Of a DNA stretch of 63,630 nucleotides, positions 1 to 63,630 are shown piece after piece. The stretch's first letter is position 1, and every line of letters starts with the position of its first letter. A model generated the notes under the pieces. It searched no databases. It had not been told where the DNA came from and saw only the letters and a list, made by a program, of their open reading frames with translations. The DNA is from Brevinematales bacterium (GTDB lineage: Bacteria > Spirochaetota > Brevinematia > Brevinematales > GWF1-51-8), in the NCBI GenBank assembly GCA_013177895.1, contig JABLXV010000011.1, positions 1 to 63,630 of the forward strand, in the 5' to 3' direction. The position numbers and the translations under genes were made by a program.

Positions 1-100
1 TATAATTCGACCGGTTTACAATGGCACTATTTCTCATCACGGGCTATGTTTTTATTGTGGTATCCCGCCAGAAATCGGGATTAGGGTACGCCCCGCATCC

Positions 101-146
101 TGACATCCATGTCGCTGCGGGACTCCCCCCTCCATGGGGTCGCAGT
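101..146. repeat. Dispersed intergenic repeat, family A, copy 1
   Basis: This stretch begins TGACATCC, runs through a C-rich centre to CCATGGGG, and ends TCGCAGT. Near-identical blocks occur at 14903-14948 and 53293-53340, always between genes. The core contains short palindromic pieces (CCATGG). Bases 1-100 upstream also hold degenerate related sequence (ATCACGGGCTAT, also found near 14850) and no gene. Confidence 0.7.
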
Positions 147-149
147 AGC

Positions 150-178
150 TTTACATATTTCGGTATATAGGTTATAAT
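150..178 (+). promoter_or_regulatory. Sigma-70-type promoter for gyrA
   Basis: TTTACA at 150-155 and a perfect TATAAT at 173-178 are separated by 17 bases. The predicted transcription start is about 45 bases before the gyrA start codon. It lies directly behind the family A repeat. Confidence 0.65.
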
Positions 179-231
179 TATCTTCAACTAAAAGTGGTAT
201 CCATCGCGTTATGCGGAAATGTGGAGGAACA

Positions 232-2715
232 ATGGCTAAAGAATCGAAGGGCGAAACTCATTTAATTACCGCCTATTTCGAAGACGAAATGAAAACGTCT
301 TACCTGAACTACGCATACAGTGTCATCACCAGCCGGGCGATCCCGGATATCCGTGACGGGCTCAAACCCGTGCACCGGCGTATCCTGTACGCGATGTCCG
401 AACTGAGTCTCTGGCATGACAAGCCCACCCGTAAGAGCGCCCGCGTAGTCGGAGACGTGCTCGGTAAGTACCATCCCCACGGTGATTCGTCGGTGTATAT
501 GGCGATGGTGAAGATGGCGCAGGACTTTTCTATCCGTTACCCGCTCGTAGTCGGGCAGGGAAACTTCGGTTCGATCGACGACGATCCTCCCGCCGCCATG
601 CGTTATACCGAAGCGAAACTGTCGCGGATCGCGGAATACCTCCTCGAGGACCTCGAGAAGGAGACGGTGGATTTCCGCCCGAATTTCGACGAGACCCTCA
701 AGGAGCCGAAGGTTTTCCCCGGTAAATTCCCTTTCCTGCTGTGTAACGGTACGACCGGTATCGCGGTAGGATTCGCGACCGACATACCCCCGCACAACCT
801 GAAGGAAGTCGCCGCGGGAATCGGGGCTTATCTCGACAATCCCAAGATTACGACCGCCGACCTGATGAAATATATCCAGGGGCCGGATTTCCCTACTCAC
901 GGTATCATCACTAATAAACAGGACCTTGCCGCGATGTACGAGACCGGGCATGGGTCGATTAGCCTCGCGGGAAAGATCGGTATCGAGGAAATCGGCGGGC
1001 AGAAAAATCTCGTGATTACCGAAATACCCTATAGAATCATTAAATCGAAGATTGTCGAGGAAATCACGAACCTGATTATCGACGGAAAGAATAAATACCG
1101 TCTGATTCTCGCGGGCATCAAGGAAGTGCGCGACGAATCGAGTAAAGAGGGCATTCGTGTCGTGGTCTATCTGAACCGCGACGCCGACCCCGACGCAATT
1201 CGGACGATCCTGTATAATACCACGTCGCTGACGGCGAAGATCAAAGCGAATATGGTGGTGCTGGTCGATAATCAGCCCCGCGTGCTCGGTCTCCGCGACA
1301 TCATTCATTATTATGTCGAGCACCGCAGGCATATTATTATCAAACGTACCGAGTTCGACCTACGCAAGGCGGAAGAACGTCTCCATATTATTAAGGGACT
1401 GCTGATCGCGCTCGCGAATATCGACGAGGTGATCGCGGTCATCAAGAAATCGAAGGATGTTTCCGACGCGCGAACGAACCTAATGGCGCGGTTCAAGCTG
1501 TCGGAGTTACAGGCGCAGGCGATCCTCGATATGCGTCTCCAGAAACTCACCAGCCTCGAGGTGTTCAAGCTCAAGGAAGAGGAGGCCGCGCTCGAGAAAC
1601 TGATCGCCGAACTCCAGGATATCCTGAAAAGCCCCAAGAAGCGCGACGCGGTGATCAAGACGGAATTGACCGAGATGTCCGATACTGTCGGCGACGCCCG
1701 CCGTTCGCAATTCGGGGAAATAGTCACCACCCATATCGAGACCGAGGAGCTGATCTCCAACGACCCGATGCTACTGACAGTATCCCGTAACGGATTCATT
1801 ATCCGCGAGGTAGGGACGACCATGAAGTCCGGGAAACGCGGGAACAAGGGGCGGCGAGGCGAGGCCTCGGATACCGACCGTCTCGAAAACGGCGACTACA
1901 TATTCGAGACAGTCTCGTGCTATATGAAGGATACCATCATGTTCGTGACCGACGCGGGGCGTGTGTACTCCCTGAAGGGTTACGAAATCAAGGGCGATAT
2001 CGACGGGAAAATCACCCGCGCCTATATACGTAATATAGAACGCCTTCGCGATATAGTCGTCAATCAGGAGACCATCTCGGCTGTGCTCCGTGTGACCGAA
2101 TTTACGGATAATTATTTTATGATATTCATATCGAAAATGGGCAAGATCGCGAAAATTCCGCTCAGCCAGTTCGACAGTATCTATAAGACCGGTATCAACG
2201 CCGTCAAACTGCGGAAGAACGACGCCGTAGTCGGCGCGGTGATTACCGACGGTAAGCAGAAGCTGTTTATCGTGAAGGGCAGCGCGAAGGGCTTCAAGTT
2301 CCATGAGAAGACGATTCCCGTGTATAACAGGGGTGTAGGCGGCGCGATCGGTACGACCGTGTCCGGCGAGGCCGACCAGGTGATCGGGATGGGAGTCGAG
2401 GGCGACGCGAAGTTCGTCCTGTTTGTGACTACCGACGGGAAGGGACGTATGGTGAAGCCCGACGTATTCAAGGAAATGTCGAACCGGGGCGCGAAGGGAT
2501 GCAAGCTGGTGGAGATCGGGAAAGACCGGCGTCTGGCTTCGTTCTGTATGTGCAACCCGGGCGACGAGGTTGTGATTACCACGAAAGCGGGAAGGAGAAT
2601 ATCGTTCCCGATAGATTCGCTGAGCGCGCAATTATTAAAAATGATGGATCTGCGGGAAGGCGACGAAGTTTCGGCGATTTCGGCAATTAGTGCTGAAGAG
2701 GAAAGCGGGGTCTAA
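232..2715 (+). CDS. gyrA: DNA gyrase (type IIA topoisomerase) subunit A
   Basis: This is the DNA breakage-reunion subunit of a type IIA topoisomerase. The N-terminal domain has the quinolone-pocket stretch [12 protein letters not shown] and the catalytic tyrosine in [10 protein letters not shown]. The C-terminal half is a run of GyrA-type beta-pinwheel blades. A basic glycine-rich segment around residues 533-543 ([11 protein letters not shown]) sits where gyrase carries its GyrA box, which favours GyrA over ParC, although it is not the canonical QRRGGKG. The ATG at 232 is chosen over one at 211 because GGAGGA lies just before it, giving 827 residues, a normal length. gyrB is not in the window, so ParC remains an alternative name. 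Confidence 0.88.
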
Positions 2716-2732
2716 TATGCCGGAGGTTTTGA

Positions 2733-3428
2733 GTGCATAACTATGAATGTCTCATTTTTGATCTGTACAACACATTGATTTCGGACGACGGGATGGCCGA
2801 ACGTGAAAAGTACCGTCTGGATTCGATTTACACGATACTTGAAAAATCGCTCTATCCGGTAAAATTCCAGACGCTTTCCGAGAAGTACGGCGAAATGATG
2901 GCAAAATGGGCGGAGTCCCAGGCCACCAACGGATGGTGCGTGCCGCCGTTCTATCAGGTGGAATACCTTCTTAATTCCCTCAACGTCCACGATTTAATCG
3001 TATTCAAGAAAACCTATGACGTATATATCGACGCGATTTTACAGATTTGCCCCGACCCGATCCATCATGCCCGGAAGGCGCTTCAGGAACTGAAGGACAG
3101 GGGTAAAAAGATCGGGCTGATTTCCAATACCGGGAAAACCCCCGGGGTTATCCTGCGTATGATGCTGAAAGAAGTCAACCTGTTCGACTATTTCGACGAT
3201 ATGATCTTTTCCGACGAGGTCGGCTACCTGAAACCCGACGAACGGATATTCCATCTCGCGGCGGAGAGACTCGGAGTGAAACGGGATGAGACGGTTTTTA
3301 TCGGCGACCTGAAAGTCAGTGATTATGACGGCGCGATGGGCGCGGGTTTGGGCGCGCATCTGTTCGACCACAAGAAAGAAGATTTATACAACGTCGTTAT
3401 CGATTACAGCGGCGGGTATTTGGAGTAA
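2733..3428 (+). CDS. HAD-family hydrolase
   Basis: A haloacid-dehalogenase-type phosphatase of 231 residues. Motif I is DLYNT near residue 10, with a tyrosine between the aspartate and the usual second acid position. Motif II is the serine in LISNTGKT, motif III the lysine of LKPDERIF, and motif IV is GDLKVSDYDGA. The alpha-helical cap lies between motifs I and II as in subclass IA. The start is GTG at 2733 with GGAGG eight bases upstream. It follows gyrA by 17 bases and may be co-transcribed with it. The substrate cannot be read from the sequence; phosphoglycolate-type or nucleotide phosphatases are possible. The second acid of motif I (DxD) is absent, so activity is not certain. Confidence 0.85.
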   Translation: MHNYECLIFDLYNTLISDDGMAEREKYRLDSIYTILEKSLYPVKFQTLSEKYGEMMAKWAESQATNGWCVPPFYQVEYLLNSLNVHDLIVFKKTYDVYIDAILQICPDPIHHARKALQELKDRGKKIGLISNTGKTPGVILRMMLKEVNLFDYFDDMIFSDEVGYLKPDERIFHLAAERLGVKRDETVFIGDLKVSDYDGAMGAGLGAHLFDHKKEDLYNVVIDYSGGYLE

Positions 3429-3541
3429 TTCCGGGTTCCGCGGGCATGATAAATAGATGTAACGGATCATCGTGAGGGCGATTTCCCGTACCGGTGTTTT
3501 TCCGCCGGAGCGGTTTTAGAAACGCTTTTAAGGAGAAATCT

Positions 3542-4573
3542 ATGGGTTTGAAAGAAGAATTGAACGGTATCCTGCAGGAAGCCGGGAAAGAAGTTAAAAA
3601 AATCAAAGATAAAAAATTATTCGACGAGATTCGCGTGAAGTTTCTCGGGAAGAAGGGCGCGCTGAAGGAAATCCTCGGTAAACTCGGAAGCCTGAGTGTC
3701 GAGGAAAAGAAGGAAATCGGTCAGCTTGCGAACGAGGTAAAGGATAAGATACAGGAAATGATCGACGAGGCCTCGGAACGTATCGAGAAGCAGGAACGCG
3801 CCGCGCGCCTGAAAAAAGGCGTCGGCGATACTTCGGTCTCCCGCGAGATTCCCCCGGTCGGGTATTACCATCCGCTGACTGTCGTTCTCGAACGCATGAT
3901 CGGCGTATTTAAAAATATGGGATTTACGGTCGAGGAAGGCCCCGAACTCGAGGAAGAGTACTATAACTTCGACGCGCTCAATATGCCGTGGTATCATCCC
4001 GCGCGCGACGGCCACGACAGTTTTTATGTCACTAAGGGGAAACTGATGCGCACGCATACCTCCCCGATGCAGGCCCGTATTATGGAGAAGCGCAAACCCC
4101 CGTTAGCGGTAGTCGTACCGGGGCGCTGTTTCCGCCGCGACGCGGTGGACGCCACCCACGGGCATACGTTCTACCAGATGGAAGGATTTGTCGTCGATAA
4201 GCATATTACTATGGCCGACCTCAAGGGCACGCTCCTGACATGGGCGAAAATGATGTTCGGGCCGCAGACGAAGATCAGGATGCGCCCCGATTATTTCCCG
4301 TTCACCGAACCGTCGGGCGAACTGGGAGTGACATGCCCGGTATGCGGCGGGAAGCTCTGCCCGGTGTGCAAGCATACGGGATGGATCGAGATCGCCGGAT
4401 GCGGAATGATCGACCCGGAGGTATTGAAGAACGTCGGGTACGACCCTGAGAATGTGTCCGGGTTCGCGTTCGGTATGGGCCTCGAACGGATCGCGATGAC
4501 TGTTTACGGTATCCGCGACATCCGTTATTTCCTCGAGAACGATATGCGTCTCTTAGAACAGTTCGTGAAATAG
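3542..4573 (+). CDS. pheS: Phenylalanine--tRNA ligase alpha subunit
   Basis: Catalytic subunit of the class II alpha2-beta2 enzyme that charges tRNA-Phe. The N-terminal ~90 residues form the basic coiled-coil tRNA-binding arm. Class II motif 2 appears as RCFRRDAVDATHGHTFYQ, and motif 3 as FGMGLERIAM near the C-terminus. A CPVC...CPVC insertion before GWIEIAGCGM looks like a small metal site, as seen in several other bacterial PheS proteins. The ATG at 3542 is preferred to an earlier in-frame ATG at 3494 because AAGGAG precedes it and the extra 16 residues are not PheS-like. Length is 343. pheT follows after 44 bases. The 111-base gap upstream shows no T-box or other leader I can identify. Confidence 0.96.
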   Translation: MGLKEELNGILQEAGKEVKKIKDKKLFDEIRVKFLGKKGALKEILGKLGSLSVEEKKEIGQLANEVKDKIQEMIDEASERIEKQERAARLKKGVGDTSVSREIPPVGYYHPLTVVLERMIGVFKNMGFTVEEGPELEEEYYNFDALNMPWYHPARDGHDSFYVTKGKLMRTHTSPMQARIMEKRKPPLAVVVPGRCFRRDAVDATHGHTFYQMEGFVVDKHITMADLKGTLLTWAKMMFGPQTKIRMRPDYFPFTEPSGELGVTCPVCGGKLCPVCKHTGWIEIAGCGMIDPEVLKNVGYDPENVSGFAFGMGLERIAMTVYGIRDIRYFLENDMRLLEQFVK

Positions 4574-4617
4574 GCGCCCTGAGGGCGGTCGTTTGATATT
4601 CTATAGAGGAGAAATTA

Positions 4618-6963
4618 ATGTTTGTAACATATAATTGGCTGAAGGAATTCACCGAAATATCCATATCCCCGGAGGAACTTGCCGACCGTCTGACTATGCA
4701 GGGTCTGGAAGTGGTCGCGATGAAGAAAGCCGGTTTCGACCTCTCGAAAAATCCGCTGATAGGGCTTGTCAAGATTCAATCGGTGGAGAAGCACCCCAAG
4801 ACGGATACCCTGAAAATATGCAAGGTCGCCGGGACGAAAAAATTCACCGTAGTGACCAATTCGCCGAATGCCGCGAAGGGAGACTATGTCGTATTCGCTC
4901 AGCCCGGCGCAACGCTTCCCAACGGGATAACCGTGAAGGAAACGAAGATCAAGGAACAGGTCTCCGAGGGAATGTTTCTCCCGAAGGAATTTCTCCTTTT
5001 AGAGGAAAAAAGCGCGGATATCTGGATTCTCGGGAAGGACGAGAAGGTCGCGGATGTGGAATTTCAATTATTCATGGAAGAAGATACGATATTTGAGATA
5101 GAGCTGACCGCGAACCGGTCGGATTGTCTTTCAACGATAGGTATCGCGCGAGAGGTCGCGGCGATGCTCGATAAGCCGTTGAAAGTCAACGAGCCCAAGG
5201 TCAGCGAAACGATCAATGTCGAACCGGATATCGAGGTGCAGGACAGAAACCTCTGCCCGCGTTACTCGTCCCGGATACTTACCGGCATCGAGGTGCGCGA
5301 GTCGCCCGCCTGGGTACGCCGCCGCCTGACGATGTGCGGGCTGCGCCCGATCAATAATATTGTCGACGCGACCAACTACGTATTGCTCGAAATGGGGCAT
5401 CCCACCCACGCGTTCGACCTCAACCGCCTCGAGGGGAAGAAAATTGTCGTGCGGACGGCGAAAAAGGGCGAGACGATCACGTCGCTCGACGGTACCGAAC
5501 GTAAAATTACCGAAGAAATGCTGATGATCGCCGACGAGAAAAAGCCAGTGGGCATAGCCGGGGTGATGGGCGGCGAGAACAGCGAGATTATAGACACGAC
5601 GCGCGATTTGCTGGTGGAGAGCGCCTATTTCGATCCGGTATCGATCCGCCGGACGTCCGCGGCGTTGAAGCTGAAGACCGACGCGGCGTACCATTTCGAA
5701 CGCAACGCCGATTGGGGAATCACGATGACCGCGCTCGACCGCGTCTGCGAACTGGTGATGATGTCCAGCCCCGCGAAGGTATCGAAGGCGGTAGACCGTT
5801 ATACGAATATTATGAAAGAAAGGGTTGTGACGATCAAGGACGGCTATGTCGAGGAAAAACTCGGTATGGAGATGCCTCTGAAGGACGTCGAGGATTACCT
5901 GAAACGGCTCGGTTTCTATATTATGGTCAAGCGCGACAGCAGTCTCGAGGTCAAGGTTCCGAGTTTCCGTTCCGACGTCAGCCGCCCGATCGATTTGGTC
6001 GAGGAGATCGCGCGCGTGTACGGGTATAACAATATCCCCGAAGCGTCGTTCCGGCCGCCGACGGTGGTGGAAGGGCTCGGCGAAGTCAAGAATATCAAGT
6101 TCAAGCTGAGGGAAATCCTGACGGGTCTGGGTTTTTCCGAAGCGTATAACCATACGTTTACGGATACGGACGAACTGAAAAAATTCAGGATTATGAATAG
6201 TTCCGTGATCCCGCTCGAGAACCCGATGACACAGGACGCGTCGGTGCTCAGGAATTACCTCTTCATGGGGATTGTGAAAAATATCGAGTACAATGAGAAA
6301 TCGGCGTACCGTCACGCATCGAGATTTTTTGAAATCGGGCGGATATTCAAGAAAGAACAGGATTACAGCGAATCCGAGCGGATATGTTTCGCGGTATGGG
6401 GAAAGGACGAGTCCTATGAGAGACTATTAGGGATCGCCGAAATGCTGCTGATACGTCTCGGCGCTGGAAAACTGGAATTCAGGAAGGCGAAGCACGAGTT
6501 TATGCATCCCGAAAATTGTACCATCGTATTTCAGGACGATAAAAAGATCGGTTTCCTCGGGGAACTCCACCCGGATATCCAGGACGAACTGGAATTGCGT
6601 TATCCCGTATTTTTCGCGGAGTTCAACCTTGCCGTGCTGGAGGATATTTTCCGTGGCGAAACGGTGATCGCGCCGATCGGGAAATTTCCGCCCGCCGACC
6701 GCGATCTGTCGCTCGTAGTGGACGAATCGGTGCTCGCGAGGGATGTGCAGAATATGATGCTCTCGTTCGATAGCCTCATCCATCAAGTGGAGTTTGTCGA
6801 TATATTCTCCGGCGAGAAGATCGGCGAGGACCGGAAGAGCCTGACCTACTCGATCATTTTCCAGAGTAACGAGAAAACTTTAAGCGATGTCGAGGTAAAC
6901 GCGGTCATGGATAAGCTGGTCGCGAAACTGGAAGAGCAGTTTAACGCCGAGCTTCGTTCGTAG
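4618..6963 (+). CDS. pheT: Phenylalanine--tRNA ligase beta subunit
   Basis: Beta subunit of the tRNA-Phe ligase; it binds tRNA and carries the editing site. The order of domains fits the long bacterial form (781 residues): a tRNA-binding OB fold at about 40-150, the B3/B4 editing region, B5 and a core around 400-480, and a C-terminal ferredoxin-like anticodon-binding domain beginning near KFPPADRDLSLVV. It starts at ATG 4618 behind GAGGAG. It is the second gene of the pheST operon and is followed by a 135-base gap that holds the next promoter. Confidence 0.96.
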   Translation: MFVTYNWLKEFTEISISPEELADRLTMQGLEVVAMKKAGFDLSKNPLIGLVKIQSVEKHPKTDTLKICKVAGTKKFTVVTNSPNAAKGDYVVFAQPGATLPNGITVKETKIKEQVSEGMFLPKEFLLLEEKSADIWILGKDEKVADVEFQLFMEEDTIFEIELTANRSDCLSTIGIAREVAAMLDKPLKVNEPKVSETINVEPDIEVQDRNLCPRYSSRILTGIEVRESPAWVRRRLTMCGLRPINNIVDATNYVLLEMGHPTHAFDLNRLEGKKIVVRTAKKGETITSLDGTERKITEEMLMIADEKKPVGIAGVMGGENSEIIDTTRDLLVESAYFDPVSIRRTSAALKLKTDAAYHFERNADWGITMTALDRVCELVMMSSPAKVSKAVDRYTNIMKERVVTIKDGYVEEKLGMEMPLKDVEDYLKRLGFYIMVKRDSSLEVKVPSFRSDVSRPIDLVEEIARVYGYNNIPEASFRPPTVVEGLGEVKNIKFKLREILTGLGFSEAYNHTFTDTDELKKFRIMNSSVIPLENPMTQDASVLRNYLFMGIVKNIEYNEKSAYRHASRFFEIGRIFKKEQDYSESERICFAVWGKDESYERLLGIAEMLLIRLGAGKLEFRKAKHEFMHPENCTIVFQDDKKIGFLGELHPDIQDELELRYPVFFAEFNLAVLEDIFRGETVIAPIGKFPPADRDLSLVVDESVLARDVQNMMLSFDSLIHQVEFVDIFSGEKIGEDRKSLTYSIIFQSNEKTLSDVEVNAVMDKLVAKLEEQFNAELRS

Positions 6964-7032
6964 CGGAATGTAGGCTTATTATCGTATTCACGTATAATGA
7001 GCGCCTCCTCACATAAGATTCTGTAAATATGT

Positions 7033-7061
7033 TTGACAATTTTTGCTATCTTGTATATAAT
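7033..7061 (+). promoter_or_regulatory. Consensus promoter for rpmF-plsX
   Basis: A perfect TTGACA at 7033-7038 and a perfect TATAAT at 7056-7061 with the ideal 17-base spacer. The predicted start of transcription is about 30 bases before rpmF. A full double consensus suggests strong constitutive expression, as expected for a ribosomal protein gene. Confidence 0.9.
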
Positions 7062-7098
7062 GATGGATTATTAATTGTATTTCTTTAAGGAGTAAAGC

Positions 7099-7314
7099 AT
7101 GGGCTTACCGAAGCATAAGACATCTAAAACGATGAGTAAAAGACGGAAATCAAATTCGTATTACGCTAGAGCGGTCATACCCGCTATGTCCGTATGTCCT
7201 CACTGCGGCGAGAAGAAGATACCCCACCGGGTATGTCCTTCCTGCGGTTTCTACGGAGATAAATCCGGCGGCGTACAGGTGATTACCAAGGCTATCAAAG
7301 AGGTTAAGGAGTAA
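7099..7314 (+). CDS. rpmF: 50S ribosomal protein L32
   Basis: A 71-residue basic ribosomal protein. The N-terminus GLPKHKTSKTMSKRRKS is the family hallmark, followed by a zinc ribbon made of CPHC and CPSC about 15 residues apart. All four cysteines are kept, so this is the zinc-binding form. AAGGAG precedes the ATG at 7099. The link between rpmF and plsX is a widely conserved arrangement that couples translation capacity and lipid synthesis genes; plsX follows after only 12 bases. Confidence 0.96.
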   Translation: MGLPKHKTSKTMSKRRKSNSYYARAVIPAMSVCPHCGEKKIPHRVCPSCGFYGDKSGGVQVITKAIKEVKE

Positions 7315-7326
7315 TCAACCAAATCT

Positions 7327-8349
7327 ATGAAAATCGGAGTGGATTTAATTTCCGGTGAATCTGATATCAATGAGCTGGTGCATGGTTGTATCGACGCTGT
7401 GGAAGAGTCCGATGATATAGAAGTGGTGATGATCGGGAAATCCGAAGTCTACGAACCTCTTCTCTACCAGAAGAAATCCTTTTGGGGTAAACCTGAAAAG
7501 ATTAATAGAATTTCTATTCTCGAGGCGTCGGAGATTATAACTATGGACGACGACCCGCTCCGTGTGATTAAGCAGAAGAAGAACGCGAGTATTGTGGTCG
7601 GTCTTCAGGCGCACAAGCGGATGGAAATCGACGCGTTTTTCTCGCCGGGCAATACCGGCGCGATCGTGGTCGCTGCGTCATTGATTATGGGGCGCGTTAG
7701 AGGGATAAAAAAGCCCGCATTGGCCGCGTTTTTACCTAACCAGATCGGGAAGGTAAATATCCTGCTGGATGTCGGGGCGAGCACCGAGTGCGATATCGAT
7801 GACCTTATAAAATTCGCCATTATGGGCAGAATTTTTTATTCCGAGATGGAAAAGGTGCCGAACCCCAAGGTCGCTCTTTTAAACATCGGGAGCGAATCTC
7901 ATAAGGGTACTACTATCCACAAAGCGACCTATCAGCGCTTGAACGATATGAAGATTAATTTTGTCGGTAATATCGAAGGACATGATTTGTTCTCGAGCGA
8001 GATGGACGTGATAGTCTGCGACGGCGCGGTCGGAAACGTGGCTCTGAAGGTTATTGAGGGAGTTGCCAAAACGATCACGACGCTCCTGAAGGAATCGATA
8101 AAGAGCGACCCGATGGCAAGCGTCGCGTTACCGTTATACGGAAGAGCGTTGAAGCAAATGTCGCATAAGATCGACCCGGAAGCTCATGGCGGAGTACCGT
8201 TACTGGGCGTTCGCGGCAACGTGTTTATCGGGCATGGGAAATCCGGCAGGGGGGCGATTAAAGCCGGTATTATGGCGGCGGCGAAGGCTGTCCGTACTGA
8301 TGTTCTGGGAAAAATTCACCGGGATATGGAAGTTTATAATCACGAGTAG
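7327..8349 (+). CDS. plsX: Phosphate acyltransferase PlsX
   Basis: Converts acyl-ACP to acyl-phosphate at the start of membrane phospholipid synthesis; a peripheral membrane enzyme. The 340-residue length and the opening KIGVDLISGE fit the family. The glycine-rich stretches FFSPGNTGAIV, LLDVGAS and CDGAVGNVALK are the conserved PlsX blocks, and the C-terminal GGVPLLGVRGNVFIGHG is typical. It is co-transcribed with rpmF. A terminator-like hairpin follows at 8361, so fabH may depend on read-through or on its own promoter. Confidence 0.95.
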   Translation: MKIGVDLISGESDINELVHGCIDAVEESDDIEVVMIGKSEVYEPLLYQKKSFWGKPEKINRISILEASEIITMDDDPLRVIKQKKNASIVVGLQAHKRMEIDAFFSPGNTGAIVVAASLIMGRVRGIKKPALAAFLPNQIGKVNILLDVGASTECDIDDLIKFAIMGRIFYSEMEKVPNPKVALLNIGSESHKGTTIHKATYQRLNDMKINFVGNIEGHDLFSSEMDVIVCDGAVGNVALKVIEGVAKTITTLLKESIKSDPMASVALPLYGRALKQMSHKIDPEAHGGVPLLGVRGNVFIGHGKSGRGAIKAGIMAAAKAVRTDVLGKIHRDMEVYNHE

Positions 8350-8360
8350 AAGCTCAAAAC

Positions 8361-8382
8361 AGAGCCGCATGGCTCTTTTTTT
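8361..8382 (+). terminator. Rho-independent terminator after plsX
   Basis: The 6-base stem AGAGCC / GGCTCT with loop GCAT is followed by seven T residues. It lies between plsX and fabH. The stem is short, so it may only partly separate rpmF-plsX from the fab genes. Confidence 0.7.
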
Positions 8383-8416
8383 ATTTATACGATAGAAGAG
8401 ATGAGGAGGCTGCGAA

Positions 8417-9409
8417 TTGAAACCGGTTAAAGCGCAAATTACCGGGACCGGAATGTACGCTCCCGAGAAGGTACTTTCAAATGTCGATCTGGAAAAAATT
8501 GTTGAAACGAATGACGATTGGATAACCAGCAGAACTGGAATAAAGCGGCGGCATATTGCCGCTGACGATGAGACTACGTCCACTATGGCCGCCGAAGCGG
8601 GCAGACAGGCAATCGAGAATGCCGGGCTCAAACCCGAGGATATCGACCTCGTATTAGTCGCCAGTTTGTCGCCGGATATGATGTTTCCCGCGACCGCGTG
8701 TCTGGTTCAGGATAAGCTGAAGCTCCCTAACGCCGGTACGGTCGATGTATCCGCCGCGTGCTCGGGCTTTGTTTATTCATTTTCCATGGCGGCGGGATTG
8801 ATCGGTATAGGGCTTTATAAAAATATTCTGGTAATCGGCTCCGAAGTAATGAGCCGTTTTATCGACTGGAGCGACCGTAATACATGCGTGCTCTTCGGAG
8901 ACGGCGCGGGCGCGGTGGTTCTTTCCGCTGTTCCCGGGGATAGCCCGTCCGAGGTGATCGATATTATTCTGGGCGGTGACGGTTCGGGCGGCGACCAGCT
9001 TACGTTACCCGCGGGAGGGTCTAAAAACCCCGCCACCCATGAAACGGTCGACCAGAAGCTGCATTACCTGAAAATGAACGGTAACGGCGTATTCAAAGTC
9101 GCGGTGCGTTCGATGACGGATATCACCCAAGAATTAATCGACCGGAACAATGTGCCGGTGGAAAAAGTCAAACTGGTCGTCCCGCATCAGGCGAACTTCC
9201 GCATCAACGACGCGGTACGCGAACGTCTCCATATGACGGAAGCTCAGATGTTCAACAATATTTTCGAGTATGCGAATACGAGCGGCGCGACTATCCCGAT
9301 CGGGATCGCGGACGCGGTACAGCAAGGCCTCCTGAAACGGGGGGATTATGTGGTGATGGTGGCGTTCGGAGGTGGTTTCACCTGGGGCGCCGTTCTGCTG
9401 AAATGGTAG
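8417..9409 (+). CDS. fabH: Beta-ketoacyl-ACP synthase III
   Basis: Condenses acetyl-CoA with malonyl-ACP to start type II fatty acid synthesis. The catalytic triad is complete: C115 in SAACSGF, H257 in VPHQAN and N287 in EYANTSG. Length is 330. The start is TTG at 8417 with GAGGAGG eight bases upstream; no ATG in the right place competes. fabG follows after 39 bases. The usual neighbour fabD (malonyl-CoA:ACP transacylase) is missing between fabH and fabG. Confidence 0.96.
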   Translation: MKPVKAQITGTGMYAPEKVLSNVDLEKIVETNDDWITSRTGIKRRHIAADDETTSTMAAEAGRQAIENAGLKPEDIDLVLVASLSPDMMFPATACLVQDKLKLPNAGTVDVSAACSGFVYSFSMAAGLIGIGLYKNILVIGSEVMSRFIDWSDRNTCVLFGDGAGAVVLSAVPGDSPSEVIDIILGGDGSGGDQLTLPAGGSKNPATHETVDQKLHYLKMNGNGVFKVAVRSMTDITQELIDRNNVPVEKVKLVVPHQANFRINDAVRERLHMTEAQMFNNIFEYANTSGATIPIGIADAVQQGLLKRGDYVVMVAFGGGFTWGAVLLKW

Positions 9410-9448
9410 AATTTAATACTTTTTATATATTCTTAGGAGGTGATTTTT

Positions 9449-10195
9449 ATGGGCCGTGTAGAATCTAAAAATGCAATTGTAACCGGAGCCGCTCGCGGTA
9501 TCGGACGCGCTATAGCGTTAAAGCTCGCGAGTGAGGGCGCAAATGTAGTAATAATCGATGTTAATCTCGATCAGGCTAACGAGACCGCGAAAGAGATTGA
9601 GAAGATGGGGCGTAAAAGTATTGCGATGAAGGTCGATGTTACCAGTTATGACGATGTGGAAAAAATGATTCAGACTGTAGCGAAGGAATGGGGCTCTGTC
9701 GATATTCTTGTGAATAACGCGGGCATCACCCGTGATAACTTAATCCTGCGAATGACCCCCGAGGACTTCGACCTTGTGATTAATATCAATCTCAAGGGCG
9801 TATTCAACGGTATTAAGGCGGTATTTCCCGTGATGATGAAGCAGAGAGCGGGCAAAATTATCAATATGGCGTCCGTAATCGGCCAGATGGGTAACGTCAG
9901 TCAGGCGAACTATGCCGCAAGTAAAGCGGGCGTAATCGCGTTGACGAAAACCGCCGCGAAAGAACTCGCGAAACGCGGGGTATGTGTGAACGCTATCGCC
10001 CCGGGTTATATTCAGACCCCGATGACCGACCAGCTTTCCGATCAGGTCAAGGACGCAATCAAGGCGATGATCCCGTTGGAACGCTTAGGTCAGCCCGAGG
10101 ACGTAGCGAATATGGTGTTGTTTTTAGCCAGTAGTGAATCTGACTATGTCACCGGTCATACCTTTAATGTGGATGGCGGTATGGTGATGGCTTAA
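9449..10195 (+). CDS. fabG: 3-oxoacyl-ACP reductase FabG
   Basis: NADPH-dependent short-chain reductase of the fatty acid elongation cycle, 248 residues. It has TGAARGIG near residue 12 for the cofactor, NNAG at about 89, and the full catalytic set N114, S142, Y155, K159 (YAASK). The ATG at 9449 is preferred over a GTG nine bases earlier because AGGAGG ends eight bases before it. fabF follows after 22 bases, leaving no room for acpP, which commonly lies between these two genes. Confidence 0.95.
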   Translation: MGRVESKNAIVTGAARGIGRAIALKLASEGANVVIIDVNLDQANETAKEIEKMGRKSIAMKVDVTSYDDVEKMIQTVAKEWGSVDILVNNAGITRDNLILRMTPEDFDLVININLKGVFNGIKAVFPVMMKQRAGKIINMASVIGQMGNVSQANYAASKAGVIALTKTAAKELAKRGVCVNAIAPGYIQTPMTDQLSDQVKDAIKAMIPLERLGQPEDVANMVLFLASSESDYVTGHTFNVDGGMVMA

Positions 10196-10217
10196 TATTA
10201 GGTAAGCGGAGGTAGAT

Positions 10218-11474
10218 ATGTCCAAACGTAGAGTTGTCATTACCGGTATGGGGACAGTCAACGCATTAGGGTTGAGTGTTCAGGAATGCTGGGAGAACCT
10301 TATAGCCGGGAAATCCGGTATAACGAATATTACCAACCAGGATATGGGCGATTCCCCGTGTAAATACGCGGGAGAGATAAAGAACGAGAAGTTCATTGTC
10401 GAGAATTATATCGACCGTAAAAAAGCGGGACGTATGGACCGTTTCACCCAGTTCGGATATGTCGCGGCGAAGGAAGCTATCGAGCATAGTAAACTTCCCG
10501 AATATACCGAGCTCGATAAGGAAAATGTCGGCGTACTGATCGGATCGGGTATCGGCGGTATTTATTGTTTCTGCGATAACGTACTGATACTCGATAGACA
10601 GGGACATAAACGCGTATCGCCGCTCTTTATCCCGAAGATCATTACCGATATCACATCGGGGCATGTTTCCATAGAGTACGGATATCGCGGCCCGAACTAT
10701 TCGATCAGCTCGGCCTGTGCGTCGGCGTCGCATAGTATCGCGGTCAGCTATATGCATATAATCAACGAGGACGCGGATGTGATGGTCACAGGCGGTTCCG
10801 AGGCGGCGATGAACCCGCTGGGTATCGCCGGATTCACTCAGGCTCAGGCGCTTTCGACCCATTACTACGATAACCCGGCGATATCGTCGAGACCGTTCGA
10901 TACGGGACGCGACGGGTTTGTGATGGCGGAAGGAGCGGGCGTCATGGTGCTCGAAGAATACGAGCACGCTAAGAAACGCGGCGCCACGATCTACGCCGAA
11001 ATGCTCGGCTACGGTATGAGCGGAGACGCGAACCATATTACAGCGCCTTGTCCCGACGGTAGCGGCGCGGCGCTCGCGATAGAGAGAGCGTTAAAGCGCT
11101 CCGGTTTGAAAATGACCGATATTCAACTTGTTAATACACACGGTACATCGACCCAGTTAGGCGACATCGCGGAAACGACCGCGGTAAAAAGAGTATTCGG
11201 GGATCATGCTTATAAGCTCAAGGTCAATTCGACGAAGAGCATGACCGGACATACTCTGGGAGCGGCGGGCGGTATAGAGGCGGTAGCTGTAGTGAAGATG
11301 CTCGAGACGGGCATTATTCATCCGACTATCAACCTTGACAACCCCGATCCCGAATGCGATCTCGATTATGTGCCTAATAAAGCGATAGAGTATCCTGTGG
11401 ATTATGCTATCAGCGACTCGTTCGGTTTTGGTGGTCATAATGTTACTGTCGTATTTAAAAAGTTTCGCGGATAA
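10218..11474 (+). CDS. fabF: Beta-ketoacyl-ACP synthase II
   Basis: Elongating condensing enzyme of fatty acid synthesis, 418 residues. The Cys-His-His triad is visible: C167 in SSACASA, H308 in NTHGTST and H345 in SMTGHTLGAAG. GCGGAGG precedes the ATG. The 3' end overlaps the start of rnc by about 35 bases, suggesting translational coupling. Confidence 0.96.
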   Translation: MSKRRVVITGMGTVNALGLSVQECWENLIAGKSGITNITNQDMGDSPCKYAGEIKNEKFIVENYIDRKKAGRMDRFTQFGYVAAKEAIEHSKLPEYTELDKENVGVLIGSGIGGIYCFCDNVLILDRQGHKRVSPLFIPKIITDITSGHVSIEYGYRGPNYSISSACASASHSIAVSYMHIINEDADVMVTGGSEAAMNPLGIAGFTQAQALSTHYYDNPAISSRPFDTGRDGFVMAEGAGVMVLEEYEHAKKRGATIYAEMLGYGMSGDANHITAPCPDGSGAALAIERALKRSGLKMTDIQLVNTHGTSTQLGDIAETTAVKRVFGDHAYKLKVNSTKSMTGHTLGAAGGIEAVAVVKMLETGIIHPTINLDNPDPECDLDYVPNKAIEYPVDYAISDSFGFGGHNVTVVFKKFRG

Positions 11475-12204
11475 CCGTGCACTTGCCCCGGAGCGAAAGA
11501 AACAGCTAAAGACGCTTTGCAAACGTCTGAGAATCGGAATACATTCGCTGACGCTTCTGGATAGAGCGTTAACGCACTCTTCTTATATAGACCGTGCCAG
11601 CGAACAGCCCGAAACTTACGAACGTTTGGAGTTTTTGGGGGATTCGGTACTGAACGCCTCGGTTTCGTACCTTTTATTTAACGATCATCCCCGCTTTATG
11701 GAAGGGAAACTTTCCGCGTTTCGTTCCAGCCTTGTCGATGAAACAACGCTTGCCGAAGTGGGTATCCGTTTGGGTATCACCGAGTATATTAATCTCGGCC
11801 GCGGCGAGCGTCTATCCGATAGCCGCGCGAAAAACAAAGTCACTGCGGACGTAGTCGAATCGATTATCGCGGTACATTTCCTCGAGAAAGGGTTCGAGCC
11901 TACCTACAGGTTTGTAGAACGTATCATGCGGGAGCATATAGAACGAAGGCTTACCGACGGGATCCGCGACTATAAAACGTCCCTCCAAAAAATATCCATG
12001 GAAGTCTATAAGAAATATCCCGTATACCGGGTAATCGCCGAAATCGGCCCCGACCATAATAAAACATTCAAAATCGAGGTTGAGGTAAACGGCGATATCA
12101 AGGCGATCGGCCACGGCAGAAGTAAAAAAACCGCCGAGCAGGACGCCGCGCAGAAGGTTCTGGAAGTAATGGATCGAATGAAAATTAAGGCGGACATTGA
12201 ATGA
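11440..12204 (+). CDS. rnc: Ribonuclease III
   Basis: Double-strand-specific endoribonuclease that processes rRNA and other structured RNA. The signature ERLEFLGDSVL lies at about residues 61-71 and supplies catalytic acids; the second acidic site is in the ADVVESIIAV region. A double-stranded RNA binding domain occupies the last ~70 residues and ends with KKTAEQDAAQ. I place the start at ATG 11440, inside fabF; an ATG at 11404 is also open but would add residues with no family resemblance. The stop overlaps the yicC start by 4 bases (ATGA). fabF-rnc linkage is common in bacteria. Confidence 0.93.
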   Translation: MLLSYLKSFADNRALAPERKKQLKTLCKRLRIGIHSLTLLDRALTHSSYIDRASEQPETYERLEFLGDSVLNASVSYLLFNDHPRFMEGKLSAFRSSLVDETTLAEVGIRLGITEYINLGRGERLSDSRAKNKVTADVVESIIAVHFLEKGFEPTYRFVERIMREHIERRLTDGIRDYKTSLQKISMEVYKKYPVYRVIAEIGPDHNKTFKIEVEVNGDIKAIGHGRSKKTAEQDAAQKVLEVMDRMKIKADIE

Positions 12205-13073
12205 GAAGCATGACCGGATTCGCGAGCGAAATGCGCAGTACCGAAAAGTACGATATTTTTATCGAGCTGAAAAGCGTGAATTCGCGGTATTTCGAATTCA
12301 AAGTCAAATCCAGCTATTATCTGAACGAACTGGAAATTCTCATCCGAAACCTGATTTTTGAGAAGCTCAATCGCGGGAAAATCGATCTTTTTATCAAAGT
12401 GGTGGAAAAGAACGCAGACAACTACGAAGTGGTAGTCAATAAAGACCTCGCGAAGAAGTACGAGGACGCGCTGGTATCGATGGCGAAAGACCTCGGAATT
12501 GTCGCGGAGCTCGCGGTACGCGATTTTATGAATCTCGAGGGTATTATTAATCTCGAACGTGTCGGCGATGAAGAGGAGCTCGAGAAAATCATCCTCACGA
12601 TGCTGAATAACCTGATCGTGAGAATAGTCGAAATGATGTACGGCGAGGGAAAAAAGACCCGCGAGGATATCGAAAACTCGCTGGCGCGCATCAACGGGAG
12701 TGTCGAAATAATCGAATCGCTGTACCCGCAGAGTATCGAAAAATATAAGGAAAACCTTCGCGAACGGATTCAGGAACTTTCCGCGAACAAGATAGAAGAC
12801 AACCGCCTGATGATGGAAATTGAAATGGTATCGTCGCGTACCGCCATCAATGAGGAAATTGTGCGCCTGAAGAGCCATCTCGCGCAGTTTCATAATATTA
12901 TGACCGGGAAAATCCACGGCGACAGTAAGAAACTCGACTTTATCGGACAGGAAATGAACCGCGAGGCTAATACGATCGCGTCCAAATCCAGCGACTATAC
13001 TATCATTGAAAATACCATCGTCATCAAGGGAGAGATTGAAAAAATCAGGGAACAGTTGAGGAATCTGGTATGA
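12201..13073 (+). CDS. yicC: YicC-family endoribonuclease
   Basis: A 290-residue protein starting MRSMTGFA, the near-invariant opening of the YicC/YloC family. The internal block LKSVNSRYFEFK and the C-terminal end with E-MNREANTIASKS (DUF1732) agree. Members are reported to be RNA endonucleases, and the position between rnc and gmk is the usual one. It overlaps rnc upstream and gmk downstream by 4 bases each, so the three are tightly coupled. Confidence 0.93.
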   Translation: MRSMTGFASEMRSTEKYDIFIELKSVNSRYFEFKVKSSYYLNELEILIRNLIFEKLNRGKIDLFIKVVEKNADNYEVVVNKDLAKKYEDALVSMAKDLGIVAELAVRDFMNLEGIINLERVGDEEELEKIILTMLNNLIVRIVEMMYGEGKKTREDIENSLARINGSVEIIESLYPQSIEKYKENLRERIQELSANKIEDNRLMMEIEMVSSRTAINEEIVRLKSHLAQFHNIMTGKIHGDSKKLDFIGQEMNREANTIASKSSDYTIIENTIVIKGEIEKIREQLRNLV

Positions 13074-13669
13074 GCGATGCTCGTTCGGGAAAGGTAATCG
13101 TAATTTCCGGACCCAGCGGCGTTGGCAAAACCTCTCTCTATAAAAAAGTTCTCGAATCGGTTAAAGATAAGCTCGATTTTTCCATATCCGTAACCACCCG
13201 CACGCCGCGCGCCGATGAAAAAGAAGGCGCGGACTATCTATTTATGTCTCCCGACGAGTTCAAAAAGAAGGCCGCGCGCGGGGAATTCGCCGAATGGGCG
13301 GAAGTGCACGGGAATTTTTACGGCACCCCGAAGTCCGAAATAGAGCGGATACTCGACAGCGGCAAGAGCGTCCTCCTCGACCTCGACGTGCAGGGCGCGA
13401 TGAAAATCCGCGACGGCTACCCGGATGCGAAACTCATCTACATACTCCCGCCCTCGTTCGAGGTACTGGAGCGCCGCCTTTATGGGCGGAACACCGACGA
13501 TGACGAAACCCGTCACATAAGGATGCAGAACGCCGTCTCGGAAATGAAATATGTCTCGAAATACCATATCCGCATCGTAAACGACGATTTCGATAAGGCC
13601 TTAGCCCAACTGAGCGAAGCGGTGGGAAAACTGATCGCGGGAGACGAATCTTGGATCGAATATCTATAA
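13070..13669 (+). CDS. gmk: Guanylate kinase
   Basis: Phosphorylates GMP to GDP. The P-loop GPSGVGKTS sits near the N-terminus, and the GMP-binding region RTPRADEKEGADYLF follows. LLDLDVQGAM matches the Walker B region. Length 199 is normal. It overlaps yicC by 4 bases, and the next gene (apbE) starts inside it. The usual follower rpoZ is not present. Confidence 0.95.
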   Translation: MSDARSGKVIVISGPSGVGKTSLYKKVLESVKDKLDFSISVTTRTPRADEKEGADYLFMSPDEFKKKAARGEFAEWAEVHGNFYGTPKSEIERILDSGKSVLLDLDVQGAMKIRDGYPDAKLIYILPPSFEVLERRLYGRNTDDDETRHIRMQNAVSEMKYVSKYHIRIVNDDFDKALAQLSEAVGKLIAGDESWIEYL

Positions 13670-14661
13670 TCCTTCTCATTCTATTTTCACTTCTATCCTG
13701 CGGCGCCCAAGAGCGTTACGAATACCGGCAGTTCCTGATGGATACCGTATTCGAGGTGATTATCTATACGGACAAACCGAAGAGCGAGGCCGACAGCGCG
13801 GTGAACGGGATGTTCGCGATGCTCGGCGCGATGGAGTTGAAGTACAGCATCGCGATATCCAATTCGAGCATCGCAACACTGAACCGGGAAAAGGCAATCG
13901 ACGCCGACCCCGAAATGATGCGGGTATTCTCGAACACCCTCGCGATGAGCGAATGGACATCGGGCGCGTTCGACCCGACAATCTATCCGGTCGTCAAACT
14001 ATGGGGATTTTACTCCGGCGAGCATCATATTCCGGCTCCCGGCGCGGTAAAGTTCGCGCTGAAACCGGTCGGGTATAAAAAAATCGCACTGCTGGGGGAA
14101 AAGATCGCACTCCCGGCAGATACATTCGTCGACCTCGGCGGGATACTCAAGGGATACGCGGTCGACCGGGGCGTGGATTTCCTGAAAAACGCGGGCATAC
14201 TGAACGGGATTGTCAACGCCGGGGGGAATCTCAAAGTATTCGGCGCGAAGCCGGACAAGACGCCGTGGGCGATCGGGATACGTCACCCGCGCAAGGAAGG
14301 GGAGATTATCGCGGTGATCTATACTATCCCCGGTAAGGAGATTTCTGTCGCGACCTCGGGGGACTACGAACGGTACTTTATCGAGGACGGGGTGCGTTAC
14401 CATCACATCATGTCGCCGTTCACGGGATACCCGGTACGAAACGGGGTTGTCAGCGTGAGCGTGCTCGACCCCAGCGCGATGCTGACCGACGGGCTATCCA
14501 CCTCGATATTCGTGATGGGGCTGCGGGATGGGATGGAGTTCGCGGAAAAGAACGCGCTGCCGGTGATGATTATTATCGAGACGAACGGGCAGTTGATAGA
14601 GTTCAAGTCTGCTAAGTGGAAAGATTTGGAAGCAGAATGCCCAGCGGGTGAGATCGAATAA
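13651..14661 (+). CDS. apbE: FAD:protein FMN transferase (ApbE), lipoprotein
   Basis: Attaches FMN covalently to threonine residues of exported flavoproteins such as Rnf/Nqr subunits. A lipoprotein signal peptide ends LLSC with the lipidated cysteine at 17. Family blocks are DLGGILKGYAVDR, NAGGNLKVFG, HIMSPFTGYPV and a metal-binding AMLTDGLST near the C-terminus. The start is TTG at 13651, inside gmk by 19 bases; it gives a complete signal peptide. No Rnf or Nqr genes are in the window, so the target is unknown. Confidence 0.92.
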   Translation: MDRISIILLILFSLLSCGAQERYEYRQFLMDTVFEVIIYTDKPKSEADSAVNGMFAMLGAMELKYSIAISNSSIATLNREKAIDADPEMMRVFSNTLAMSEWTSGAFDPTIYPVVKLWGFYSGEHHIPAPGAVKFALKPVGYKKIALLGEKIALPADTFVDLGGILKGYAVDRGVDFLKNAGILNGIVNAGGNLKVFGAKPDKTPWAIGIRHPRKEGEIIAVIYTIPGKEISVATSGDYERYFIEDGVRYHHIMSPFTGYPVRNGVVSVSVLDPSAMLTDGLSTSIFVMGLRDGMEFAEKNALPVMIIIETNGQLIEFKSAKWKDLEAECPAGEIE

Positions 14662-14951
14662 CTCTTGTGCAGCAGTGATTTGATGACGAAGTGTTTTTAT
14701 CATTACTGCCTTCACCGTAGCTAGATAGTCGAGGCGTCATGGTGAGCCGGTCGAACCATAGCTGAAGGAATTTATTTATAATGCGTTGTTTATATAGACT
14801 GCTTCACCCCGCGCATCAAAAAAGTATGCATCGCGGGGTATCGCAGTGACATCACGGGCTATTTGTTTCTATGATTAAATCGTTTTATATAGTCCCGCTC
14901 TTTGACGTCCATGTCATCACGGGACTTCTCCATCCATGGGGTCGCAGTGCG
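14662..14951. repeat. Intergenic region with degenerate palindromic repeats
   Basis: No gene is supported between apbE and the convergent SDR gene. It contains degraded pieces of two dispersed repeat types: around 14690-14810, sequence resembling the GAAGCAATC/CACTGCG type (compare 56226-56313), a small stem CCCCGCG...CGCGGGG near 14806-14840, and then family A sequence. Confidence 0.5.
14903..14948. repeat. Dispersed intergenic repeat, family A, copy 2
   Basis: Starts TGACGTCCATGTCATCACGG and ends CCATGGGGTCGCAGT, closely matching 101-146 and 53293-53340. It ends four bases from the stop codon of the minus-strand SDR gene. Confidence 0.75.
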
Positions 14952-16259
14952 TTAGCGGGAGGCGATCTTTTCCAGCGCGACGATGAGGGAACGGACAGTT
15001 TCCTCGCGGTGACGAAGGTTTTGCGCAGCGAGTTCCGCCTTCACGGGATTTTTTATCTCCTGCTTCAGCTTATCGATATTGGACTGGAAATAATCCGCGA
15101 GGCGTTCGAGGATTTTCACAAGCCACGGGAATTTTTCGAGTATCAGGTTCTGTACGCCGACTTCCTTAGACTGCTCCGCCTCGCGATAGCGTTCGAGGAT
15201 GTCGCCGAGTTCCTGCGACGTATCGATCCAATCGTCAAGCGAGGTGCCCGCCCTGCTTTTAAAATTCATTTTCTCACGCATCCTCTTCAATGACCCGAGC
15301 TCGTTAAATTCGCGGTTCAGGTCGAATAACTGTTTCTCGAGCTCGCGGGTGAGCGTGAGAGCCTCGTCGGGAGTCCCGTCGATCTTCGCCGATTTGGAGG
15401 CTTTTTCCGCCTTCGGCTTGGTCTCGGGAACCGCCGTCAACTGGCTGTCGACAGTGATAATCCCCGCCTTGTCGAGGGGATGGAACGGGTCGGCGATATG
15501 CGCGTGATAATCCAGATGATTGACAATCGTGTAAATCAGCCCGGCGGCGCACTCGGCGGACGGGACAAGGTTCTTATAGCCGGGATTTTTCAGGTGCGCG
15601 ATATATTGCTCGTAGGACATATCGTATGCGGATGCAAGTTTCTGGCAGAGGTCGGTGCATCCGGGGGTATCGGTGAACCCGGGCGCGAACGCGTAGATAG
15701 AGACGCCCGACTTTTCGCCGGTCTCCTCGGCGAGCGAGAGGGTAAACGCGCGTACCGCGGCGGACGCCGCCGCGTAGGACGCAGCATACGGCATAATATC
15801 CGATGAGATCATATTAACGATCACGCCCTCCTTACGCAGGAGCATCGACGGGAGAAACATCCGGGTCATCAGTACGGTGCCCCGGAGATTGTTGCGGTAA
15901 ACATCGTCGAATTTATCGATGGATTGTTCCATGAACGATCCGAACGGTATGATAGCGGCGTTATTGACCAGGATATCGACACGCCCCGATGTCAGCAGGA
16001 TGCTCTCCGCGAGTTCCTTCACGCTGTCGGAATCGGAAATATCGGTCTGTATATAGAGGGCGTCGCCGCCTTTGGTGATAATATCCTTCTGTACTTTGAG
16101 TCCGGCATCGGAAATGTCTGCGATAACCACCTTAGCGCCGAGAAGCCCTAAACCCCGCGCCGTGTCCGCGCCGAGTCCCTGACCCGCGCCTGTTACTATC
16201 GCAATTTTATCTTTTAATATCCCTTTCTTTAAGCGTAATTTTTTAAGGTTCTTCAGCAT
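14952..16259 (-). CDS. SDR-fold protein lacking the catalytic lysine, with C-terminal helical extension
   Basis: Residues ~15-270 are a short-chain dehydrogenase fold, with the nucleotide motif TGAGQGLG near 23, LVNNAA at 97-102 and a serine at 152-153. The active site reads Y162-A-A-A-S166, so the normally essential lysine of YxxxK is serine. After residue ~285 comes a low-complexity linker (KPKAEKASKSAK) and a ~130-residue charged helical tail with heptad-like pattern, unusual for SDRs (435 residues against ~250). It may bind NAD(P) without ordinary reductase chemistry, perhaps as a scaffold or sensor. It is monocistronic as far as I can see. The function is not known. Confidence 0.8.
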   Translation of the reverse strand: MLKNLKKLRLKKGILKDKIAIVTGAGQGLGADTARGLGLLGAKVVIADISDAGLKVQKDIITKGGDALYIQTDISDSDSVKELAESILLTSGRVDILVNNAAIIPFGSFMEQSIDKFDDVYRNNLRGTVLMTRMFLPSMLLRKEGVIVNMISSDIMPYAASYAAASAAVRAFTLSLAEETGEKSGVSIYAFAPGFTDTPGCTDLCQKLASAYDMSYEQYIAHLKNPGYKNLVPSAECAAGLIYTIVNHLDYHAHIADPFHPLDKAGIITVDSQLTAVPETKPKAEKASKSAKIDGTPDEALTLTRELEKQLFDLNREFNELGSLKRMREKMNFKSRAGTSLDDWIDTSQELGDILERYREAEQSKEVGVQNLILEKFPWLVKILERLADYFQSNIDKLKQEIKNPVKAELAAQNLRHREETVRSLIVALEKIASR

Positions 16260-16336
16260 GTGTTTCTCCGGTAATAGATGAAGTTCATATATTTATCGGA
16301 AGATTGCCGTCATTTTTAAAGGACTATGTTTAAACC

Positions 16337-18565
16337 CTATCTTGCGAGAACATCTTTGATTTTTAGAATCAAATCGGATTGCGAGAAGGGTTTTTGCAGA
16401 AATCCCGCGAGATACATTCCTTCGAATTTTACAGCGGCCTCCTGCTCGGAAAAACCGCTGATCAGGATAACGGGGATATCGGGGCTGATTTTACGGATTT
16501 CGCGTAAGGTGGCAACACCGTCCATTTTCGGCATAGTCATATCGAGAAGAATGAGTCTGATAGAATCGCGGTCTTTTATGAATAATTCAACACCGGCTTC
16601 ACCGTTGTCCGCGAGTAATGCGGTAAATCCATAACGGGATAATATATTGGACGCCGTATTCCTGACGAAAAACTCGTCGTCGACTATCAGAATCGTTCCG
16701 GCATCGGAAATATCGGATGGGGGTGTTTGCGCTTTTATTAAGGGCTTTTCAGGGTTGACGGATAGTTTTGCTGGAAAAAGAACCCGGAAGTTGGTACCGA
16801 CGCCGGGTTTACTGTTTATTTTTATCGCGCCCTGATGGCCCCGGACAATCCCCAAGATGGCGGCCAGACCCAGGCCGCGCCCGGTAAACTTCGTGCTGAA
16901 GAACGGATCGAATATTTTATCTATTGTTGCCTGATCCATCCCAACTCCGGTATCGGCAACCTCAAAATATACATATTCCTTTTCGGTAAGGTCAGGGTCA
17001 AGCCCCGGCCGGTGCGCGGGATTATCATAGTTCAGGAGGGCGCTATCGGCTCTGATTGAACCGCTGGAAACAGATATAGAACCATGCGTTTCTCCGATCG
17101 CATCCGCCGCGTTGGTAATCAGGTTCAGGATGATCTGGCGGATCTGGGTAGCGTCTCCTTGGATCAGCGGGATTTTACCGGAAAGATGGTAGAGGAGTTC
17201 GATGTTCTTCGGGACTGAGACGGATACAAGGTGGGACATCTCGTTTAACAAATCATTGATATAAATATCCTGAATAATAAAGCGTCCTTTTCCGGAATAA
17301 GCCAGCATCTGCTTGGCAAGATCGGCGGCACGCATAGAAGCCTTCTCGATTTCCTCTATATTGTAACGCGCCGGCGATAAGCTGGGGAGGTCCATCAATG
17401 CAAGGCTGGCATTTCCGAGTACGGCGGTCAGGAGATTATTAAAATCGTGTGCGATTCCACCGGCGAGAATGCCCAGGCTTTCTAGCTTTTGTGCGTGAAG
17501 AATCTGCCGTTCGAGATTGATCCGTTCATTCTCGGCATTTTTTCTTTCGGTAGTATCGAAGAATATTGATAGGCTTGCGATCACTTTACCTTCGTTATTA
17601 TAAATAGGCGACCCGAAGACCTCGATCAGTATCGACGAACCGTCGGGATGCTTGATAATCATATCGTCGATATGACCGGAAATCCCTTTGAGGCCGAGAA
17701 TGACCGGCATCTCCTCAGGGGGATATAACTCCCCGGTGGAACTTTTATAAGCGATACCCCTTCGATTGACAGTATCCTCCTTAATATCGGGCAGCATCTC
17801 CCTCCCGAAAAGTCTTACCGCTTCGGCGTTTTCGATCAGTGTTTTTCCGGTTTCCGCATCGATCATCATCACGCCCACCGGTAAATTTTCCAGAAGGGCG
17901 CCCATGACGCGGATCTGAAAATCGAGAGCTCCTTCGGTACGTTTCCGTTCCTCCATCTCGCGTTTCAGCTTTAAGTTCGCGATACCCTGCTCCGCAAGCA
18001 TATTGACTATTTGCCGGTTAAATTCCATAAAGTTTTCAACTTCTTTTTTCGAATAACGGGGTACATCGTCGATGGCTTTTTTATATTTCCGCCAGTCAAA
18101 TCCCAGACAATCGCCCTGCCGTTTAAAAAACTCATAATCGATATTATCGTCATCGTAAAAAAACTGTCCGATAAAAATAGTGCCTACGTGACGGTTTTCG
18201 ATGATAATGGGAAGCGCAATATCCCACATCCCGTTCGCGCAATGGTAGGAGACAAACTGATCGGGGTTAAGATTATTCTTGACATAATCGTCGCTGATTT
18301 GGCATCTTTTCGCGCTATTTGGATGCACCCGGTGAAATTTAACACACACGTCCTGCCATGCCGCAGCGACTAAAATGCGATTATCGTTATCGAGTATAGC
18401 TATCGGCAGGTTCCGAAGTTCCATTATTTTTTGCAGCGCGGGGATATTCACTATATCGGACAGCGTGAATTCCTGGGATTCATGCGTATGATCATCGGCA
18501 ACCGTTTTCCGCAATTCCTCAAGCAGGGATGCCAGATGATTACTTTTTGCGTTCTTTTTTCCCAT
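16337..18565 (-). CDS. Hybrid histidine kinase with PocR and PAS sensor domains
   Basis: A soluble 742-residue sensor kinase. Residues ~35-205 look like a PocR ligand-binding domain (CVKFHRVHPNSAKRC and YHCANGMWDIALPI are characteristic). A PAS domain follows at ~220-345, then a dimerisation/phosphoacceptor region with GGIAHDFNNLL near 375, an ATPase domain with NLITNAADAI, DTGVGM and GRGLGLA, and a receiver domain from ~620 with the phospho-aspartate in LLLDMTMPKMDG and the conserved lysine in LQKPF. No membrane segments are visible, so it senses a cytoplasmic ligand. No separate output regulator lies nearby; the phosphate may pass to a distant protein. Confidence 0.9.
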   Translation of the reverse strand: MGKKNAKSNHLASLLEELRKTVADDHTHESQEFTLSDIVNIPALQKIMELRNLPIAILDNDNRILVAAAWQDVCVKFHRVHPNSAKRCQISDDYVKNNLNPDQFVSYHCANGMWDIALPIIIENRHVGTIFIGQFFYDDDNIDYEFFKRQGDCLGFDWRKYKKAIDDVPRYSKKEVENFMEFNRQIVNMLAEQGIANLKLKREMEERKRTEGALDFQIRVMGALLENLPVGVMMIDAETGKTLIENAEAVRLFGREMLPDIKEDTVNRRGIAYKSSTGELYPPEEMPVILGLKGISGHIDDMIIKHPDGSSILIEVFGSPIYNNEGKVIASLSIFFDTTERKNAENERINLERQILHAQKLESLGILAGGIAHDFNNLLTAVLGNASLALMDLPSLSPARYNIEEIEKASMRAADLAKQMLAYSGKGRFIIQDIYINDLLNEMSHLVSVSVPKNIELLYHLSGKIPLIQGDATQIRQIILNLITNAADAIGETHGSISVSSGSIRADSALLNYDNPAHRPGLDPDLTEKEYVYFEVADTGVGMDQATIDKIFDPFFSTKFTGRGLGLAAILGIVRGHQGAIKINSKPGVGTNFRVLFPAKLSVNPEKPLIKAQTPPSDISDAGTILIVDDEFFVRNTASNILSRYGFTALLADNGEAGVELFIKDRDSIRLILLDMTMPKMDGVATLREIRKISPDIPVILISGFSEQEAAVKFEGMYLAGFLQKPFSQSDLILKIKDVLAR

Positions 18566-18706
18566 AGTTTCACCCGTAATTTCATAAATCAGTCTATTCC
18601 TGTAAGATTATAGTTCAGTAAGTGAAAAATGCAAGTAAATCGGTAAAGTATTGCAATCTCTTCGGTAAATATCCTTATGAAAAACATCATATTTTTCTGT
18701 TTATTA

Positions 18707-18735
18707 TTGCATTTCCCTATTTTTCATATTATATT
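18707..18735 (+). promoter_or_regulatory. Promoter for the 18764 barrel gene
   Basis: TTGCAT at 18707-18712 and TATATT at 18730-18735, 17-base spacer. The predicted RNA start is about 20 bases before the start codon, and CGGAGGA follows as ribosome binding site. This supports the start at 18764 rather than the in-frame ATG at 18677, which would precede the promoter. Confidence 0.6.
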
Positions 18736-18763
18736 AATAGGGTATGATATTAACGGAGGAAAC

Positions 18764-19855
18764 ATGCGGTATTCTAAACCGGTTTTATTTTTATTATTTT
18801 TAGTCGTCCCGATAGGGACGGTTTTTTCTACAGAGACCACGGATTACATGAACTATATGTTCTTTAATTCGCAGATGGAACATATGAGAACCACGCATGA
18901 AAGGGCTATACTTCTAAATAACAACGAAGTGTTCAGTCTGATTACCGATATCCGTTATACCGATAATTCCACCGGGGGATTGATGTCGGTAATGTACGGG
19001 GCGGGGTATGTCGATTCGTCTATCACATTCGGGGTATATTACCTCGGTTATACATCCGACCTCGGATTCACTATGGGGGTCACTGTCCCGGGCAATGGGC
19101 TTTACCGGGACGGATTCGGTGCGTCGGGAATCGGTTTGAGTTTGAATTTAGCAATCATGTTGATTACCTTCGACTGGACCTTCGCGTTCGATAAAACATT
19201 CCAGTATGCCAAAGTGTATATTCCTCTACTGAGAAGTTCGGTCGGTTTCGGGTTCAGCCCGTATGAAAATCAGGTCTCTATAGTGGATAATAAGGTTATT
19301 AACAAAGCGGTTTATACCGGGGGCAGTCCGCGTTTTAATATCCTGAAATTCGATTCGGCGATCCTTCAAATTATCGGTTTGGGGTTGGAGTATTTTACCG
19401 CAAAGAAAACAGTCAACCCTATTGCAACTTTTGCGGTACATAATATTATACCCCAGGATGATTGGGAAGATATGCTATTCGACGCGTTTTTCTATGTGCG
19501 CCCGAGCGTCGAGGTCGACCTGCAGAGCGTAAAAATCGTCAATTTTGAGGCGAGGGTAAAAGTCTGGTTTTATATTCCCGATACGAAATTAGGCGGCACC
19601 GGAGGAAACGATTTACTGGGACGTACCGGGATGTATTGCGCGTTCAGTATCGTGCAGCCCAGCCAGGATAATACGGAATATCACGGGGGAAGCGGTCTGG
19701 GTTTAGAGCTAGGTATGGGCGGCGCGGTTCTGGATAACCTGAATCTCGGGATGAAGCCCGATTTCTTCAATATTTCCTATTTCTGGAACTACAGCGGGTA
19801 TTTTAACACCTATCCCGGTATGTCGCAGGGATTCCGTTTCCTGTTTTATATCTGA
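18764..19855 (+). CDS. Predicted outer-membrane beta-barrel protein
   Basis: I do not recognise a named family. The 363-residue product has an SPase I-type signal peptide (ending near TVFSTET), then alternating hydrophobic/polar stretches typical of beta strands, and a C-terminal aromatic-ended strand (FRFLFYI) like that of barrel proteins inserted by BamA. Glycine- and tyrosine-rich segments such as GVYYLGYTSDLGFTMGV support a barrel. It stands alone with its own promoter. Outer-membrane location is inferred. Confidence 0.7.
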   Translation: MRYSKPVLFLLFLVVPIGTVFSTETTDYMNYMFFNSQMEHMRTTHERAILLNNNEVFSLITDIRYTDNSTGGLMSVMYGAGYVDSSITFGVYYLGYTSDLGFTMGVTVPGNGLYRDGFGASGIGLSLNLAIMLITFDWTFAFDKTFQYAKVYIPLLRSSVGFGFSPYENQVSIVDNKVINKAVYTGGSPRFNILKFDSAILQIIGLGLEYFTAKKTVNPIATFAVHNIIPQDDWEDMLFDAFFYVRPSVEVDLQSVKIVNFEARVKVWFYIPDTKLGGTGGNDLLGRTGMYCAFSIVQPSQDNTEYHGGSGLGLELGMGGAVLDNLNLGMKPDFFNISYFWNYSGYFNTYPGMSQGFRFLFYI

Positions 19856-19882
19856 TTACCTTCGGAATCGCGCGTCATTACC

Positions 19883-19989
19883 CGTAGGAAGTCCCGATGA
19901 AAGCATAATTCTTCAGAATAAAATACATACTATAGAAACTATCCGATGTGAGAGTATAACTACCACAAGGGGCGACCGTAGGAAGTCCC
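19883..19989. repeat. Intergenic region with a 13-bp direct repeat
   Basis: CGTAGGAAGTCCC occurs at 19883-19895 and again at 19977-19989, each followed by CGATGAA-like sequence. It lies between the convergent barrel gene and ilvN. No gene or clear terminator is seen in 19856-20035. Confidence 0.55.
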
Positions 19990-20035
19990 ACGATGAAGTA
20001 ATTTCTAACTAGAAAATAAACAACAAAGGACAGGG

Positions 20036-20530
20036 CTAACCTCTTATAAGTGCAACCTTTCCAGTGCGGGCGAGTTCCTTGATGCCGTATCCGGTCAGGA
20101 GCTTGATAATCGCGTCGATTTTTTCGCTCGATCCGGTCACCTCGATAGTGACGTTCTCATGGGAAATATCCACCACGCGCCCCTTAAAGATGTCGGCGAT
20201 CTCGATAATCTCGCGGCGTTTGGCGGAATCGACCGCGACCTTGATCAGCGCGAGCTCGCGGGAAACATAGTCCTGTTCGGTCAGGTCGCGTACCTTGATA
20301 ACTTCGATCAGTTTATTGAGCTGCTTCTTTACCTGGTCGACAATCTGCTCGTCGCCGTCCACCACGATAGTCATTATGGATACGGACGGGTCTTCGGTCT
20401 CAGCGACAGACAGGCTGGAGATATTAAAACCGCGCGCCGAGAAAAGCCCGGCGATCCTTGCCAGGACGCCGAAGTGGTTCTCGACCTGAACGGAAAGGGT
20501 CGATTTATGTAGTTCGATTGAATTCGACAT
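20036..20530 (-). CDS. ilvN: Acetolactate synthase small (regulatory) subunit
   Basis: Regulatory subunit of acetohydroxyacid synthase in valine, leucine and isoleucine synthesis. The first ~75 residues form an ACT domain (VQVENHFGVLARIAGLFSARG), the site of valine feedback, followed by the conserved VSRELALIKV region and the C-terminal domain. Length is 164. Its ATG overlaps the ilvB stop by one base (TAATG), so the two are translationally coupled. Also called ilvH. Confidence 0.95.
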   Translation of the reverse strand: MSNSIELHKSTLSVQVENHFGVLARIAGLFSARGFNISSLSVAETEDPSVSIMTIVVDGDEQIVDQVKKQLNKLIEVIKVRDLTEQDYVSRELALIKVAVDSAKRREIIEIADIFKGRVVDISHENVTIEVTGSSEKIDAIIKLLTGYGIKELARTGKVALIRG

Positions 20531-22242
20531 TATGCCATCCCTCCTATCATCTGGGTAAGACTTGCGCCGGCGGGCACCATCGGGAGAACGTTCTCCTCTT
20601 TTTCTATAACGACATCCAATACCGCGGGGCCGTCATAATCGATCATTTCCTTGAGCGCGCCGGGTATTTCCGACGGTTTCGTGATGCGTTTGCCCCAGCA
20701 TCCGTATGCCTCAGCGACCTTCACGAAATCGGGGAAATATTCGCCCTTTGACTCGTTATGTTTATGCTTCTCCATCAGTACGCCGGAATAACGCCTGTTA
20801 TAGAACAGTTCCTGCCACTGGCGAACCATCCCGAGGTACGAGTTATTCAGGATAACCACCTTCACATTGAGGTCGTGTGAGATCGCGGTGCCGAGCTCCT
20901 GGATATTCATCTGGATAGAACCGTCCCCGGCGATATCGATGACCAGTTTATCGCGGAAGGCCGCCTGCGCGCCGATAGCAGCGGGTAAGCCGTATCCCAT
21001 AGTGCCCAATCCGCCCGACGTCAGCAGGGTGCGCGTTTTCTTGAATTCGTAGAACTGCGCCGCCCACATCTGGTTCTGCCCCACTTCGGTGGATATGATG
21101 AGGTCGCCCTTTGTCATCTTCGACAACTGCTCGATTACATCCTGCGGCTTGATAACGTTTTCCACCTTCTGGTATCCGAGGGGGTTCTTATTCTTCCACT
21201 CGGCGACCTGCTCGATCCATTGCGAAATTTTCGCGGGTTTGATCAGTTTATTGAATTCGGACAATACTTCCTTAACATCGCCGACAATCGGGATATCCAC
21301 GATTACGTTTTTACTGATCGAGGTGGGATCGATGTCGACATGAATGATCTTCGCGTTCGGGGCGAACTCGCTCAGTTTCCCGGTGACACGGTCGTCGAAA
21401 CGGGAGCCGATCGCGATAATAAGGTCGGAGTGCGAGATCGAAAGGTTCGCGTAGACAGTGCCGTGCATACCCAGCATGCCGAGGTACTGCGGGTCGGAAT
21501 AATCCGCGGGATATCCGCCCAGCCCGGTGAGGGTCGCGGTGACCGGGATACCGGACTTTTTCACGAACTCGGTCAGCTCCTTGGATGCGCCGCCGAGAAT
21601 AACACCTCCGCCGAAATAGATGATCGGACGCTGGGATTCCTCGATCAATGCGAGAGCTTTTTTTATCTGCCCGAGATGCACTTTTACTTTAGGTTTATAA
21701 GTCCTCATTTCGACTGTTTCGGGATAAACGAAATTCGCCTTAGCGGTCTGGACGTCCTTCGGGATATCGACCAGAACCGGACCGGGACGCCCGGTGCGCG
21801 CGATATAGAACGCCTTCTTGATAGTGGCGGCGAGGTCGCGGATATCCTTCACGAGGAAGTTATGCTTCGTGATGGGGCGGGTGATGCCGGTGATATCGGC
21901 TTCCTGGAACGCGTCGCTGCCGATCATCGATGTGGGAACCTGTCCGGTAATGGCCACCATCGGGATGGAGTCCATATACGCGGTGGCGATACCGGTGACC
22001 AGGTTGGTTGCGCCGGGTCCGCTGGTCGCGAGACATACGCCTACGTCTCCGGTCGCGCGGGAATACCCGTCGGCCGCATGCGCCGCGCCCTGCTCGTGCC
22101 GTACATGTATCAGTTCGAGAGTTTTTTCATCATACAACGCGTCGAAAATAGGGATGACCTGTCCCCCGGGATACCCGAAGATGACTTTCACGCCCTCCTT
22201 TTTGAGCGACTCCATTAAAATTTTAGATCCGGTCAGTTCCAC
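20530..22242 (-). CDS. ilvB: Acetolactate synthase large (catalytic) subunit
   Basis: Thiamine-diphosphate- and FAD-dependent enzyme that joins two pyruvates, or pyruvate and 2-oxobutyrate. The catalytic glutamate lies in VRHEQGAAHAADGY near residue 48. The central FAD region includes GSRFDDRVTG. The thiamine-diphosphate motif is GDGSIQMNIQELGT...NNSYLG. Length 570 is normal. No leader peptide, attenuator or T-box was recognised in the ~200 bases upstream. The other branched-chain genes are not in the window. Confidence 0.96.
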   Translation of the reverse strand: MELTGSKILMESLKKEGVKVIFGYPGGQVIPIFDALYDEKTLELIHVRHEQGAAHAADGYSRATGDVGVCLATSGPGATNLVTGIATAYMDSIPMVAITGQVPTSMIGSDAFQEADITGITRPITKHNFLVKDIRDLAATIKKAFYIARTGRPGPVLVDIPKDVQTAKANFVYPETVEMRTYKPKVKVHLGQIKKALALIEESQRPIIYFGGGVILGGASKELTEFVKKSGIPVTATLTGLGGYPADYSDPQYLGMLGMHGTVYANLSISHSDLIIAIGSRFDDRVTGKLSEFAPNAKIIHVDIDPTSISKNVIVDIPIVGDVKEVLSEFNKLIKPAKISQWIEQVAEWKNKNPLGYQKVENVIKPQDVIEQLSKMTKGDLIISTEVGQNQMWAAQFYEFKKTRTLLTSGGLGTMGYGLPAAIGAQAAFRDKLVIDIAGDGSIQMNIQELGTAISHDLNVKVVILNNSYLGMVRQWQELFYNRRYSGVLMEKHKHNESKGEYFPDFVKVAEAYGCWGKRITKPSEIPGALKEMIDYDGPAVLDVVIEKEENVLPMVPAGASLTQMIGGMA

Positions 22243-22382
22243 ACTGTACCTCCATCGGAAAAATTTGCAGGCTTATATTATTATGCAAAAAGGCGGAAGT
22301 GTCAAAAATAAGATACGGATTCGCCGGAAAAAACGCAATTTTTTTTGAAATACCGGAATTTTATCGAATTAATGAGATTCAT

Positions 22383-22411
22383 TGAGATTCCGGAGACAGT
22401 ATGCTATATTA
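22383..22411 (+). promoter_or_regulatory. Promoter for the 22448 lipoprotein gene
   Basis: TTGAGA at 22383-22388 and TATATT at 22406-22411 with a 17-base spacer, about 37 bases before the start codon. Confidence 0.6.
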
Positions 22412-22447
22412 TTAATGTTAAATTAGTTAGGAATAAAGGAGGGTCTG

Positions 22448-23203
22448 ATGTTATCGAAGCTCAGATGGTTAGGGACACTTCCCGTGATGTTGGCGGTGAT
22501 GGGACTTGCGGCGTGTGAGATTACCATCAAGTTCGCGCCATCCGTCAGTATCGCGAGCCCCGACGCGTATGAGGCAGTGGCGGATAATTTCCTGCTTGCC
22601 GGGACTGTCAGCGACGGAGGCGGGAGTGTCGACGGGGTTTACGTGAAGGTCGGGTCGTCCGGTACATGGGTGGTCGTGCCCGGAACCGAGAATCTCGCCT
22701 CCGCATCGGATCTGTCATGGTCGTACAATGTCCCGTTAAGCAGTGTTTCTGATAACAGTTATTTTACAGTGTATGTTAAAGGTGTTTCGGGCAGTCTGGA
22801 TTCGTTTATAAAAAGCCGCACTTATTGGAAGGGCGGCGCGTTCGATGAAAACGAACCGAACGATTCCTACTATTTTGCGGATACGTTGACAGCGGGTGCG
22901 GCGGTATTCTCCGGGCAGATTCAGCCTTCCGGCGACGAGGACTGGTACAAGGTATATTTATTGAACGGGGTCAGCTATACTATTGAAACTTCCAGTCTCT
23001 CGGCGGGGTCTGACGTCGATACTTATATTTATTTGTATGGCACGGATCATTATACTATCAAGGATTATGATAACGATAGCGGGGCGGGAACATTCTCACT
23101 GGTACCCTTCATTCCTTCCGCCAGCGGGACATATTACATTCAGGTAAAAGCTAACACATCGGGTACGGCGTTATCGGGGACATACTATATTAGGGTTTAC
23201 TAA
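22448..23203 (+). CDS. Lipoprotein with Ig-like and pre-peptidase C-terminal (PPC) domains
   Basis: A 251-residue surface or periplasmic lipoprotein. The signal peptide ends LAAC (cysteine 23). Residues ~30-125 resemble a bacterial Ig-like domain (SIASPDAYEAV..FLLAGTVSDGGG). Residues ~135-250 are a PPC-type beta sandwich with its hallmark ENEPNDSYYFADTL and DEDWYKVYL, ending in GTYYIRVY. PPC domains usually accompany secreted peptidases, but here there is no enzyme. The next gene is a longer paralogue. The role is unknown. Confidence 0.8.
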   Translation: MLSKLRWLGTLPVMLAVMGLAACEITIKFAPSVSIASPDAYEAVADNFLLAGTVSDGGGSVDGVYVKVGSSGTWVVVPGTENLASASDLSWSYNVPLSSVSDNSYFTVYVKGVSGSLDSFIKSRTYWKGGAFDENEPNDSYYFADTLTAGAAVFSGQIQPSGDEDWYKVYLLNGVSYTIETSSLSAGSDVDTYIYLYGTDHYTIKDYDNDSGAGTFSLVPFIPSASGTYYIQVKANTSGTALSGTYYIRVY

Positions 23204-23248
23204 AAAGTGGGAATTTTATCGCTATGTGAACTTTTTTCCATAATATAG

Positions 23249-23276
23249 TTGAATTATCTGAAAATTGAGTTACAAT
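23249..23276 (+). promoter_or_regulatory. Likely promoter for the 23304 lipoprotein gene
   Basis: TTGAAT at 23249-23254 and TACAAT at 23271-23276, 16-base spacer. The two paralogous lipoprotein genes thus appear to have separate promoters. Confidence 0.45.
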
Positions 23277-23303
23277 ATAGTATATCAGTTATAGGAGGAT
23301 ACA

Positions 23304-24383
23304 ATGAAACGATTTTTGTTATTGGGTGTGGCAGCCGTACTTTTCATGGGATGTACGATAACGTTCGATACCGGGAATAATGATACCAATAATAATCCCG
23401 CTCTTGTAGTGACTGTGACCAGTCCTACGAATAATTCCGTATTTCTTACAAACGGTTTTCTGATGTCCGGTACGGTTACAGGAGGAGAAGTTAATATCGC
23501 AGGTGTTTATGTTAAGGTGATGGGCGGTTCCTATACGTATGTTTCAGGTACTTCTAATCTTATAGCGGCAACCGCGCAGGCTTGGAATTATAATATTGCC
23601 GGCGCGCCTACGGGAACGGTGGCTATCTATATTAAGGCTGTGGATATGATGGGTAACACTTCAGCCGAATTGACACGTACTGTCTATATCGGTTCGGGCG
23701 GGACTTTGGCTCCGACGCTCTCAATCACTTCTCCCGCGAATTTTACCTACTTTGAAGTTTCTGACGGTACGATTCCTTTGATCGGTACGGTACAGGATGA
23801 CGGCGCGTTGGATTATGTATATGCGAGATGGGGTGCAAGCAGTACGGGTGTTTATGCGGGAGTCAGCGGAACACATCTCATTTCTCCAGCAGTTGCGACC
23901 GCGTGGACAAATAGTTTTAATATCAGTTCGTATTCCGGCGGTTCGAAGATGATGTGGGCCTACGCTAAAGACCTGAGCGGGATGCATTCCTCGACAAACG
24001 GCGTCATGGTGTATCTTCTTGACGAGGAAGAGCCTAATAATGGTAATACTATAGCTGATTTGATGCCCAGCGATGCGACTTGGTTCTATGCCCGAACGGG
24101 TGTAGCTAATGATGTGGATTGGTTTAAATTTAATGTTCCGACAACCGGTTTCTATATTATGATGACTACAAATGCTGATATGGGAACCCCATTGGATACA
24201 ACAATGGTAATTTATGATCAGAATGGGACAACTATACTTGACCAGAATGATGATGCGTACCCTGGAAATACCTATTCATGGTTGAATCATAATTTTACAT
24301 CGACTGGAGATTACTATATTAGTATAGCGCGATATGATACGAATGGTATCGGCGATTACGCGGTAGTAGTCTATAAACCATAA
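23304..24383 (+). CDS. Lipoprotein with two Ig-like domains and a PPC domain
   Basis: Paralogue of the preceding gene, 359 residues. The lipobox is FMGC (cysteine 17). Two Ig-like repeats (VTSPTNNSVFLTNGFLMSGT and ITSPANFTYFEVSDGTIPL) are followed by a PPC domain (EEPNNGNTIADL, DVDWFKFNV, GDYAVVVYKP). One extra Ig domain explains the size difference from its neighbour. Codon use is more AT-rich in the last third. A strong terminator follows. Role unknown; adhesion or polysaccharide contact is only a guess. Confidence 0.8.
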   Translation: MKRFLLLGVAAVLFMGCTITFDTGNNDTNNNPALVVTVTSPTNNSVFLTNGFLMSGTVTGGEVNIAGVYVKVMGGSYTYVSGTSNLIAATAQAWNYNIAGAPTGTVAIYIKAVDMMGNTSAELTRTVYIGSGGTLAPTLSITSPANFTYFEVSDGTIPLIGTVQDDGALDYVYARWGASSTGVYAGVSGTHLISPAVATAWTNSFNISSYSGGSKMMWAYAKDLSGMHSSTNGVMVYLLDEEEPNNGNTIADLMPSDATWFYARTGVANDVDWFKFNVPTTGFYIMMTTNADMGTPLDTTMVIYDQNGTTILDQNDDAYPGNTYSWLNHNFTSTGDYYISIARYDTNGIGDYAVVVYKP

Positions 24384-24400
24384 AAAAGTAATTCATACAA

Positions 24401-24430
24401 AGACCCCGCCGGAAGACGGGGTCTTTTTTT
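24401..24430 (+). terminator. Strong rho-independent terminator
   Basis: The 8-base stem AGACCCCG / CGGGGTCT with an 8-base loop is followed by T7. It ends the PPC lipoprotein transcript and faces the convergent gene at 24502. Confidence 0.92.
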
Positions 24431-24501
24431 ATTCCGGAACTGATCTTTTATCGCCGGCATTATGGAACGAAATATTTCTGCCGTTACCGGTCTCTATTCT
24501 A

Positions 24502-25605
24502 TCAGAATAGAAAATCGACGTATACCCCGAGGTGATTGATAATAAAACCGCCGCGTTTAGCGAGCATCGATTTCAACTCGTCCACCTTCAGCGACGTGCG
24601 TTCCCCAGCGGTTAGTTTGTCGAAATCCCCGCTGATCGAGTAGAGGAACGGGACGGTTACTCTGTCCTGGAAGCGGATAGTCATAAACGAGAACGGCCGC
24701 CATGTCAACTCAAGCGCGAAATCCACCCCGGTCTGGGAGTACCCGAGATCCAGCGCCGGGAAATAAAACACCAGTAAAAATGGGTCTTTCGCGGCGAATG
24801 TCCCGAACGATTGGGAGATGCCCGCGAATACCCCGAACGAAAGATTCGGGAGTATCGGCATATGATAGAACGCGGTCGCCGATATCTGGTAAAGATCGAG
24901 GGTAAGCACGGAACTGAATTCGCCGTAGATACCCGTCAACGATAGATGGATACCGACCGGAAAATATCCGGGGAAACGTACCGAAACAGTATATCCGCCC
25001 ATCAGCGACATATCGCTTTCGATAGCGCTCGATACGGTAGGGCCTGCCCCTATCGCGACAGACGGCCCGATATCGGCGGGTATAGTTTGCGGGGGGTTCG
25101 ACGTATTATTCTGCATTTCCGCCGTATCCGGCTTCTCGCCCTTGGAAAGTTTGGATATCCGTTTAGCGAGCACCGCCATAATATCGATCAATCCGTTTTT
25201 GTTTTGACTGACTACCTTATCGGCGTAATCGATAACCGCCGTCGTAGCGTCGATTCCCTTGATACTGATGACATACTTGCCGTCCCAGTACGATACTGTC
25301 CCGGTGATCACCTTCGATGCGCCGAGGATTTGCCCGATTTTCGCCGCGTCGGAGTCGGAGACCATCCCGGAGACGGACATTTTCTGCTCGGCGATAATTT
25401 TATCGAGCTGGGAACGTTCGACAACGGTAAATTCGTTCAGGTTGACCAGTTCGGTCTGAAGCCATTCCGTCAGCGCGTCCGTGTCGATTTCGTATTCCGA
25501 CGTATTCTTTAACTGCATGACCGCTATTTTAGTTTTTTCCTGCCCGTATAACCCCGCGGCGAAAAGAAGGGATATTAAGACGGCAAGGGTTAAAATCTTT
25601 CTCAT
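24502..25605 (-). CDS. Secreted CsgG/LpoB-like domain protein with predicted barrel tail
   Basis: A signal peptide ends near GLYGQ. Residues ~20-150 match the CsgG/curli-assembly type domain (KIAVMQLKNTSEYEIDTD, FTVVERSQLDKII, LGASKVITGTV). A Ser/Asn-rich linker around 160-180 follows, then ~190 residues of amphipathic strands that end LGVYVDFLF, suggesting an outer-membrane barrel. This is one of three proteins in the window (also 47783 and 61238) that put a CsgG/TolB-like N-terminus in front of a different tail. Function unknown; export or envelope sensing is inferred. Confidence 0.75.
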   Translation of the reverse strand: MRKILTLAVLISLLFAAGLYGQEKTKIAVMQLKNTSEYEIDTDALTEWLQTELVNLNEFTVVERSQLDKIIAEQKMSVSGMVSDSDAAKIGQILGASKVITGTVSYWDGKYVISIKGIDATTAVIDYADKVVSQNKNGLIDIMAVLAKRISKLSKGEKPDTAEMQNNTSNPPQTIPADIGPSVAIGAGPTVSSAIESDMSLMGGYTVSVRFPGYFPVGIHLSLTGIYGEFSSVLTLDLYQISATAFYHMPILPNLSFGVFAGISQSFGTFAAKDPFLLVFYFPALDLGYSQTGVDFALELTWRPFSFMTIRFQDRVTVPFLYSISGDFDKLTAGERTSLKVDELKSMLAKRGGFIINHLGVYVDFLF

Positions 25606-25671
25606 GGTACACTCCTTATAGTATGGAATAATGTAACATACGATGCGTATTTCCGCAAGTATAAACAGAAG

Positions 25672-26634
25672 TTACAGGCTTTTTAGGATAATTTCCATGA
25701 ACGGGGTGGATTCGTGATAGAGCGCGGCGAGGTTGCGGATTTCCCGAAGGTCCTGATCGAGCAGGCGATGCAGTTCCTCGAGGTTCCTGACGCTGCGTTC
25801 GTCGCGCGTCTTGCGGATGAAAAACAGGGCGTATTCCCCGTCGGGGATATGCCCGTCGAAATCGAGGAGATAGGTCTCGAGACGCAGGTCGTGCGCGTGC
25901 AGGGACGGGCGCGTCCCGATATAGGTCATCGACGGATACAGGCGGCCGTCGAGGTACAGCAGGGTAAAATAGACGCCGATCGCGGGGAGCACCTGCTCGT
26001 TGATGGCGAGGTTGAGGGTGGGGAAGCCGATCGTCCGGCCGATACGGTCGCCGTGTATCTTACGGGAGTGGATCATATACGGCCGCCCGAGGAGTTCCGC
26101 CGCCTCGTCGACACGCCCCCCCATCACGAGGTCGCGGATGACGGTCGAATGGATGGCGGTATCGTTGATCTCCTGCCGGTCGAATACGCGAAGCGTGAAC
26201 CCCCGCTTTCTCGCCTCCGCCCGCAGGAAATCGTTATCCCCGGTGTTGCCCTTGCCGAAACGGAAATTATACCCCACATAGAGGGTCATATTTCCGAAGC
26301 TCCGGCAGAGGAGGTCGAGGAATTCGTCCGACGGGATACCCGAAACTTCGCGGAAATTCATGGAGAGGCAGTACTCGAAGCCGCAGTTCTCGAGGATGCG
26401 GAATTTGAGCTCCGGCGGGATGAGGTATCCCTTGAAACGGTCGGGCGCGATGAACTTGATGACCGATTCGCCGAACGTGATGACGACCCGTTTCGAGCCG
26501 GGAACCGCCCGCGAATCGGCGAGGAGGCTTTCGATCAGTTTGCGGTGGCCGAGATGGAACCCGTCGAAGTTGCCGATAGTGACGAACGCGTGATCGAGCG
26601 TCGGGAGCTCATAGGGAGATTCGATAATCTTCAT
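25672..26634 (-). CDS. ribF: Bifunctional riboflavin kinase / FAD synthetase
   Basis: Makes FMN and then FAD. The N-terminal adenylyltransferase half has IGNFDGFHLGH near residue 19. The C-terminal flavokinase half has GRTIGFPTLNL and ends in the usual helix. The product is 320 residues from the ATG at 26634. The frame is open further upstream, but those codons lie in the HAD gene and do not resemble RibF. The start overlaps the stop of the HAD gene by 4 bases. Confidence 0.95.
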   Translation of the reverse strand: MKIIESPYELPTLDHAFVTIGNFDGFHLGHRKLIESLLADSRAVPGSKRVVITFGESVIKFIAPDRFKGYLIPPELKFRILENCGFEYCLSMNFREVSGIPSDEFLDLLCRSFGNMTLYVGYNFRFGKGNTGDNDFLRAEARKRGFTLRVFDRQEINDTAIHSTVIRDLVMGGRVDEAAELLGRPYMIHSRKIHGDRIGRTIGFPTLNLAINEQVLPAIGVYFTLLYLDGRLYPSMTYIGTRPSLHAHDLRLETYLLDFDGHIPDGEYALFFIRKTRDERSVRNLEELHRLLDQDLREIRNLAALYHESTPFMEIILKSL

Positions 26635-27281
26635 AATCCCGCCCTCTTGTTGATAATCCCGAGCGCGCCGTGCAGGTCGCTGACAACTGCGTCCGCGAAC
26701 GAGAAATCCTGCCCGCGCGTGTGGTCGTTCGGTACCGCGATAGTGAAACATCCCGCGTTTTTGCCCGCGCGCGCGCCGTTGGAGGAATCCTCCAGTACGA
26801 CGCATTCTGCGGGGGTAAGCCCCATTTTCGCGCAGACGGTCAGGTAGATTTCAGGGTCGGGCTTGCCGTTCGCAATATCGTCGGACGGCTGGAGAATATC
26901 GAAATACCCGCGGATATCGAGCGCGTCGACCACATGGCGCATAAACGTCCCGATAGACCCGGTGGCTATCGCCATTTTATATTTATGGTGAAGTTCTTTC
27001 AGTATATTAAAAAGCCCGGGCATCGGCTGAAGGTCGACCCGGATACGCGCGTCCATCATATCGTAGACCCGCGTCTGGAATTCCATCGCCGTGATGGGAA
27101 GCCCTACCTCGTCGATAAATATTTCACTCGCGGCGTCGGACTTCCGTCCCATCATCTTCCATAACGTGCTGTCCCGCACCGTTTTCCCGTACTCCGCCGC
27201 GATCTCGCGCTGCACGTCGAAATACAGCCGCTCGCTGTCGATCATCAGCCCGTCCATATCGAATATCACGCCGCGTATCAT
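26631..27281 (-). CDS. HAD phosphatase of the beta-phosphoglucomutase-like group
   Basis: A 216-residue HAD hydrolase. Motif I is FDMDGLMIDSE, motif II is the threonine in ATGSIG, motif III the lysine in GKPDPEIY and motif IV is EDSSNGARAGKNAG. The ATG at 27281 overlaps the murJ stop as ATGA and has GGGAG eight bases upstream, so I prefer it to the ATG five codons earlier. It is sandwiched between murJ and ribF with overlaps at both ends. Coupling to ribF raises a role in flavin metabolism (FMN or a riboflavin precursor phosphate), but the sequence does not prove a substrate. Confidence 0.88.
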   Translation of the reverse strand: MIRGVIFDMDGLMIDSERLYFDVQREIAAEYGKTVRDSTLWKMMGRKSDAASEIFIDEVGLPITAMEFQTRVYDMMDARIRVDLQPMPGLFNILKELHHKYKMAIATGSIGTFMRHVVDALDIRGYFDILQPSDDIANGKPDPEIYLTVCAKMGLTPAECVVLEDSSNGARAGKNAGCFTIAVPNDHTRGQDFSFADAVVSDLHGALGIINKRAGL

Positions 27282-28822
27282 CGATGAATCTCCCATTTGA
27301 TCAGCTTCCCAGAGAGGAAGTACGCCCCGCCGAACAGCGCGGTCATCCCGAAAGCGAGCCCGATTGCGGGGACTACGCCGATCCCGGTGCGGTAGACGAA
27401 TTGATAGATCGGATATACCGCCCCGGCCGCGATACCCGACGCGAGCGCCGCCTTGAGGAAGCCGATGCCGATACCCTGCAGCGCGGTCTTAGAGCGCAGT
27501 ACCGGCCAGAGCCGCCATGTGTAGAACATCGCGGTAATCCATGACGCGGCGATATCGGCGATAGCGATACCGGACACCCCGACAGAGGGTATCCATGACA
27601 GGAAATACAGGCCTGTGCCTGTAACTAAAAGGACTATATTGGTAATCAGAGGGGTTTTAGCATCGGACATCGAATAGGAAATCTTCGCGAATATTACGTT
27701 GAGCGACATCGGCAGAAGCCCCGCCGCGTACCATGCCGTGGTGAGCGAGGTCAGCCCGAGCAGTTCCGGGGTATATTTCCCGGTGTTGCCTGTGAATAAT
27801 AGCGACGGGTCGCGGAACGCCAGGTTAACCATGATATCCGGGAATATGATAAAGAAAAACGATAACGGTACGATCAGGTACAGGAGCATCCTGAATCCCT
27901 CGTTGATCGCGCGGTCGAACTTCTCATGGTCGATCTTCCGGTCTATGCCCGATAATAACGGGAGAAGAACGGTCGCGAGCGCGATACCGATCACACCGAT
28001 CGGCGCCTGGTTGATCATAAACGAGTTATTGATGACGACGAAGGAACCGTCGGGGAGAAACGATAGAAAGACCGTCGACGTATAAGTCGCGATCATCAGG
28101 ACGACCATATTGACGGAGGTCGGCAGGAACAACCTGAAGAACTTCCGCACGGCGGGGTCTTTCAGGTCGATATGCAGGCGGTACTTGAACCCCATCCGCA
28201 CCAGTTCGACCACCTCCATCAGGAACATCAGAATCGAGCCGATCAGGACGCTCGCCCCGAGCGCATAAGTGCCCCATTGGCGAAGGAAGATGACCGGTAT
28301 AACCATCGACGCGATGTTAAAAAGGATGGGCGAGAACGCCGGGGTAAAAAAGCGCTTATTGGAGTTCAGCACCCCCATCGCCATCGAGAACAGGCTGATG
28401 AAGATGACGAACGGCATCATAATGACCGTCATATTGATCGTTTCGGTCAGCTTGGGGTTTCCCTCCCGGTATCCCGGTACGAGGAGCGGGACAAATAACG
28501 GCGCGAGAAGGATACCCAGTACGGTGATGGAAACGGTCGCGATAAGGAAAATGTTGATGATATTGCTCGCGAACAGGAAGGATTTTTCGCGGTCTTCATG
28601 GTTGACCGCCTGATAAGACGGGATGAACGCGTTATTGAGCGCGCCCTCGCCGATAATCTTGCGGAGATTGTTGATCATCTTAAACGACGCCTGGAACGGG
28701 TCGGCCTTCGCGCCGAAGAGGTGGTTGATAACCGTGAACTTCAGCACACCGGTGATGCGCGAGAACAGAGTCCCGAGCGAATTGATGAATGTGTGCTTGA
28801 ACGAAACCATTCTCGATGCCAT
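27278..28822 (-). CDS. murJ: Lipid II flippase MurJ
   Basis: Integral inner-membrane protein that moves lipid II across the membrane for peptidoglycan synthesis. About 14 hydrophobic segments are visible. Family blocks include LGTLFSRITGVLK and GALNNAFIPSYQ near the N-terminus. I choose the ATG at 28822 (514 residues), which has AGGA five bases upstream, rather than an in-frame ATG 15 codons earlier. It is the first gene of a murJ-HAD-ribF unit joined by ATGA overlaps. Confidence 0.94.
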   Translation of the reverse strand: MASRMVSFKHTFINSLGTLFSRITGVLKFTVINHLFGAKADPFQASFKMINNLRKIIGEGALNNAFIPSYQAVNHEDREKSFLFASNIINIFLIATVSITVLGILLAPLFVPLLVPGYREGNPKLTETINMTVIMMPFVIFISLFSMAMGVLNSNKRFFTPAFSPILFNIASMVIPVIFLRQWGTYALGASVLIGSILMFLMEVVELVRMGFKYRLHIDLKDPAVRKFFRLFLPTSVNMVVLMIATYTSTVFLSFLPDGSFVVINNSFMINQAPIGVIGIALATVLLPLLSGIDRKIDHEKFDRAINEGFRMLLYLIVPLSFFFIIFPDIMVNLAFRDPSLLFTGNTGKYTPELLGLTSLTTAWYAAGLLPMSLNVIFAKISYSMSDAKTPLITNIVLLVTGTGLYFLSWIPSVGVSGIAIADIAASWITAMFYTWRLWPVLRSKTALQGIGIGFLKAALASGIAAGAVYPIYQFVYRTGIGVVPAIGLAFGMTALFGGAYFLSGKLIKWEIHR

Positions 28823-28930
28823 ATTTTTCCTAATCGGTGTATTATTGAAGGCAGATATTTCGCACAAGTATTTTAACCTTTAGCGGTGTGAAAGTCAAAG
28901 TAATTCAGGATGAGATGAATAGTTGGACGG

Positions 28931-29680
28931 TTATGATTTGATATAAAAAGTCATCAGTTCTTTCCATAACTCCCGGTAAGCGATCGCGGACCTGCTTTTC
29001 GGGCGGATTGCGGCTACAGGTTTTTGAGTGACGCCCATTTTTTCTATTTCAGACAGGTAGGGTATAAAAAACTTGCACACCCGTTTTTCCTTCAGCCATA
29101 GTTCGTCCATCGTTTCCCGATGCATCTTTTTGCGGATTTCGGCCATCGAGAAAAACGCGACGACGTCCTTCTCGTTCAGTTCATTTTCAAGGTAAAAACT
29201 GGTGATCTGATGATAGGTTCTGACGGAAAGGATGGTCGGGATGATTGGAACAACAAGCCGGTCGACGGCATGAAAAATATTTTCGGATAAAAGCGATATT
29301 CCGGGAGGACAATCGAGGATTAAAATATCGTAGTCATGCTTGATTTCGTCAATCACGTCGCGAAGCCGCGTGCGGGATTTTTTCACGTTATCGAGAATAA
29401 TATCGAAGTTCCTGAAGGAAAAATCGGACGGGACGATGTCGAGATAGATATAATCGGTATTCTTGATGCTTTCCTTCAGGCTGGACTTTCCCTTGATGAT
29501 TTTTTTCGTCCCCGATTCGAAACCCTGCTTTTTCTGAAAGTAGAAAGTCGCGGCGCCCTGGGGATCGAGATCCCATAGCAGGGTTTTGCCGATCGTTCTC
29601 GACGATAAATAGGAAAGATTTACAGCGGCGGCGGTTTTTCCTACCCCGCCCTTGATATTGTAAATTCCGATAACCTGCAT
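28931..29680 (-). CDS. ParA/MinD-type ATPase, orphan
   Basis: A deviant Walker A ATPase of 249 residues. The P-loop is NIKGGVGKTAAAVN at ~8-21, switch I is DLDPQGAAT and Walker B is ILILDCPPGIS. Such proteins position chromosomes, plasmids or protein clusters by dimerising on DNA or membrane. No parB or parS-like array lies nearby. Instead its start overlaps the stop of a lysine-rich coiled-coil gene by one base (TAATG). A C-terminal amphipathic MinD helix is not obvious, so nucleoid binding is more likely than membrane binding. Confidence 0.9.
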   Translation of the reverse strand: MQVIGIYNIKGGVGKTAAAVNLSYLSSRTIGKTLLWDLDPQGAATFYFQKKQGFESGTKKIIKGKSSLKESIKNTDYIYLDIVPSDFSFRNFDIILDNVKKSRTRLRDVIDEIKHDYDILILDCPPGISLLSENIFHAVDRLVVPIIPTILSVRTYHQITSFYLENELNEKDVVAFFSMAEIRKKMHRETMDELWLKEKRVCKFFIPYLSEIEKMGVTQKPVAAIRPKSRSAIAYRELWKELMTFYIKS

Positions 29681-30033
29681 TACTCGCTTACCTTATTTTC
29701 ACTTTCAGCGTTTTTTACCGATTTACTCAAGGCTTTTTCTTTCTTTTCCGCTTCTTTTTTTACCGTTTTTTCGGCTTTCTTCGTTTCCTTCTTCTGCTTC
29801 TTCAAGGTATCCTTGATTTCGTCGATAAACTTTTCCATGTCGAATAAATGATTATCCAGATTTTCACGGGTTTCTTTCAGACGGCTTTTCAAGTCCATGT
29901 ACTGGTCGTTCAATTTCAGGGATTCCTTTAAAATCGATTCGAATTGCTTTTTCAGGGCGGCATCCATCCCGGTCATTTTGTCCTTTAACGCCATCGCATA
30001 CGATAGAATTTTCGACGACTTAATCGAAGCCAT
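29680..30033 (-). CDS. Small lysine-rich coiled-coil protein paired with ParA
   Basis: A 117-residue protein with long helical heptads (LKKQFESILKESLKLNDQYM, LKSRLKETRENLDNHLFDM) and a C-terminal third made almost only of K, E and A. There is no signal peptide or membrane segment. It is translationally coupled to the ParA-type ATPase. It may be the ATPase partner or cargo adaptor; this is inference from gene pairing. The basic tail could bind nucleic acid. No named family is recognised. Confidence 0.8.
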   Translation of the reverse strand: MASIKSSKILSYAMALKDKMTGMDAALKKQFESILKESLKLNDQYMDLKSRLKETRENLDNHLFDMEKFIDEIKDTLKKQKKETKKAEKTVKKEAEKKEKALSKSVKNAESENKVSE

Positions 30034-30127
30034 ACAGTTCTCCTAAAGATTTTTATATTTACAGGAAATTTTAATATGCAATCATTAAGATTGTATTATT
30101 TTTAAGTTAATATATAGAAAATGATGA

Positions 30128-30156
30128 TTGAATCCTTCCTGAAATCGGGGTATAAT
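30128..30156 (+). promoter_or_regulatory. Promoter for the 30180 gene
   Basis: TTGAAT at 30128-30133 and a perfect TATAAT at 30151-30156 with a 17-base spacer; the RNA start would be about 17 bases before the start codon. Confidence 0.75.
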
Positions 30157-30179
30157 ATACGAAACATCGGGAGATAACT

Positions 30180-31316
30180 ATGAAACGTATTCTTATTCTT
30201 GGGGCGGTCATGCTGTCAGTTTTCGTGACGGCGGCGTCGGCGTTCAAATTCCCCGCGAAGGCGAACCAGAAGTACACCACATGGGGGAAGATCGAACGCA
30301 CGGTCAAGGGCGATACGGTCACTCTCGTGTATAAAAGCTATGTCACCTATTTCGAGCAGATACCCACCCTGATAAAAAAGAAGTTTATTACCGCCGACGC
30401 GCTCAAGGGAAAGATCGCCGACCTCAACCAGAGCTCACTTGCGCTCATCAGTATCTACGGCGCGGATATCTACAAGACGATTCCGTCGTATGAACTGGTG
30501 AAGGGCACGGATTTCCTCTATAAATACACATTCAGTATCAGCGATGAAGTATTCGACCGCGAACAGCTCTACGCATCGATCCCGGATGACCTGCTGATGT
30601 ACCAATACAGTACGAAAGAGGAAAAGATCGAGAAGGAGACGGCCATCAAGGCGGAGTGTAAGAAGCACGGCTTTCTCTACCTCTCCACCCTTTTGGGGGA
30701 TAAGCAGAACACGGTGATGCGCGATTACAAGGGGCTGTACGAAATCTATAAACCGATCATCAAACCGTTTGTCGAGGACCTCACGGTAAAGATTATCGGT
30801 ACGCTGAAAAACTTCAACGGCGGCAAGGCCGCGATAGTGGATATAATCATCAGTCTCGGCGAGTTTGTCGCGCTGATGGAGTATAAGAACCCAGGCGATA
30901 CGATTACCGTGAACGGGAAAAAGTACCTGACGGGGAATATCTGGACGCCGTTCGCGGTGCTCCTTCAGGCCTCCGGGGACTGCGACAGCAAGAACCTGCT
31001 GTTTACCGTGATGCTCGGGGTAATGCGCGATACGATTATCGCGGTCGACGAGAAAAAATATCCCAAGCTCGCCGATTTGAAGCAGGAGATGCTGAAGTGC
31101 GACTTTAAACTATTGGCGTTTCCGCCAAAGCCGGGCAGCTCGGTCGGCCATCTCTTCGCGGCGGTTCGTCTGCCCTACCAGCAGGTCGCCCCCACTGTGA
31201 CAATCAACGGCGAGCTGTATTCGCTGATGGACGTGACCGGGGAATATATACCGGGGTACGAGACCGACTGGGATAAATATATCAAGACGGCGGCGGTTAT
31301 CGATCTTCTGGATTGA
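30180..31316 (+). CDS. Secreted transglutaminase-like cysteine protein
   Basis: A 378-residue exported protein with an SPase I signal peptide (ends TAASAF). The first 240 residues are not recognised. The C-terminal part has C268 in QASGDCDSKNLLF, H324 in SSVGHLFAAV and D351 in YSLMDVTGEY. That is the order and local pattern of the Cys-His-Asp triad of transglutaminase-like peptidases (GDCxxKxxL ... GH ... D). A periplasmic peptidase or amidase role is inferred. The last 20 bases overlap the convergent trmH-family gene. Confidence 0.72.
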   Translation: MKRILILGAVMLSVFVTAASAFKFPAKANQKYTTWGKIERTVKGDTVTLVYKSYVTYFEQIPTLIKKKFITADALKGKIADLNQSSLALISIYGADIYKTIPSYELVKGTDFLYKYTFSISDEVFDREQLYASIPDDLLMYQYSTKEEKIEKETAIKAECKKHGFLYLSTLLGDKQNTVMRDYKGLYEIYKPIIKPFVEDLTVKIIGTLKNFNGGKAAIVDIIISLGEFVALMEYKNPGDTITVNGKKYLTGNIWTPFAVLLQASGDCDSKNLLFTVMLGVMRDTIIAVDEKKYPKLADLKQEMLKCDFKLLAFPPKPGSSVGHLFAAVRLPYQQVAPTVTINGELYSLMDVTGEYIPGYETDWDKYIKTAAVIDLLD

Positions 31317-32166
31317 CGTCCCGTTCGAGGTAATATTTCAGCGATTCATACATGACCGCCGAGAAACTGTTCGCCACATTGATGGAATTTTTCATCCCGA
31401 CCAGCGGGATCATCGCGATCCGGTCGCACATCCCGAGAATCTCGTCCGTAATCCCGAATTCCTCGTTACCGAATACGATGCATTTATTCTCGAAACTTTC
31501 GATATCCGAAATAGGTATCGCGCCCGCGGCGGTCTCCATCGCGAGTATCTCATAGCCCCGCGAGCGGTATTCCGCGATAGCGCCGGCGGTCGTTTCAAAA
31601 TATTTCCATAACACTGTATCGAGCGTGCCCATCGCGGTGCGCTCGATTTTTACCGACGGGGGTGACGGGGTAATCCCGCATAAGGCGAGTTCGCTGACCC
31701 CGAACGCATCCGCGCTTCGGAAAATACTGCCGACATTGAAGGGCGAACGGATATTATCGAGAATCGCCGCGACAGGGAAACGCAGCACCCCGTAGGGGCT
31801 GTCGAAACGGCGCACGTCGAAAAACTTTTCGCCGATTTCCTCGTCAATCAATCCGATGAGGTCATGGAAGCAGAGATTGAGAGGCATAATTAGCGAATTA
31901 GCGGTGGTGTTCGCGGCGAAAAAGGAATCGGCCGCTCCGAGGCGGGATTCGATGATACCCAGAGCATGGGAAATCTTCGGATGGGACGATTCCTGCGCGA
32001 TACAGCCGAGATACATCGAGAGCTCCGGCAGATGCTTGCCGGCGATAGCGGGAATTTCGGGTTCAGGGGATGCTTTGAGCTTTTTTTCCATCACGCGGAG
32101 CACGGACGCGATCTTGTAGATTTTTTGCTTGATGTTGAGCTTGACGAACTTATTTCGCGAGATCAT
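31297..32166 (-). CDS. TrmH/SpoU-family RNA 2'-O-methyltransferase
   Basis: A SPOUT-knot methyltransferase of 289 residues. Motif 1 is LDNIRSPFNVGSIFRSADAFG (first 20 residues are the key part), motif 2 is IVFGNEEFGI and motif 3 is IPLVGMKNSINVANSFSA, which forms the SAM knot. The N-terminal ~120 residues are an extra helical region. It probably methylates tRNA or rRNA ribose; which site is not clear. It overlaps holA by 17 bases at its start and is the last gene of a five-gene operon. Confidence 0.9.
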   Translation of the reverse strand: MISRNKFVKLNIKQKIYKIASVLRVMEKKLKASPEPEIPAIAGKHLPELSMYLGCIAQESSHPKISHALGIIESRLGAADSFFAANTTANSLIMPLNLCFHDLIGLIDEEIGEKFFDVRRFDSPYGVLRFPVAAILDNIRSPFNVGSIFRSADAFGVSELALCGITPSPPSVKIERTAMGTLDTVLWKYFETTAGAIAEYRSRGYEILAMETAAGAIPISDIESFENKCIVFGNEEFGITDEILGMCDRIAMIPLVGMKNSINVANSFSAVMYESLKYYLERDVNPEDR

Positions 32167-33154
32167 AGGCGGGCTTCTTCATATTCAGGAGGAAGGTCTC
32201 GATCTCGAGGAATGCGAAGGATTCGTCGGTGGATTTCACACGGTATTCCACCGCGCGGCTGAGCTCGAATACCGCGCTGACGAATTTCAGGTCGCAGATT
32301 TGGGCGTACTCGGACAATTTTTTCATCTCGAAGGAACTGATGCCCATTTCGGAGGCAAGTTCCCGTTTATCGCCGGACGCGAGATATCCCCAAAGATGCT
32401 TCGCGGAACGGAGGAGCATCGAATTGATGACAAGGATATGCGGGTCGCCGAGCTGTTTCATATCGCTGAGGATTTCCAGCGCGGGACGGGGCTTTTTGGT
32501 AAAAAACGCGTCGATCAACTGGAAGATCGTGCCGTTCTGAGAACGCGCGAGGATATTTTTTGCGTCCTCGGCGGCGAGTTTGCCTCCGTCGCCGGCATAC
32601 TCGCAGAGAAGCCGGACCATCATCGCGGCGTCCTCGATATCCTCGTTAGAAAGGATGAGCACGAGGTCGGGGATACTCTTCTCGTAGTCGAGCTTGATCT
32701 CGGCAAACTTGCCGCGTATAAAATCCAATATGTCGCGGGCATAGGCGCGCTTAAATTCCTTCGCTATCTGGTTCGGGTCCTGCTCGACCGCGGCGGCAGC
32801 CTTCTTCGACGGGGACTCCCATTCGAGGATGAGCACGGTATCGGGGTTGGGGCTCTCCAGATAATGGAGGAGGCGGGTCTCGAATTCGTCGGACTTGCTC
32901 TTGTAGGCGGATTTCTGCGTGCCGTCGCCCGTATCGGCGGGTTTGCCCTTGATGCGGTCGATATTCCTGACAAGCACGACGTTCTGCGCGCCGAATAGGG
33001 AGGTTTGGACGCACTGGTTGATGATCGCCGACACTGAGGAGTCGTCCGCGAAATAGACGGTGAGTTCCTCGCGCGGTACTTTGGCGATCAGTTTATCGAT
33101 ATAATCCTTTCGGAATACTTCGTTAGGGCCGGTTAGTAAATAAACCGTCTTCAT
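32150..33154 (-). CDS. holA: DNA polymerase III delta subunit
   Basis: Clamp-loader subunit that opens the beta clamp. The N-terminal stretch YLLTGPNEVFRKDYIDKLIA and the FGAQNVVLVRNIDRI block fit HolA, with the C-terminal helical collar domain at ~215-334. Length 334 is normal. It overlaps the preceding LptE-like gene by 32 bases, the same lptE-holA order known in proteobacteria. Confidence 0.9.
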   Translation of the reverse strand: MKTVYLLTGPNEVFRKDYIDKLIAKVPREELTVYFADDSSVSAIINQCVQTSLFGAQNVVLVRNIDRIKGKPADTGDGTQKSAYKSKSDEFETRLLHYLESPNPDTVLILEWESPSKKAAAAVEQDPNQIAKEFKRAYARDILDFIRGKFAEIKLDYEKSIPDLVLILSNEDIEDAAMMVRLLCEYAGDGGKLAAEDAKNILARSQNGTIFQLIDAFFTKKPRPALEILSDMKQLGDPHILVINSMLLRSAKHLWGYLASGDKRELASEMGISSFEMKKLSEYAQICDLKFVSAVFELSRAVEYRVKSTDESFAFLEIETFLLNMKKPAYDLAK

Positions 33155-33851
33155 GGTACTCTCCGAGAATATCCATCTTGCCGCTGAACTGCGAAAACTG
33201 GAGCTGCCATCCGTAGACTATCGCTTCCGCGGTGCGTGTGGCTATCAGATCCACAAGTTGAGGAACCACCATATTACTGAGATAGGAGTTGGTATCCACT
33301 ACCAGATAACTTTGCTCGATGGATTTATTGTCCTGCACGGGATTGCCCGCCATATCCTGCACGGAGTACGTGACTTTCATCGTGTAAATCAACCCGGGGA
33401 TATTGGTTACGAGGCGGGAATCCTCGATAAAGAACGTGTTGATACTGCCGTTCACGACAACCTGGGCATACTTGATTTTATTCATGATCTGCAGGCCGTA
33501 CGCGGTCAGTTTATCCTTCAGTATTTTATCGAAATCCCGCTGAATTTCCACATTATGGGAATGGTCGATAAAGAGGGAAAGATATACCTGCTGCACGCCC
33601 TCGGGAAGCCCCGACTCGATACCCTCGACCTGAACCCGGTCGATCGTGCTCTCGTAAATATTTCCCTTCATCGGGATAATGATTTCCTTGGGCATTTCCG
33701 GCAGGGATTTTATCATATTTTTCGGCGACTTATTCAGTAACGATTCGGGATTCTCGTATTCCTTTATCAGAATCGACGACGACCCGCAGGATAGCAGAAG
33801 CGTCAGTGGCAGCAGTAGAAAAAGTGTAATGACGGTTAGAGTTTTCAGCAT
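33123..33851 (-). CDS. lptE: LptE-like outer-membrane lipoprotein
   Basis: A 242-residue lipoprotein with lipobox LLLSC (cysteine 22). The body follows the LptE pattern: VQQVYLSLFIDHSH, DFDKILKDKLTAYGL, VVVNGSINTFFIEDS, a beta-strand pair YTMKVTYSVQDMAG, and a C-terminal helix VDLIATRTAEAIVYG. LptE plugs the LptD barrel in lipopolysaccharide export. Support comes from lptE-holA gene order. Sequence identity to known LptE is low by eye, so the name is an inference; if right, the organism probably makes LPS or another LptD client. Confidence 0.65.
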   Translation of the reverse strand: MLKTLTVITLFLLLPLTLLLSCGSSSILIKEYENPESLLNKSPKNMIKSLPEMPKEIIIPMKGNIYESTIDRVQVEGIESGLPEGVQQVYLSLFIDHSHNVEIQRDFDKILKDKLTAYGLQIMNKIKYAQVVVNGSINTFFIEDSRLVTNIPGLIYTMKVTYSVQDMAGNPVQDNKSIEQSYLVVDTNSYLSNMVVPQLVDLIATRTAEAIVYGWQLQFSQFSGKMDILGEYHEDGLFTNRP

Positions 33852-33863
33852 TTCAGTCCTTTT

Positions 33864-34619
33864 TTAGAATGCGAATGACAGTACGGGTATTTCTATCAGG
33901 TTCCCGGAGTTCGCAAGCGATAGTCCGTCCGGTCCCAGCTGAGGAAAACAACTCTGCGATTTCAGCGACGGGTCTATCCGGTCGGGATAGATGCACAACG
34001 CGGTTTTCAGGTTCTCGTTATATCCAAATTGGTAGAATAACGGGAAGAACAGGTTAAACGCATATGACCCGATGGCGAGTACGGCGAAAACCGGTACGAG
34101 TCCCGTGGAATTATTCCCGTCGATGATGCAGAGCGCGGAAAACAGGAGAGTTCCTCCGCCGGAGACGAGCGCGATCTCCCATTTACCCATCACCCAACTC
34201 CCGATGCTGAAAACCGGAAGAAGGTTATACACGCTATAAGTAAACCAGCTTCGCATCTCGAACGTCTGGTAGAATGAATTCCGGTCGATTTCCGTCAGGT
34301 TGATCGTCAACTGCTGCATCGCGAGGGTGTCTTCCTTCGAGAAAAACTTATTATTACGGATAAGCCCCTCGGTCTGGGATTTTAACTGAAGGTACTTGAT
34401 TTCCTTGATATCCGACGCGTTAGTCTCGTCGGTAACAAGCGAACTGATCTTATCGCTGCCGATCACAATTTCCCCGACCTGCGACTGGAAAATAATATTA
34501 CTAGGACTGGTCGAAACAATTTTCCCGTTCAGTACAGTACCGTCCTTCAGGATGACAATAGCGCCGAACAGCGCGGTACTGCAAAATGACAGCAGTATTG
34601 CCGATAAAAAGGTACGCAT
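33864..34619 (-). CDS. Exported membrane protein with SH3-like N-terminus and P13-like C-terminal domain
   Basis: A 251-residue protein with a signal peptide (ends ALFGA). Residues ~20-70 look like a small SH3/Sm-like beta barrel (IVILKDGTVLNGKIVS). The C-terminal ~130 residues contain hydrophobic segments with the pattern VFSIGSWVMGKWEIALVSGG and FGYNENLKTAL. From memory this resembles the P13 porin family of spirochaetes. It lies between the MBL and LptE-like genes with gaps of 10 and 12 bases. The P13 assignment needs a profile search. Confidence 0.6.
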   Translation of the reverse strand: MRTFLSAILLSFCSTALFGAIVILKDGTVLNGKIVSTSPSNIIFQSQVGEIVIGSDKISSLVTDETNASDIKEIKYLQLKSQTEGLIRNNKFFSKEDTLAMQQLTINLTEIDRNSFYQTFEMRSWFTYSVYNLLPVFSIGSWVMGKWEIALVSGGGTLLFSALCIIDGNNSTGLVPVFAVLAIGSYAFNLFFPLFYQFGYNENLKTALCIYPDRIDPSLKSQSCFPQLGPDGLSLANSGNLIEIPVLSFAF

Positions 34620-34629
34620 AAATTCCCCC

Positions 34630-35364
34630 TTACTTCCATCCCTCGAATGCCGCCTGTGCGTTGGTGGTATAACCGGTATGCCCGGTGAAAATAGCGGATA
34701 TCCCGGTGATTGCCGCGACTTTTCGGATAGATTTCTTCAATGTCTCCATATCCATCGTGTACTTGAAGAAAAACACGTCAACCTTACCGTCGTTGAGGTT
34801 CATCGAATCCCCGGCGAACAGGTATTTCCCGTCGATCAGGTAGCACATCGAACCGGGAGTATGCCCCGGAACGGCGATCGCGCGAATCATCGTGTTCCCG
34901 ATCAGCAGGTTCTGGTTATCGTTAAGCGCGGTATGCCTGATTTCCTTGACGGAGGGCGGCGCGAAAATAAAGCGCGCGGTCTTGCCGTCGATCATCTGCT
35001 CCTCGTCCGCGGACATATATACGGCAGCGTTGGGTAGTAACGGAAGCCCGCCCGAATGGTCGTAATCGGAATGAGTGAGGAACACGGTACGGATAGATTC
35101 GGGGTCGATACCCAGCTCGTCCAATCCGGCTTTAAGCGCCTCGGGACCGGCGAGAGTGTCGATCAGGATATAGTCGGCGCCGCTCGGAACCAGATAGCAA
35201 TTCACGGAACCGCCGCTGATCGTATAGACGTTATCCGCAATCCGGCCGGTAGGTGTGATGACACGGGTCACCCCGATCGGCAGAAACATATATGCGAAAA
35301 ATGCGAGCAGGATTACTGCAATCGCGCCGAGCGAAATAAGTACGATCTTCAACGTTTTTTTCAT
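34630..35364 (-). CDS. Metallo-beta-lactamase-fold hydrolase, membrane-anchored
   Basis: A 244-residue MBL-fold protein with an N-terminal hydrophobic segment (ISLGAIAVILLAFFAYMF) acting as an anchor or uncleaved signal. Metal ligands are THSDYDHSGG, VPGHTPGS, FAGDS and FTGHTG. The second position of HxHxDH is aspartate, a variant seen in some MBL subgroups. It is the first gene of the MBL / P13-like / lptE / holA / trmH operon. Substrate unknown; lactonase- or glyoxalase-like activity is possible. Confidence 0.85.
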   Translation of the reverse strand: MKKTLKIVLISLGAIAVILLAFFAYMFLPIGVTRVITPTGRIADNVYTISGGSVNCYLVPSGADYILIDTLAGPEALKAGLDELGIDPESIRTVFLTHSDYDHSGGLPLLPNAAVYMSADEEQMIDGKTARFIFAPPSVKEIRHTALNDNQNLLIGNTMIRAIAVPGHTPGSMCYLIDGKYLFAGDSMNLNDGKVDVFFFKYTMDMETLKKSIRKVAAITGISAIFTGHTGYTTNAQAAFEGWK

Positions 35365-35439
35365 TGGATATCCTTAATTATTATTCAGTCGGAGAGGGAG
35401 TGGATGAATCAGGCATTCGCGTATTTTAAATATTGTATG

Positions 35440-35640
35440 AGGTAGCGTTAAAAAAGTCAAGCTGCTGCGCCCACTGCGTGGGGGCTAATCCCGACTGCTG
35501 CGCAGACAAACCCCGATATCGACGTTTGTATTGTGAAAAGTATAGAGCCCGTGGTGAAGGGTTGAAATTCGGTAGAGCACGGGAAATATTTATCTATCGG
35601 GAATCCGCTTTATATCGGGATTAGTGTACGCAGTACACGC
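35440..35640. repeat. Intergenic repeat-like sequence
   Basis: The 281-base gap between two minus-strand genes holds no supported gene. It has short inverted pieces such as CTGCGCCCACTGCGTGGG, and ATCGGGATTAG-type blocks related to sequence at 75-95 and to the region before alaS (near 53265). It looks like an old dispersed repeat. Confidence 0.45.
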
Positions 35641-35645
35641 AGCAC

Positions 35646-36395
35646 CTAATCGCCTAGGATCGAATCCTCGCTGAGTTCCACCCCGAAATAGGCGGTCGCG
35701 GCGCTGAGAACCGGCCCGACCATATCGTGATCCTGAAACTTCGGGGATTTCCCGGGTTTATAGAAGATATATCCCAGGTCAAAACCGCCGTCTTTGACGA
35801 ATTTCGCGAGATTTACGCCTAATGTGGGATGAGACTGATCCTCACCGGTAAGCACGGGCTTCTTCAGCGCTTTTTCATCGGCGAAAACAGCTTCGATATT
35901 GTTCGCTTTAGCGACCTGAAATACCGTATCGGTAAACCAGGCCCAGTCCTCGCTGGTTTCCTCGACGGAAGAAGCGCAGAATATTACAATAAGCCCTTTT
36001 GGCGGAAAAGAATCGACCTGAGTATCTACGAGTACGGCGGCATTCACCCATCCGGTCTTCCCGTCGGCGGTCTTTACCTGATACCACGGCTGGTTAAACT
36101 CCACCTCGCGAAGCACGATTTTAAGCAAATCTTTGGTTACGGGGCCGAGGGTGGTAACCTGATCCCCCTGTTTAATCTGTGTAATTACTTTAGCGTCGAT
36201 AGAGGGACTCTCACGGAGGTTGGCGTTATCGACCCAGCAGTAATAGACCTTTCCGGTGTCGGTTGCGGCATTAGGCGCAACAGCGGGCGCCGTGGAGTTT
36301 GACCCGCCGGAACCCGATTTTCCGTCCTGATTCCCGCAGGATAATAAAGCGATGCAGGAAACACCCAAAATGAGACTGAAAATTTTCAAATTCAT
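35646..36395 (-). CDS. Lipoprotein with bacterial SH3 domain
   Basis: A 249-residue lipoprotein; lipobox ALLSC (cysteine 20), then a Gly/Ser/Ala-rich tether. Residues ~50-125 form an SH3b domain (DNANLRESPSIDAKVI, GWVNAAVLV) of the kind that binds cell-wall peptides. The C-terminal ~120 residues (IVIFCASSVEETSEDWAWF and on) are unrecognised, with no catalytic motif seen. The role may be in peptidoglycan sensing; this is inferred. Confidence 0.75.
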   Translation of the reverse strand: MNLKIFSLILGVSCIALLSCGNQDGKSGSGGSNSTAPAVAPNAATDTGKVYYCWVDNANLRESPSIDAKVITQIKQGDQVTTLGPVTKDLLKIVLREVEFNQPWYQVKTADGKTGWVNAAVLVDTQVDSFPPKGLIVIFCASSVEETSEDWAWFTDTVFQVAKANNIEAVFADEKALKKPVLTGEDQSHPTLGVNLAKFVKDGGFDLGYIFYKPGKSPKFQDHDMVGPVLSAATAYFGVELSEDSILGD

Positions 36396-36478
36396 AATAA
36401 ACCCCTTGATTGATTGTAAAGAATCCTATAAGGGTACGGAAAAAATGTCAACCGTAGAAAAAATATTTTATAAACTAC

Positions 36479-36507
36479 TTGACGATGAGGGATAAACACG
36501 CTATACT
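36479..36507 (+). promoter_or_regulatory. Promoter for the 36659 epimerase gene
   Basis: TTGACG at 36479-36484 and TATACT at 36502-36507 with a 17-base spacer. The predicted start point (about 36514) falls at the edge of the first operator palindrome. Confidence 0.75.
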
Positions 36508-36514
36508 ATATTGA

Positions 36515-36532
36515 TGAGTGAGTAATCACTCA
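36515..36532. promoter_or_regulatory. Palindromic operator O1
   Basis: TGAGTGA-GTAA-TCACTCA is a perfect 7-base inverted repeat with a 4-base centre, just downstream of the -10 box where a bound repressor would block transcription. A half site ACTCACT lies at 36556-36562. The pattern suits a TetR- or GntR-type dimer. The regulator is not identified. Confidence 0.7.
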
Positions 36533-36579
36533 GTGTATTTATTTTTAGCTATTTTACTCACTATAACATTATTAAAAGA

Positions 36580-36591
36580 GTGAGTACTCAC
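36580..36591. promoter_or_regulatory. Palindromic operator O2
   Basis: GTGAGTACTCAC is a perfect 12-base palindrome sharing the TGAGT/ACTCA arms of O1, 48 bases downstream of it and about 68 bases before the epimerase start. Two sites plus a half site suggest cooperative binding or looping. Confidence 0.65.
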
Positions 36592-36658
36592 ACAGTTGCG
36601 CGGCTGATTTGCCTCTCCTCCCTTTTATCCATGAATTTTTTCTACTTTGGAGGCAATT

Positions 36659-37681
36659 ATGGTTTTAGTAACCGGAGCATGCGGGCATATCGGTAATACC
36701 CTGGTTCGAAAATTACTGGATCTCGGCGAAAAAGTCAGGGCGCTTGTGTTTCCCGGCGAGGATACGTCTTCCATAGACGGACTCGCGGTAGAACAGGTAC
36801 GCGGTGACGTCTGCGACAGGAAATCCCTCGACGAGGCGTTCGCGGGCGCGGACACGGTGTTCCATCTCGCGGGCATGGTTTCCATTATACCCGGCAAGAA
36901 AGACCTGCTTTACCGTGTCAACGTACTCGGTACGCGGAATATCGTCGACGCGTGCCTATCCCACAAGGTCTCGCGGCTGATCTATACCAGTTCCGTTCAC
37001 GCCCTGCCCGATCTGCCTAAGGGATTGTTTATCAGCGAATCGTCGGGGTTCTCCACCGGTACGGCGTTCGGCGAGTACGGGAAATCCAAAGCCGCCGCGA
37101 CATTGGAGGTAATGGACGGGATCAAGCACGGGCTGGACGCGGTAATCTGCTGTCCGTCGGGCGTTATGGGGCCGAACGATTACAAACCGTCGAAAATGGG
37201 GCAATGCCTGATGGATTTCGCGGCGGGTAAGATGCGGATGTCGCTTAACGGCGGGTACGATTTTGTGGACGTGCGCGATGTGGCGTCCGGCGAAATCGCG
37301 GCGTGGAAGAAGGGGCGCACCGGGGAAACATATATCCTCAAGGGCGAGAAGATTACGGTCACGCAAATCCTGAGTATCGCGGCATACGAGGAAGGGGTCA
37401 AGCCCCCGAAATTCAGCGTGCCCTATTTCCTCGCGCGAATCGGTGCGTTTTTCTTCACCCTGTTCTCGCGCGGCAAAAGGGAACCGCTTCTGACAACCGA
37501 ATCCTTATCCATCCTGAGGAGTAACTACAACTTTAAGAACGATCAGGCGGTGAGCGAGCTCGGGTATCAGGCGAGGCGGCTTGACGAGACTATAGCGGAT
37601 ACATTACGGTGGTTCCGCGCGAGGGGTATGATTAAGGGCGCGGCGAGGGATATTAAAAAAGGCATTCCCGCGAGCGAATAG
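36659..37681 (+). CDS. NAD-dependent epimerase/dehydratase family protein
   Basis: An extended-SDR protein of 340 residues. The nucleotide motif TGACGHIG starts at residue ~5 and the active-site YGKSK follows SSVHALPD. The fold matches dihydroflavonol-reductase/3-beta-HSD-like epimerases acting on sugars or small carbonyls. The ATG at 36659 is chosen because GGAGG lies five bases upstream. The gene is alone and has a strong promoter with two operators, so it is likely induced by a specific signal. Substrate unknown. Confidence 0.85.
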   Translation: MVLVTGACGHIGNTLVRKLLDLGEKVRALVFPGEDTSSIDGLAVEQVRGDVCDRKSLDEAFAGADTVFHLAGMVSIIPGKKDLLYRVNVLGTRNIVDACLSHKVSRLIYTSSVHALPDLPKGLFISESSGFSTGTAFGEYGKSKAAATLEVMDGIKHGLDAVICCPSGVMGPNDYKPSKMGQCLMDFAAGKMRMSLNGGYDFVDVRDVASGEIAAWKKGRTGETYILKGEKITVTQILSIAAYEEGVKPPKFSVPYFLARIGAFFFTLFSRGKREPLLTTESLSILRSNYNFKNDQAVSELGYQARRLDETIADTLRWFRARGMIKGAARDIKKGIPASE

Positions 37682-38086
37682 AGGCGCTAAGATACTGATT
37701 CTGCTAAAGGGTAATAAATCGCGTATTCCGGTAAGTACGGCGTCGGGATGCCCCGCGGCCCGTACTTTCGCCTTCGCCGGAATCCCTCGGTAAAATAGGG
37801 CTAAGGGCGTGTCATGCTGAGCCTGTCGAAGCATGAGCGCTTGTCCCGCGTTCCTCGCGGGATGTCGAAGCATTGGGGTGAAATATACCTAGCATTTCAC
37901 GCGATTTCCACGGAATACGCGGATACGCGCGGAATAATGAGATTCCAGACCCGGCCGTCCGGACTCCGAAAGCGCGTGAACCTGTTTCCAATCCCATGAT
38001 CCCCCCTGTTAAACTTCCTTTTTTCGTCGCTTTGTTATATAATATTCTATTCCGAATGTAAATCCTATTATTACCAAGGGGAATTG
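37682..38086. repeat. Intergenic region with palindromic repeat remnants
   Basis: About 400 bases without a supported gene. Around 37811-37880 are GTCATGCTGAGCCTGTCGAA and a second GTCGAAGCATT, plus a stem CCCGCG-TTCCT-CGCGGG; these look like a dispersed REP-like element (compare GTGAGCCGGTCGAACCAT at ~14741). A TATAAT at 38038-38043 may be the -10 box of the next gene; its -35 is poor. Confidence 0.5.
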
Positions 38087-40606
38087 ATGAACGACCTGAA
38101 AACCGAATTATTCGGGGAAGTCCTGCCGTTTGTGGACAAACCGCTGCGATACACCGGGGGCGAGATAAACACGGTGACCAAGGACTGGGACGGCAGAACA
38201 TCGGTCGCGCTGATTTACCCCGATACCTACGAGATTGGCACGTCGAACATCGGGCTGAAGATACTCTACCATATTATGAACTCCCATGACGAGTTCGTAT
38301 GCGAACGCGCATATGCGCCGTGGGGCGATATGGAGACCCGTCTGCGCGAGCGGAAAATCCCGCTCTTCTCGCTCGAGACGCATACCCCGCTCGCACGCTT
38401 CGATGTCCTCGGCTTCTCCTTCCAGTACGAACTTCTCTATACCAATTTTATCAATATGCTCGACCTCTCCGGTATCCCGTTTCGGGCGTCGGAACGCACA
38501 ATGGAGCACCCGTTCGTGATAGCGGGCGGCCCCGCGACAGTCAACCCCGAACCGGTCGCGCCGTTCCTCGACGCGATATGCATCGGCGACGGCGAGTCGC
38601 GGATAGTGGAGATGTCGCGCGTCATACGCGAGGGCAAGACGGATGGGCGGAACCGTGAGCAGATACTTACCGCGCTCGCGGAACTCCCCGGCGTATATGT
38701 CCCGTTATTCTACAGCGAGGACCGGGCCGGCGGATATACGATCGCGCGCGGCGCCCATGTCCGGCGGTATATGGAAGCCGACCTGAACACGATCGATTTC
38801 CCGGTCGCGCAGATTGTCCCGTATATGCGGGCGATACAGGACCGCGCGGTGGTGGAACTTTCACGCGGGTGCGGGCGTGGATGCCGTTTCTGCCAGGCGG
38901 GGTATATTTACCGTCCGGTACGCGAACGCGATCTGTCGGAGGTTGTGCGGATCGTGCGTCAGTCGATCCAGAGCACGGGATATAAAGAATTTTCGCTGGT
39001 ATCGTTATCGGTCAGCGATTACAGCCGTTTGGGCGAACTCCTTCCCGCGCTCGAGAAGCAGTTCACCCCGCGCGGGATATCGTTCTCCCTGCCGAGCCTC
39101 CGTCTCGACAGCTTCACGCTCGAGCTCGCGCAGTCGGTCAAGACAATCCGTTCGAGCGGGCTGACATTCGCGGTGGAGGGGGGCACGCAGGTGCTCCGCG
39201 ACCGTATCAATAAGAATGTCAACGAGGACGAATTGATGCAGGTGATGCAGATAGCGACCCAGTTGGGATGGAAATCGGTAAAACTCTACTTTATGATAGG
39301 CCTTCCCGGATGGGAGAGCGGCGAGGAGACGGGCGGGATTATCGAATTGGTCGAGCGCCTGTCGTACACGTTCCGCAAGATCGCGATCACGGTCAGCGTG
39401 GCGGTGTTTGTGCCGAAGCCGCATACCCCGTTCCAATGGGAGGGGCAGATGCCGCCGGAGCATGCGAAGGAGGAGTTCCATCGCCTGATCGAGCATTTCC
39501 GCCGCAACCGCCGCATCAATATCCGTTATAACAGCCCGTTCGTCAGCCGGATCGAGGGTGTGTTCTCACGGGGCGACCGCGCTCTCGGCGAAAGCGTCGT
39601 GCATGCGTTCCGTAACGGGGCGCGTTTCGACGGATGGGGCGATTTTTTCGATTATACGAAATGGATCGATACGTTTGCCGCGACGGGCATCGACCCGGAG
39701 TTCTACCTGTCGAAAAAGACGCCCGATACGGAATTCCCGTGGAGCGTGATCGACAACGGCGCGTCGGACGAATGCTTCAAGAGCGAGCTCGCGAAATCCG
39801 CCACGGGAGAATCCACCGAGGATTGCCGTGTCAAATGCTCGGTTTGCGGGACGTGCGATTTCGACGCGGTCAAGAACAGTTACGCGAAAGAGGAGGCCGC
39901 GCCGGAAGTGGATAACGATTTCCTTTCGGCGATCGACGTGTTCGGAAAGGAATCCGCCGGATGCATCCGTTTCCTGTACCGGAAACGCGGGATTGCCCGT
40001 TATCTGTCACAGATCGACCTTGAGGAAGCGTTCTCGAAGGCGTTTATCCGTGTGAACCTGCCCGTGAAATTCACCGAGGGTTTTAATAAACATATCCGTC
40101 TCGAGATGGGATGGGCGCTCCCCGTGGGGTTCGAGAGCGAGTACGAGGTCTCCCAGCTCGAGCTGAATAAACCGCTCGACCCGGACGAGTTTATCCGCCG
40201 GATGCGGAGGGAATTATCGCCCGATCTGGAATTACTCCGCGCGCGCGCGGTGGAGAAGCAGAACAGGATCAACCGGGCGGCGCACGAGCAGATGATCGAG
40301 TTCGCGTTCGCTACAGGCGACGGGGAAAGCGCGTTGCGGAAACGTTACGCCGGGAATAAGGAGTTTCATAAGGTAACGCCTAAGGGTGAGAAGACCCTGA
40401 ACCTTGAGGAATATGTCGAGAGCGCGGAGTTCGGCGACGGGAAGGTGACTGTCTGTTACCGCCAGAGCGACGGCGGAGCGCGCATCCAGGATATTATCGA
40501 GGCGTTTACGGGAATGGACTCCCGCGATGCGGTCAGGCTTAATCCTACGGTTATCCGCCGTTACGTGATGAAAGACGGCCGACGGATGGAAGTATTCGAT
40601 CTATAA
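38087..40606 (+). CDS. B12-binding radical SAM protein fused to a DUF2344 domain
   Basis: An 839-residue fusion. Residues ~1-200 resemble a cobalamin-binding N-terminus. The radical SAM core has the 4Fe-4S motif CGRGCRFC in RGCGRGCRFCQAGYIYRP. A linker has three or four clustered cysteines (CRVKCSVCGTC). The last ~230 residues (YLSQIDLEEAFSKAF, FTEGFNKHIRLEMG) match the TIGR03936/DUF2344 domain, which often sits beside or is fused to TIGR03960 radical SAM proteins. The start is the second of TTG-ATG, behind AAGGGG. Its reaction is not established; RNA or tRNA modification has been proposed for the pair. Confidence 0.88.
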   Translation: MNDLKTELFGEVLPFVDKPLRYTGGEINTVTKDWDGRTSVALIYPDTYEIGTSNIGLKILYHIMNSHDEFVCERAYAPWGDMETRLRERKIPLFSLETHTPLARFDVLGFSFQYELLYTNFINMLDLSGIPFRASERTMEHPFVIAGGPATVNPEPVAPFLDAICIGDGESRIVEMSRVIREGKTDGRNREQILTALAELPGVYVPLFYSEDRAGGYTIARGAHVRRYMEADLNTIDFPVAQIVPYMRAIQDRAVVELSRGCGRGCRFCQAGYIYRPVRERDLSEVVRIVRQSIQSTGYKEFSLVSLSVSDYSRLGELLPALEKQFTPRGISFSLPSLRLDSFTLELAQSVKTIRSSGLTFAVEGGTQVLRDRINKNVNEDELMQVMQIATQLGWKSVKLYFMIGLPGWESGEETGGIIELVERLSYTFRKIAITVSVAVFVPKPHTPFQWEGQMPPEHAKEEFHRLIEHFRRNRRINIRYNSPFVSRIEGVFSRGDRALGESVVHAFRNGARFDGWGDFFDYTKWIDTFAATGIDPEFYLSKKTPDTEFPWSVIDNGASDECFKSELAKSATGESTEDCRVKCSVCGTCDFDAVKNSYAKEEAAPEVDNDFLSAIDVFGKESAGCIRFLYRKRGIARYLSQIDLEEAFSKAFIRVNLPVKFTEGFNKHIRLEMGWALPVGFESEYEVSQLELNKPLDPDEFIRRMRRELSPDLELLRARAVEKQNRINRAAHEQMIEFAFATGDGESALRKRYAGNKEFHKVTPKGEKTLNLEEYVESAEFGDGKVTVCYRQSDGGARIQDIIEAFTGMDSRDAVRLNPTVIRRYVMKDGRRMEVFDL

Positions 40607-40613
40607 AGCCGGA

Positions 40614-41750
40614 TTATTCGACCCACCTGTATACATACACCGTCCAACCGAAGTTAAACAGGAGATAAATCGAACCGTCAGGCGCGGCATAGAGCTTAGC
40701 CTCGCCCGAGTTGTTCATCTCAGGAATGTTCGGCGTCACCGCGACACTTCCATCCTCGTTCAATTTTAGAATCGAATGTACTGTATCCGCACCTGTCATA
40801 TAATGTACGAGAATATATGCGGCGGGCGGGGTGGTTTTAGATACCGCGACGCTGAACGGACTGGAATCCATGATGCACCCGTTACTGGAGAAGAAGGGCT
40901 GGGTATAGAGGGTGGGAGCGACCGCGGCGGATAGATCGAAGATGTCGTAATATAACGTATTGGTGGTATTCTGGTAAATCAGGAACATTTTATTATCCGG
41001 GGAAATCCCATAGTGGAAATAGTACCCGGAAAACCCGAAACTCGTTGTCGTCCAGGAATTATCGTTCATCTGATAGGTCAAATTATGGAAGTTATTTGTG
41101 CTCCAGAGGACGAAGGGATGATTATCCGCTGAAAAATCGAGTTTTATATAAGTAATGGGAAATGTAAAGAATGAAAAGCCGTATCCCGCCGGCGCAGTCC
41201 AACTGTTATTATTAGACGAACAAGAAATGATCAGACCGTACATACCGGAATTGGTATCGAATGCAGTATAAAGTGTTTCGGAGTGGTCTTTCTTAAAATC
41301 GAAAATAGAAAAATTTGAACCGAAATGACTGGGAATATAAGGCTCAGCGGGATTGATACCAAAATTATAAATCTCCCCGTTATCGTCCCCGAATTTCATC
41401 GCCACCGTGGGATTCCCATTGACAAATTGGAGAATCGGGCGGTTTTGTACACTGAAACCGTTAACACTGTTAACCGCTTTCCAATTTCCATCGAACTGGT
41501 ACAGGATCACATTTAAACCCGGGTCTCTCGTCACGAGAGTGGGTACACCGGCGGGACTGACGTCGAAGGAAAAATCACCGGCAGACTGCGCGGCATTCGG
41601 GACGGCTTGGCCTAGAAGAACCCATCCCTTTTTATCAGCCAATTGCTGGATATTATTCTGCATACCGGGCTGGAAGAAATGGAAAATGGCGCAGGAAGAA
41701 AGCACAACAGAGAAAAACACAGATAAAGAAAAACCCCTGAATATACGCAT
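40614..41750 (-). CDS. HFF-motif lipoprotein, array member 6 (last gene)
   Basis: A 378-residue lipoprotein of an unrecognised family. The signal peptide ends VLSSC with the lipidated cysteine at 20, followed at once by AIFHFFQP and then QNNI. The body is strand-rich with short repeats such as NPTVAMKFGDDNGEIYNF and HPFVLWSTNN, ending APDGSIYLLFN...VYVYRWVE. This suggests a beta propeller, by inference. The ATG at 41750 gives a clean signal peptide; upstream in-frame codons are less likely. It is 199 bases from the previous array member and has its own promoter candidate at 41887-41914. It shares the N-terminal motif with five upstream genes. Confidence 0.8.
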   Translation of the reverse strand: MRIFRGFSLSVFFSVVLSSCAIFHFFQPGMQNNIQQLADKKGWVLLGQAVPNAAQSAGDFSFDVSPAGVPTLVTRDPGLNVILYQFDGNWKAVNSVNGFSVQNRPILQFVNGNPTVAMKFGDDNGEIYNFGINPAEPYIPSHFGSNFSIFDFKKDHSETLYTAFDTNSGMYGLIISCSSNNNSWTAPAGYGFSFFTFPITYIKLDFSADNHPFVLWSTNNFHNLTYQMNDNSWTTTSFGFSGYYFHYGISPDNKMFLIYQNTTNTLYYDIFDLSAAVAPTLYTQPFFSSNGCIMDSSPFSVAVSKTTPPAAYILVHYMTGADTVHSILKLNEDGSVAVTPNIPEMNNSGEAKLYAAPDGSIYLLFNFGWTVYVYRWVE

Positions 41751-41886
41751 CAACGACCCCTTGAGTGTAATAGGGGCTACTCCAGAAAATCGCAACATTA
41801 ATCAAATAAGAGGTTGTTATTGAGAGATATGCCCCGAAGCCGCTCATCAGCCGAGTATTTGCCCGGAGCTAATGCGACCATGTTAT

Positions 41887-41914
41887 AGTATATATCATTT
41901 TATGCGAATTTCAA
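41887..41914 (-). promoter_or_regulatory. Internal promoter in the lipoprotein array
   Basis: On the minus strand TTGAAA (41909-41914) and TATACT (41887-41892) are 16 bases apart. It lies in the only large gap of the array and could drive the last gene separately. The RNA leader would be about 130 bases. Confidence 0.55.
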
Positions 41915-41949
41915 AATATTTTTTCATATTTGTAGTAATTTTATCGGAA

Positions 41950-43146
41950 TTATTCCATTTTGTACACCGATAAAATGTGATTGTTTGTATTCGCAGGATT
42001 TACCGTTAATAGCGCGACGTAAAGGGTGCCGTCCGGAGCGATAGCCATCTGCGGTATCATAGCCGCGGTATCTTCAAAACCCGACGAGTAAGCGGTACAC
42101 ATTTTTTTATAGTTTCCGGCAGGGTCGATCCTGAATACGTTAAGATCAGCCATATCCCCTATCTTCTGAGCGGTAAAAAAATAACAATAGTAGGGAAATA
42201 TTTTCGAGGTAGCTGAATACTGTTTACCGGGGAAGACCATACCGTTTGTAAGCATTTTATGGGTGTGTGGTGTTGAAATAGCGGGGTCGGAGGTAGGCCG
42301 GATATCGAAATAAGCCTCTATAATCTCATTTGTAGTAGTGCCGGAAACTTCCATATCGAAGACGTTATAGAAATAATAAATATTATTCCCTCCGTCTATA
42401 TTGAAGGATAAAAGCTGGATACTATTGGTAAAGTAGAAATTCTGAGGAGCGGCGGAGGGATTGAATTTTGTTAATAACGATCCGGTACCTAAGCCCGCAA
42501 GCAGATATACACTGTTTTCCTGATCCGGTAAAAGCGTAAAACTTGAAGGGATATCGGTATAATATATATCAGTAAAATTCGGATTTAAGCTCCATACCGA
42601 CGTAGAAGTATCATACATACGGACAAAATTTGTCCCGTAAACATTGGTAGTGAATGCGATAAACTGATCGTGAGAATTAAGGATAGTATAATCGAAAAGA
42701 TCGTCAATTCCGATGTATGTGAACATTGATACTTCGGGAGTAGGTGTCTGCGCGTCGAATCTGAATAATTGCCCCCAACTGGAATTATCCTGATAGGCGA
42801 CATAAGGAATATCGCCGATAAAATCCAGTACGGGACTGCTGCCGCCCGTCCCTGGAAAATTCGAACTAATGATATCCCACTTTAAACTACCGGGATTATA
42901 CTTGTAAAGCACAATATTATCATTAGTCGAACGCAGCGCCAGATAAGGGATATTCTGCGAATCGACCCCTAACGAGAAATCCTCTAATGTGGAATAAGTA
43001 TTGAAAAAAGGGTCTCCCAATAAAGTAAGATGCTTCAAGTCCGCGAGCTCGAGTATCTTATTCTGCGCGGACGGCTGGAAGAAATGGAACAGCGCGCACC
43101 CGTTGAAGAAAAGAATACCCGCTAGCAGTAAAACCGTTTTTTTCAT
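41950..43146 (-). CDS. HFF-motif lipoprotein, array member 5
   Basis: A 398-residue paralogue. The lipobox is FFNGC (cysteine 17), then ALFHFFQP and QNKILELADLKHLTLLGD. This third line is shared with the neighbours at 40614 and 43213, which form one sub-group. The C-terminus MAIAPDGTLYVALL...LSVYKME matches the closing motif of the family. The start is the second ATG of ATGATG, six bases after AGGGG. The role is unknown. Confidence 0.82.
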   Translation of the reverse strand: MKKTVLLLAGILFFNGCALFHFFQPSAQNKILELADLKHLTLLGDPFFNTYSTLEDFSLGVDSQNIPYLALRSTNDNIVLYKYNPGSLKWDIISSNFPGTGGSSPVLDFIGDIPYVAYQDNSSWGQLFRFDAQTPTPEVSMFTYIGIDDLFDYTILNSHDQFIAFTTNVYGTNFVRMYDTSTSVWSLNPNFTDIYYTDIPSSFTLLPDQENSVYLLAGLGTGSLLTKFNPSAAPQNFYFTNSIQLLSFNIDGGNNIYYFYNVFDMEVSGTTTNEIIEAYFDIRPTSDPAISTPHTHKMLTNGMVFPGKQYSATSKIFPYYCYFFTAQKIGDMADLNVFRIDPAGNYKKMCTAYSSGFEDTAAMIPQMAIAPDGTLYVALLTVNPANTNNHILSVYKME

Positions 43147-43212
43147 CATTATCCCCTGGTAATATATTTTGAACATGCCTGTAAAGATAAATTTCCGGAA
43201 CGCCGGAAAGGA

Positions 43213-44313
43213 TTACTCGAAGTAACGGAAAACCTGTAAAGACTCATCACCCGCCAGTGTTTGGGATGCCACAAGATATAAAGCCCCGTTCGGTGTGGCA
43301 TATAAACCGAAATTATAGGTACCATGTACCGGTACTTCACCGAGCATAGTTACCGTATTATCCTCGTTTATCTCGGCGACAGAATAATTTGTCCCTGTAT
43401 AGTCCGAGAGAAGGCAGTATGCCTTATACGGCGATGTTCCGGTTACCGTAAAGGTCGGATGCGACATTAATAGATAGCTGTTCGTTTGCAACAGAATGGC
43501 GTCGTTTGTAGAAAAACCCGGCGAGGACATATTTGCGATGTTGTACCATACATTGCCATCCATTGTGCTGTACACGCTAAACAGACTGCTTCCGGCGATT
43601 TTCGTAAATATCGGTGAAACATTAATCGAGAATACCGAGTTTTCATTATATACATAAGTGAGAGAACTAAAGCACATAAAGGAATAGGCGCTTTCCCCCC
43701 AAAAATCAAAGTACACATTATCGAAAGTGCCTGCGTTTTGATACTGCGGGAATGAAGACGATTCTACCCACGCGCTTCCGTTCCATAATTTGACGTTGAC
43801 ATAAAAGCTCGTTCCATCATTCGTTTCGAAGTTGACGCCCATTCTTCCGCCCGGGCTGATACTGAAATCGAAATAATCGACGTTACCGGCAATAAAGGTA
43901 TCCATCAAATGAGGGTAACCGGATGAGTAATCATATACGCCAAGGGTGTACATACTATCGAGAACCGCGACAAACGGGATATCCTGTTTGAATCGTAAAA
44001 CGGCTTTATATCTATAGTCGGCGTTAGTCAGCTGATTCTCTACTACCCATTCTCCGTTGTAGCGGAAAAGAGTATCATTATTCGATGTAGTGGTAAAAAA
44101 GAGATGGGGGATTTCATGGGAATCGAACGCAAATGAAAAAACGGCGCCCATGTAGATATCGTTAGTAAACGTCTGTCCCATCTGCACCCAGCCCTTCAAA
44201 CCCGCATAATAATCTACCTCGTTCTGCACGGCGGGGTTGAAAAAATGGAATAGGGCGCATCCGTTTATAAATATCAGTAACGGCAAGACTAATAAATAAC
44301 ATTTCATTTTCAT
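43213..44313 (-). CDS. HFF-motif lipoprotein, array member 4
   Basis: A 366-residue paralogue. The lipobox is FINGC (cysteine 19), then ALFHFFNP and QNEVDYYAGLKGWVQMGQ. The ending YATPNGALYLVAS...LQVFRYFE keeps the family closing motif. It is 18 bases downstream of the gene at 44332, so very probably co-transcribed. No enzyme motif is seen. Confidence 0.82.
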   Translation of the reverse strand: MKMKCYLLVLPLLIFINGCALFHFFNPAVQNEVDYYAGLKGWVQMGQTFTNDIYMGAVFSFAFDSHEIPHLFFTTTSNNDTLFRYNGEWVVENQLTNADYRYKAVLRFKQDIPFVAVLDSMYTLGVYDYSSGYPHLMDTFIAGNVDYFDFSISPGGRMGVNFETNDGTSFYVNVKLWNGSAWVESSSFPQYQNAGTFDNVYFDFWGESAYSFMCFSSLTYVYNENSVFSINVSPIFTKIAGSSLFSVYSTMDGNVWYNIANMSSPGFSTNDAILLQTNSYLLMSHPTFTVTGTSPYKAYCLLSDYTGTNYSVAEINEDNTVTMLGEVPVHGTYNFGLYATPNGALYLVASQTLAGDESLQVFRYFE

Positions 44314-44331
44314 AGCACCTTCTCTTAATAG

Positions 44332-45444
44332 TTACCACTTTGTAAATATTCTGACGTTTCCAGTATAGTCCTCCACCGCGGCGACGGGATTCCCGTCCAT
44401 GTCGATAGAGAGTTTTATGCATTCCGAATTAGTGAGATCGCCGGGCAGCCCGAGCATCGGGGAGACCACATCCCCGGCAACTTTCAGAATGTGGGGTTTA
44501 TAGGTATCGGCGTCGATAAATCCCACGTAGATATATCCACGGTTTTTATCGGGGACGACCGAAACCACGGCATTCCCGCCTGTATCTATATAGACCTGTT
44601 CGGGATACAAACGGGCGGTTCCATCGATATTCAAGTTATCGTTCCATACGTGGAAAACGGACACCGATAACAAACCATCCTGGTCTAAATATACTCCGTA
44701 GATATTATCGAAACCGTCGACAACGACCTTCGCAAGTTGATGAGCGTTTGTAAAATTATATATCCTGGAGGTATCGTTTATCGTGTAAAAGATCGCGCAG
44801 TTAGATATAAAACCGGCGCCGGCAAATATCTTTCCGAAGGAATCGACGTCAATACTGAGGTCGACTATTATATCGGGGAACGAATAAGGCGATCCCATGA
44901 TATCCTTCCATGGATCCGAAGCGAAAGGCTGATTGAGGTCCTGTATTCTGAACTGACCGGGCATACCATTATCATAAAAAATCACGAATATTGATCCTGT
45001 CGATATTGCATAATCCCATAGCAGGACTTCTGGGGAACCGAAATAAAGGCTGGTATAAGGTTGCCATGTACTACCCTGATCCCATTTACTTATCATTCCT
45101 CCAAAACTCTGGTCGATATACCCGTTAAACATGCCGAAATCCTGACGGTATTTTAGTAATACCGAGTATGCGGTAGTCGCGGGATTATCGATGCTGTTCC
45201 AGATGGAGTTCTGGTTATCATAACTTTTTACGATAGGATTAAATATCGAGGTTTCGATATAACTGAAGAAAAGGGTATCGTTATCGCCGACACAGATGGA
45301 ATAATTAGCGGCATCGATATTGCTGATTGAGGCTGCTTCGCTCCAATGCGTATCGTTGATTACATTATTCACCGCAGGCGGGAAAAAGTGGAAAAGAGCG
45401 CAGGATGAGAATAAAAGCGCGATGACTGGAATAAGTAGCTTCAT
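44332..45444 (-). CDS. HFF-motif lipoprotein, array member 3
   Basis: A 370-residue paralogue with lipobox LFSSC (cysteine 15), then ALFHFFPP and NNVINDTHWSEAASIS. The W-x(4-6)-S pattern after the motif unites it with the 45456 and 46589 genes as a second sub-group. Internal segments DSFGKIFAGAGFISNCAIFY and DNLNIDGTARLYPEQVYID resemble the same regions of 45456. It ends SIDMDGNPVAAVE...VRIFTKW. The ATG at 45444 leaves an 11-base gap after the upstream gene. Confidence 0.82.
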   Translation of the reverse strand: MKLLIPVIALLFSSCALFHFFPPAVNNVINDTHWSEAASISNIDAANYSICVGDNDTLFFSYIETSIFNPIVKSYDNQNSIWNSIDNPATTAYSVLLKYRQDFGMFNGYIDQSFGGMISKWDQGSTWQPYTSLYFGSPEVLLWDYAISTGSIFVIFYDNGMPGQFRIQDLNQPFASDPWKDIMGSPYSFPDIIVDLSIDVDSFGKIFAGAGFISNCAIFYTINDTSRIYNFTNAHQLAKVVVDGFDNIYGVYLDQDGLLSVSVFHVWNDNLNIDGTARLYPEQVYIDTGGNAVVSVVPDKNRGYIYVGFIDADTYKPHILKVAGDVVSPMLGLPGDLTNSECIKLSIDMDGNPVAAVEDYTGNVRIFTKW

Positions 45445-45455
45445 CGGTATACCCC

Positions 45456-46574
45456 TTAATACCATGTTTGAAATATATGTAACGTGGGAGGCTGTAATAT
45501 CGCCGCTACGGGAAGCCCTTCCTGATTCACCGCGAGTTTTATAGCATTACAGTTTGTCATATATTCGGGGAATGCCGGCATAGGTACGGCGCTCCCGTTT
45601 TCAATCTTGATCACCATCGGTTTGTGGTTGTCCATTGTAATAAAACCGACAAAAATCCGCGTCGAGTTTTTATCTACAGCCACACTCAGACCTAATTTGT
45701 GACTGGAGCCCACGAAAAATGACTGGTTATAGAGGGTAATGGCTCCATTGTCGGAAATATCAGGATAAGTATAGCTCATAATGCGGACTTTAATCTGATC
45801 GTCCGTCGATTTATAGATCACATAGAGGTTATCGCTTCCATCGACCGCGATTTTGGCATACTCACGGCCGTCGGGGATATTAAAAGAGGCGCAAACCCCG
45901 CTTGCCCCGTTGAAGTATATCTGCGAATGATTAAAATCACCGGTTCCGACAAATACGTTACCGTGGGAATCGACGTCCGCGGAATAGTCCATAATGGAAT
46001 ACCCGACGTCTTTATTGAAGCTCTGATATTGAACCCATGTGCTGCCGGGCATATCAGGTTCATTGTTGGTATCTATTAAAAAAGACGAAGGGGAATTGAT
46101 TGTTAGAATAAAAGGGTCTCCATAAATATTAAAAAAATAATCCCAATCAGGCATTGCGGCTGCGCTAAATGAAGGCCCGAAAGCAGTAAACCCGCTGGAA
46201 CTGCTGCTGAACACGATCTGGGCTTGTCCGCTGGATTGAGTGGCAAATGTTAAATTCCATTTTTTATTATAGGCGACTTTCAACGCATCCATGGAAGAGG
46301 CCGGCATACCGAAGTTGGTTGCCCATTCGTCGGATAGAAGGGAAGCGAATACTACAGCGAATTTCATGGTGGCAGTCGAGTAAACCGCCGTGTACACCCG
46401 ATCGGAATCGTCGACGGTTATCGAGTAATACCTCGCATCGAAGATGCCGGATAACGAATGCATCGTGTTCCATTGCGGCTGGTTCAGCGTATTATTCGCC
46501 GAGGGTGAAAAAAAGTGCAGTAAAGCGCATGACGATAATGCGAAAAGCGGGATTAAAAAAAGTAACTTTCTCAT
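45456..46574 (-). CDS. HFF-motif lipoprotein, array member 2
   Basis: A 372-residue paralogue with lipobox ALSSC (cysteine 16), then ALLHFFSP and NNTLNQPQWNTMHSLSG. The central region (SADVDSHGNVFVGTGDFNHSQ, DGREYAKIAVDGSDNLYVIY) shows DxxGNxxV-type units spaced about 40-50 residues apart, as in propeller blades. It ends AVNQEGLPVAAIL...LHIFQTWY. It is 14 bases from the previous gene. Confidence 0.82.
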   Translation of the reverse strand: MRKLLFLIPLFALSSCALLHFFSPSANNTLNQPQWNTMHSLSGIFDARYYSITVDDSDRVYTAVYSTATMKFAVVFASLLSDEWATNFGMPASSMDALKVAYNKKWNLTFATQSSGQAQIVFSSSSSGFTAFGPSFSAAAMPDWDYFFNIYGDPFILTINSPSSFLIDTNNEPDMPGSTWVQYQSFNKDVGYSIMDYSADVDSHGNVFVGTGDFNHSQIYFNGASGVCASFNIPDGREYAKIAVDGSDNLYVIYKSTDDQIKVRIMSYTYPDISDNGAITLYNQSFFVGSSHKLGLSVAVDKNSTRIFVGFITMDNHKPMVIKIENGSAVPMPAFPEYMTNCNAIKLAVNQEGLPVAAILQPPTLHIFQTWY

Positions 46575-46588
46575 ACGCCCCCCTATGC

Positions 46589-47773
46589 TTAATTCATCCT
46601 GAAAATATAAGTATTTGTCGACGGATAATCCTGTGATACCGCCGCGGCCGCTTTATTATTTTGATCGACCGCGATTTTTATATACGTGCAGTTGTAAAGA
46701 TCAGTAGGAAAGCCGGATACCGGGGTAAATAATCCGTTTTTATAGCATAAGACCTTCGGTTGACGATAATTCAAATCGATAAACCCGACATAAAATATCG
46801 TCCGGTCATTATTATAGTCCAGCGAAATCGCGCTTTGCTCGAACGAATCCAAATGATAAACGGTGTCGTTATAGATTCCCGTCTCCCTGATAAGCGTCAG
46901 ATCCGCCGTTTCGTTATTGACCGTAAACTCTTTATATTTCAGGACTATTTTTTCGCTCCAGTTCCCGATATACACGCAATGAAGATGGTCGTTCTTATCA
47001 ATAAATATTTTCGCGGAATCATAGCCGTCGTAGAATTCATGCACTTTGATTTCGTTATTTTTTGTATTGTAGATATAGATAATAATTTTGTTATCCGCTG
47101 CCAAACATGAGTAAATATGCCCGTTCACCGATTGAGCGATGCTGACGGTTCTAAACGGGATATGGCCTATATTTGTTACGACTAACGTGCTCCATGAGTT
47201 TCCCGCCCAATCGTTACAAATTTTAAGATTGAGATTTGAATTCATACTATTTACATAAGCAATGAGAGTGTTCTCCAGTTGGGTATTCTGAAGGTAATAA
47301 TCGAAGATTGGCATTATACCGGAGGCTTCGCTCTGAAATGCCGTGAAATTCCATGAACCGGTACCGGTATTGCACTGTAGAAATCTTAAATCCATTCCGG
47401 AATACTTCGCGAGGATAAGCGGATAAGGATAGAAGGGACTGTTTTCCTTGACGAACTTAATGAGAGGAAAGGAGTAATTGGAGGAATAATCGAAACCGTA
47501 TTGCGGGAACGAACCGTCGGAGGACTCGCTGAATACTTTAAGCGCATTCATATTATAATTTTCGGTATATGCGAAATACACCCTGTTATCGGGATTGACG
47601 GCGATGGAAAACTCGGGCACTTTTATATTGTACCCCTGGTTAAACTCATGCACAAGATGCCACCCGCCGGAGGTCAGCGCATTATTGATCACAGGCTGAT
47701 AAAAATGGAGTAGTTGACAGGACAATAAGCCGGAAAAAACCGGTATCATGCCGGATAGAATAAATTTCCGCAT
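46589..47773 (-). CDS. HFF-motif lipoprotein, array member 1
   Basis: The most upstream and most divergent lipoprotein of the array, 394 residues. The lipobox is GLLSC (cysteine 19), then QLLHFYQP and NNALTSGGWHLVHEFN; alanine and phenylalanine of the usual motif are Q and Y here. It ends AVDQNNKAAAAVS...TYIFRMN. It starts 9 bases after the stop of the barrel protein gene, indicating one transcript. Confidence 0.8.
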   Translation of the reverse strand: MRKFILSGMIPVFSGLLSCQLLHFYQPVINNALTSGGWHLVHEFNQGYNIKVPEFSIAVNPDNRVYFAYTENYNMNALKVFSESSDGSFPQYGFDYSSNYSFPLIKFVKENSPFYPYPLILAKYSGMDLRFLQCNTGTGSWNFTAFQSEASGIMPIFDYYLQNTQLENTLIAYVNSMNSNLNLKICNDWAGNSWSTLVVTNIGHIPFRTVSIAQSVNGHIYSCLAADNKIIIYIYNTKNNEIKVHEFYDGYDSAKIFIDKNDHLHCVYIGNWSEKIVLKYKEFTVNNETADLTLIRETGIYNDTVYHLDSFEQSAISLDYNNDRTIFYVGFIDLNYRQPKVLCYKNGLFTPVSGFPTDLYNCTYIKIAVDQNNKAAAAVSQDYPSTNTYIFRMN

Positions 47774-47782
47774 ATCATCGCC

Positions 47783-49201
47783 CTAAAAATGGAACCTCAC
47801 ACCCAGCGAAAGAGTTACAGGGAACTGATAGGTCTCAAAATTCGCCAAAGGTGCGAAGTAGAATCCGGCGCTCAACATCAGGAAATCGTATTCCAGCATC
47901 ACATGCGGCCCCACCACAAAGGAACGTTCAGGCGAGAATACTTGGGACACATTTAAAATTTCCGGGGCGATCAGCGACAGAAAGTAACGGGCGGAGATTC
48001 CGGCGGCGAGACGGAAACCTTCTGTTCCGCGGTTGCCCAGAATATACGCGCCGACATCGATACCCGCGGCCACGCTCAGCATGAATGTCTCTCCGGGGAA
48101 CGCGTTACCCCAGTCGCCGAGAAGGGGAACAGGGCTTATTCCGAGCATCAAGCCGGTATAAAACCAGTTATTCCAGAAATAATCGCCGTATGCGACCAGC
48201 ATCAGCCCGTCGTTCAGGTTCAGCCGCATCGAGAACCCGCCCAAACCCTTCAAGGACGGATTGAGAAGGACACTCTCTTTATCATGGAGAGTAAACGTAT
48301 TGGTATAAACGAAGTTCGTCTTGTCCTCGATCAGCCAGAACGTATAATCGCGTCCGGCGTAAATATTCGATAGAACCGTGTTGTCGGATACGATATTCGT
48401 CTCGGCGGCATGGATAAGGTACAGATCATAGATGGATTTCGCCTTCTTATTAGGAATTGCGGGAATACTGATAACGCCCACCGCGTAATATCCGATCGTA
48501 ATCGCCTCGCCCTTCTTTGGGACAAACGTCTGGTCGAACGCGACCGCGGCGGTGGAAAGGTTCCGGAGGGTTATCTGGTAATTCTGGTCGGCGAGTACTT
48601 TCAGGTTCATACTGAAACCGTCGCCCGCGACGTCGGAGATATATTTCTCGTTGATATATAACCCGTATTTTTCGCTGCCGATACGGAAACCGCTGAACTG
48701 GAGGGTCGCCACGGCGAGCTGTTTCTGGAGTGTCTGCGCGATAATATCTTCGAGCATGTTATCGATAGCATCGAGCACCTCGAACTCCGTCCCGGAGGTG
48801 TACGATTTCTGGAAGAAAACCGCGCCGAGTTTCTGCGACCAGACATACAGGTTGATGGATAATTTCTGATCTTTTTTAGTTTTTCCCGTGAGGGTATAAT
48901 CGCCGTAAATAATGAAGTCCGCCGGGTTGAGCGCCGCGAATGTGGAGACGTTGGATGAGTCGAACTTCATGGAGAGCAGTTTGTCACGGTCGGGCAGGGT
49001 GACGCCGGGTATGATTTGTATAAAGTTATGAATAGGCCCGAAGAACAGGATACGGTAGTTATCGGAACCCGCCGAATTTTCCTTTGGGGTAAGGTTCTGG
49101 AGCGGCATGATCAGCAGACTGATGTTGTTCGTATTGCTTTCCTGAGCGAAAACAAGAACCGGAAGGATAATAAACATGATGAACGGTAAAAACTTCTTCA
49201 T
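47783..49201 (-). CDS. Exported protein with TolB/CsgG-like and PEGA-like N-terminus and C-terminal barrel
   Basis: Leader gene of the array, 472 residues, with an SPase I signal peptide (ends LVFAQ). Residues ~25-160 resemble a TolB-N/CsgG-type fold (LLIMPLQNLTPKENS, ADFIIYGDYTL, QKSYTSGTEFEVLD). Residues ~175-245 look PEGA-like. After ~300 come amphipathic strands and a barrel-like C-terminus (TLSLGVRFHF, ending in F). The N-terminal 240 residues are clearly related to those of the 61238 protein, which has a different tail. It could be the outer-membrane anchor or exporter for the six lipoproteins; this rests on gene order only. Confidence 0.75.
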   Translation of the reverse strand: MKKFLPFIMFIILPVLVFAQESNTNNISLLIMPLQNLTPKENSAGSDNYRILFFGPIHNFIQIIPGVTLPDRDKLLSMKFDSSNVSTFAALNPADFIIYGDYTLTGKTKKDQKLSINLYVWSQKLGAVFFQKSYTSGTEFEVLDAIDNMLEDIIAQTLQKQLAVATLQFSGFRIGSEKYGLYINEKYISDVAGDGFSMNLKVLADQNYQITLRNLSTAAVAFDQTFVPKKGEAITIGYYAVGVISIPAIPNKKAKSIYDLYLIHAAETNIVSDNTVLSNIYAGRDYTFWLIEDKTNFVYTNTFTLHDKESVLLNPSLKGLGGFSMRLNLNDGLMLVAYGDYFWNNWFYTGLMLGISPVPLLGDWGNAFPGETFMLSVAAGIDVGAYILGNRGTEGFRLAAGISARYFLSLIAPEILNVSQVFSPERSFVVGPHVMLEYDFLMLSAGFYFAPLANFETYQFPVTLSLGVRFHF

Positions 49202-49406
49202 AATAAAGCCCCCGATGTGTAATTAGTTATATTTTAATATGCTTTCATCGATTTTCCAAGTATTTTTATGGAAATGTTTGATAAATATTTATCTAATTGT
49301 TATTCACATCATTAAATGATATATTATAGTATATATCGGGCGTCAGAACACCGTAAAACCATGTTTGAATATACGCTATTATAAATGCTTCTTGCATCGA
49401 ATTATT
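49202..49406. other. Intergenic region upstream of the array, with half of a long inverted repeat
   Basis: An AT-rich divergent region. GTAAAACCATG at 49353-49363 is the inverted copy of CATGGTTTTAC at 49445-49455. ATAGTATATAT at ~49327-49336 resembles the internal array promoter region near 41885. No gene is supported. Confidence 0.5.
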
Positions 49407-49435
49407 TTGAAAATCCATCGTTTGTGTGATATACT
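49407..49435 (+). promoter_or_regulatory. Promoter for the 49585 gene
   Basis: TTGAAA at 49407-49412 and TATACT at 49430-49435 with a 17-base spacer. The leader would be about 140 bases long and would begin with the CATGGTTTTAC half of an 11-base inverted repeat. Confidence 0.7.
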
Positions 49436-49444
49436 CTGGAATTA

Positions 49445-49455
49445 CATGGTTTTAC
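49445..49455. repeat. Right arm of an 11-bp inverted repeat flanking a promoter
   Basis: CATGGTTTTAC pairs with GTAAAACCATG at 49353-49363. The two arms bracket the 49407-49435 promoter at a distance of 81 bases, so they could be a looping operator pair. No regulator gene is nearby. Confidence 0.5.
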
Positions 49456-49584
49456 CATATAATTAGATGAAAGTGATGAGGCAATTCTGAATTGAAAGGA
49501 TAATTCGGAAAACAAACGCCGGAACAGTTGAAAATTCTGAAATTTATCTTAGAATATTCGGATACAATATTCAGGAGCATTCAA

Positions 49585-50079
49585 ATGAAAAAAATGGTAT
49601 CGATACTGGTCTTTTCGATGGTTTTCAGTACGGCTTTGTTTTCCGAAGTCCTGTCATTAAAGGACGACGGTTATTCGATAGATATTCCCACCAATTATCA
49701 GTTCCGCCAGGAGGAGAACCGGCTCTCCGTTCTTTTAAATATCCCCGGTTCGGAGATCGAGATATCGAAGTCGTATCTGCCATGGAAGGAAATCCAGGCG
49801 GGCTCGTCTCAGGCATATATAAAGGAAGCGAACCTGATGATGTTCAAAACTGAGGTGTCGCTCGAGAATGCGGCGACGAATAATTCGATTGTTTTCCTCT
49901 GCGTCGAACTGAAAAAATTCAACCCGAAGAACCCCGATTATGCAATTCAGGTCTATGCATCGTACTTCCAGACAAAAAAGGGAGTATACCGCATCGTGTT
50001 CGAATCGGCTGTGGAAATCTACCCATACGCGCTTCCCGAGGTGAAATCGCTTGTCGATTCGATCGAGAAGCTGAAGTAA
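49585..50079 (+). CDS. Small secreted protein
   Basis: A 164-residue exported protein; the signal peptide ends TALFSEV. The rest (LKDDGYSIDIPTNYQFRQEE..., VYRIVFESAVEIYPYALPEV) reads like a single compact beta domain similar to PsbP/MOG1-type or DUF1795-like folds, but I do not recognise a family with confidence. The ATG at 49585 is chosen behind AGGAG; an earlier ATG at 49528 would ruin the signal peptide. It is followed by a terminal-inverted-repeat element. Confidence 0.72.
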   Translation: MKKMVSILVFSMVFSTALFSEVLSLKDDGYSIDIPTNYQFRQEENRLSVLLNIPGSEIEISKSYLPWKEIQAGSSQAYIKEANLMMFKTEVSLENAATNNSIVFLCVELKKFNPKNPDYAIQVYASYFQTKKGVYRIVFESAVEIYPYALPEVKSLVDSIEKLK

Positions 50080-50110
50080 TTTGCTTCCGGGGCGGCGGGG
50101 TTTCATTATA

Positions 50111-50620
50111 GGGGAGTTCTAAAAACCTAGATTATTTCTTAGAAAATTCAAGAAATACTCCTTCTTTCTTTCTGAGCGGTCATAGGAGAAAGCTAGCAAA
50201 GAACCCCGCACAAGAATGCGGGACAAGCGAGCCGCCGCGCAGATAAAGCTCAGGAGAAGAGACGGGAAATCCCGGTAGCAGGAATCGCTTTACAGTGCGC
50301 GGATTGAACAGCCAATTATCATTCTACTATGCAGTTAAGTATTGCGATTATTTGTGCCCCGCCACTATGCCGCGACTTTTTCTAAGCGAAACGGGTTGAA
50401 ACGCCGTTGTTCGAGCGCGACCTGTTTTCATTGATTGAGGAGCTTGAAGCAAGTTGCGGCGTTTCCCGTTTCGCGCCCCTGCACTACAAAGCGGCATCCG
50501 GCGGGGAACCTCTTTCTTTCGTTCTTTCTGGGTTTGCAGCCTGTCCCCGAAGGACTTGCCGGAGGGGGAAAGAAAGAACAGGTGCATTCGATATCTCAGG
50601 GAGAGTTTTTAGAACTCCCC
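50111..50620. mobile_element. MITE-like element 1 with 16-bp perfect terminal inverted repeats
   Basis: GGGGAGTTCTAAAAAC (50111-50126) and its exact complement GTTTTTAGAACTCCCC (50605-50620) bound a 510-base segment, flanked on both sides by TATA (50107-50110 and 50621-50624), a likely 4-base target duplication. No credible gene lies inside. The interior has CTTTCTTTC / GAAAGAAAG arms and GC-rich stems. A smaller relative is at 56156-56370. The next tandem gene at 51903 has the same CTATAGAAA-type leader without the element, which fits insertion. Confidence 0.75.
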
Positions 50621-50639
50621 TATAGAAAGAGGGATAAAA

Positions 50640-51847
50640 ATGAAAAATCTGGTCATACTTTTCCTTTCATTTATTTTTGTTTCCTGCGGGTCAAAGTACG
50701 GCCTGGTTAAAATCGGGCCGGTTACTTTACAAAAAAATCCCGAAATACTGTCGGTAAAAAGTTCCCCGGATAACCTGCCCGCCGAGTATATCTTCTACAA
50801 CAACACGACGAACAGGATAGTCTTTATCTCGAGGGAGGCCTACTTCGCTTCCGCCGACGGGATATGGAAATCCGGCATTATCGGGCCGTTCGATACCCCC
50901 GTCGTAGTCAATCCCGGCGATAAGTGGATATTTAACGATAAAATTTTTGTTCCGTCCGACGTCATCGATTCGATTATCGACGAGGGCAAGATGGACGGGG
51001 AAAAGTTTGCCTTCATCCAGATTTTTCATTATGAAGGCTCAAACACAAAGGGCGAGATAGTAGTCAAATGGAAGGTAAAGCTCGATTATTCGCAATGGCA
51101 TCAGGATACTGTAAAAAAGGAAACCCAATATTACAAAGTACAAATCAATCCCGATTACTTCAGTAAATCCTATGAATCCCAACGGTTGGAGAGTTTTCTC
51201 GCGTATTTCGACAAAGTGTACTCCGAGCTTGGAAACACGTTGGGGTATCTCCCGGTCGGGGGCGGCAAGATCAAGCTCAGGTTAACCGAATGGGGGGGAT
51301 TCCCGTATTTCGCCCCGCCGCGTCCGGCCCGTTCGTGTCGATACCCGCGTCATTGATAGTCAATAATAGCGGCTGGCTCTATGTGGTGTACCCTCACGAG
51401 TTGACTCACTACTTCCTGCTGACCGAATTCCCCGATCCGCCCCGATGGATGGTGGAAGGCCCGGCCTCCTATTTCGCGGGAAAAGTCTGCGCGGCGTTGG
51501 GGTATCAGAAGATCGCCTCTGACGACGGGGCGAAGATATCCAAATGGGGTGAGGAGTATGCCGAAAAGGGCAAGACCTACCTTTTCACCGATAAATGGCC
51601 GCAGGATAATACCGGCGACCATCCCCTCGGCTTCGGCAGGGCGTTCCAGCTCATGGGGGATATCGAAAAACTCTGCGGGAGCGGTATTTTTATCAGACTG
51701 TTCCGCCAGTGGAAACAGGACGGGTTCCAGTTCCCGGCGGGTAAAAGCCCGATGGAAAAGACCGCGCTCGTGATCGATTCTCTCGCGAAGTTGTCCGGTA
51801 AGGACGTGATGAAACTGTTCAGGGAGTACGGCTATACGGGGAAATAG
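50640..51847 (+). pseudogene. Gluzincin-like (HExxH) secreted lipoprotein, frameshifted
   Basis: Two overlapping frames make one ancestral protein homologous along its length to the 405-residue product at 51903. The first part (from ATG 50640) has a lipobox FVSC (cysteine 16) and runs in register up to GGFPYFAPP near 51320. The match then continues one frame back from about 51317 (ASGPFVSIPASL) to 51847. One base appears lost around 51312-51325. The second part has HELTH (51395-51409) and WMVEGPASYFAG, the metal and third-ligand pattern of peptidase MA-type gluzincins. It could be a true pseudogene, a sequencing error or a programmed shift. The upstream leader contacts the inserted element. 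Confidence 0.75.
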
Positions 51848-51902
51848 AAGGGAAAAAGTTCCTGTGACGGGTTGAAGTATCTCTATAGAAAAAGGAGGAT
51901 AC

Positions 51903-53120
51903 ATGAAAAGGTTATTTCTGGTTTCAGCGGGGCTATTATTGGCTTCGCAAGTCATTTTTTCAGCCGTGCTGAACGGCACTAAGGAATTGGGCGTATCGGT
52001 TCAACCCGATAGCCTGATATTGGAGGAGTTCGGCGGATGGGTTCCCGGTACGTATATATTTAAAAACAACTCGAAAGAGACCATCGAATTTACCGTCCGC
52101 AACGCGGTCTTTGTTACTTCCGACGGGGCATGGACTTCAGATAACATCGGCCCGTTTCCTACGAAGATTACGGTCGAACCGGGGGAAACGTATAATTTTG
52201 ACGATAATATCCTCGTCCCGGTGGAGATTGTTTTCGAAATGTACAGTATGGAAAAGCTGAAAAACGGTGAATGCAAGTTCATCCAGAAATTCAATTACCT
52301 CTGCGGCGATAAGGAAGGGACGGTTTCGGTAAAGTGGGATGTGAAGATGCCGACCTCGCCGGAAAAGATGCAGTACCTTATCACCAATACCCCGGATTAT
52401 ACGATTCTGGCGGTAAAATCGAATTTCACGACTCCGGAGTCGCGTGAAAACCTCGCTAAGTTTATTACCTTTACGGAAAAAATCTACCCCCAGATAGTAA
52501 AGGCATTCGGGTATATGCCCTCGAAGGAAAAGAAGGCCTTTCTTCGGATAGAAAACTGGGAGATGTTTCCTTACTTCGTAGGCCCATTTAATGGGCAGAG
52601 TTTTATTTACATTCCCGCGAACCTGATCATTTACCCGACGGAGTGGATGAATATAGCGTTCCCGAGAGAGCTCGCTAATTATTTCTTTTATTCCGAGTTT
52701 CCCAACGCGCCGTTCTGGATGGCCAGGGGTTTAACGTGTTATCTTGCGGGGAAGGCGTGCGCGGGCGCGGGATATGATAAAATAGCGCAGGAAGAGGCCG
52801 CCAAGTATACCTACGGCGGTAACCAATATGCGGTGAAAGGAAAGAAATATCTGTTTACCGATCAGTGGGAGATCTATAATGCCGGCGACAGCGCTATGGG
52901 AATCGGGCGCGCGTACCAGTTGATGGGCGAGATTGAAAAACTCTGTGGTTCCGACATATTTACCAAACTATTCGCGAAATGGAAACAGGACGGGTTTAAA
53001 TTTTCGCAGAAAATGCCAGCTATCGAAAAAACCGCTCTGATTATCGACGCGCTCGCGAAAATATCCGGCAGAGATGTTTTAGCGCTGTTTACCAAATTCG
53101 GTTATCAGCCGGGGAAATAG
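51903..53120 (+). CDS. Catalytically dead gluzincin paralogue, secreted
   Basis: A 405-residue exported protein with an SPase I signal (ends VIFSAV). It matches the upstream frameshifted gene throughout (for example GRAYQLMGEIEKLCGSDIF against GRAFQLMGDIEKLCGSGIF). The zinc site is destroyed: HELTH is RELAN at 52665-52679, and WMVEGPASY is WMARGLTCY, so both histidines and the third-ligand glutamate are gone. It must act, if at all, by binding. GGAGG precedes the ATG. A terminator follows. Confidence 0.85.
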   Translation: MKRLFLVSAGLLLASQVIFSAVLNGTKELGVSVQPDSLILEEFGGWVPGTYIFKNNSKETIEFTVRNAVFVTSDGAWTSDNIGPFPTKITVEPGETYNFDDNILVPVEIVFEMYSMEKLKNGECKFIQKFNYLCGDKEGTVSVKWDVKMPTSPEKMQYLITNTPDYTILAVKSNFTTPESRENLAKFITFTEKIYPQIVKAFGYMPSKEKKAFLRIENWEMFPYFVGPFNGQSFIYIPANLIIYPTEWMNIAFPRELANYFFYSEFPNAPFWMARGLTCYLAGKACAGAGYDKIAQEEAAKYTYGGNQYAVKGKKYLFTDQWEIYNAGDSAMGIGRAYQLMGEIEKLCGSDIFTKLFAKWKQDGFKFSQKMPAIEKTALIIDALAKISGRDVLALFTKFGYQPGK

Positions 53121-53134
53121 GTCTAATAAATTCG

Positions 53135-53160
53135 GGTCTCCTCAGGGGGACCTTTTTTTA
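53135..53160 (+). terminator. Rho-independent terminator after 53120
   Basis: GGTCTCC pairs with GGGGACC (one G-T) around a TCAG loop and is followed by T7 at 53153-53159. Confidence 0.85.
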
Positions 53161-53292
53161 TCACCTGTCGCAGGTCATTGATCATTCCCGGTGGAAAGGT
53201 TGAAATGGGGTGACATCAGTGTCATCGCGGGTCATTTTAGTCTCATTATGCCTTGCTGGATATCGGGGTTAGGCGTCCTGCGTCCCGGTTGA

Positions 53293-53340
53293 TGACATCC
53301 GTGTCATCACGGGATTTCTCCCGTCCATGGGAGTCACAGT
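53293..53340. repeat. Dispersed intergenic repeat, family A, copy 3
   Basis: TGACATCCGTGTCATCACGG through TCCATGGGAGTCACAGT, as at 101-146 and 14903-14948. The preceding 53200-53290 carries further degraded pieces (GACATCAGTGTCATCGCGGG). It lies about 65 bases before alaS; no T-box leader is seen. Confidence 0.75.
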
Positions 53341-53404
53341 ACCTTGCGAATTTTAGGATTTTCCATTATCATAATGCATCTTATTATTGCTATAGGAGCA
53401 AGTT

Positions 53405-56056
53405 ATGACCGCAAGCGAAATCCGCAAGAGCTTTCTCGACTTCTTCGCGGGTAAAGACCATACTATCGTTAAATCCGCGCCGCTGGTTCCCGATAACGAC
53501 CCCACTCTGCTTTTCACCAACGCCGGGATGAACCAGTTCAAGGACGTGTTCCTGAATACGGGCGCCCGCCCTTATAAACGCGCCGCCGATACCCAGAAAT
53601 GCATGCGCGTATCGGGGAAGCATAACGACCTCGACGATGTGGGCAAGGATACCTACCACCACACCCTGTTCGAGATGCTCGGTAACTGGTCGTTCGGCGA
53701 CTACTATAAAAAGGAAGCCATCGCATGGGCATGGGAACTGCTGACCGGGATATGGAAGCTCCCCAAGGATAAGCTCTACGCGACCGTGCATAACACCGAC
53801 AAGGAGGCCGCCGGATTTTGGGCGGAGCTTACCGATATCGAAAAATCGCATATCATGGAGTTCGGCGATAAGGATAATTTCTGGGAGATGGGCGAGACCG
53901 GGCCGTGCGGGCCGTGCTCTGAAATCCATATCGACCGCGGCCCCGGCACCTGCGATAAACAGCACGTACCCGGGCATGTGTGCGCCGTCAACGCCGGATG
54001 CGCGCGCTATATCGAGCTATGGAACCTCGTGTTCATCCAGTACAACCGCGAGGCCGACAGGAGCCTGAACCCGTTACCCGCGAAACATGTCGATACCGGG
54101 ATGGGTTTCGAACGTATCGTCGCGGTTATCCAGGGCAAGTTCTCCAACTACGATATCGATATATTTATGGCTATAATAAAGAAGATTGAATCGATGTCCG
54201 GGCGGAAATATAATATCGCGTCCGCGAAAGCGGGAGGCGAGCATGAGGGGATGCCGTTCCGGGTAATCGCCGACCATATCCGCGCGCTGACGTTTGCGCT
54301 CGCCGACGGGGTGATGCCGTCCAACGAGGGACGCGGGTATGTTATCCGCAAGATACTCCGCCGCGCCGCGCGTTACGGGAAAATCCTCGGGTTCGACGCG
54401 CCGTTCCTGCACGAACTGGTCGATATTGTGAGCGAGACGATGGGCGGGGCGTTCCCGGAAGTACTCGAACGCGCGAAGATGATTAAAGGCCTCATCTACT
54501 CCGAGGAGGATTCGTTCTTCAGGACGCTCAATAAGGGGATGGATAAACTCCAGGCGGTGGTCGCCAAGGTGCGGAAGTCCGGCGGAGACACGATATCCGG
54601 CGAGGACGTGTTCCTGCTGTACGACTCCCTCGGGTTCCCGGTCGACTTCACCCAGCAGGTCGCGATCGACGAAAACCTGCGTATCGATATGGACCGTTTC
54701 CTCGAACTGATGGAGAAGCAGAAGGAACGCGCCCGCGCGAGTTGGAAGGGGTTCGCGTTCGACTTCAAGGTGATCGCGGGTAAGGCTGAGCCCACCGAAT
54801 ATACCGGGGATACCGCCGACGAAGCGGAAGAGACGGTGCAGATGATAGTCAAGGACAATCAGCTAGCTAATAAAGCGGGCGAGGGCGACGATGTGGTCGT
54901 TATCGCCGCGAAAACGCCTTTCTACGGCGAGAAGGGCGGGCAGGTCGGCGACTCGGGGTTTATCGAGAACGCAAACTGCCGCATATTCATACACGACACC
55001 CGGATTTATGACGATACCTACCTGCATATCGGGCGGATCGAGAAGGGTTCGCTCGCGAAGGGCGATAAGGTGACGCTGAAGGTGGATACCGTGCGCAAGC
55101 AGGCGATCGCCCGCAACCATACCGCGACGCATCTCCTGCACCGCGCGCTCCGCGAAACTGTGGGCGAGCACGCCGCGCAGGCCGGGTCGCTTGTTACCCC
55201 GGAACGCCTGCGTTTCGACTTCACCCATCCCAAAGCGCTGACGAAAGAAGAGATAGAACGCATCGAGAATAAAGTGAACGAGGTCGTCCTGCGGAACCTT
55301 CCGGTGACGGCGGTATGTATGAGCCAGGACGAGGCGAAACGCGCGGGGGCGGTCGCCATCTTCGAGGAGAAGTACGGCGATATCGTGAGGATGATCGAGG
55401 TGCAGGCGTACTCGAAGGAGCTTTGCGGAGGCACGCATGTCCATGCCACCGGCGATATCGGCCTCATCAAGGTCGTGTCCGAAGCGTCGATATCCGCCGG
55501 AACCCGCCGTATCGAGGCGGTTACCGGGCTGAACTCCCTCTCGGATTACCGCAAGTATTTCTATAATATCAAGGAGATCGCGGGGTCGCTCAAGATCGAC
55601 GACGACAGTCTCGCCGAGCGTGTCGCCCAGCTTGCCGCGACGATCAAGGAGAAGGACAAGGAGATTGAGGAACTCAAGAAGGCGAACGCAGCGTCGGGAA
55701 TAGGCGACCTGCTGTCGAAGGCGCGTGAAATATCCGGCGCGAAGGTGATAATCGAGCGGACGGATATGGAGACCGACGCGATGGTGGCGATGGCCGACCG
55801 TTTCAGGGGCGATGTCGCAGAGGGTGTGATATTCCTCGTGAGCGGCGCGGGCGGGAAGGCGGTGCTGGTCGCGGGGGTGACGAAGAGTCTCACGGGTAAG
55901 ATCAAGGCCGGGGATATCGCGCGGGAGACCGCGAAGATACTGGGCGGAGGCGGAGGCGGACGCCCCGATTTCGCGCAGGCCGGCGGGAAGGATGTGTCGA
56001 AGATACCGGATACGCTGATAAAGGCGGAGGAGATGGTTCGCGCCGCGCTGGGATAA
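53405..56056 (+). CDS. alaS: Alanine--tRNA ligase
   Basis: Class II synthetase of 883 residues that charges tRNA-Ala. It opens TASEIRKSFLDFFAGKDHTI. The catalytic core has LFTNAGMNQFKDVFL and TGMGFERI. The editing domain has the zinc ligands HTATHLLH and CGGTHVHATGDIG, and the C-terminal C-Ala domain ends with a GGGGGGRPDFAQAGG block. All parts are in frame and of normal length. The start is ATG behind AGGAGC. Confidence 0.97.
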   Translation: MTASEIRKSFLDFFAGKDHTIVKSAPLVPDNDPTLLFTNAGMNQFKDVFLNTGARPYKRAADTQKCMRVSGKHNDLDDVGKDTYHHTLFEMLGNWSFGDYYKKEAIAWAWELLTGIWKLPKDKLYATVHNTDKEAAGFWAELTDIEKSHIMEFGDKDNFWEMGETGPCGPCSEIHIDRGPGTCDKQHVPGHVCAVNAGCARYIELWNLVFIQYNREADRSLNPLPAKHVDTGMGFERIVAVIQGKFSNYDIDIFMAIIKKIESMSGRKYNIASAKAGGEHEGMPFRVIADHIRALTFALADGVMPSNEGRGYVIRKILRRAARYGKILGFDAPFLHELVDIVSETMGGAFPEVLERAKMIKGLIYSEEDSFFRTLNKGMDKLQAVVAKVRKSGGDTISGEDVFLLYDSLGFPVDFTQQVAIDENLRIDMDRFLELMEKQKERARASWKGFAFDFKVIAGKAEPTEYTGDTADEAEETVQMIVKDNQLANKAGEGDDVVVIAAKTPFYGEKGGQVGDSGFIENANCRIFIHDTRIYDDTYLHIGRIEKGSLAKGDKVTLKVDTVRKQAIARNHTATHLLHRALRETVGEHAAQAGSLVTPERLRFDFTHPKALTKEEIERIENKVNEVVLRNLPVTAVCMSQDEAKRAGAVAIFEEKYGDIVRMIEVQAYSKELCGGTHVHATGDIGLIKVVSEASISAGTRRIEAVTGLNSLSDYRKYFYNIKEIAGSLKIDDDSLAERVAQLAATIKEKDKEIEELKKANAASGIGDLLSKAREISGAKVIIERTDMETDAMVAMADRFRGDVAEGVIFLVSGAGGKAVLVAGVTKSLTGKIKAGDIARETAKILGGGGGGRPDFAQAGGKDVSKIPDTLIKAEEMVRAALG

Positions 56057-56155
56057 TCCCATGTATGGTGTGTTTTTGTTATGAACATCATCCCGGTAAT
56101 TTCCTCTATATTATTTGATAGATTGAAAAAACGTTTGTGAAAGATAGTTTTTAAA

Positions 56156-56370
56156 GGGCAGTTCTAAAAACTTCATGGAAATGAAATGAATACGTATAAT
56201 TATCGAATAAAGAAGATTTTACTATGTCACTGCGAGGAACGCAGTGACGAAGCAGTCTATGTAATTTATTAAATGACAATAGAATAGATTGCTTCGCCTG
56301 CGCTCGCAATGACAGGGTTGTTTTCCTATTTGGTAATCTCTGAATTATTATTGAGTTATTAGAACTGCCC
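56156..56370. mobile_element. MITE-like element 2, same terminal repeats
   Basis: GGGCAGTTCTAAAAAC (56156-56171) and GTTATTAGAACTGCCC (56355-56370) match as inverted repeats at 15 of 16 positions, and are one base different from the ends of the 50111-50620 element. TAAA flanks it on both sides (56152-56155 and 56371-56374). It is 215 bases long, non-coding, and contains a palindromic repeat at 56226-56313. Confidence 0.7.
56226..56313. repeat. Palindromic dispersed repeat, family B, copy 1
   Basis: GTCACTGCGAGGAACGCAGT...GAAGCAGTCT on the left and AGATTGCTTCGCCTGCGCTC...GCAATGAC on the right form a long imperfect palindrome. A decayed copy lies at 61011-61118. It is nested inside the second inverted-repeat element. 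Confidence 0.65.
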
Positions 56371-56399
56371 TAAATAGTAAAATGTTCCCGGAGGTTTAT

Positions 56400-56595
56400 A
56401 TGATACCGTTAAAAAATCAGGAGTTTATCATCGATAAAAGCGGGAATAAAAAAAAAGGTTATTCTCGATTACGATGATTTTTTAAAGCTTATGGAAATCG
56501 TGGAAGATAATGAAGATTCAAAGTTAATAAAAAAGACGAAAAGTGAAAAAGAAATTTCTTTAGAAGACTACAAAAGGAAAAGGAAACTTGTATAA
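56400..56595 (+). pseudogene. RelB-like antitoxin, frameshifted
   Basis: GGAGG precedes ATG 56400. The frame opens MIPLKNQEFIIDKSGNKKK and then stops. Removing one A from a run of nine A residues (about 56447-56456) restores VILDYDDFLKLMEIVEDNED...SLEDYKRKRKLV, ending at 56595 and overlapping the toxin start. The size (~64 residues), the Asp/Glu-rich helix and the order antitoxin-toxin fit RelBE/ParDE-type modules. It could be a homopolymer read error, but the toxin is broken as well. Confidence 0.6.
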
Positions 56596-56841
56596 AATAC
56601 TGATAAAAAAATCCGCTGAAAAAGACTTAGACGGAATCAATGAGCCGTACCTTTCCGCGATTATAATGACATCGATTCTTTAGAAGAAAATTCGCGAAAT
56701 ACTCATGTAAAAAAGCTGGTTAATAAAAATAATGAGTATAGATTAAGGGTAGGAGATTATAGAGTTTTATTTTTTATTGAGGAAGAAGATAAAGCAATTA
56801 AAATTTCAAGGGTTTTACATAGAAAAGACGCATATAAATAG
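56588..56841 (+). pseudogene. RelE/ParE-type toxin, frameshifted
   Basis: From TTG 56588 the frame reads YKILIKKSAEKDLDGINEP and then leaves the family. Shifting one base back near 56660 gives DIDSLEENSRNTHVKKL and then EYRLRVGDYRVLFFIEEED...RVLHRKDAYK, which is the classic RelE core (RxGxYRV, HRKxxY). One base has been lost. With both genes broken, the module is probably inactive. Codon use is AT-rich, suggesting past acquisition. Confidence 0.7.
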
Positions 56842-56968
56842 AATTCGTCCGATACGCAACCCCCCGCTAAAAATACGCTGTTTCCGGTAATTTCCCTTGC
56901 GTTTTTATTGACTAAGTACTGATAGTTGATTAGTATTAACTGTCGGAAGATAAAACCCGGAGGCCGTT
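56842..56968. other. Intergenic region before the nitroreductase
   Basis: 127 bases with no gene. TTGACT (near 56908) and TTAGTATTA may form a weak promoter; nothing else is seen. Confidence 0.35.
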
Positions 56969-57520
56969 ATGGATGTTAAAAAAGCTATCGAGCTCCGACG
57001 GGCATACCGTTCGCTCGAACCGGTCGAAATCACCCGTGATATGATCGACGATCTTGCCGAAAGCGCGCGTCTCGCGCCGTCCTGCTTCAATAACCAGCCG
57101 TGGAACTTTGTTTTTGTGACCGATAAAGAGCAACTGCGGAAACTGTTCGGCTGTCTTACGAAGGGCAACGAATGGATTCAGCGGGCGTCGATGATAGCCG
57201 CGGTGTTCGGCAGTAAGGATAAGGACTGTATAGTGAAGGAACGGGAGTATTACCTGTTCGATATCGGGATGTCGGTGGCAAATATCCTTTTGCGGGCGAC
57301 CGAAATGGGTCTGGTGGCGCATCCTATCGCCGGATTTAACGAGGAATGTGTCAAAGAAACGCTTGGGATACCGATGGAATCCCGGATGATCACGCTCATC
57401 AATTTCGGGAAAAAGTCTGATGAAATTAACCCCGTCCTTTCGGACAGCCAGCGGCTTGCGGAGGCCGAACGTCCGCCGCGGAAGGAACTGAAAGATTTTG
57501 TTTATTATGATCACTTCTAA
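56969..57520 (+). CDS. Nitroreductase-family flavoprotein
   Basis: A 183-residue FMN-dependent oxidoreductase. It opens VKKAIELRRAYRSLEPVEI, with the RRAYR flavin-contact motif, and has LAPSCFNNQPWNFVFV and a C-terminal FGKKSDE. The size and blocks fit the single-domain nitroreductase fold. CCCGGAGG precedes the ATG. The natural substrate cannot be assigned; such proteins often reduce quinones, nitro compounds or flavins. A rubredoxin gene follows 218 bases later. Confidence 0.9.
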   Translation: MDVKKAIELRRAYRSLEPVEITRDMIDDLAESARLAPSCFNNQPWNFVFVTDKEQLRKLFGCLTKGNEWIQRASMIAAVFGSKDKDCIVKEREYYLFDIGMSVANILLRATEMGLVAHPIAGFNEECVKETLGIPMESRMITLINFGKKSDEINPVLSDSQRLAEAERPPRKELKDFVYYDHF

Positions 57521-57687
57521 TAACCCTCTTTTCAATTAGATTATTAAGGAAAAGAGGACAAGGAAGTGACCATTGGGCGTATTTTAAAGATATATCATTA
57601 ATAATGTTATAAATGTTAATAGTTTATGCGTCAGTCCCCGCAAGGGGGAAACCGCCCTTATAATAAAGTGAAATGACGATTTATTGC

Positions 57688-57716
57688 TTGTAAAATTGCA
57701 GGCGATTCGCTATAAT
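57688..57716 (+). promoter_or_regulatory. Promoter for rubredoxin
   Basis: TTGTAA at 57688-57693 and TATAAT at 57711-57716 with a 17-base spacer; RNA would start about 15 bases before the ATG. Confidence 0.75.
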
Positions 57717-57738
57717 AAGTAAAACAATGGAGGGCATT

Positions 57739-57900
57739 ATGCAGAAATATAAGTGTGAAGTATGCGATTGGATTTACGACCCCGCGGTCGGCGACCCTGA
57801 CGGAGGTATCGCCCCGGGAACCCCGTTTGAAAAAATCCCCGACACATGGTCATGCCCGGTGTGCGGCGCGGATAAGGGGAGTTTTGTTCCCGTCGATTAA
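57739..57900 (+). CDS. Rubredoxin
   Basis: A 53-residue iron-sulfur-free electron carrier with a single iron on four cysteines. It reads [15 protein letters not shown], then [14 protein letters not shown], and ends [17 protein letters not shown]; the two CxxC pairs are intact. GGAGGG precedes the ATG. Rubredoxins serve in oxygen or superoxide detoxification and other redox steps in anaerobes; the partner may be elsewhere. Confidence 0.96.
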
Positions 57901-57960
57901 TCGCTCAGAACGAAATATCGATCTTCCCGCGAGTGAGCCTGAATAGATACGGAGAAATTA

Positions 57961-58410
57961 TTGAAAGAAAGGAAGGAAAAGCTCTTGTGGGAGAGAAGCC
58001 ATTATTATCAGTTTCTAAAGACTGAACTGGGATCGGGAGAGTGCACCGAGAAAGATGTGCTATGCCATCTTCCCGACTTCTATATGCTCCTCGCGGACTT
58101 GTTAAACATGATCCAGCTCGACCGTGAAGACAGAGCCTATGTCTGCGCGGCGCTGGGTTATCTGGTCGCGCCCGCCGACTGGATACCCGAACTCATTCAC
58201 GGGCCGGACGGGTATATCGACGATCTGTTCGTGACCGTCTATGTGGTCGACCGTCTTGTCGCGAAATACGGTATCGGTCCGATAAAAAGCCTCTGGGAAG
58301 GCGAGGGAGATTTTGAAACGGTCTACCCGCGTTGTCTGGAATATTCCCATGAGAAGGTCGAAAAGCTCGGCCTGACCGATAAAGTGCTCAAGTATGTAGG
58401 CCTTATCTAA
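57961..58410 (+). CDS. DUF1232 (YkvA-like) protein
   Basis: A 149-residue protein with the DUF1232 core YVCAALGYLVAPADWIPELI followed by GYIDDLFVTVYVVDRL, a short hydrophobic hairpin likely to touch the membrane. The start is TTG at 57961 with GGAG six bases before it. The role of the family is unknown. It follows rubredoxin by 60 bases, possibly on the same transcript. Confidence 0.8.
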   Translation: MKERKEKLLWERSHYYQFLKTELGSGECTEKDVLCHLPDFYMLLADLLNMIQLDREDRAYVCAALGYLVAPADWIPELIHGPDGYIDDLFVTVYVVDRLVAKYGIGPIKSLWEGEGDFETVYPRCLEYSHEKVEKLGLTDKVLKYVGLI

Positions 58411-58500
58411 AAAATCCCGCCATAATAACATTTTCATCCATGTAAATATCAATCAATCCTTCAGTTATCCCGAAAATTAGCGATAATATACTGACTGTCA

Positions 58501-58515
58501 TATCAATCATTGATA
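58501..58515. promoter_or_regulatory. Palindromic operator before tetR
   Basis: TATCAATCATTGATA is a perfect palindrome of 7-base arms around one base, directly before the tetR ribosome binding site. TATCAATCA also occurs at 58447-58455. TATACT at 58487-58492 may be the -10 box. Self-repression by the TetR product is the natural reading. Confidence 0.65.
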
Positions 58516-58525
58516 CGGAGGAAAT

Positions 58526-59146
58526 ATGGGCCGCAATAAGGAACAGAACGAGAAAAACCGTGAGAAAAGCCGCGCCGCGATAGTAGCAGCGGCGAAGAAG
58601 TGTTTCGCCGAGACGGGATATGTCAATACGAAGATGTCGGATGTCGCGAACGCCGCCGGGATGAGCTACGGCAACGTGTACTGGTACTTTCCCACTAAGG
58701 AGGAACTGCTGAAGACGATCCTCGAGGACGGATTCGCGGCGCGTGAGAAACTGATCGCCGATTCGTTCCTGACCGGGGGCAGCAGTATCGATAAGATCGG
58801 GGGGATTATCGACGGGTATATCAACCTGTACCGTAACGATTCCGAATTCGCGGCGATTTACACGTCTCTCCTCGCGCTCGGCGGGACTGAGTTCTTCAGG
58901 AGCCTCGGCCTCGACGCGGAAGCGCTGGTGCGCGGGCAAAGCGAGCTCCTGATATCCGTGTTCAAGCTCGCCGTTCAGCAGAAGACTGTGGTCGGGATCG
59001 CCCCGGAGACGCTGTCGGCGCTATTCCTGTCGTTCTTCAACGGCGTGATGATCACCTATCGGAACCAGCTCGCGCTTCTGCCCCAGGCGGAAATCCGTAA
59101 CTCCGCGCTCCGGCTGATCGGGCAGGAGAGCGTGTTTTATCTGTAA
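58526..59146 (+). CDS. TetR-family transcriptional regulator
   Basis: A 206-residue repressor type. The N-terminal helix-turn-helix lies at ~16-62 (AAIVAAAKKCFAETGYVNTKM, MSYGNVYWYFPTKEELL), ahead of an all-helical ligand domain. CGGAGG precedes the ATG. Its 3' end supplies the 32-bp direct repeat (59120-59151) that bounds the downstream insertion, so insertion happened exactly at the stop codon and left the protein intact. The target genes are unknown. Confidence 0.93.
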   Translation: MGRNKEQNEKNREKSRAAIVAAAKKCFAETGYVNTKMSDVANAAGMSYGNVYWYFPTKEELLKTILEDGFAAREKLIADSFLTGGSSIDKIGGIIDGYINLYRNDSEFAAIYTSLLALGGTEFFRSLGLDAEALVRGQSELLISVFKLAVQQKTVVGIAPETLSALFLSFFNGVMITYRNQLALLPQAEIRNSALRLIGQESVFYL

Positions 59147-59151
59147 TATTT
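59120..59151 (+). repeat. Left 32-bp direct repeat (attachment-like)
   Basis: It starts GGGCAGGAGAGCGTG, includes the tetR stop codon TAA, and ends AATATTT. An identical 32-base copy is at 60386-60417. Together they bracket the AT-rich insertion. Confidence 0.95.
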
Positions 59152-59219
59152 TCATTTATTTGCTTTTTCTTAATATTTTTTATACTATTATTCGTATAAA
59201 TATATTTATGGAGAAACTT

Positions 59220-59867
59220 ATGGAAAAAACGCAGAATAATGAAAAGAAAGTTTATCCGAAAATTCCTGAAACAAATTGGTGGGCATTAAGGAATCAATTT
59301 AATAAATCATTACCCACAAAGGTAAATGCAAGTTATTTAAAATCTTTATTAAATTTAGCCACAGATTCTGCAGCAAGAAATTTAATTAATCATCTGGAAC
59401 AGATTAAAATAATTGATAGCGATGGAAAACCAACAGATAGAGCAAATAATTGGAGGATCGATAGTAGCTATTCTCAAACATGTAAAGAGATTCTAAAAGA
59501 AGTATATCCTCAAGAATTAATTGATTTATATTCCGGAAATGATGTAAATAGAGAGTTAGTAAAAGAATGGTTTAAAAATTCCGCTGCTTTAGGTGATAAT
59601 ACTGCGGGTCAATGTGCATCATTATACATTATATTAAATAATGCCAAAGTAAAAACAAGCGAAGAAACAAAAAAAAGCATTCAAAAAAGCAAGGTTCAAA
59701 ACCCACCTAAAAATGAAACCCCACATAAAATAAGTCAAAAAAACTTGGATTCAGATGATATTCCTGCAATTCATCTAAATCTACAAATTCACATTTCTCC
59801 AGAAGCAAATTCAGAGCAAATAGAAACAATTTTTAGTAATTTAGCAAAATATATATATAGAAAATAA
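59220..59867 (+). CDS. DUF5343-like protein in the inserted cassette
   Basis: A 215-residue soluble protein. The N-terminal ~130 residues (NWWALRNQFNKSLPTKVNASYLKSLL, LINHLEQIKIIDSDGKPTDRA) look like the DUF5343 helical domain. A charged, repeat-poor linker follows, then a short C-terminal segment IHLNLQIHISPEANSEQIE, which often marks a dimerisation or effector-contact strand. I choose ATG 59220, six bases after GGAG, over the ATG at 59208. It is translationally close to the 59869 gene. AT-rich codon use marks it as foreign. A defence role is only inferred from context. Confidence 0.7.
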   Translation: MEKTQNNEKKVYPKIPETNWWALRNQFNKSLPTKVNASYLKSLLNLATDSAARNLINHLEQIKIIDSDGKPTDRANNWRIDSSYSQTCKEILKEVYPQELIDLYSGNDVNRELVKEWFKNSAALGDNTAGQCASLYIILNNAKVKTSEETKKSIQKSKVQNPPKNETPHKISQKNLDSDDIPAIHLNLQIHISPEANSEQIETIFSNLAKYIYRK

Positions 59868-59868
59868 A

Positions 59869-60360
59869 ATGAAATATAAAGACCTATTTCAACTTTTTTA
59901 TGATACAAGTAGTATAATTAAAGCCTCACCTTTTGGAAAAGAAAAAAATAAAAAAGAAAAAGAAAAATCCTTTACTTTAAGAGATTTTATAAATGATTCT
60001 GGTTTGTTAAAAGTAGTTGAAAAACTATTTAATGATGGACATCATGCGAGAGCAGTTGAAGAAGCGTTTAAGTTTTTAAATAATTACATTAAAAAAATTG
60101 CTAAAGTATCTGAAGATGGGGCAAGTTTAATGCGAAAAGTCTTTAGTGTGAATAACCCAATTATTAAGTTAAATTCAGGAAGTAATCAATCTGAAAACGA
60201 TGAACAACAAGGTTATATGGATATATTCGCTGGTTGTATGATGGGGATACGGAATCCAAGAGTGCATGAGCATGATTGGGAAGATCCTCAAGACCGTGCA
60301 ATTCAATTATTATTAATAGCAGATCATTTATTAGATAAAGTAAAAAGTGTAATAAAATAA
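59869..60360 (+). CDS. TIGR02391-like (Ymh) protein in the inserted cassette
   Basis: A 163-residue protein. RDFINDSGLLKVVEKLFNDG, HHARAVEEAFKFLNNYIKK and GCMMGIRNPRVHEHDWEDP match the TIGR02391 pattern, including the conserved RNPxxHxH near residue 128. The family is found in mobile and phage-related loci, and its biochemistry is unknown. The start follows the DUF5343 stop by one base with no separate promoter. AT-rich codon use. Confidence 0.72.
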   Translation: MKYKDLFQLFYDTSSIIKASPFGKEKNKKEKEKSFTLRDFINDSGLLKVVEKLFNDGHHARAVEEAFKFLNNYIKKIAKVSEDGASLMRKVFSVNNPIIKLNSGSNQSENDEQQGYMDIFAGCMMGIRNPRVHEHDWEDPQDRAIQLLLIADHLLDKVKSVIK

Positions 60361-60385
60361 TCTGTTATAATTTTATTTTATTTTT

Positions 60386-60417
60386 GGGCAGGAGAGCGTG
60401 TTTTATCTGTAATATTT
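60386..60417 (+). repeat. Right 32-bp direct repeat
   Basis: Identical to 59120-59151. Its last two bases are the first two of the TTGACA -35 box of bfr, so the duplication also rebuilt the downstream promoter. Confidence 0.95.
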
Positions 60418-60444
60418 GACATCCGGTTTTAAAGTTAGTATACT
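60416..60444 (+). promoter_or_regulatory. Promoter for bfr
   Basis: TTGACA at 60416-60421 and TATACT at 60439-60444 with a 17-base spacer, about 25 bases before the start codon. No iron-box palindrome was recognised over it. Confidence 0.85.
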
Positions 60445-60469
60445 TTCATAAAACCATAGGAGTTTTTTT

Positions 60470-60940
60470 ATGAAAGGAAACGAAAAATTAATCGGGGTTC
60501 TCAATTCTCTTTTAGCTGACGAACTGACGGCGATCAACCAGTATATGGTGCATTCCGAGATGGCGGATAACTGGGGATACCTCAAGCTGCATAAGCATTT
60601 CGAAAAGCGCGCGATCGACGAGATGAAGCACGCGGAGAAGCTGATCGGGCGTATTTTGTTCCTCGAGGGGATGCCGATAGTGTCGCAGTTGAAAAATATC
60701 CATATCGGCACCGATATCACAAAGATGCTCGCGAACGACAACGCCGCCGAAGCGGACGCGATCAAGGCGTATAACGAGGCGATTATCCTCGCTGGTGAGG
60801 TAAAGGACTATGCGACCCGCGATTTCCTGCAGGGTATCCTGAACGACGAGGACGCGCATATGGACGGTATCGAGGAGCTTCAGGACCAGATCAGCCAGAT
60901 GACCCTCCCGACATTCCTTACTACGCAGACTAAGGAATAG
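60470..60940 (+). CDS. bfr: Bacterioferritin
   Basis: A 156-residue iron-storage cage subunit. The opening MKGNEKLIGVLNSLLADELTAINQY is the family pattern. The ferroxidase glutamates and histidine lie in LLADELTAINQY, IDEMKHAEKLI and ILNDEDAHMD. The methionine of DEMKHAEK corresponds to the haem-binding Met52 of known Bfr, so haem binding at the dimer interface is expected. AGGAG precedes the ATG. Together with rubredoxin and the nitroreductase it suggests redox and iron management. Confidence 0.95.
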   Translation: MKGNEKLIGVLNSLLADELTAINQYMVHSEMADNWGYLKLHKHFEKRAIDEMKHAEKLIGRILFLEGMPIVSQLKNIHIGTDITKMLANDNAAEADAIKAYNEAIILAGEVKDYATRDFLQGILNDEDAHMDGIEELQDQISQMTLPTFLTTQTKE

Positions 60941-61010
60941 CGACTCATTGTTAACACCCTCACGTATGAGGCGTGTTGACAAACAAGGAAATTTGATCAT
61001 TTCCTGACAT

Positions 61011-61118
61011 TGCGATTCCCCACGTTGCAGTATACCTTCGATGTATAGGGGAAGCAGTCTGATTTATTCCTTATATGGTATTAAAATAGATTACTTTGGC
61101 TTAGGCCTCGCAATAGCA
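61011..61118. repeat. Decayed copy of palindromic repeat family B
   Basis: CATTGCGATTCCCCACGTTGCAGT, GAAGCAGTCT and ATAGATTACTTTGGCTTAGG...CTCGCAAT follow the order of 56226-56313 with many changes. No gene is supported from 60941 to 61237. Confidence 0.5.
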
Positions 61119-61131
61119 AAAATAGATTATC

Positions 61132-61157
61132 AAAAAGCCCCTCGCGGGGCTTTTTTT
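61132..61157 (+). terminator. Rho-independent terminator
   Basis: AAAAAGCCCC / GGGGCTTTTT stem with loop TCGC and T7. It is symmetric and so could end transcripts from either side; it lies about 190 bases after bfr. Confidence 0.88.
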
Positions 61158-61180
61158 ATTGAAATAAATAAAAAAGACCC

Positions 61181-61208
61181 TTGTAAATATTTTTATTTTT
61201 GTTAATAT
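61181..61208 (+). promoter_or_regulatory. Possible promoter for the 61238 gene
   Basis: TTGTAA at 61181-61186 and TAATAT at 61203-61208 with a 16-base spacer in AT-rich sequence. Confidence 0.4.
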
Positions 61209-61237
61209 ATTTATTCTTATACCTTGGGGGTATTTAA

Positions 61238-63106
61238 GTGAAACAATCTATTCTTTTTCTGGTCTGTAGTGTATTGATTCAAATTATTACTTTTCCACAA
61301 TCCGGAATTTCAAAAAAAGGGAATGTGGTTGAAATCCAGAAAAAATCGGTATTAGTCCTGCCGATTCAAAATCTTTCACCCCAGAATTTTTATCAGAAAA
61401 CAGATCAGTATATTATTATTATCTGGAAAAACCTATTAAACTTTCTGGAACTTATTCCATCGATAGATATTATTACGAATAACCAAAAGGAATTTAAAAA
61501 TTGGGATAAAGCGGATATTAAAATAATTTCTTCCAATTATCACGCATCATTTATTATCACGGGCGAAGCCTATCTGACGAATAAGAATTTTGATATTTTG
61601 GTTGAAATCTGGGATAAGGCTAAAGGGAAAAGTATCTATCAAAAGACCTATACATCCGGTACCGGGTATGAATTTATGGATATGCTAGATACTGTTATTG
61701 ATGGAACCGTCAGTTCGTTAATGAATACCCCGATAGAAATAGCCTTTATTCAGTTTAACAATATTAAAATTGGCGATAAACCGCTGGAGGTATTCCTGAA
61801 CGGTAAAAAAATCGCAAAAGTTGAAAATAGCGGGTATTATGAAAAAATACGTGTCCCGGCGGGAAATACATACCGTATTGAAATAATTGATACTGGCGGA
61901 AAAACGGTATTAAAAAAAGTTGTGATACCTAAACCGAATGAGATGGTTACAATTGAGTATTCCCCACCGATAGTGATTCAGCCGGAAGTATTATCGAAAA
62001 TAAAAAAGTATGAAATTGCTCAGTATAACAGTATAAGTTATTTCACTATTTCCCCCGATGGTTCAAAATTAGGATTTCAGTATCAGAAAAATGAAAAATG
62101 GTATCTGAATTTAAACGGTGAAATATTCGGGGCCTACGATAGTATGGGATTTCTTAAATTTTCTGACGATGGAATGAGCTTCGGATTTGATTATAAGGAT
62201 GGAGAAAGTTCCTATATTAATATTAATAGTATTGTCTATGATAGTTATGAGGGAGGTGTATTTCTTGTTTTTTCTCCCAATGGGAAAAAATACGGATATA
62301 CCTACTCCAAATATGGAAAGAAATACATCAATATAAACGGGAAAATTTTTGGGGGATATGATTCGGTGGGGGGACTTGTTTTCTCTAAAGTCGGTTTGGA
62401 TTATGGATTCTTTTATGTTCAGGGTGGGAAATGGAATACTTATGTGAATGAACAAAATTACGGAAAGTATGACTCAGTGGGGAAAATGGTCATATCCGAC
62501 GATGGAAATTATTTTGGTTTTGATTATAAACAAAATGAGAAGTGGAATGTGTATATTAAAGATAAACTGTATAGCGAATCTGCCCCGGTCAAGTGTCTGG
62601 AAATGTCTCAGGACGGGTCAAAATTCGGATATTGTTATGGAAGTTATATAAAAGTTGATAAAATGATTTACGGGCCATATGTATCTATCAAGAGCCTAAA
62701 ATTCAGTAAAAACGGTTCGAGCTACGGTTTTGTATATTTTTATGGCGGTAAATTTTTTATCAATATTAACGGTACTATTTACGGGGGTTTTGATATCATA
62801 GGAAATATCGTTTTTTCCGAAAACGGCGCTAGTTTCGGGCATTCCTATAATTTGAACGGTAAATGGTATATCAATATTAATGGAAAAATATTCGGGAATT
62901 ACGATTCAATCGGGAAAATTGTTTTTTCTTCGGATGGGTTAAAAAAGGGATTCAGTTATTATATGAATAATAAGTATTACATCAAAATAGATGAAATCAC
63001 TTATGGGCCGTACTCTTTCGGTGATTTTACGCTTAACGATAAAAAGAAAGAAATAATCTCTTATATTAAAGATAATTACGCATATATTGAAGATGTAACA
63101 CGGTAA
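61238..63106 (+). CDS. Secreted protein with TolB/CsgG-like N-terminus and nine propeller-like repeats
   Basis: A 622-residue exported protein, GTG start behind GGGGG. After the signal peptide, residues ~30-235 are homologous to the N-terminus of the 47783 protein (VLVLPIQNLSPQN, FIITGEAYL, QKTYTSGTGYEFMD, then a PEGA-like block). Residues ~268-600 are nine units of about 38 residues following F-S-x-D-G-x3-G-F-x-Y then GKWYI-INGKIFG-YDSIG, plus a decayed tenth. The repeats would form one or more beta propellers or a WG-like solenoid. The DNA is AT-rich compared with housekeeping genes. Function unknown; envelope binding is a guess. Confidence 0.8.
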   Translation: MKQSILFLVCSVLIQIITFPQSGISKKGNVVEIQKKSVLVLPIQNLSPQNFYQKTDQYIIIIWKNLLNFLELIPSIDIITNNQKEFKNWDKADIKIISSNYHASFIITGEAYLTNKNFDILVEIWDKAKGKSIYQKTYTSGTGYEFMDMLDTVIDGTVSSLMNTPIEIAFIQFNNIKIGDKPLEVFLNGKKIAKVENSGYYEKIRVPAGNTYRIEIIDTGGKTVLKKVVIPKPNEMVTIEYSPPIVIQPEVLSKIKKYEIAQYNSISYFTISPDGSKLGFQYQKNEKWYLNLNGEIFGAYDSMGFLKFSDDGMSFGFDYKDGESSYININSIVYDSYEGGVFLVFSPNGKKYGYTYSKYGKKYININGKIFGGYDSVGGLVFSKVGLDYGFFYVQGGKWNTYVNEQNYGKYDSVGKMVISDDGNYFGFDYKQNEKWNVYIKDKLYSESAPVKCLEMSQDGSKFGYCYGSYIKVDKMIYGPYVSIKSLKFSKNGSSYGFVYFYGGKFFININGTIYGGFDIIGNIVFSENGASFGHSYNLNGKWYININGKIFGNYDSIGKIVFSSDGLKKGFSYYMNNKYYIKIDEITYGPYSFGDFTLNDKKKEIISYIKDNYAYIEDVTR

Positions 63107-63334
63107 ATATTTAAACATTGAATCGGCGGTTAAAAAGGATGCCATGTAATCCGGCTTTGTATCAGTATTGTTACGGATGAATAGAACAAACATAGAAGGA
63201 ACCACTAATTCCCAATAAGTATACTATATTTACTGATATTGGTATTACTGACGGCCGACCAATAAAAAGGTGGTCAAACAACCTCCAAATCACTAGACTG
63301 GTTCAAGCGGAAATATATAGGATAGGAGGACGGA
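63107..63334. other. Intergenic region before IS debris
   Basis: 228 bases without a supported gene. TGGTCAAACAACCTCC near 63272 may be part of an old IS terminal region; nothing firm. Confidence 0.35.
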
Positions 63335-63493
63335 ATAACCACCAAGAACAGGATAACGGAAAAAAACCGCGAGATAGTAATTATCGATGATTCAACTTAC
63401 GGCAGAACTCAGGAATGTCAGTAAGGCATTTAAGATCAAGGGGTATTCCCACCGGCAGTTCTACGAGATTAGGTGGAATTATCAGGCATTCTG
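63335..63493 (+). pseudogene. IS481-type transposase N-terminal relic
   Basis: GGAGG precedes ATA at the expected start. The frame reads TTKNRITEKNREIVIID, then a shift of frame continues as MIQLTAELRNVSKAFKIKGY and QFYEIRWNYQAF before a stop at 63491. This is the helix-turn-helix beginning of IS481-family transposases as I remember them. The start codon, frame and C-terminus are lost, so it is dead. Confidence 0.6.
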
Positions 63494-63507
63494 ATGGATA
63501 TAATATA

Positions 63508-63630
63508 ATGCGCCCCAAAAACTGGACAGGCAGTTAAGGTGAAATTTTGCTGTGGATATTGTAAAATACAGAAGGAGAAAAACAATGTCACAGCGAACCA
63601 AGCATTCAGCGGAATTCAAGGCGAAAGTTG
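63508..63630 (+). mobile_element. Left end of an IS3-family insertion sequence (cut by window end)
   Basis: TGCGCCCCAAAAACTGGACA at 63508 onward resembles the terminal inverted repeat of IS3-family elements. It is followed 77 bases after the tip by an OrfA start. It lies 14 bases after the IS481 relic stop, suggesting insertion into or beside old IS sequence. The right end is outside the window. Confidence 0.75.
63585..63630 (+). CDS. IS3-family transposase OrfA, partial
   Basis: Starts at ATG 63585 behind AAGGAG and reads MSQRTKHSAEFKAKV, the typical opening of the OrfA helix-turn-helix protein. It runs off the window after 15 residues. An overlapping OrfB with a DDE domain is expected beyond the end. 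Confidence 0.8.
   Translation, partial: MSQRTKHSAEFKAKV

Follow-up and report, generated by a model that had tools for sequence, protein, structure and literature searches.

How lipoproteins are placed in the outer membrane and find their partners there is an open question for most spirochaetes. A locus in an uncultured spirochaete of a Brevinematales genus (Spirochaetota) raises it in a specific form: what holds a short stretch behind the lipid cysteine constant in a row of lipoproteins that otherwise have little in common? Within the window, i.e., the whole stretch of 63,630 nucleotides that was analyzed, the initial annotation had described six tandem minus-strand lipoprotein paralogues at 40614-47773, each with a lipobox and a common motif. 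A check of the open reading frames upheld this description and found the arrangement to be larger: the six lipoproteins stand, and a barrel gene that heads the row (47783..49201, minus strand) had been omitted. From this gene, an operon-like row runs along the minus strand through lp6 (C-QLLHFYQPVINN; 46589..47773), which starts 9 nt past the barrel gene, lp5 (C-ALLHFFSPSANN; 45456..46574), lp4 (C-ALFHFFPPAVNN; 44332..45465), lp3 (C-ALFHFFNPAVQN; 43213..44313), lp2 (C-ALFHFFQPSAQN; 41950..43176, likely start 43149), and lp1 (C-AIFHFFQPGMQN; 40614..41798, likely start 41750), the last gene of the row. The open reading frames and the alignment identify five of them as predicted beta-propeller lipoproteins, and for lp4 the propeller was obtained in a structure model and a structure search. 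Counted from the first ATG, the frames from 40614 to 47773 encode, in order, 394, 408, 366, 377, 372, and 394 amino acids, and a lipobox and a signal peptide are present in all six lipoproteins and in all relatives. Promoter and terminator scans yielded nothing decisive and were compatible with a plausible row from the barrel gene to lp1; the 151-nt gap ahead of lp1 could give room for a promoter of its own. The convergent neighbor on the plus strand, a gene for a B12-binding radical SAM protein (TIGR03960/TIGR03936; 38084..40606), forms the syntenic end of the block and is probably not a member of it.

At the lipid cysteine, the six proteins start with C-AIFHFFQP, C-ALFHFFQP, C-ALFHFFNP, C-ALFHFFPP, C-ALLHFFSP, or C-QLLHFYQP, each followed by x-x-[QN]-N, such that the motif extends to 13 residues, C-x-[LI]-[FL]-H-[FW]-[FLY]-x-P-x-x-[QN]-N. 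A degenerate DNA pattern for its heptapeptide placed it on the minus strand at 47699..47719 (lp6), 46509..46529 (lp5), 45382..45402 (lp4), 44239..44259 (lp3), 43078..43098 (lp2), and 41673..41693 (lp1). Eight matches to this pattern were found in the 3.6-Mb genome, namely, the six genes, a solitary paralogue (C21), and a frame hit by chance, and the reversed control gave none. The pattern matches G000:C28:25644 and G003:C31:4762 were dismissed as frames without a lipobox. We then compared the window species with three others of the same genus (related Brevinematales records include Spirochaetes bacterium GWF1_49_6 and Brevinematales DeMMO6_14). In an alignment of 26 family members from the four species, the invariant columns (C+1, H+5, P+9, and N+13) all lie within the motif, and outside it a single column exceeds 90% conservation. 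Pairwise identity is about 60% in the motif versus about 20% in the bodies, and even where the bodies of a pair fall below 25% identity, 59% of the motif is shared; mean conservation is 0.73 for the motif, whereas the body reaches 0.54 at most in any 13-column window. These data bear out the earlier claim that the bodies have diverged strongly and the post-cysteine stretch has not.

Such a pattern might arise in the absence of any function, if the N terminus were simply what a recent tandem duplication had left least altered, or had been homogenized by gene conversion. The six genes are indeed paralogues, and their copy number varies among the species (6, 6, 6, and 7). However, the paralogue clades are common to several species and predate the species split, indicating that the motif was retained over a long history, and the bodies have had time to drift to the low identity given above. 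Furthermore, where the six window genes agree in a motif residue, they use a different codon for it in 61 of 125 comparisons. Since these codons differ, we concluded that the motif is kept by selection; gene conversion was rejected on codon usage, and the codon data largely refute a functionless remnant, to which we leave the slimmest of chances.

If the stretch is selected, it could be a signal for sorting or surface export, as the initial annotation had proposed with a Lol- or surface-export machine in mind; the general machinery that reads it might be Lol, an Lpt-like pathway, or a counterpart of the LES of Bacteroidetes. Its position is that of known lipoprotein signals, and the LES is likewise a short post-cysteine motif (PMC5080379). 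A general signal of this kind should, however, sit on many lipoproteins. An N-terminal profile of 20 residues around the lipid cysteine matched 29 places in the four genomes, all of them in this family, and the next match had an E value of 0.15. Together with 68 background lipoproteins, collected from 1.1 Mb of contig starts by a simple rule rather than a trained predictor, this search placed the exact motif on no other protein of these genomes, and even the form H-[FW]-x-x-P was absent from 68/68 of the background set. Outside the array, the full motif was detected on lone paralogues and on none of the unrelated background lipoproteins. A profile of the whole family also yielded matches across the phylum, but these say nothing for the motif, since they cover the propeller body only, leave the N terminus uncovered, and have readable N termini without the motif. 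Thus, carriage by many unrelated lipoproteins was not observed in the four genomes, the 68 background lipoproteins, or 247 Spirochaetota genomes. Being confined to one family, the exact motif is not a general sorting signal, and the export proposal is weakened accordingly: we rejected it as the main reading and regard it as quite improbable. A signal read by a dedicated exporter, i.e., the barrel itself, would merge with the docking end proposed below.

Nor is the stretch an LES. That signature, K-(D/E)2 or Q-A-(D/E)2, is charged and common to many surface lipoproteins (PMC5080379). The array stretch resembles it as a short post-cysteine signature on lipoproteins but differs in being hydrophobic-aromatic, in its invariant H, P, and N, and in its restriction to one family; no acidic cluster was found at +2 to +6 in the 26-sequence alignment. 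The description of the motif as unrecognized holds as well, in that neither the six lipoproteins nor the barrel reaches the curated cutoff of any Pfam or NCBIfam family.

Invariance within one fold family would also be expected if the stretch belonged to the protein's own fold, as a plug or strap on the propeller. The structure prediction that had been suggested as a check was run on lp4 with the 26 sequences and returned a confident beta-propeller (pLDDT 87, pTM 0.86) with a detached N terminus: residues 41-377 are confident, residues 1-40 have a pLDDT of about 50, and residues 22-38, comprising the motif and the helix that follows, are at about 50 versus about 90 for the body. Foldseek matched the model to beta-propellers at an E value of 1e-9, the best being WD40 (WDR91), EPTP (LGI1), and PLL/PHL lectins, and the sequence profile of the lipoproteins also gave weak propeller matches; strand number and best matches suggest about seven blades. 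In the model, the motif does not pack on its own propeller, and the most conserved part of the protein is a part that the predicted fold does not need. Because the motif lies outside the confident part of the lp4 model, packing on the propeller does not explain its conservation. Related ends, moreover, occur on beta-helix and BNR bodies (see below), and we consider a role in the protein's own fold very improbable.

A candidate partner is encoded by the gene that heads the row. The product of 47783..49201 consists of a signal peptide, an N-terminal alpha/beta domain, two beta-rich repeats, and a C-terminal region predicted as an 8-strand barrel. The signal peptide, antiparallel strands, and a C-terminal aromatic residue (...RFHF) are as expected of an outer-membrane barrel, within a low-confidence model (pLDDT 57) in which the eight strands at 321-471 are mostly at a pLDDT of about 70. 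A structure search returned the 8-strand OprF barrel 4rlc (prob 1.00, TMt 0.62, E 0.027), a weak result because the barrel model is weak, and one relative of the barrel matches OMP_b-brl (PF13505) at 5e-6. The block of the barrel gene and 5-7 lipoproteins is syntenic in the four species of the genus, with the barrel directly upstream, and the order barrel, lipoproteins, radical SAM gene (TIGR03960) is kept in all four, the G001 block being spread over two contigs. Identity to the three other species is 66-94% for the barrel and 27-80% for the lipoproteins, and for the two closest species dN/dS comes to 0.08 in the barrel versus 0.14-0.31 in the lipoproteins; the bodies change faster than the barrel. 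The lone full-motif paralogues (G000:C21, G003:C3, G002:C56, and G001:C95) have no barrel gene beside them; in G000 and G003, a barrel of the family lies 16-17 kb away. Relatives of the barrel are present in 7 of the 13 genomes of the order, and many members of the barrel family stand without a lipoprotein next to them. In G001:C4, a 644-aa frame gave the appearance of a lipoprotein naturally fused to a barrel, which would have pointed to contact, but it proved to be an artefact: the sequence at the junction is a string of N, and a stop codon occupies that position in the intact relative.

Outside the genus, the closest relatives of the barrel belong to another family of the order (G008:C7 and G009:C16), and directly after them lie lipoproteins with the ends C-GLFYPPAFYE, C-GLFYPPLYDT, and C-ELFFPPSVYE. 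One of the bodies is propeller-family-like, one is of the Ycf48-type BNR class (PF14870, E 3e-5, just below the cutoff), and one is a right-handed beta-helix (PF13229, above the cutoff). An HMM trained solely on the window family, run against 14 proteins, reached the N terminus of the one in G009 with an i-Evalue of 3e-5 (positions 1-33, signal peptide included); the body of this G009 protein is the PF13229 type of beta-helix. Two G008 proteins, one propeller-like and one a beta-helix, have the ends MRKILFLLPAAFLLLVSCGLFYPPAFYESVV and MRKMLFLLPAAFLILAACELFYPPAFYEGIV; their bodies are dissimilar, and they agree at 24/34 residues of signal plus end. So similar a signal plus end on unrelated bodies shows that the end is a swappable module. 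Within the home genus, a distant propeller paralogue with C-ALFYPQFF has a barrel from the same family directly behind it (E ~1e-20), and further cassettes with this barrel family carry C-AFLLPPAISEDY, C-ALFDELLNPGDI (FG-GAP/Ig), and C-SFVEDLFRPSDI or C-DMFHNTDIG (beta-helix). When a joint profile of the related ends was run against 247 Spirochaetota genomes, matches were obtained in two families of the order only, plus two weak ones in frames of 86 and 36 aa, a further point against a general export signal. A hydrophobic-x-Pro end occurs in 8/11 barrel-adjacent cassette types versus 8/68 background lipoproteins (p ~6e-5), a count that we take as an indication only, since the pattern was written after the first group had been seen. 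For two background lipoproteins carrying C-[AT]-[VL]-F-[DK]-E-L-L-E-P-S-D-I, no barrel was recognized in the neighborhood.

These ends could also be explained without any protein partner, if the LFHFF residues dipped into the lipid headgroups by the acyl chains and fixed the tilt of the head. Hydrophobic and aromatic residues right after the lipid suit such an interface anchor, and the related ends in other cassettes are likewise hydrophobic, followed by Pro and the start of a helix. Nevertheless, a His, a Pro, and an Asn that never vary and keep their distances from one another are more specific than an anchor would require, such a stretch is missing from most of the background lipoproteins in these genomes, and the ends differ among cassettes while being common within one. 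We consider an interface anchor unlikely.

The reading that we prefer, and to which we give about an even chance, is that the 13-residue stretch serves as a modular end by which the lipoprotein docks to the barrel encoded with it (47783-49201). It builds on the motif and its conservation, the operon-like gene order, the synteny, the predicted propeller with its detached N terminus, and the related ends on other folds beside barrels of the same family. Speaking against it are the lone full-motif paralogues with no barrel gene beside them, the barrels that lack a neighboring lipoprotein, the two background lipoproteins described above, and the low confidence of the barrel model. Of the earlier proposals, an interaction handle for a common partner fares best, and four-species synteny and the cassettes of the relatives now name the barrel as the candidate, binding being inferred. 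The lipid on the cysteine would sit in the outer membrane, and the hydrophobic-aromatic residues +3 to +7 would rest against the small barrel or at its rim. At P+9 the chain would turn and continue as a short helix (+10 to +17), presenting the beta-propeller head. One slowly changing barrel would thus serve as the common holder for six fast-diverging propeller heads (5-7 in relatives), which would face outward and presumably bind different ligands.

The closest known parallel to a docking end of this type is found in BtuG-BtuB of Bacteroides, where the segment that joins the lipid cysteine of BtuG2 to its seven-bladed propeller follows an extracellular loop of its barrel, BtuB2, and is fixed by hydrogen bonds (PMC10404256). 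In both cases a propeller lipoprotein is encoded with a barrel partner; the BtuG linker is held along its barrel, and in the array such a contact is putative. BtuB, however, is a TonB-dependent transporter with a plug, whereas the array barrel is of the small 8-strand type with extra N-terminal domains and gave no TonB-dependent receptor match in Pfam, model, or structure search. The array also differs in having one barrel at the head of 5-7 paralogous lipoproteins, with the post-cysteine stretch as their most conserved part. Having no TonB-dependent transporter, the array falls outside the BtuG-BtuB system, and its stretch would work like the BtuG linker by analogy. In E. coli, RcsF forms a lipoprotein-barrel complex with OmpA/OmpC, including an OmpA-type 8-strand protein (PMC7553776). 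The likeness is a lipoprotein paired with an 8-strand-type barrel, a pairing that is predicted in the array. RcsF differs in being a single stress sensor with no tandem propeller array, and it is not known to carry a post-cysteine motif comparable to the array stretch. Among spirochaetes, the adhesin BPP43_05035 of Brachyspira pilosicoli is a surface beta-propeller lipoprotein as well, but it has six blades and a single gene, said to be unique to the species, and is not reported to have a barrel partner or a common post-cysteine motif (PMC11444514).

A second cassette, met unsought in the background sample (G008:C11), carries three lipoproteins with the common end C-x4-D-L-[EK]-x-x-[IV]-F-P on different folds, i.e., laminin-G-like (PF13385), Kelch (PF01344), and an apparent beta-helix below the Pfam cutoff, interleaved with two paralogous barrel-like proteins. 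Across 13 genomes, this end was not convincingly seen anywhere else (the next match, in a frame of 52 aa, had an E value of 0.0025), and relatives of its barrels in the home genus sit between lipoproteins with C-E-[LI]-x-[KR]-[DN]-[IV]-[LF] ends. It is possible, though rather doubtful, that post-cysteine residues constitute an address code in this order, in which each small barrel heads a cassette and lipoproteins of any fold carry the end specific to that barrel; if true, this goes beyond a variant of the BtuG-like linker.

Taken together, the residues behind the lipid cysteine, usually regarded as a free tether, can come under more constraint than any other part of a lipoprotein. If a swappable post-cysteine end, one that could be grafted from one head to an unrelated one, is tied to a given barrel, it would provide a simple rule for predicting lipoprotein partners from sequence.

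A lone paralogue carrying the full post-cysteine motif (C-Q-L-[FL]-H-F) was found on contigs G000:C21, G001:C95, G002:C56, and G003:C3, and it is retained in all four species of the genus at sites apart from the lipoprotein array. The G001:C95 copy is apparently broken, its matches being split over separate frames. In the window, the predicted outer-membrane barrel partner has a second relative: its N-terminal part is paralogous (E 5e-44) to the product of 61238-63106, which is encoded on the opposite strand and has no recognised lipoprotein beside it. An additional predicted lipoprotein (C-GSKYGLVKIGP) is encoded at 50640-51356, and a second gene, relatives of which likewise adjoin the barrel block in G002 (L028:12328-14818), lies at 51903-53120.

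An independent cassette in G008, a genome from another family of the order, alternates three lipoproteins with two barrel-like proteins (L280:8954-14146, contig C11). The lipoproteins, of unrelated fold, have in common the post-cysteine end C-x4-DL[EK]xx[IV]FP, and the two barrel-like proteins are paralogues of each other. Tandem lipoproteins with C-GLFFIDGANDQAVSPLALTGGA ends adjoin a barrel-like frame at L332:1271-3865, and a similar lipoprotein is encoded at L270:987-2213. In L327, L328, L329, and L330, small barrels of 186-193 aa are flanked on both sides by lipoproteins of very large size, from 807 to about 1300 aa, whose ends are C-E-[LI]-x-[KR]-[DN]-[IV]-[LF] and C-TSLNELTLDDFRDLL, an arrangement that is conserved across four species.
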